Below are positions 1-21,794 of a DNA stretch of 21,794 nucleotides, in pieces. The position numbers and the translations under genes were made by a program. How positions within the stretch are numbered: position 1 is the first letter of the stretch; the number at the start of each line of letters is the position of its first letter. The DNA is from a virus, in IMG/VR virus record IMGVR_UViG_3300027782_003696, positions 1-21,794 of that record, one strand, 5' to 3'. The notes under the pieces are model-generated. The model made no database searches and was not told where the DNA came from. It saw nothing but the letters and a program-made list of their open reading frames with translations.

Positions 1-259
1 GTTTATACACAGAGAAATCCAATGTTTGAAATAACTTATTAAGTTTTTCTGCAAGATTAAAAGCATGTCCACTGTTTGAAAATGATACCTTTTTATATTT
101 TGGACCTAATTGTTGTACAACCATACTACTAGTTTTAAGATTAATTGGTTGATCTTTGTAAAATACAGCCCAAATAGCCTCGGCTTCTAAAACTTGTTCA
201 GTTTTGTAAGTTTTCTTGTTGGTAATTTCGAGTAATACCTTTGGCTTTGGTCTTGACAT
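1..259 (-). CDS. Hypothetical phage protein, 3' end outside the window
   Basis: An ATG at 259-257 opens a frame that stays open for 86 codons to the left edge, so the C terminus is missing. The visible product begins MSRPKPKVLLEITNKK and is basic, with a KYKKVSFSNSGHAFNLAEKL segment followed by a predicted helix. I recognise no catalytic motif. It resembles small conserved hypothetical proteins of marine T4-like phages, but that is an impression and not a search result. Its leader holds a 9-bp inverted repeat that ends one base before the start codon, so its translation may be regulated separately from the upstream gene cluster. Confidence 0.7.
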   Translation of the reverse strand, partial: MSRPKPKVLLEITNKKTYKTEQVLEAEAIWAVFYKDQPINLKTSSMVVQQLGPKYKKVSFSNSGHAFNLAEKLNKLFQTLDFSVYK

Positions 260-294
260 TATATACGCTCTTTAAATATGCGTATATATTTATC
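260..294 (-). promoter_or_regulatory. Leader hairpin and late-promoter-like box
   Basis: On the minus strand GATAAATA (294-287) differs by one base from the T4 late promoter TATAAATA. It is followed by a perfect 9-bp inverted repeat, TATATACGC/GCGTATATA (260-268 and 280-288), with an 11-base loop. The stem ends directly before the ATG at 259. The only Shine-Dalgarno-like stretch (AAGAG) straddles the loop and stem, so folding could control ribosome access. The inverted repeat is seen directly; its role is inferred. Confidence 0.45.
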
Positions 295-304
295 TTATTT
301 TACC

Positions 305-526
305 TTAAAATCCACCACCATCTATTTTAACGTCAGATGTATTTTTTTGTGAAGATGCTACAATTTTGTCCATTTCGCCAGTAAGCCGAGTCATAACAAC
401 ACTAAGACTATTTTGTAAGTTAGTTACTTCTTCTATAGATAATATGAGATTTTTTTGATTAGATCGTATGGCAATACGGGATTTTTCTAAAAAACTTTCT
501 ATAGGTATTGTGTTTAGATGTTTCAT
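305..526 (-). CDS. Hypothetical small protein
   Basis: A 73-residue protein with no recognised domain. It looks mostly helical: a central stretch (about residues 15-58) has a heptad-like hydrophobic pattern (IEEVTNLQNSLSVVMTRL) that could form a short coiled coil, followed by a polar tail. The ATG at 526 overlaps the stop of the upstream gene in an ATGA junction, so translation is probably coupled. It is the last gene of the cluster that starts near 3894. Function unknown. Confidence 0.7.
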   Translation of the reverse strand: MKHLNTIPIESFLEKSRIAIRSNQKNLILSIEEVTNLQNSLSVVMTRLTGEMDKIVASSQKNTSDVKIDGGGF

Positions 527-996
527 AGTTTATTAACAGTATTTAACATGGTTTTCATTTCTTGTTCTGTTTTAAAAGGACCATGGTAGGGGTATCTTTC
601 TAACGTAATTAATTTTGGACAGAAACTTTTTACCCAGCCCTTACGGAATTTAATTACATAGTATCCTGCACAGTATTGACTTTTACTTTTACTACTTTTA
701 GCAAACAGTGGTAATTTTTCTTTTACACTATATACAGGTTCGTAGGGTTTACTACTACATGGATAATCATAGATTGATTTATTAGTGATTGTATCTACAG
801 ATTTTTTTATAGCTTCATCTAATTTAATAATACCAAATTGTATTTTTATTTCTTCAAAACTTTTAAAAGGAATATAGTTTCCGTGTTTATAAAAACCATA
901 TCCTTGTTTATTTTTAATAATACTACCAATCTTAAATTCACCTTCTTTAACTAACCATTCTTTATTTGGGATTAATACTTTAGTGACTGAAATCAT
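523..996 (-). CDS. Hypothetical protein
   Basis: A 157-residue basic protein of unknown function. The N-terminal part (FKIGSIIKNKQGYGFYKHG) looks like a small beta-rich unit. The C-terminal 55 residues are rich in aromatic residues and lysine, with KFRKGWVKSFCPK followed by LERYPYHGPFKTEQEM, and look like the conserved core. Start and stop overlap the neighbouring genes by 4 bp each (ATGA), which places it in the rnh/queE operon. I see no catalytic motif. The basic charge is compatible with nucleic-acid binding, but that is only a guess. Confidence 0.75.
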   Translation of the reverse strand: MISVTKVLIPNKEWLVKEGEFKIGSIIKNKQGYGFYKHGNYIPFKSFEEIKIQFGIIKLDEAIKKSVDTITNKSIYDYPCSSKPYEPVYSVKEKLPLFAKSSKSKSQYCAGYYVIKFRKGWVKSFCPKLITLERYPYHGPFKTEQEMKTMLNTVNKL

Positions 997-1985
997 AATA
1001 CATACCTTGCATTTAATGGTTCTACATAACTCTGTACCTGCTCACTGATCTTTTGTAAATCATATTCGGCACAGAATTTTAAGAAACGTACACCTACCTG
1101 AGATATACTTTTCTCCGCGGTTGTTGCTGTATTAATAGTTTCCTTTATTATCAATTTAATATCTTCAGGTTGTGCTGTTAGATCACAAAGATTTACATTT
1201 CGAGTATAATCATCCAAAACACGATGCTCTACACCCTCATGATCAGTCCATCGTTGTAACATCATGTTATTCCAGTTATAACCTTTACTGTCTCTATCGG
1301 CAAATGCTTCACGTAATCCGACTTTATTTTTTGTACCTTTTTCTCTCACACCAGGATAAGCACTAAAGATATTGTCGCTAGTGTCGCCACGCATACATTT
1401 TTCAAATAATAACCAACTTGGATTTGGAGCAGGCTTTTCTAACCCAGTTTTCTTATCAACTACACGTTTACCTTTTTCATCAAAGTATCCTTCATGTGTA
1501 GTTGTGACTTGCATAACACCGTTGTATTGTTTTACATTAGGTGCTATGAGTTGTGCAAAGTCTCCGTCTGTAGATATAATAATATGATTGTCCAACGGAT
1601 GACTCTGTATCCAACCGGCTATAAGGTCATCTGCTTCTAATTGTGGATTTTGTAATACAGTACAGTTGGTTTTATTTGTAATAAAGTCTTTAAAGTTATC
1701 AAACGTTTCCCAAAACACTCTATCTTCTTCTTGCTCGCGAGGACTAGCGGCGGCACGAGCTTCACTGCGTTGGCGCTTGTATGGCTCATAGTAATCCTTG
1801 CGCCAACTACGCCCTTCTAAACAAAAAATAACATGGTCACCTTTGAAATCTCTCCATGCTTTACGAACACTGCTTAATACTGTGTGAATACTTATTCCAA
1901 TCTTATCATTAAGATCGCCACGCATAACATGCCGGGCTCTAAAAAATGTATTAGCTGTATCTACAAGTATGTATGTTTTTGACAT
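993..1985 (-). CDS. rnh: 5'-3' exonuclease / RNase H (T4 rnh-like FEN family)
   Basis: A 330-residue 5' nuclease of the FEN family, close in size to T4 RNase H (about 305 residues), which removes RNA primers from lagging-strand fragments. The metal-binding acidic residues are visible in order: D9 in ILVDTAN, E117-A-D119-D120, D140 and D142 in STDGDF, and D201/D204 in RGDTSDN. The basic clamp region RSWRKDYYEPYKRQR (59-73) is also typical. The start is the ATG at 1985, which shares one base with the upstream TGA; a TTG one codon earlier is less likely. It ends in an ATGA overlap with the next gene. It works with the polymerase and clamp encoded in this window. Confidence 0.9.
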   Translation of the reverse strand: MSKTYILVDTANTFFRARHVMRGDLNDKIGISIHTVLSSVRKAWRDFKGDHVIFCLEGRSWRKDYYEPYKRQRSEARAAASPREQEEDRVFWETFDNFKDFITNKTNCTVLQNPQLEADDLIAGWIQSHPLDNHIIISTDGDFAQLIAPNVKQYNGVMQVTTTHEGYFDEKGKRVVDKKTGLEKPAPNPSWLLFEKCMRGDTSDNIFSAYPGVREKGTKNKVGLREAFADRDSKGYNWNNMMLQRWTDHEGVEHRVLDDYTRNVNLCDLTAQPEDIKLIIKETINTATTAEKSISQVGVRFLKFCAEYDLQKISEQVQSYVEPLNARYVL

Positions 1986-2392
1986 CAATAAACCTCAGTT
2001 CTTCCATCGTCTCTTAATGCTCTATTAACAAATCCACTTCCTCTACGGCTCATATCAATTCCAGCTTCGTTGCCGATATTTCTGCAGAGTTCTTGGAACC
2101 ATTGATCTACTACTTCTTCATCTGTAGCGCCGGAATAACCAGCTTGTCTTAATTGTAACACAAAAAACTCATTCCAGTCAAGTTCAAAAAACCCATTCTT
2201 AATATCATCTTTGGCCACGTGTGTTTGTAGAACACCTACCCAAGGTTCTTTAGATTCTGTGGCCTGTTCTTTTGGATTAAGTTTAGCTAATCTTTCTTGT
2301 TCTACAATATCTAATAATCTCGTTTCTGCTTCTTTAGTTGCGGCTTCTATTTTATCCAAACCGATCATTCGTTTGAGTAAATTCTTAATCAT
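1985..2392 (-). CDS. Hypothetical protein, conserved-looking
   Basis: A 135-residue protein. The N terminus (to about residue 40) is helical and highly charged (KEAETRLLDIVEQERL). The C-terminal part, with ELDWNEFFVLQLRQAGY and DMSRRGSGFVNRAL, looks globular and is probably the conserved core. I chose the ATG at 2392 because it forms an ATGA overlap with the upstream stop and has an AAGGA ribosome site seven bases before it. An ATG at 2413 would lengthen the overlap to 25 bp and has no good ribosome site. It sits between a small protein and rnh in the same operon. Function unknown. Confidence 0.8.
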   Translation of the reverse strand: MIKNLLKRMIGLDKIEAATKEAETRLLDIVEQERLAKLNPKEQATESKEPWVGVLQTHVAKDDIKNGFFELDWNEFFVLQLRQAGYSGATDEEVVDQWFQELCRNIGNEAGIDMSRRGSGFVNRALRDDGRTEVY

Positions 2393-2637
2393 ATGTTTCC
2401 TTTTAACAACCATATTAGGTGTTCAACGGTCTTGTGGTATCTAAATTCGTATACAGGCATGCCTGGACCGGTCCATACAGCTTCTCCTTCGTATACACGG
2501 CAAAACCATAAAAGTTGACCTGACAAGTTACAACGTTTAGGACACCATATGAATTTCAATGTCCATTTTGCACGTTCGTAAAATGCTTGTTCGACCCATT
2601 CTTCAGTTATCTCTATAAGAGGAGTCGGCATTGGCAT
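2389..2637 (-). CDS. Hypothetical small protein
   Basis: An 82-residue protein with many tryptophans and aromatic residues (for example KWTLKFIWCPKRCNLSGQ and LLWFCRVYEGEAVWTGPG). It reads as a compact beta-sheet protein with two or three cysteines and no familiar motif. The chosen ATG at 2637 overlaps the last base of the queE stop (TAATG), the junction type used throughout this window; a GTG at 2649 is possible. The 1-bp overlap with queE suggests co-translation, and a link to queuine-type metabolism is conceivable but unsupported. Confidence 0.7.
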   Translation of the reverse strand: MPMPTPLIEITEEWVEQAFYERAKWTLKFIWCPKRCNLSGQLLWFCRVYEGEAVWTGPGMPVYEFRYHKTVEHLIWLLKGNI

Positions 2638-3497
2638 TAGGTACCCCACTCATTCTTAAATAACGGAACTTGTAACCTATCACTGTATCTTAATCCGTGT
2701 TTCATAGCTATTAACGCTACTGCTTTATTATTCAAAGAATATACACTTTCAACTCCGCCAACTGGCATTAAGTATATATGTCCTTTAAATCCGGCTGTTC
2801 GATATGCGCTAATAGCACACTCGGCGTCTGCAAAATCTTGTTCTGTAGCAATAACAAATTTTAAATACGCTGTACCAACTTCTTCGTATTCACAAACTAC
2901 TTCTGGAAGAATTGCTTCTTCCCACTTTTCACCACTACACGGAAGTTTAGCACTTACACTAAATGTAAGTTCTCTATTCAATTGATGATTGGTAATCTTC
3001 CATTTGATTAAAGATTCTTTGAATTCTGGCGTTAATTTTTGAGTACCGTTTGTTTCGAATGTAATTTCTTTTAAGCCTGCCATTTTAGGATGATCCAACA
3101 AATCTGGATAAGCACGTTGCCAACCCAACAATGGCTCACCTCCTGTTATGACAAGATGTTCATCTTCCCAGCGACGATGTGGAAGTATTTCCATGATGCG
3201 ATTTACAATACCACTAGTTTCCATCATTGGACTAAGTTCTTTAAAGTCTGGATGCCAACTAGCATAGCTGTCGCAACCTGTAGTCACTAACGGTAAATTT
3301 TCGTATTTTGGGTAAGGGTATAATTCATGTACTGAGGCAAGGTCATCTGCCTCTGTGCTTAACTCCCCTCTAGGCATGCCAAATCCTTGGCACTTAAAGT
3401 TACAGCCAAATGTACGCAAGAAGATTGAGGGAACACCCATATAACGGCCTTCACCTTGTATAGAATAAAATAGTTCTGCTATTTTAATTTTGCTCAT
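2637..3497 (-). CDS. queE: 7-carboxy-7-deazaguanine synthase QueE (radical SAM)
   Basis: QueE converts 6-carboxy-5,6,7,8-tetrahydropterin to 7-carboxy-7-deazaguanine, the step after QueD on the preQ0 route. Supporting motifs are the N-terminal SIQGEGRYMGVPSIFLR, the first cluster cysteines in FGCNFKC (C32, C36), the GCDSYASW segment (C75) that corresponds to the family's CDTxYxW, TGGEPLL (118-124) for SAM binding, and TFETNGTQ. The third cluster cysteine lies 38 residues after the second, where the usual radical SAM spacing is two, so a loop is inserted within the cluster motif. The length (286) is larger than many bacterial QueE (about 220). It starts in an ATGA overlap with a CDGSH-like gene. 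With dpdA and the queD-like gene it points to 7-deazaguanine DNA modification. Confidence 0.9.
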   Translation of the reverse strand: MSKIKIAELFYSIQGEGRYMGVPSIFLRTFGCNFKCQGFGMPRGELSTEADDLASVHELYPYPKYENLPLVTTGCDSYASWHPDFKELSPMMETSGIVNRIMEILPHRRWEDEHLVITGGEPLLGWQRAYPDLLDHPKMAGLKEITFETNGTQKLTPEFKESLIKWKITNHQLNRELTFSVSAKLPCSGEKWEEAILPEVVCEYEEVGTAYLKFVIATEQDFADAECAISAYRTAGFKGHIYLMPVGGVESVYSLNNKAVALIAMKHGLRYSDRLQVPLFKNEWGT

Positions 3498-3688
3498 TGA
3501 CCACCTGCCCCCGAACCGTTTGGAAAATAGTTTGGCATATTTCTTAAAGCTAATTGAGTATCCTCATATAATGCTAATCTTTCTCTGTATTCATCTTCAC
3601 TTAAAGCATGCCAGCCACAACATTTACCTGTTGGACTACGTCCGCATCCACAACTACCTGGAACTTTGTCAGTTATTGGAGTCATCAT
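3494..3688 (-). CDS. Small Cys-rich CDGSH-like protein
   Basis: A 64-residue protein with a compact metal-site motif SCGCGRSPTGKCCGWH (C13, C15, C23, C24, H27). This closely resembles the CDGSH iron-sulphur motif (C-x-C-x2-S/T-x3-P-x-C-D-G-S-H) but is one residue shorter and has CCGWH where the family has CDGSH. The rest (EDEYRERLALYEDTQL) is a helix. The second of two adjacent candidate regions gives the start: the ATG at 3688 has AAGGA eight bases upstream and overlaps the preceding stop as ATGA; an ATG at 3706 lacks a ribosome site. It overlaps queE by 4 bp, so a role linked to the Fe-S enzyme QueE is a reasonable inference. A zinc knuckle is the alternative. Confidence 0.75.
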   Translation of the reverse strand: MMTPITDKVPGSCGCGRSPTGKCCGWHALSEDEYRERLALYEDTQLALRNMPNYFPNGSGAGGQ

Positions 3689-3894
3689 TTCATTAATCCT
3701 TCGCATAATGTTTTAATTTCTTCTTTGGTCATAAAAAAGTTATATGAACTAGCACTGTTTACATTATTATTTTTGTCTAAATTTTCTTGAATAAAATCTA
3801 AACTATAAATTCCTTCTGGCTTACTTACTGCCCAAGACTCAACTCTCAATCTAAATCCGGGCTGTTCTTTAACTGTAAATTCTTTAATTTCCAT
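3685..3894 (-). CDS. Hypothetical small protein
   Basis: A 69-residue protein of unknown function. It begins MEIKEFTVKEQPGFRLRVES, reads as a small beta-sheet unit, and ends in a helix (TKEEIKTLCEGLMK). It is the first gene after a strong sigma-70-type promoter (3932-3960) and has a strong AAAGGAG ribosome site, so it should be well expressed early. It overlaps the next gene by 4 bp. I see no catalytic motif. Confidence 0.75.
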   Translation of the reverse strand: MEIKEFTVKEQPGFRLRVESWAVSKPEGIYSLDFIQENLDKNNNVNSASSYNFFMTKEEIKTLCEGLMK

Positions 3895-3931
3895 CTTCTT
3901 CTCCTTTTAGTTTATGCACTATCTTTGTTCT

Positions 3932-3960
3932 ATTATACACTTGATTATTTAGATAAACAA
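3932..3960 (-). promoter_or_regulatory. Sigma-70-type promoter for the queE-rnh cluster
   Basis: On the minus strand: -35 TTGTTT (3960-3955), a 17-base spacer, and a perfect -10 TATAAT (3937-3932). It lies in the 69-base gap between the HIT gene stop and the ATG at 3894. It would drive the gene run down to about 305. The gap has no hairpin that looks like a terminator. Confidence 0.75.
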
Positions 3961-3963
3961 GAA

Positions 3964-4395
3964 TTAATCTGCTTTATATTTTGGTGAGTGATAGTTGCCT
4001 TTACCCGGAATTGTATTTCGTACACCGCCAACTGGATCTTCAACATCTCCCTTTCTACGTGGGATAAGATGTACATGAGGCCAATTAACAGTTTGTCCCG
4101 CACTTGTACCGTAGTTAAGTCCCATGTTGAACCCGTCCCATTCTCCAGAGTCTACCATTTCTTTACCTTCTCTAAATGCATCTGCAAATGCATCATTTAA
4201 TACTCCTACTGTATTATATTTAGGCACAAACAACAAGTGTCCCGGAGTACACGGATATTTGTCACGATAGACAACAACGTGAAAATCTTCTCGAAAAATA
4301 TTATCCCAAGGGGCTGAACTTTTTTCAATACTATCTGGACCATCGAATATTTTATGTGTAATTTTGAGTCTCCTTAAATCTTGATCGAAACGCAC
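3964..4395 (-). CDS. HIT-family nucleotide hydrolase/transferase
   Basis: A histidine-triad protein of Fhit/HINT type, which hydrolyses nucleotide phosphoramidates or dinucleoside polyphosphates through a nucleophilic histidine. The motif GQTVNWPHVHLIPRR (100-114) keeps the second and third histidines (H107, H109; the second of the triad is the nucleophile) but the first triad position is W105. The upstream PGHLLFVPK and the GDVEDPVGGVRNTIP segment also fit Fhit-like proteins. The start is uncertain: the GTG at 4395 overlaps the previous gene by 44 bp and has only a weak ribosome site, whereas a strong AGGAG at 4374-4370 is spaced seven bases from an in-frame ATT (4362-4360), a rare start codon. 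It is the last gene of the subtilase operon, just before a new promoter. Confidence 0.85.
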   Translation of the reverse strand: MRFDQDLRRLKITHKIFDGPDSIEKSSAPWDNIFREDFHVVVYRDKYPCTPGHLLFVPKYNTVGVLNDAFADAFREGKEMVDSGEWDGFNMGLNYGTSAGQTVNWPHVHLIPRRKGDVEDPVGGVRNTIPGKGNYHSPKYKAD

Positions 4396-4534
4396 TTTCC
4401 CAACAGCTATAACTTGCGTCAGTTTGTATATTTTTATAGAATATAGTATCCTCTTCTACTCCGCCATTTTTACCAATAAACCATACTTCAAATTCTTTAT
4501 TATCACTTATCCAATGGCTTCCTACTTTAATCAT
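4352..4534 (-). CDS. Hypothetical small protein, SH3-like
   Basis: A 60-residue protein beginning MIKVGSHWISDNKEFEVWF and ending in a segment with SCWESAFRSRF. The order (KVG-x-x-W, a beta strand, then a C-terminal xxFxxRF) resembles small DUF1653-type or SH3-like beta-barrel proteins common in T4-like phages; this is a loose pattern match. The ATG at 4534 is preferred because it overlaps the phosphoribosyltransferase stop as ATGA and has GGTGGA just upstream. An ATG at 4570 would add 12 residues but overlaps 40 bp and lacks a ribosome site. Function unknown. Confidence 0.7.
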   Translation of the reverse strand: MIKVGSHWISDNKEFEVWFIGKNGGVEEDTIFYKNIQTDASYSCWESAFRSRFKETQNYT

Positions 4535-5028
4535 TTTGTCCACCAATTTTCCCAGGGAAAATCTATCCATACATCTTGTTCGGATTTGTTTACTTCAAAT
4601 CCTACGTAATTCATTTTAACATTACACTTACTAGATAAATTATCAACCAATACAGTAAATCTTACATTGTTGGTCCAAATAGTATTCCAAATTGGGTCAT
4701 ATGGTAAACAGCTACTTTTCCAATCTTCTATTAACCAATTAAAAGTTGCACCAGTATCATTAATGTCATCAACTATTAAAATCTTTTTTCCATTATATGC
4801 ATCTTCAGACATACCGCAATTGGTTACACAATCGCCACCATCACGCAGACTAATGTCCAGACTATTCATCTTAACATTAAGATATTGACTGATCATCACA
4901 GCAGGGATTAACCCGCCTCTTGTAAGCCCTACCACATAATCTGGACGCCAGCTGTCTATGGTTATTTCTCTACAAATATTAGACACTAATCCTTGCACGT
5001 CTTTATGGTCTAGTATTTTCTTTTTCAT
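4531..5028 (-). CDS. Type I phosphoribosyltransferase
   Basis: A 165-residue type I PRTase, which transfers phosphoribose from PRPP to a nucleobase. The PRPP-binding loop is clear: ILIVDDINDTGATF (83-96) with the acidic pair D87-D88. The TRGGLIPA segment (36-43) is the PPi loop of the purine PRTase family. Length and motifs fit hypoxanthine/xanthine-guanine PRTases (hpt/gpt type), so purine salvage during infection is the likely role, but the specificity-setting hood region is not recognisable. It follows the subtilase stop by one base (TAA-T-ATG) and shares its operon. A salvaged base could be guanine or a 7-deazapurine; the latter is speculation suggested by the queE/dpdA context. Confidence 0.85.
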   Translation of the reverse strand: MKKKILDHKDVQGLVSNICREITIDSWRPDYVVGLTRGGLIPAVMISQYLNVKMNSLDISLRDGGDCVTNCGMSEDAYNGKKILIVDDINDTGATFNWLIEDWKSSCLPYDPIWNTIWTNNVRFTVLVDNLSSKCNVKMNYVGFEVNKSEQDVWIDFPWENWWTK

Positions 5029-5029
5029 A

Positions 5030-7060
5030 TTAAAACCTTATATTAGTTAATAAACCAACTACGTTAGAAGTAACTCCGTCCTGTCCTTGTACATTTTGTC
5101 TATTTTCGATAAATGCTAAAGTATTATTTCCAGACTTTTCCTTTAATTTATAATATACACCAAACCTATATTCAGGTGTTATGGGACGCAAATCAATTTT
5201 ATTGGTAGTAACTACATCATAGTTTGAGTCTAGACCGACTGGAATATTGCCTGTGGCTTGAGCACTGTAGACAGTAGGCGGTTGATATGCCATTATACCT
5301 ATTAAGTTATTATCATTTAACTTACGCTCAACTCCTAAATTCCATGTCCAGCTCATAATAGGACTAACATTATTAATAAGGCTGTTACTAGCACGAGTAT
5401 TAGTTACTCCGTTCATCACAGTAGCATATACCTGTGTTAAATTATCAACGTTATAATCTAATCCAATTCCGGCAAATGTAGTTTGACTACTGTTAGCATC
5501 GTAAGCGGTTCCATAACCGGTTAATCCATTTCCTAACCAACTATTTTTTTCTGTAAAACTACCAGCAGTAAATTTTACAGTAGTATTAGATTCCAAATTT
5601 TTATAATAACTAAACTCGGTCATAACAGGTGCTAAGTTTGGATCACCTAAACTATTATCCATATACATACTCATTTCTATATTATCAACTCTGCTAGATG
5701 TATGATTGGTGTAATTGTTAAACTGGCTATAGTTATTTCTACTCATATACGGCATTGCGGATTGTTTAACATTAAAATCAACTCCGGTTGATCCTGTAGC
5801 AGTAAGATTATTACCTGCAACATAATAATCCCTGCCAATTCCGTCTACTAACATAACATTAGATATTTTTCCAGTACCGGCTGACCCACTTGTAGTAATC
5901 AATGCCGCTGAGGCAGTTGCGGTCTTACCACCGTTTATTACATTGCCAGCAGTCATTAAGGATAATCCGCCTGTAGGCTGTGTGGCCTTGTTAAGATCTA
6001 ACAATCCTTGTCCCATTACGTTTGGGTCATAGCCCGGAATATTTTTATTTGCAGTTGTTAATACTAGCGTTGTTAACGCAGATCCTGTTAATTGTGGCCA
6101 TTGTTGTTTTAAAATAGCAATAGCACCACTTACAGCGGGAGCGGCCATACTAGTTCCACTCATTGAGTATAGTCCAGAATTGTTAATAAAGGTCGGTACT
6201 GTAGATGTTATGGAATTTCCTGGGGCTAAAATAAAGAATTGACTAACAGTATATTTGTCTTGACATTTTCCAGCATAAACAACAGCACATAATGTTCCTG
6301 CCTGATTACTAAACGAACTAATTTTATTAGCATTAGTATCCCAACTACCAACAATAATCATTCGTCCGCCGAGTATTAGATTACCTTTACTGTCAGTAGC
6401 AGTGGCTAGACTAGCCTGTGCTCCTGGAACTTTTGATCCTTCATTACCTGCGGCCATAACTAGAACAGTTTGACCTGTTAATGCCGATGCCCATTGTTGT
6501 GGATTTAATCCAGCGGGCAACTTTCCTGTATTTGAAAATGAAGTAGCATATATTCCTGGAGAAATTAATGAAGAATTAAGATTCCCAGATACACTGGCAC
6601 TAATGTTTGCTACAGTAGCATTATTAGCTGATGCCCAACTTAATGCTGATAACATTGTTGATATACTAATAAGTCCATTGTTGGTAATTTTACCAATCAT
6701 TAAATTTGCATCAAACGCCACACCTTCTATTCCAATATTATTACGATTAGCGGCCGCAATACCGGCTACGTGAGTGCCGTGCCCGATCTTATCTTGAATG
6801 CCTGTTCCTGTAAAGTCTTTAGAAAGTGATATTTTTCCATTTTGGAAATCTACGTTTTTAGTATCAATACCTGAATCCAAAATAGCAATAGTGCTATCTT
6901 TACCAGTAAAGCCTCGAGCGTATGCCGCATCGGCGTTAATTGCCGGTAGTGTTCGACTTTTATAATATTCAGTTGTGTTCCAATATTTTGTAGTGTTTGA
7001 TTGAGAATGTACTTGGGCAGATAGCAAAGCAATACTGGCCACTAAAATCTTTAACTTCAT
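5030..7060 (-). CDS. Secreted subtilisin-like (S8) protease with outer-membrane-barrel-like C terminus
   Basis: A 676-residue exported serine protease. A signal peptide (KLKILVASIALLSAQ, cleavage near 19) precedes a complete S8 catalytic domain: D62 in AILDSGID, H94 in GHGTHVAG, oxyanion N206 in AAGNEG, and S304 in SGTSMAAP. C258 and C266 could form a disulphide. No inhibitor-type propeptide fits in the roughly 30 residues between signal and domain. After about residue 370 comes a Ser/Thr/Asn-rich linker, then alternating amphipathic strands (about 470-676) ending VVGLLTNIRF with a terminal Phe. This is the signature of outer-membrane beta-barrels and of autotransporter subtilases such as SphB1. 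Surface display on the infected host is inferred. The gene has its own consensus promoter and an AGGAG ribosome site. A full secreted subtilase is unusual in a T4-like phage and suggests capture from a bacterium. Confidence 0.9.
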   Translation of the reverse strand: MKLKILVASIALLSAQVHSQSNTTKYWNTTEYYKSRTLPAINADAAYARGFTGKDSTIAILDSGIDTKNVDFQNGKISLSKDFTGTGIQDKIGHGTHVAGIAAANRNNIGIEGVAFDANLMIGKITNNGLISISTMLSALSWASANNATVANISASVSGNLNSSLISPGIYATSFSNTGKLPAGLNPQQWASALTGQTVLVMAAGNEGSKVPGAQASLATATDSKGNLILGGRMIIVGSWDTNANKISSFSNQAGTLCAVVYAGKCQDKYTVSQFFILAPGNSITSTVPTFINNSGLYSMSGTSMAAPAVSGAIAILKQQWPQLTGSALTTLVLTTANKNIPGYDPNVMGQGLLDLNKATQPTGGLSLMTAGNVINGGKTATASAALITTSGSAGTGKISNVMLVDGIGRDYYVAGNNLTATGSTGVDFNVKQSAMPYMSRNNYSQFNNYTNHTSSRVDNIEMSMYMDNSLGDPNLAPVMTEFSYYKNLESNTTVKFTAGSFTEKNSWLGNGLTGYGTAYDANSSQTTFAGIGLDYNVDNLTQVYATVMNGVTNTRASNSLINNVSPIMSWTWNLGVERKLNDNNLIGIMAYQPPTVYSAQATGNIPVGLDSNYDVVTTNKIDLRPITPEYRFGVYYKLKEKSGNNTLAFIENRQNVQGQDGVTSNVVGLLTNIRF

Positions 7061-7068
7061 AACAACTC

Positions 7069-8172
7069 CTAGTCTGTTAGTTTACTTAATAACATTTTAC
7101 TATGAAAAAACCTTTTTGTCAATTGTTCTGCTTGTTTTTGGACAAAGGGAATAGTTGTTTTATAATTTTCTATATATCCTACTATAGTTTTAACTAATAA
7201 ATGCCGATTTTGGACATAATCCCCCCAAGACTCAGTCCATAGACTAGGATATTTGAACTGATCTTCGTACATTTCGGTATAGCTTAACCGATCTGGAACC
7301 ATTGGAATAGCACCTACTAACGCTCCTTCATAACAACTAATGCCCAATGTTTCCTGTAAATTAGCACTAAACACTATTTTGGATTCACCTAATAGGTTGT
7401 GGTATTCGTTTTTACTTAACTGTTGATCTTGGCATACTACAAATTCATATTGTGGTAACTGATCTTTTAAGTCTCGGAATATCTCAACTTGTTTTTCTGG
7501 AGCAATACGATGTGGAAAAAGAATTAAATCACGTTTGGGCATATTTTTATACGGAGTTAAGATATCATCCATATATTCCATTGGCCAACCTGTGCGTACA
7601 ATCTTTGAAAACTTACCTTTTAACACTTCTTCTAGTTCTTCTTCGTACCAGGCATTTTCATAGATTGATCCGCTGTTGAGTAATTCACGAAAGAATAATT
7701 CTATGTGGAAGTTTGTAGCAAAGTAGTTATGATCATAACAATGATAAAAACTTTTTTCAGCATTTCGAACCCAAGGAGCATCGCCGATCAACCGACCTAG
7801 GAAATCGTGTTCGTCATAACTTCCAGCGTGCCAAAGTCCGTGAATAGTTACAGGCATCTCTAACAACGAGCTCATGTATTTGAGATTGATGACCCCAGGA
7901 TGCCAAGCATCAGTAAAAATAAAATGATCTCCTGCTCTAACAGATCCGGAGCAGAATAAGCGACTAATCTCCTCAACCTGTCGAGACTTATATATATTGG
8001 TGCCACCAAAATTAAGGAAAGCGCCAGGAGTTGTGGCACTAGGAATATCTTCAGGACCACAGATAACTTGAACATCATGACCTGCCTTTTTAAGTAGTTT
8101 AGGAATGTGAGATTTCCACTCGCCTGTATAACGAGTGGAAACAGCCTCGAGATCAACGAGAAATACGGTCAT
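7069..8172 (-). CDS. GT-B fold glycosyltransferase (GT1/GT4-like)
   Basis: A 367-residue putative glycosyltransferase. The C-terminal half shows a typical nucleotide-sugar-binding unit: LILFPHRIAPEKQ (around 216-228, the first strand and a conserved R/K region), and ETLGISCYEGALVGAIP with the E-x7-E pair (E274, E282) of retaining GT-B enzymes. The N-terminal half (MTVFLVDLEAVSTR, then FTDAWHPG) forms the acceptor domain. The ATG at 8172 is chosen for its AGAGAG ribosome site and the 20-bp overlap; an ATG at 8223 would overlap the previous gene by 71 bp. Acceptors could be modified phage DNA, virion proteins or host surface glycans; the sequence does not decide. It is the last gene of the long clamp operon, and its 3' end carries the subtilase promoter. 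Confidence 0.8.
   Translation of the reverse strand: MTVFLVDLEAVSTRYTGEWKSHIPKLLKKAGHDVQVICGPEDIPSATTPGAFLNFGGTNIYKSRQVEEISRLFCSGSVRAGDHFIFTDAWHPGVINLKYMSSLLEMPVTIHGLWHAGSYDEHDFLGRLIGDAPWVRNAEKSFYHCYDHNYFATNFHIELFFRELLNSGSIYENAWYEEELEEVLKGKFSKIVRTGWPMEYMDDILTPYKNMPKRDLILFPHRIAPEKQVEIFRDLKDQLPQYEFVVCQDQQLSKNEYHNLLGESKIVFSANLQETLGISCYEGALVGAIPMVPDRLSYTEMYEDQFKYPSLWTESWGDYVQNRHLLVKTIVGYIENYKTTIPFVQKQAEQLTKRFFHSKMLLSKLTD
7094..7122 (-). promoter_or_regulatory. Consensus sigma-70-type promoter for the subtilase operon
   Basis: On the minus strand: a perfect -35 TTGACA (7122-7117), a 17-base spacer, and -10 TAAAAT (7099-7094). It lies inside the last 20 codons of the glycosyltransferase gene, 34 bases before the subtilase ATG at 7060. 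It would give the subtilase, PRTase, small protein and HIT gene independent transcription by host-type RNA polymerase. Confidence 0.75.
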
Positions 8173-8425
8173 CTCTCTTGCCTTTGTAAGGTTCGCGAAC
8201 ACGAGCTGGTTCTGGACGACCATCTGCTTCTCGACGTGCCTTGCGCTCTAGGTACTCTTGAGTACGCTGGAATGCTTTGTAGTCGACACTGCGATATAAA
8301 TCCGCGGGGTTAAATTCAATTAGATTGATCCTACAATGATCAAGCCACTTGTCTAAGTCATCAAAAATCTTTGAGACTTCAGGTTTCAAACGCAGGGTTT
8401 TTTTAATGTAGGCAGGAATTGCCAT
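8153..8425 (-). CDS. Hypothetical basic small protein
   Basis: A 90-residue protein, MAIPAYIKKTLRLKPEVSKI at the start, then a helical central part (IFDDLDKWLDHCRINLIEF) and a very basic, probably unstructured tail (RKARREADGRPEPARVREP). The charge pattern fits a nucleic-acid- or acidic-surface-binding protein, but I know no family. It has a good AAAGGA ribosome site and overlaps the glycosyltransferase start by 20 bp. GC content at its 3' end looks a little higher than its neighbours. Confidence 0.75.
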   Translation of the reverse strand: MAIPAYIKKTLRLKPEVSKIFDDLDKWLDHCRINLIEFNPADLYRSVDYKAFQRTQEYLERKARREADGRPEPARVREPYKGKRDDRISR

Positions 8426-8437
8426 TTTTATTTCCTT

Positions 8438-8827
8438 TTAATATTTGATAAAAGAACCATTTTCTCCATCTTCGGAGACCTCAATCCAAACCTCACGGCT
8501 TGGATACTTTGCTTCGATCTGAGCATGTAAATCATCACTCATCATCTCACAACTTCTGTAGTCTAACGTAAGTAAACTATCTCTGTAGAGATTTTGTAAC
8601 CAACGCTTAAACTGAATAAATTCAATATCACGATCATTATGTGTAACACTGATCCAAACACGAAAGTGAAATATGTGTCTATGTTGGTTTGCTAAAAAAC
8701 TAACATCGTATTCATCACCTGTTGCTAAATTTGGATCTGTTGCGGCTGCCGGATAGCAGTGGATTCCTTCTTTACGGAATTGCACCCAAATCATTTTTTT
8801 AGGGCGCATGTCTTGTCTAATAATCAT
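8438..8827 (-). CDS. QueD / 6-pyruvoyl-tetrahydropterin synthase-like T-fold protein
   Basis: A 129-residue protein that fits the T-fold of QueD (6-carboxytetrahydropterin synthase) when aligned by eye. IHCYP corresponds to the AHRLP-type first zinc ligand (H23). QHRHIFHFRV corresponds to the LHGHSF-type motif with the other two ligands (H49, H51). IEFIQFKRWL matches the family's IDFxxLK helix, and VWIEVSEDGENG matches the strand with the substrate-binding Glu. The catalytic Cys normally found just before the second zinc motif is absent, and the LDHH dyad is LDYR (D89-Y90), so the known mechanism cannot run unchanged. It may be a divergent enzyme or a binding subunit. ATGA overlap with the upstream gene. 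Together with queE and dpdA it supports a 7-deazaguanine pathway. The homology is probable, not certain. Confidence 0.6.
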   Translation of the reverse strand: MIIRQDMRPKKMIWVQFRKEGIHCYPAAATDPNLATGDEYDVSFLANQHRHIFHFRVWISVTHNDRDIEFIQFKRWLQNLYRDSLLTLDYRSCEMMSDDLHAQIEAKYPSREVWIEVSEDGENGSFIKY

Positions 8828-9354
8828 TTTATGATCTCATCTTTAGAGTATTCATCCCAATTGGTAAAATATTTACGTTGTGTTATGGCACCAATCGGTA
8901 CACACCATACACCTGGATTTGAGGCTTCAAAGTCTTTATCATCAATCTTTATTGTAGCATTATATCCTAACTGTTGTAAATAGGGCAATTTCACCGAAAT
9001 CTGTGGAATGAATCTGCGATATTCTGTTAGTCCACTTTCTAATAACCCTTCCACCTGTGCTACATCTAGATCTAGAGTGCACCAGTAATTAGCACCGAGG
9101 CACGCTTCAATCAGGATTTCCCAATGACGCCATGCAACACTATCGTTAATTTCTAATTTTGGAAAACTTTGATTAGCACCAAAATAGATATGACGACATT
9201 CATTTTTTTCAGCCTTTTCTAATATAGTTCCGATACTGTGGAGGACACCTACTACAAATAACGTCTTCATACCGTAGGCAGGTGTACGTTCAATCTCTGT
9301 ACCTATAAAAAATTCTATTGCTTCTGATTCGCCTGTATTATATGTTCGTTTCAT
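8824..9354 (-). CDS. Conserved-looking protein of unknown function next to the queD-like gene
   Basis: A 176-residue protein beginning MKRTYNTGESEAIEFFIGTE. Regions that look conserved are FFIGTEIERTPAYGMKTLFV (about 15-34), RHIYFGANQSFP (54-65), NYWCTLDLDV and ISVKLPYLQQLGYNATIKID. The alternating strand/helix pattern suggests an alpha/beta fold, possibly a partial TIM-barrel-like unit. No metal or nucleotide motif is certain. It overlaps the queD-like gene and the small membrane-protein gene by 4 bp each, so co-expression is nearly certain, and a function tied to the deazaguanine pathway is a sensible hypothesis. I believe close relatives occur in marine T4-like phages, but I cannot confirm this here. 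Confidence 0.75.
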   Translation of the reverse strand: MKRTYNTGESEAIEFFIGTEIERTPAYGMKTLFVVGVLHSIGTILEKAEKNECRHIYFGANQSFPKLEINDSVAWRHWEILIEACLGANYWCTLDLDVAQVEGLLESGLTEYRRFIPQISVKLPYLQQLGYNATIKIDDKDFEASNPGVWCVPIGAITQRKYFTNWDEYSKDEIIK

Positions 9355-9533
9355 TTTTCTTTGTTATTAATTTGTTCAAGTAATACTATAATATAACAGA
9401 ATGTGATCAAATAAGCAATATTACGTAGCCCAAGAATACTAAATCCTATGTATGCCGCAACAAAGATTGCAAGGCGATGTTCTTTTAGCTGATTGAATCC
9501 TTCTTTAATATCATTATAGATCTTTTTTATCAT
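9351..9533 (-). CDS. Small membrane protein
   Basis: A 60-residue protein with a basic amphipathic N terminus (MIKKIYNDIKEGFNQLKEHR) followed by two hydrophobic segments, about residues 22-37 (LAIFVAAYIGFSILGL) and 39-55 (IAYLITFCYIIVLLEQI), separated by a single Arg/Asn turn. It should form a helical hairpin in the inner membrane. Overlaps the next gene by 4 bp. No family recognised; small phage membrane proteins are often involved in lysis control or superinfection exclusion, but nothing here decides that. Confidence 0.7.
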   Translation of the reverse strand: MIKKIYNDIKEGFNQLKEHRLAIFVAAYIGFSILGLRNIAYLITFCYIIVLLEQINNKEK

Positions 9534-9536
9534 TGT

Positions 9537-10694
9537 TTATCCTATTATTCTTTTTAAGGATTCTTCTGGATCCCACTCTCGACAATATTTTTTGCGATTA
9601 GTACGACCCTCTTTGGTATCAGGATCATAGTCAATCCAGTTAAACTCTATGCCATTACACTTGGGACAATGGCTATCGTAGTTGGGGTCTTCAATTCTTT
9701 CTTCACCTTTGCCCACCCATCCGCACGTTTTATCTTCACACTCGAGGTCTACGGGCTCAGGTGGTTGATTAACCCAACTGCTAGTATCCCAGGTATATCC
9801 ACTCCAGCTGACTACATCGGCGATTGTATTAAATTTACCATATTCCCATTCGCCAAAATTTTCACCGTCCCAATAGGCCGAACCATATGTTGTACCGTAA
9901 TGTCGCCACGTGCAACTATAGTATCCCGGGATTGTAGGCTTTTGTTTATTAAACTTAAATGTCTTAGATTTTTCCCAGGTGCTTGGGCTTGTACCATATT
10001 CAGGATGTCCCCAATCTTTCTCTTCGGGCTCGTAATTTTCCCATTCACCATTTTCTTTAACTAGGCACATAGTAAAGTCTGAGCTCTTACCGTCTGTGCT
10101 ACCGCCCCAATTATCAATGTCTTCCCCGTTATAAGTCACAGCATTAACAAGTTCTTCTCCGTCAATATCATCGTACTGCAGAGTTAATTTAGTAATATCA
10201 AATGGTTCGGTTAATTCGATCTCGCCTTCGAAGAAAGTTCCTTTTTCGTTGCTGGATCCTATGAACACAACGGTGCCTTCTGGAGATTGCCCTACCCACA
10301 CTTCGTTATCACATTCCCATTCTATACTATCATTGCTACATCCATCAAAGCTGTCAAGTGATGCTTCTACAACAGTTTCCCCATGTTCATCTTCAATTTG
10401 CAGTGTTCCAGCGTTTTTATTCACACCATTAACGTGTGCAAGATTATCACATTCGTACCAGGATCCGGGAAGGAATGGGAGTCGATCTGCATCAAGTTCC
10501 ATATCATCTGCGGCATCATTATTCCACGAAATATCAGATAAATCAACTTGGTTATCCATACAGTAGTCCCATGCTTCACGTTCTACGGTTCCCATAACCT
10601 TTTCTCCACCATAGCCCCACAATGATATTTTGTAGGTGCGTGGTGTGAATTTTAATACTTCTATAAGTTTTTGTTGATCTTCTAGCGTTGCCAT
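9537..10694 (-). CDS. Acidic protein with C-terminal zinc ribbon
   Basis: A 385-residue, strongly acidic, tryptophan-rich protein of unknown function. The N-terminal 65 residues are helical, the centre is beta-rich, and there are two related-looking units with a PGxxYxC and WDG pattern (near residues 76 and 268: FLPGSWYECDN and IPGYYSCTWRHYG, the latter followed by AYWDGENFGEW). The C terminus carries four cysteines, C319-x4-C324 and C343-x2-C346, spaced as a zinc ribbon. The AYWDG...W...W-G-Y-x-W part recalls DUF551-like phage domains; this is a weak resemblance. The acidity could mimic DNA. It lies two bases downstream of the Bax-inhibitor-like gene and three bases upstream of the small membrane protein gene. 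Confidence 0.75.
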   Translation of the reverse strand: MATLEDQQKLIEVLKFTPRTYKISLWGYGGEKVMGTVEREAWDYCMDNQVDLSDISWNNDAADDMELDADRLPFLPGSWYECDNLAHVNGVNKNAGTLQIEDEHGETVVEASLDSFDGCSNDSIEWECDNEVWVGQSPEGTVVFIGSSNEKGTFFEGEIELTEPFDITKLTLQYDDIDGEELVNAVTYNGEDIDNWGGSTDGKSSDFTMCLVKENGEWENYEPEEKDWGHPEYGTSPSTWEKSKTFKFNKQKPTIPGYYSCTWRHYGTTYGSAYWDGENFGEWEYGKFNTIADVVSWSGYTWDTSSWVNQPPEPVDLECEDKTCGWVGKGEERIEDPNYDSHCPKCNGIEFNWIDYDPDTKEGRTNRKKYCREWDPEESLKRIIG

Positions 10695-10696
10695 GA

Positions 10697-11395
10697 TTAG
10701 TCCTTTTTGTCGCCAAATAGTTGTAATAGATTAATAAACAAATTGATAAAGTCCATATACAATGTTAATGCTCCGCGAATCTCAGCAACATCAGTGGTAT
10801 CGGTACTTATTTCTTCTCGGATCTGTTGTGTATCGTAGGCTGTTAATCCAAGAAAGATAATGATAGCCAAAGTACTGATCATCATCTGCATAGCGGTACT
10901 ACCGATAAAAATATTAACAATGCTGGCAATAATAATAGCAATGAGACCGACAATCATAAACTTACCAAGACTGTCTAAACTACGTTTGGTAAAGTATCCA
11001 TAAAAACTCATAGTGCCAAATAAAATTGCCGCACCCATAAATGCTGATACAATACTGCCCATTGTAAATATTGCAAAGATCATTGCCATACTTAAACCCA
11101 TCAATGCCGCAAATCCGTGTAAGCATAATTGAGCAACACTCTTGCTAGGTTCTTTTGCCAGGACCATGCCAACACCAAACACTGCCGCTAATGGTGCAAA
11201 GATTACAATCCATTTCATTACGCCTGTAAAAAAGAATTGTAACAACACCGGGCTAGATCCTACAAAATAACTTACTAGCATTGACACAACTACTGCCATC
11301 CCCATATGACCATATACACGGCCCATTGCGCTATTAATTTGTTCTGCTGAACGATAATTTATAACTTCATTTTCTGCATAGTTTGAATCAAACAT
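10697..11395 (-). CDS. Bax inhibitor-1 / YccA family membrane protein
   Basis: A 232-residue integral membrane protein of the BI-1 (TMBIM/YccA/YetJ) family. Seven hydrophobic helices are visible at about 31-46, 60-80, 89-111, 114-134, 146-165, 168-187 and 207-226. The family signatures are present: GLTAYDTQQI with D188 and ALTLYMDFINLFINLLQLFG with D215, which correspond to the paired aspartates that set the pH-dependent calcium leak in the bacterial homologue YetJ. The cytosolic N terminus (IDSNY-like, then INSAMGRVYGHM) is also typical. In bacteria YccA binds and restrains the membrane protease FtsH; a phage copy might protect membrane proteins from FtsH or alter ion flux before lysis. That role is inferred. 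Phage carriage is unusual. Confidence 0.9.
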   Translation of the reverse strand: MFDSNYAENEVINYRSAEQINSAMGRVYGHMGMAVVVSMLVSYFVGSSPVLLQFFFTGVMKWIVIFAPLAAVFGVGMVLAKEPSKSVAQLCLHGFAALMGLSMAMIFAIFTMGSIVSAFMGAAILFGTMSFYGYFTKRSLDSLGKFMIVGLIAIIIASIVNIFIGSTAMQMMISTLAIIIFLGLTAYDTQQIREEISTDTTDVAEIRGALTLYMDFINLFINLLQLFGDKKD

Positions 11396-11396
11396 T

Positions 11397-11603
11397 TTAG
11401 TTCTCCTTGATTTTCTTTTTGCGAGTAGCTTTAGGTTTTACTTCTGTTAAACTATCCAATGCGGCCTGTACATCACGTACTAGCTCATCCCAATGTGTTT
11501 CAAATTCTATACGACCATCTGGATGTTCTATACGAGTACTGTGGCTTCCTCGGATCACTACAGGTTCGGCCATTTCTACTGTTTCTTTTTTCTTTCTAGG
11601 CAT
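11397..11603 (-). CDS. Hypothetical small charged protein
   Basis: A 68-residue protein with lysine-rich ends (MPRKKKETVE at the start, TRKKKIKEN at the end) and a short central domain (HPDGRIEFETHWDELVRDVQ). No recognised family. It overlaps the dpdA stop by 8 bp and its stop is one base before the start of the Bax-inhibitor-like gene, so it is co-translated in the clamp operon. Confidence 0.7.
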   Translation of the reverse strand: MPRKKKETVEMAEPVVIRGSHSTRIEHPDGRIEFETHWDELVRDVQAALDSLTEVKPKATRKKKIKEN

Positions 11604-13248
11604 TTTCTATTAATCCTTCCTCTAGGGCTCTTAATTCATCGTCATCTGGATTGGCTAAATCAATTTCTTCCTGTTCAGTGACAACCGTTTCAAATAAATT
11701 GTTAAACGTATTCTGTGCAGGGCCACCTTGTAATCGAGCACCTTCTAAACTTCGAAGGAATGCCCCAGCTTCATCAATCATATCCATTGCTTCTTTTTTA
11801 GTTGTGGTATTAAACAGGTCTTCAACAAAGTTGGCAAAGTATAAAATATTGCGTGGAACCCAATCACTATACTCGTCACTCATATCCGCTGATTTAACTT
11901 TTTTCCAAGCTCTCCAATCAATCTTATCTTTTGTCTTGGCAACTTCAATATCCATTAAGTGTTGGGCACGTTGTACAGCAACAATATGACAGTATACATT
12001 ATGACCCATCATAAGAGCGTAGGCAAAACTATCCCAACTTGTTTTATTTGGAATTTTACCTAGTTTATTAAGTTTAGGAACTTCGTGATAGTGTTCTGGC
12101 TTAAGATGATCAAATTTAATCTGAGCACCCTTGCTGTCTACACCTAATTCGGCATCCGTCTTACGCTTACCTACATTATAGTAAGCAATGTCTGCCATAG
12201 TAAGTCTTCGACCTATTTCTGATTCAAATGGGAATGGGATGTCTGATCCCGAGAGTGATTTATTATCTGGCGCTTTGTCCATAATAACACTCCAACGTTT
12301 CGGATTGTGTATTGCGTTGGTGTAGACAAGTCCGTGTGCGGTTGCAATAAACGGTGACGCACAGTCAAAAGAGATGGTAAGTTCTTCATTAATATGTTTC
12401 CTTATTTGTCTTTGTATCAGAGTCAAGTAGCATGACCAATCTAACTGAGCGGTGCCCAGGAAGTGAATCCAATCTTTACCAGTGAGCATACCTTCGTCAC
12501 GCATGATCATCAGTCGCTTCAATGTAATGTCCATCTTACACATATTAGCACCACCAAATGCCCAACCTTCTGCTTCACGACCCTTATACTTGCCTTTAGG
12601 ATCGCTGAACTCTTTTACCCCCTGATACCACTTTTCAGCAGTATCCCAATCACCGCCTTGTAATACGTTAAGCCATTTAGTTTGCCCCAATCGATTTTTT
12701 AAGAAATAATCGTTATTAAACTTGGTCTTTTCCAAACAATCTTCAAATGTTTTCAATCCTGTCTTTGGACTATGGATATGATCACAGGCCCAGGTCGGTA
12801 CGTCTAACATCATTGACCAATCAGCAGTGACTTCTAACCACTCTAAAATACTTTGGCGTGTTTTATTTGCGGCAGGACCATCAAAGTTCAACCAATCAAA
12901 CTTTAGAACACCTTTACCGATCTGGTATCCACCCGAGTCGCCTAGGATCATCGTAGCACCACGATCGCGTTGCTGGATCATTGATTCCTGTGTTAGACTT
13001 TTGTTCAAATCTAACTGTGCGTGACCTGCTGAATACAGTCCATACTTATATGTAAAGTATCCATCTTCTGGATTAAGAAAATTCATACCTTCAATCCCAC
13101 GATCAAATCCTGCTGGAATACGGGCCTTTGGTACAAACTCTTCTAATCGTTGTTTAGCTACATAGGTACTATAGAAACTACTGATAGCTGGCAAATACAC
13201 AGCATAGTCTTTCTGTAGCGGGGTTAGGTTAACTGGTGGTCTTTTCAT
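11596..13248 (-). CDS. dpdA: DpdA-like 7-deazaguanine DNA transglycosylase (TGT superfamily)
   Basis: A 550-residue protein of the tRNA-guanine transglycosylase superfamily; DpdA members exchange guanine in DNA for a 7-deazaguanine base. TGT landmarks appear in the correct order: GDSGGYQ (103-109; TGT base-binding D102), MLDVP (D149; TGT D156), NVLQGG (194-199), GWAFGG (228-233; TGT G229/G230 substrate loop), FLGT (263-266), and SFDCASPFIATAHG (293-306), in which D295 matches the catalytic nucleophile D280 of the family's FDCVxPTRxARNG motif. The zinc-site cysteines (CxCxxC) are missing, though an HN pair (H416-N417) remains where the zinc-site histidine would be. It is much longer than tRNA TGT (about 380). 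It overlaps a small structural-type gene by 20 bp, directly after the sliding clamp. A tRNA-acting enzyme is the alternative but less likely in this context. Confidence 0.85.
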   Translation of the reverse strand: MKRPPVNLTPLQKDYAVYLPAISSFYSTYVAKQRLEEFVPKARIPAGFDRGIEGMNFLNPEDGYFTYKYGLYSAGHAQLDLNKSLTQESMIQQRDRGATMILGDSGGYQIGKGVLKFDWLNFDGPAANKTRQSILEWLEVTADWSMMLDVPTWACDHIHSPKTGLKTFEDCLEKTKFNNDYFLKNRLGQTKWLNVLQGGDWDTAEKWYQGVKEFSDPKGKYKGREAEGWAFGGANMCKMDITLKRLMIMRDEGMLTGKDWIHFLGTAQLDWSCYLTLIQRQIRKHINEELTISFDCASPFIATAHGLVYTNAIHNPKRWSVIMDKAPDNKSLSGSDIPFPFESEIGRRLTMADIAYYNVGKRKTDAELGVDSKGAQIKFDHLKPEHYHEVPKLNKLGKIPNKTSWDSFAYALMMGHNVYCHIVAVQRAQHLMDIEVAKTKDKIDWRAWKKVKSADMSDEYSDWVPRNILYFANFVEDLFNTTTKKEAMDMIDEAGAFLRSLEGARLQGGPAQNTFNNLFETVVTEQEEIDLANPDDDELRALEEGLIENA

Positions 13249-13603
13249 CTTTACTCAATATTGTGGTTATTTGTAACTGCTCTTGTGCCTTGACTACTGC
13301 CTCATATGCTATTTTAACAGACGGATTAGTTTCGATCAACTTCTCAATCTTCCGTTCTTCATCACGTTTAGTTTTAGCCCAATCTAATAGATCAACTGCT
13401 TCTTGATCTAATTCTACAGTGGCATAAGCACTGGCTAACGGTATCCAACCATTTCCGTCATATATTTCTACATTCTGGTTGCCGGTGTTAAATCTCATAT
13501 TGCCAACACCCTGAGCACCGGAAAAGTTGTTGATATAGTTAGTACCAGGGCTACCGCCATAAACATTGAGATAGCGGCCACCTGAACTTATGCTCTTGAT
13601 CAT
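13229..13603 (-). CDS. Small virion-type protein (fibre-like N terminus)
   Basis: A 124-residue protein. The Gly/Asn/Ser-rich N-terminal half contains YINNFSGAQGVGNMRFNTG and VEIYDGNGWIPL, a pattern (GxMRxNTxxxxxEVYDGxxW) shared by many tailed-phage fibre, neck and decoration proteins. The C-terminal half (QEAVDLLDWAKTKRDEERK onward) is helical and charged. A minor structural role is therefore likely, although the gene lies between the clamp and dpdA. TAATG overlap with the clamp stop and a 20-bp overlap with dpdA. Function not proven. Confidence 0.75.
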   Translation of the reverse strand: MIKSISSGGRYLNVYGGSPGTNYINNFSGAQGVGNMRFNTGNQNVEIYDGNGWIPLASAYATVELDQEAVDLLDWAKTKRDEERKIEKLIETNPSVKIAYEAVVKAQEQLQITTILSKDEKTTS

Positions 13604-14337
13604 TATGCCTGTGCTGGAATAATATATTTGTAAGTAGCAATGCCGCTGTCTAATTCAATTTGCATAGCACCATCATTACTAAATCCAATCTTGGCATTGT
13701 TTGCATCAGCAATTTTCAAAATGCTTAATACCGGAGCCACTGGCCATGTCCAACCTTTGGTAATTTTACCTGTAACACCTGTGGCAAATGTAAACTCACC
13801 ACCATGGCTTGCGGCATCACCAAATGTAAACTTTAATGCATCTCCGTCTGTCTTGGCTAGGAATGTTGTATGTTCTGTATTAGCACCCGCTTGAAATTGG
13901 AAACGCTGTACTGCGGCAACACTTGGCTCTACTTCAACGTGCCAATTAACTCCACGGAATTTAACAGTCTTTAATTTCTCTTCAATAATAGCCTGATTCA
14001 TAAAACGATAATCATTCTTGAAGTCTCCGTCTTTGTTTTCAAAGTGTAAACCAACTGGTAATGTTTCACCGTTGCGGTCTGCCGTAACTAAATCGATAGT
14101 AGCATCCTCTTGATATTCTTTACCATCCAACAGATATCGTAGTTTTTCTAGTTGTGGCATACCAAATGTACCAATCATCTCTGGACTTGGATCTTTAGTT
14201 TCTGCGTATAGAATAACTGTACGGTCATCTGCCATACTGTCGATTAATGTTTTTTCTTCTGTACCTGTGATCTTAACAATGTTTAGGAATCCTAACTTTT
14301 GTGTATGATCCACGATGTCTTTAAGTATATCTTTCAT
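13603..14337 (-). CDS. 45: DNA polymerase sliding clamp (gp45-like)
   Basis: A 244-residue protein fitting the T4 gp45 clamp (228 residues), the trimeric ring that tethers gp43 polymerase to DNA and also activates T4 late transcription. Evidence is its place directly downstream of the polymerase gene, its size, and the beta-rich pattern with clamp-type elements: IGTFGMPQLEKLRYLL (about 55-70, the helix after the first strand set), RGVNWHVEV at mid-protein, and the C-terminal IGFSNDGAMQIELDSGIA followed by YKYIIPAQA. Sequence is far from T4, so the call rests partly on context. It has a consensus promoter and AAGGAG ribosome site of its own and heads a run of eleven genes. Confidence 0.75.
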   Translation of the reverse strand: MKDILKDIVDHTQKLGFLNIVKITGTEEKTLIDSMADDRTVILYAETKDPSPEMIGTFGMPQLEKLRYLLDGKEYQEDATIDLVTADRNGETLPVGLHFENKDGDFKNDYRFMNQAIIEEKLKTVKFRGVNWHVEVEPSVAAVQRFQFQAGANTEHTTFLAKTDGDALKFTFGDAASHGGEFTFATGVTGKITKGWTWPVAPVLSILKIADANNAKIGFSNDGAMQIELDSGIATYKYIIPAQA

Positions 14338-14357
14338 TTATAATTCTCCTTGTGTAT

Positions 14358-14386
14358 ATTTTATTTAGGTTTTTGGTTAATGTCAA
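14358..14386 (-). promoter_or_regulatory. Consensus sigma-70-type promoter for the clamp operon
   Basis: On the minus strand: perfect -35 TTGACA (14386-14381), a 17-base spacer, and -10 TAAAAT (14363-14358), in the 56-base gap after the polymerase stop. A CTAAATAA box (14368-14361) overlaps the -10 and could be a T4-late-like element. It would drive the clamp through glycosyltransferase genes. Confidence 0.8.
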
Positions 14387-14393
14387 GTAATTT

Positions 14394-17063
14394 TTATTCA
14401 AAGTCAAATAGACTACTAAATGTGTTAGTTTGGGTAGTTGACTCTAAATCCCATTCTAATACCCCAATGAGGTTGTCTAGTTTGTTATTGATGATGGTAG
14501 TTTCCATTTCTGCGTGGTCAAATGGTAATTCTTGGAACCATTTGGGCAATCTTAACTCATCTACTGGATATGCAATACTTGTATAACCCAGCGGATTTGC
14601 TTTTACTTTACAAACGATAACTTTCATGCCGTCTACAATCTGCTGGCTGTATTTGTCACCATTCATACGTTTTAGAGTATTCCAATTAATACTAGCCCGG
14701 ACATGTCCCGGCATATTGGCCTTACCCATTTTCTTTTCTTTAGCTTGATATTCGGCAATATTATTAGCACGTTTGGGACTACCTTTCTCCCAACCTGGTC
14801 GTGCCTTAAACTCTGTACGGAATTCTCCAATGCGTTCTAGAATATCGTCTTCCTGCGCATTGTTAAGCACCTTGGTAAGAATCTCTTCCAAGAACTTCTG
14901 CATAAATTCTGGAGTATCACTACGCTTAAGATCTAATCCCATAGCCTTGATCTTACCAGGCTTGCCATCTACGTCTGATCGTTGACCTTCTTTGTCATAA
15001 TATAGAACAGCATAACGTTTTTTAGTAATGAACAGACCTTTTATAGCCACGATTTCACGTCCTGCTTTGATAACTTCTCCTCGACTCTTTGGACAGTGAA
15101 AGGCATCTAGCATAAACTGTGGGAACGTTTCATTAACACTTTCGGATATATTATCATATAGTTTGATAGCAGTATCTTTATCCCAAGGTATTTCACCTTT
15201 TTCAATTTCTTTTCTTAATACGTTATAGGCACTGAAGTAAGCTGAGTCGGTATCACCATATATAATGGCCTTGCCCACGTGATCATATTCACCTGTGACT
15301 ACTTCGTTGATCTTTCCTGCCATATGTTTGGCGATCTGGCGTCCTGTAAGAGTAGTGGATTGTCCAATACGATTATCAAAGAACCGACAGCCAGCATTAA
15401 GAATAGCACCATATAAGCTGTTAAGGTTAATCTTTTTAACCAACTGACGTTTATCCCAATACTCTTCTTCAATTTTATTCTCCGCTTTAATTGCTTCTCG
15501 TAGTTTAGCCTGCATTTCTTTACGCTCGGCATACCAACGTTTTAATAAGCCAGGAATAATTCCTTCAAACTCGTGTGTAAAAATTGTACCATTAGCTGAT
15601 AACATCCAAGGCTTATTACTTTCATAGATCATTTCATAGATCTGTGCCCCAGTCATGACGTTAGTATCACCATTTTCCCAATCGACAATAATATCGCTGG
15701 CTTTATCCTGACTCATAACAAGATCGTACTCATTGGCACCAAACTTACCTTCCCAAGCACCTGCAAAGCTGGAGCCTTTGGCAATTTTAGTTTCAATTTC
15801 ATCATTAGTGTAATCCTGACGCAACTGTCCAACAATAGTTTCTGGACCCATATTCAAAGCACGAATCACACTTGGGTATAGACTGTTAATATCCATTGAT
15901 CCAATATAGTCGTGTAATCCTTTTTTAGGGAACGCAACATACGCACCTGCGGCCTGTATATTAACTGTGTCGTCTCTTCGTGGGCGACTCGGAACAATTA
16001 GCCCCCTATGATGCGCTTCATTAACAATGGCCTGTTCAGTAACAGCCACGGCACCCATTGTTGTCTGTAGTAATACAGTATTTTCGTGAGCAACTGTATT
16101 GGCTAGGTCTAGGAATTTAAGTTTTTTATCTAACTTGTCTAATAACGCACAGTCTTGTCTGTTGTATTCGATAAACTTACGAAAATCATTGTTGTATAAC
16201 TGATCCAAGGTTCCTTCGTAGACTGTTTTATTTTCACCTATCTCCATTTCTCCGATAGCGTCTAATCTATACGTGTGTCTTTCTTCATAGGTATATTTGC
16301 GGTACAGCTCGAGACTGTCCAAATGAACACGACCGACCAAATCATAAGTGATAGCAGTTTTTCCATATTTTTCATATTCTCTTTTCTTTGGCATTTGATC
16401 CCATAAACAAAATCTACGAGTATCTTCTTTTGACAATGCTTTGGTAACACGATTAACAGTATAAGGGATATCAAATCCTTCACTGTTCCAACCACTTAAT
16501 ACATCGGCATCTTCTATGAGATTTAGGAATGTATCTAACATCTCTCCTTCTGATTCAAATAAAATAGTATTTGGAAAATCTTTAACCTGTTCTTCTGCCT
16601 GTGCCATTGTAAGGGTCTTTGGCGGAACAGCTAGGCATACCAGTGTATCCAACCATTGTAAGTGTATGGCAATAGCAGTAATAGGCATGAACGCATCTTC
16701 TGGACTTGCATAACCACGCTCTGGGTCGAAGTCGACCTCAATATCAAAAAATGCTACATTTAACTTTGGAGAATCTTTATTTAGATAGTTGTCTTCTAGG
16801 CATCGGAATACAGGATTAATATCACTTTCATATAACTTATGATTACTGTGTATTTTCTGTTCTTTAATAAACTCTTTCCAGTTTTTAGCAGTGACCTTGC
16901 TTAATGATTCACCGTGGATACTTTTGAACTTACCTCTTTGGTCTGGGTAATAGAATAGATATTTGGCTGGATAGTCGCGATATACACGACCTTGTTTTGG
17001 ATCTCGTTCGACAACGGACACTATGTCCTTCTCACGATCCCATTTGGCATCGACATAACTCAT
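14394..17063 (-). CDS. 43: Family B DNA polymerase (gp43-like)
   Basis: An 889-residue replicative DNA polymerase, close to T4 gp43 (898). The 3'-5' proofreading exonuclease ExoI motif FFDIEVDF is at 105-112 (D107, E109). The polymerase motifs follow in order: motif A SMDINSLYPSVIRAL, motif B KINLNSLYGAILN, and motif C IYGDTDSAYFS with both catalytic aspartates. The C terminus (TFSSLFDFE) looks like the clamp-binding peptide of gp43-type polymerases (hydrophobic SLFDF). The start ATG at 17063 follows a TAGGAG ribosome site. It has no strong promoter of its own in the 71-base gap and is probably read from the dsbA promoter. No intein or split is present, in contrast to some T4-like phages. Confidence 0.97.
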   Translation of the reverse strand: MSYVDAKWDREKDIVSVVERDPKQGRVYRDYPAKYLFYYPDQRGKFKSIHGESLSKVTAKNWKEFIKEQKIHSNHKLYESDINPVFRCLEDNYLNKDSPKLNVAFFDIEVDFDPERGYASPEDAFMPITAIAIHLQWLDTLVCLAVPPKTLTMAQAEEQVKDFPNTILFESEGEMLDTFLNLIEDADVLSGWNSEGFDIPYTVNRVTKALSKEDTRRFCLWDQMPKKREYEKYGKTAITYDLVGRVHLDSLELYRKYTYEERHTYRLDAIGEMEIGENKTVYEGTLDQLYNNDFRKFIEYNRQDCALLDKLDKKLKFLDLANTVAHENTVLLQTTMGAVAVTEQAIVNEAHHRGLIVPSRPRRDDTVNIQAAGAYVAFPKKGLHDYIGSMDINSLYPSVIRALNMGPETIVGQLRQDYTNDEIETKIAKGSSFAGAWEGKFGANEYDLVMSQDKASDIIVDWENGDTNVMTGAQIYEMIYESNKPWMLSANGTIFTHEFEGIIPGLLKRWYAERKEMQAKLREAIKAENKIEEEYWDKRQLVKKINLNSLYGAILNAGCRFFDNRIGQSTTLTGRQIAKHMAGKINEVVTGEYDHVGKAIIYGDTDSAYFSAYNVLRKEIEKGEIPWDKDTAIKLYDNISESVNETFPQFMLDAFHCPKSRGEVIKAGREIVAIKGLFITKKRYAVLYYDKEGQRSDVDGKPGKIKAMGLDLKRSDTPEFMQKFLEEILTKVLNNAQEDDILERIGEFRTEFKARPGWEKGSPKRANNIAEYQAKEKKMGKANMPGHVRASINWNTLKRMNGDKYSQQIVDGMKVIVCKVKANPLGYTSIAYPVDELRLPKWFQELPFDHAEMETTIINNKLDNLIGVLEWDLESTTQTNTFSSLFDFE

Positions 17064-17134
17064 ATTTTTCTCCTACCGCTTATGGCCGGCAACCTTCACA
17101 ATGCGATTTATGGCTCGCAGGACCTTTCTCACTT

Positions 17135-17434
17135 TTATTTAGTCAACATCCTAATGAGGCCAAAGATATCAATGCTAACAAGCAAAAGATAATTAGCCAC
17201 CATACCGAAGCTACCACGAGTCCAACTAGCCCAACCATACATAGCACATCCAGCGATCCATATGGGGTAGAGTGTGATGAGAGGTGGATTAGGAACAGTA
17301 AGGGCCATAGTGATACTACAACCAACACTGATAGCCCAAGCAAAAACTTCAATGCAAAACCTCAATGGCCATTCTTGATAATCTCTTTCTGCCCAACGGT
17401 ATATATCTATAATACCATTTGTTATTGGGTCCAT
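17135..17434 (-). CDS. Small three-helix membrane protein
   Basis: A 99-residue protein with a polar N terminus (MDPITNGIIDIYRWAERDYQ) and three hydrophobic segments at about 29-48, 52-71 and 78-95. It should sit in the inner membrane. No family is recognised. It is joined to dsbA by a TAATG overlap and lies upstream of the polymerase. A link to replication or to membrane attachment of the replisome would be a guess. Confidence 0.75.
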   Translation of the reverse strand: MDPITNGIIDIYRWAERDYQEWPLRFCIEVFAWAISVGCSITMALTVPNPPLITLYPIWIAGCAMYGWASWTRGSFGMVANYLLLVSIDIFGLIRMLTK

Positions 17435-17706
17435 TAATCATTACCGTCGCGATTAGCGTGACCACTAATATCTACGATAGTTTCCAAATCATCAAACTCA
17501 CGGAATACTTGATCCCAAGTATCTTTCTGTGCAATCTTGATTGCTTTTTTAATGGTACTAGGTTTTACCTCTAGTTCTTCTGCAACAGCCTTAATGGTGT
17601 CGTTGAGTCCTTCTGACAGATCTTGTATCTCCTGCATAACTGTCATGCCCTCTGAAATAATCTGTTTAATTTTTGCCCGTTCTGGGTCACCGAATACTTT
17701 GCTCAT
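17434..17706 (-). CDS. dsbA: DsbA-like dsDNA-binding protein
   Basis: A 90-residue helical protein that fits T4 DsbA (89 residues), a double-stranded DNA-binding protein that acts near late promoters. The most similar part is the C-terminal two thirds: the helix ISEGMTVMQEIQDLSEGLND, then KAVAEELEVKPSTIKKAIK (a helix-turn-helix-like unit at about 40-58), then KDTWDQVFREFDDLETIVD. Family members share the E-L-x-V-x-x-x-x-x-x-K pattern and the acidic end. It has its own consensus promoter and an AGGAG ribosome site. Placement beside gp43 agrees with T4-like phages of marine origin. Distant similarity, so moderate confidence. Confidence 0.7.
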   Translation of the reverse strand: MSKVFGDPERAKIKQIISEGMTVMQEIQDLSEGLNDTIKAVAEELEVKPSTIKKAIKIAQKDTWDQVFREFDDLETIVDISGHANRDGND

Positions 17707-17724
17707 AATAATCTCCTATAAGCT

Positions 17725-17753
17725 AGTATATAATATTAATACAACTATGTCAA
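17725..17753 (-). promoter_or_regulatory. Consensus sigma-70-type promoter for dsbA and polymerase
   Basis: On the minus strand: perfect -35 TTGACA (17753-17748), a 17-base spacer, and -10 TATACT (17730-17725), in the 56-base gap after the deaminase stop and 19 bases before the dsbA ATG at 17706. It should supply dsbA, the membrane protein and DNA polymerase. Confidence 0.8.
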
Positions 17754-17762
17754 CTTATTTTT

Positions 17763-18518
17763 TTACTCGCAATTCCATTTGCGTAATGATAACGCTTTAC
17801 GAGTTGGTTTACCATTTGGCTTTTTCATTGGACCCGGCATACCGCCCATACGAGCACAGAAACTCTTTCGACGCTTGGCCGCTTTGCTTCCTGGTTTGAG
17901 TTTACTTGGTTTGGTTGTAACTGCTGTTTGAAGTTTTGATCCAGGATGTTCTCTACGATAACTGGCAACACCTTTCTTATTCAATCCACCGTTCTTATTT
18001 TTACCGGCTTTGCGATGCCATGCGGCTGATTCGTCAAGGAATGTTGATGCAAATTTTTCACAAAGTCCTTGTATATCTGTGTTACTAGTTTCTTCTAAAG
18101 TATATTTGTTATGCTCGTCGTCTTGGCTTGAATCGATGTATCCGCAATATACTTTACGTACATTGCTGTTATTAATTAAATCAGTACAACTTTCTCCGTA
18201 ACGCTCATCCATATCTTCGTTACACGGGCTACATGTAGTAATGATAATACTGCCTTTTGGAATTTTTCCGTATTCAGCTTCATATGACTCTATTGCTACA
18301 CGCTCGGCATGTTTACGTGTCCCGTCATCTGTTTCTTCATTGACAGATATAATCTTATTATGATCATTGTCCATAACACAGGCAGCTACCATTCCGTAAT
18401 GATCTGGATTTTCTTGTTGACCTTTTATAACTGCTTCACAAAGTTCTAAAAGAATTTGATCAAGGTGAGCTCGATCATGTATTTTATAATCATCAGGTAC
18501 AAATTCTAAAATTTTCAT
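17763..18518 (-). CDS. Zinc-dependent deaminase fused to a DUF6321-like C-terminal domain
   Basis: A 251-residue two-part protein. Residues 1-150 form a cytidine-deaminase-superfamily domain: H70-A71-E72 (zinc ligand and proton shuttle) and TTCSPCNEDM with C99, then C111, as the remaining zinc ligands. The wide spacing of 11 residues between C99 and C111 is nearer to RibD-type deaminases than to dCMP deaminase. Residues from about 163 (ESAAWHRKAGKNKNGGLNKKG) to the end (RRKSFCARMGGM, then LSLRKWNCE) match the pattern of the phage-associated DUF6321 domain, which is very basic and has invariant-looking Cys and Trp. Substrate unknown: a nucleotide, a pterin or a DNA base are all possible. Overlaps the upstream structural gene by ATGA. 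The fusion itself is noteworthy. Confidence 0.8.
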   Translation of the reverse strand: MKILEFVPDDYKIHDRAHLDQILLELCEAVIKGQQENPDHYGMVAACVMDNDHNKIISVNEETDDGTRKHAERVAIESYEAEYGKIPKGSIIITTCSPCNEDMDERYGESCTDLINNSNVRKVYCGYIDSSQDDEHNKYTLEETSNTDIQGLCEKFASTFLDESAAWHRKAGKNKNGGLNKKGVASYRREHPGSKLQTAVTTKPSKLKPGSKAAKRRKSFCARMGGMPGPMKKPNGKPTRKALSLRKWNCE

Positions 18519-21160
18519 TTTTTACGTTTTTTTGGAAGTACACGTTTTGGCAACTTACTAATATCTTTGCCAGTATCAGCACGATTAAACTCTTGAGCTA
18601 CATTCAGTTTGATACCTACCTTTTTGGCAAACGCTGGATTGTGTGCAGCCGCCGCCATTGTTCTTGCCTGTGCTTGACTAACGCTACGCTCATCTACTTC
18701 GGCATCTAACCGTTCTTGTAATTTATTTTGATAAGAATCATTGTCTTCTCTATTCATTGAATATGGCATAGCCATGTTTTTTATATTATTTACAGAGACA
18801 GCGTCTGTAGTACCTACTGGAGCTGGGGTAGTTGCATTAGATGTACGATCTGGAAATAATTTATTTGCTCTCTGGATAACGTCAGGGGCTAATGATAATC
18901 CCTTAGTATTCATAGGACCTGCTGGTCTGTTTAACTGTAGCATACCTGTTTTAGTAGTAAAATCTCCAACTTGTAAATTTGCCGCGTTTCTACCTAATTT
19001 ATAATCGTTTATTTGAGTTGGATCTGTATATGGAGGACCTGGCAACCCTTTACCTATAGCCGCAATATAAGCACCCCACCACCATGGCCAACTTTTAGCT
19101 GTATCAGTTTTAGCTGGAGTAGGCTGACTAAAACTTACAGGGCGGCCACCTGTTGTTTGATTTCCAACTGAAGTATTTGCGCTGTCTACGTCTGTGCGTG
19201 TGGCTTCATATACGTGCCCTTGGTCATGCTGACTTTGTAGATATTGCGATACTGTAACCATATTCTGTTTGCTCATTGAAACTTTCTCTTCAACCCACTC
19301 TGGCAAGTTTTCATCGTTCTTCATAGTGTTGGCTAACTCTTTACAAGAACGAATAATTGTGAGTAGATTATTTTTAACCATATCTACTTCATCGCTATAT
19401 TCGTTATACTCATCACCTTCCGCCATACCTTGCTTTTCTTTTGCTTTCTTTTCGTCCCATTGCTTATTAAATTCTGCTCGAGCTTTTTCTGCACGTATGC
19501 GACTAGCTTCATCTGACTTGCGACCTGCATCAATATCTTTGCCTAATTTACGTTGCGGATTAGATAAAGTCTCTGCTACGCCAGCATTTTTTAAATTTGC
19601 TTGATATGCAACTTCAGTGCTATTAGCCATTTGTTGTTTAAAATTATCAACAGCCCCACCGTTGCCACTGATTGGAGCGCCTTCTTTGTTCAACTCACTC
19701 TCTGATTCTAAACGTTCAATATCTGCTTTAATTTTTAGAATCTTTTTTACGGCGATCTCTTTAGATTTTTGTCTGCCATAAAATGGGGAATCGCTGTAGT
19801 CGTTGGCTACAGAATATCCGGCAAGTATTGTTAAATGTGATAGATAATTTTTTAAATCAGGAAGATGCTCTTTGTCTCGAGGAATAACCCACTTATTATT
19901 TGAAGAAAGAGCCACTCTCCAGGAAAGAAAATCTTTATCTCCAGGTCGTTTGTACCCTTGACCTACTTTCTCTCCGGGCCCAGCTGGCCCAATATCTTCA
20001 TTTTCTTTTATTAAATCTTTGTTTTCAACCGCGTTGTTGAGCTTGTTAAGTAGATTCTCTAAATATTCATTGCCTTCAACAGTAGTTGATCTTTGAGTAT
20101 CTTTAAAAAGTTTTGTTTGTAACTTTTGTATTTCATCAGGAGACATGTCTTTTCCTGGCTGCCATGTGCCTTGCTTTATCTGATTTATAACATCATTTGC
20201 TCTTTTAAATTTTACAGGATTCTTTTTAATAGAGTCATCTTTTTTAACATTCTTATTAACTTTTGTTGTAGTTACAGGTTGTTGAACTGCAGGTGTTGTT
20301 GTCCCAGGTTGTTGAACTGCAGGTGTTGTTGCCGCAGGTGTTGTTGCCCCAGGTGTTGTTGTCCCAGGTTGTTGAACTGCAGGTGTTGTTGCCGCAGGTG
20401 TTGTTGCCCCAGGTTGTTGAAGTTGATTATCTGTTGGATTAGTATTTTGTGGTTGTTGTGTTGGCTGTAAGTTTTGTGGTGTTGCCTTTTCTTTTTCTGC
20501 AGGTGATTTTTCTTGAGACGGTTTATTGTTAGATTGATTAACCTCAGGGTCCGCAATCTTTTTTATTCCAGGATATTCTTTTTCAACTTCTTTTCTTTGG
20601 TTGTCAGCTTCAACCTGAGTAATTTCTCCTCTTGATAATTTTGCATTTATATCCTGCAGTCGTTTTTCTTTTTCTATCATGGTATCGCTTAATCCGATAT
20701 TCTTTCTAACTAATTGACTTATTTGTTGTTCTTGGCTAGCATTAGTATCCATTTGATTCCCGAGTTCTGCCATTGCCGCTTGCGTTGAATTAAGTCCGGG
20801 ATATTTTTGACGTAATCTATTTACAACCTTAGAAACTATTTCAGATGCTGGTCCAGCATCTAAATTAGGTGATGAAAATTCAGCTAATGCCTTCTTATAC
20901 TTTTCTCTGCGTGGAATAGTCTTAGTTTTATCTTTGTGTTTTCCGCCACCTGTTTGAGTCTTTAACGGACCTTGTCGAGGTTTTTGTTTAACGGTATCGG
21001 ATTCTGAAGTAAGTAAATTATCTCCAGGTCTGCGTTTTATATTACCCACAGGCATCGATACACTTGCTATTGATCCTGCACTACTAGATCCACCACTAGA
21101 AGTTTCTAACACATAACGTGTTTCTTCTTTGTTAGATATTTTTTTGAATTCATTAGTCAT
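18515..21160 (-). CDS. Large low-complexity structural-type protein
   Basis: An 881-residue, mostly disordered protein of unknown function, probably a virion or head-interior component. A Gly/Ser-rich N terminus (ETSSGGSSSAGSIASVSMP) leads to a charged helical region, then a Gln/Pro/Thr repeat tract (about residues 249-297, units such as TTPAVQQPG). A helical unit at about 588-640 (YSDEVDMVKNNLLTIIRS, then LPEWVEEKVSMSK) looks like the conserved folded part and is a type I associate with marine phage structural proteins. The tail is very basic (KLPKRVLPKKRKK). It overlaps the CTS-bearing gene upstream by 8 bp and the deaminase gene by 4 bp. The exact 60-bp duplication in the tract shows recent slippage. 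Confidence 0.75.
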   Translation of the reverse strand: MTNEFKKISNKEETRYVLETSSGGSSSAGSIASVSMPVGNIKRRPGDNLLTSESDTVKQKPRQGPLKTQTGGGKHKDKTKTIPRREKYKKALAEFSSPNLDAGPASEIVSKVVNRLRQKYPGLNSTQAAMAELGNQMDTNASQEQQISQLVRKNIGLSDTMIEKEKRLQDINAKLSRGEITQVEADNQRKEVEKEYPGIKKIADPEVNQSNNKPSQEKSPAEKEKATPQNLQPTQQPQNTNPTDNQLQQPGATTPAATTPAVQQPGTTTPGATTPAATTPAVQQPGTTTPAVQQPVTTTKVNKNVKKDDSIKKNPVKFKRANDVINQIKQGTWQPGKDMSPDEIQKLQTKLFKDTQRSTTVEGNEYLENLLNKLNNAVENKDLIKENEDIGPAGPGEKVGQGYKRPGDKDFLSWRVALSSNNKWVIPRDKEHLPDLKNYLSHLTILAGYSVANDYSDSPFYGRQKSKEIAVKKILKIKADIERLESESELNKEGAPISGNGGAVDNFKQQMANSTEVAYQANLKNAGVAETLSNPQRKLGKDIDAGRKSDEASRIRAEKARAEFNKQWDEKKAKEKQGMAEGDEYNEYSDEVDMVKNNLLTIIRSCKELANTMKNDENLPEWVEEKVSMSKQNMVTVSQYLQSQHDQGHVYEATRTDVDSANTSVGNQTTGGRPVSFSQPTPAKTDTAKSWPWWWGAYIAAIGKGLPGPPYTDPTQINDYKLGRNAANLQVGDFTTKTGMLQLNRPAGPMNTKGLSLAPDVIQRANKLFPDRTSNATTPAPVGTTDAVSVNNIKNMAMPYSMNREDNDSYQNKLQERLDAEVDERSVSQAQARTMAAAAHNPAFAKKVGIKLNVAQEFNRADTGKDISKLPKRVLPKKRKK
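20290..20414 (-). repeat. Exact 60-bp tandem duplication in the Pro/Gln/Thr tract
   Basis: Bases 20291-20350 are repeated without a change at 20351-20410, and the match runs one base to the left and four to the right. Each unit is a multiple of three and encodes 20 residues, so the frame is kept. Shorter 12- to 15-base subrepeats (encoding TTPA and QQPG units) make up each copy. Confidence 0.95.
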
Positions 21161-21518
21161 TTTTCTTGTTCATCCAATTTGACACAGGGCTTACTTTATT
21201 AACATTATCCATTTCTTGACTTCGATTATTAGACCAAACCTGTTTACTACCGTCGCCTACTTGTTGTGAAGCATAGTTGATAATATTCATTTCAACTTCA
21301 GTATATGGTGCTAATAATGGATCACCGCCTATCCAGTTTTCAGCCTTTGTAGGGAAATCAGGAGCCCCGGCCATAGCAAGACCAAATCTATAATGCAATC
21401 TTTGTGAGCCGGAATTCATATTTTGATTAGGAAAAGTAGTTACACTTCTCATAGAAGATTTTTCACTTTTTTTAATGTGAAGTTTTCCGCCTTCGGAAAT
21501 GAAATCTCGAGCTCTCAT
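21153..21518 (-). CDS. Probable internal head protein with capsid-targeting N terminus
   Basis: A 121-residue protein that begins MRARDFISEGG. This resembles the capsid-targeting sequence of T4 internal proteins (MKTYQEFIAEA type), with ISE/G matching the (I/L)-x-E consensus for cleavage by prohead protease gp21. The rest has a conserved-looking core (RLHYRFGLAMAGAPD, then PYTEVEMNIINYASQQVG) and a polar end (NKVSPVSNWMNKKND). I associate this layout with a protein common in marine T4-like phages. It would enter the prohead, be clipped after residue 9, and remain with the DNA. The TAA of dps is immediately before its ATG. Confidence 0.75.
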   Translation of the reverse strand: MRARDFISEGGKLHIKKSEKSSMRSVTTFPNQNMNSGSQRLHYRFGLAMAGAPDFPTKAENWIGGDPLLAPYTEVEMNIINYASQQVGDGSKQVWSNNRSQEMDNVNKVSPVSNWMNKKND

Positions 21519-21794
21519 TTACTCACCCTTGATACTAGATTTTAAGAACCATCCGTGCTTTTTATGTGCGTCCATACGTTCTGCTAAAAAATTACTAAAT
21601 CCATTTTCACCTGCGGCTTCTGCGGCTTCATAAGTCATCTTTAAAATCTTTATCATTTTTTCATTATCTAACAATAATTCTTTGACCATTTCGTCTTTAT
21701 TTGGAACATGATTTTCGTCTTCGATCTTTGTCAGCATGTTTAAGTTATTTAGACTTGTAGGAATGTATGCTCCTAAACTGCGAATCTTTTCAGC
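21519..21794 (-). CDS. dps: Dps-like ferritin, 3' part only (5' end outside the window)
   Basis: The frame is open from the right edge and gives 91 C-terminal residues; an internal Met at 21737 is not the start because the homology continues upstream of it (AEKIRSLGAYIPTSL). The sequence follows the C-terminal half of Dps proteins: AERIRxLG-type opening, a loop, a long helix with LLLDNEKMIKILKMTYEAAE, then the last helix (FLAERMDAHKKHGWFLKSSI) that matches the family's MxxHEKxxWMLRS. Dps forms 12-subunit shells that bind DNA, store iron and remove peroxide. The ferroxidase residues lie in the missing N-terminal half. In a phage it could protect DNA from oxidative damage during infection or condense host DNA. 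Confidence 0.85.
   Translation of the reverse strand, partial: AEKIRSLGAYIPTSLNNLNMLTKIEDENHVPNKDEMVKELLLDNEKMIKILKMTYEAAEAAGENGFSNFLAERMDAHKKHGWFLKSSIKGE

Follow-up and report, generated by a model that had tools for sequence, protein, structure and literature searches.

Superinfection exclusion is mostly known from small membrane proteins or lipoproteins that block receptors or entry. Proteolytic release of surface proteins is described for NalP of Neisseria meningitidis, a subtilisin-like autotransporter and lipoprotein which, according to PMC5472700, releases other surface proteins of its own cell and has a passenger that is itself released by self-cleavage. Here we describe a phage gene for a protein of comparable layout. 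It lies on a 21.8-kb IMG/VR virus fragment, which was analysed over its whole length of 21,794 nucleotides and is referred to as the window. The gene and its parts are as follows.

7069..8223, minus strand: upstream operon neighbour, a glycosyltransferase-like gene, context only (homologue annotations; 8-base gap)
7066..7070, minus strand: Shine-Dalgarno-like AGGAG directly before the ATG, sharing bases with the upstream gene's stop codon (by inspection of the sequence)
5030..7060, minus strand: gene for a 676-aa S8 protease with predicted C-terminal barrel (ORF with ATG start; Pfam S8; homologues)
7004..7060, minus strand: putative signal peptide, residues 1-19 (by eye; script on relatives; low pLDDT at residues 1-22)
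6008..6904, minus strand: S8 catalytic domain, residues 53-351 (Pfam; model pLDDT mostly >90)
6875..6877, minus strand: catalytic D62, invariant
6779..6781, minus strand: catalytic H94, invariant
6443..6445, minus strand: N206, oxyanion-hole Asn, invariant
6263..6289, minus strand: cysteine pair C258...C266, invariant
6149..6151, minus strand: catalytic S304, invariant
5711..5980, minus strand: linker, residues 361-450, with short strands at 361-430 and a helix at 431-446 before the barrel (models)
5033..5710, minus strand: predicted C-terminal beta-barrel, residues ~451-676, ~12 strands, last residue Phe (models, fold search, amphipathicity, bacterial homology)
4531..5028, minus strand: downstream operon neighbour, a phosphoribosyltransferase, context only (Pfam Pribosyltran 1.5e-12; 1-base gap)

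A sequence-only reading had proposed a secreted subtilisin with a complete S8 triad and an autotransporter-like outer-membrane anchor. The N-terminus, MKLKILVASIALLSAQVHS/QS, reads by eye as a Sec-type signal peptide, and signal peptides were flagged in 43 of 48 related ORFs by a crude script. Pfam Peptidase_S8 matched residues 53-351 (1.2e-39). Together with the Asp-His-Ser triad, which stands in its family contexts, this match places the protein in peptidase family S8 (subtilases). D62, H94 and S304 form the complete triad that the earlier reading had named. All three are invariant in an alignment of 36 distinct homologues from lake and marine viral contigs, in which long members were trimmed to the shared part, and N206 can be added to them. 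C258 and C266 are the only cysteines in the close homologues examined, and they probably form a disulphide.

The C-terminal part was modelled in two ways. Full-length prediction by AlphaFold2 with the 36-homologue alignment gave a mean pLDDT of 86 and long strands running from 452 to 674. When the C-terminal domain was modelled alone, antiparallel strands were again obtained (pLDDT 88, pTM 0.83), and since this separate model reproduces the domain, an artefact of the full-length model was rejected. The strand number of the predicted barrel is 11-13 by count from the models. A Foldseek search of the PDB with the barrel only returned OpcA, OmpG, KdgM, TodX, AlgE, porins and others. Indeed, the best 50 matches were outer-membrane beta-barrel proteins or complexes containing them, all bacterial except the yeast TOM complex. 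The scores were modest (best E 2.8e-4, TM ~0.4), and no solved autotransporter barrel was named among these 50. A sequence search of the PDB with the barrel gave nothing useful. Compared with shuffled sequences, the strands are more strongly amphipathic (p 0.0008). The C-terminal residue is Phe in 33/36 and Tyr in 2/36 family ORFs, with Phe at 3.3% overall. PF03797 (Autotransporter beta-domain) matched none of the 36 members, which places the barrel outside that Pfam family; the eight bacterial kin scanned likewise showed no PF03797, and Pfam has no model for their barrel either.

In type Va secretion a passenger precedes a C-terminal 12-strand outer-membrane barrel, an arrangement that is predicted here by the models and PDB matches, and the N-terminal signal peptide and the C-terminal aromatic residue for BAM are both present. 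Classical autotransporters also have a helix within the barrel pore ahead of strand 1, for which the helix at 431-446 is a candidate. The strand-rich C terminus ending in Phe was thus confirmed, and barrel prediction and Foldseek, which had been suggested as checks, yielded a confident barrel model with outer-membrane matches, the opposite of the barrel-free model named as a refutation. The barrel had been expected from residue 370; the barrel itself held up, and its start was moved to near 451, behind the linker and the helix. With the barrel model and the S8 and barrel homology to bacterial autotransporter-like proteins described below, the autotransporter-like reading stands. From sequence and models, it is very likely that the protein is an active protease that is exported and anchored in the outer membrane.

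By profile search the barrel has homologues in bacteria, namely the C-terminal domain of S8 autotransporter-like proteins (best E 3e-34). The barrel profile matched 51 of 289 genomes sampled from the class of the alphaproteobacterial MAG G052 and 6 of 399 from the order to which the Bordetella-titled MAG G051 belongs. At 20 extracted bacterial loci the profile matched the C-terminal part of long ORFs, and all eight kin scanned with Pfam carry S8. The neighbours are, by eye, chromosomal housekeeping-like genes in the three loci inspected, one of which (L262 in G668) adjoins resolvase- and integrase-like genes. Resolvase- and integrase-like neighbours were noted for L280 of G668 (9635-11818, minus strand), a bacterial chromosomal S8 homologue with 34% identity over 633 columns that groups with phage L087 in the tree. 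The phylogeny against bacterial autotransporter-like proteins that had been called for was run on 56 proteins with a midpoint root. The phage rows fall into one 100/100 group that includes one bacterial row (L262) and is nested among bacterial rows with S8 and barrel. This topology is consistent with an ancient transfer from bacteria, followed by occasional exchange.

On the phage side, searching with the single sequence yielded just L002 (72%), and profile searches were needed for the other homologues. These include L083 and L084 at 75-80%, L085/L086 at 51% and L102-L118 at 39-51% identity. L087/L088 and L134/L138 are lipoprotein-like, with lipobox N-termini and lengths of 1020-1048 aa, and members of L120-L141 are mostly 830-930 aa long. 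The additional N-terminal region of L120-L141, ~250-300 aa before the S8 domain and common to diverged members, could be a pro-domain or chaperone. Where dS is unsaturated, pairwise dN/dS lies at ~0.05-0.13 in both protease and barrel; judged by these values, both parts of the gene are under purifying selection. An assembly accident was rejected because of the low dN/dS (~0.06 at unsaturated dS) and since the same gene and neighbours occur on other contigs at 72-80% identity. Among 50,697 phage records of INPHARED no full-length homologue was found. The earlier statement that T4-like phages rarely carry such proteases is therefore right for INPHARED and has to be amended for a single broad clade of uncultured jumbo phages, in which the gene is recurrent. 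Other S8 proteins were noticed on viral contigs. L153, L155, L157, L160, L161 and L169 form a family of 646-655 aa with a signal peptide and a C-terminal Trp, which may be a second autotransporter-like type. L089, L090, L091 and L171 are small (223-238 aa) and have signal peptide-like starts.

On most homologous contigs the gene lies within one replication and nucleotide-metabolism block of T4-superfamily jumbo phages. Members of this block are polB, gp13603, the 11596-13248 gene, a glycosyltransferase and/or phosphoribosyltransferase, HIT, QueE and an exonuclease, and the same block is found in lake and marine phages. On eight of the diverged contigs (L120-L141) there is a 1-base overlap between the S8 gene and a gene that is thymidine kinase-like by its motif. 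S8 identities co-vary with those of the exonuclease (Mantel r 0.94, n=20, 0/2000 permutations) and of polB (Mantel r 0.91, n=10, 0/2000 permutations), and weakly with those of orf8438 (0.37). The gene is present in 31 and absent from 52 of 83 loci with a complete interval; as this set was gathered via S8 and the glycosyltransferase, 31/83 is not a frequency. Absence from so many relatives suggests that the benefit is conditional. The 52 loci hold no obvious substitute; other exported proteins were flagged within that interval in 14 of them by a crude script, mostly dehydrogenase-like or Bax-inhibitor-like by eye. A second phage group (L106, L107, L114-L118) lacks the backbone genes of the window and branches within the freshwater section of the tree, and this placement points to transfer between phages. 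Among 26 contigs searched, four carry the T4-type capsid gene gp23, at a distance of 50-83 kb from the S8 gene. By polymerase, the nearest isolated phages are Phosso, Atu_ph07, CBB and GAP32 (349-490 kb). They infect Gram-negative hosts, which we count in favour of the outer-membrane reading. A comparable block of polymerase, glycosyltransferase and QueE is present in Phosso with no S8 gene annotated, and none is annotated in 37 kb around the polymerase of Atu_ph07.

Further genes of the window were recorded. QueE is encoded at 2637-3497 (minus strand; PHROG 1.3e-48). The 550-aa product of 11596-13248 (minus strand) has no Pfam match and carries a GDSGGYQ motif resembling, by eye, tRNA-guanine transglycosylases; together with QueE it hints at a possible 7-deazaguanine DNA modification. 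At 10697-11395 (minus strand) a Bax inhibitor-1 / YccA-like membrane protein is encoded (Pfam Bax1-I 1.3e-53). A link between this gene and the S8 gene was dropped, because several related phage loci that have no S8 gene contain Bax-inhibitor homologues. Positions 20270-20560 (minus strand) encode Pro/Thr/Gln-rich repeats of the 881-aa protein of 18515-21160, whose C-terminus matches PHROGs including virion structural proteins. The T4 late promoter TATAAATA occurs 0 times in the window vs 3.3 expected by chance, which has little bearing on timing.

We propose that the gene encodes a phage-borne autotransporter-type (type V-like) subtilisin acting as a host-surface sheddase, an explanation that, taken as a whole, we give an even chance. 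The protein would be translated within the replication and nucleotide-metabolism operon, at an early or middle time if gene order is a guide, and the replication-type neighbours suggest that it acts while infection is under way and not as part of the virion. The signal peptide would direct it to host Sec. The ~12-strand barrel would then be inserted into the host outer membrane by BAM via the C-terminal Phe, which, as in bacterial S8 autotransporters, would display an active subtilisin on the outside of the infected cell. There it might cut host surface proteins in a NalP-like manner, for example phage receptors or adhesins, and such cleavage would lower superinfection and the loss of progeny on debris. 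That remodelling of the host surface is the main role is a tentative assignment by analogy, held with somewhat less than even confidence; among its possible benefits we favour receptor stripping.

Other roles were weighed against this one. The same models, fold matches and signal peptides that argue for export and membrane anchoring would suit an envelope protease at the end of infection, which would degrade envelope proteins in the outer membrane or periplasm, weaken the outer membrane and aid lysis or the release of progeny. This is unlikely, however, for a gene that lies among replication and nucleotide genes and, on the four contigs with gp23, far from that capsid gene; no neighbour of the S8 gene was recognised as a lysis gene, and most homologues are without such a location. 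The nucleotide-metabolism neighbours and the lake and marine samples would also agree with a gain of nutrients, in which a surface subtilisin digests extracellular protein for phage synthesis during a long infection. A free enzyme would arguably serve this purpose better than an anchored one, the window shows no linked gene for a peptide transporter, and we regard this role as improbable. An outward weapon, in which the released subtilisin passenger attacks rival phages, nearby bacteria or grazers, has a precedent in the self-cleaving NalP passenger (PMC5472700), but no junction cleavage site was identified and there is no target evidence, so that its probability is similarly low.

Other phage proteins also contain S8 domains, among them a cyanophage protein named baseplate wedge, and the window protein could in principle belong to the virion, for instance as a protease of a spike or tail. 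Signal peptides and lipoboxes, the membrane-barrel fold, the replication block and the distance from gp23 all disfavour this, and we think it very improbable. Least probable of all is passive host-derived cargo with no function for the phage. Bacterial homologues do exist and the gene is patchy, but low dN/dS (0.05-0.1), an invariant active site and co-divergence with the backbone over large distances speak against cargo, recent cargo included. Host-surface shedding thus remains our preferred reading. Its broadest form is that a wide lineage of lake and ocean T4-superfamily jumbo phages took over type V secretion from bacteria as an infection gene inherited vertically, which installs a surface protease, strips receptors and excludes rivals; we hold this to be possible, though less likely than not. 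If true, a conserved phage autotransporter protease would open another route to exclusion, in which lake and marine phages alter the surface of the infected host enzymatically. The data suggest that this group of large phages of lakes and the sea may reshape the host surface by a bacterial secretion trick.

No paper on such a phage protein was found in titles and abstract openings, which is weak evidence as most subscription papers are outside this scope, and the text of a jumbo-phage survey (PMC7824862) contains neither 'subtilisin' nor 'signal peptide'. Isolated Bacillus phages (Goe3, SP-15) have the S8 domain in common with the window protein; the match is confined to that domain, and their hosts are without an outer membrane. 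A0A6J5TBB6 of BFVD, an uncultured Caudovirales phage S8/S53 domain protein, is the single full-length fold match there (TM 0.78, 29% identity) and is annotated at domain level only. Among bacterial proteins, Ssp of Serratia marcescens (PDB 8e7f, an S8 autotransporter) was the best PDB sequence match (3.6e-21) and also a fold match, both confined to the protease part. The profile of EprS-type autotransporter serine peptidases (NF051851) matched the window protein with 74.4 bits and 33/36 homologues, but within the protease part and below its cut-off of 1700 bits. The bacterial proteins P0007 (L179) and P0008 (L185; 673 aa) have the same S8-then-barrel order, with barrel homology of 1.2e-25 and 3.7e-8, respectively. 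They differ in being chromosomal and bacterial, and their ~32% identity covers only the S8 part by BLAST. From NalP the window protein differs in that it is phage-encoded and not a lipoprotein; the solved NalP barrel is absent from the best 50 fold matches, and shedding by the window protein is an analogy. With NalP (PMC5472700) it shares a subtilisin-type passenger, a signal peptide and a predicted C-terminal barrel, and lipoprotein forms occur in the phage family too (L087/L088, L134/L138).
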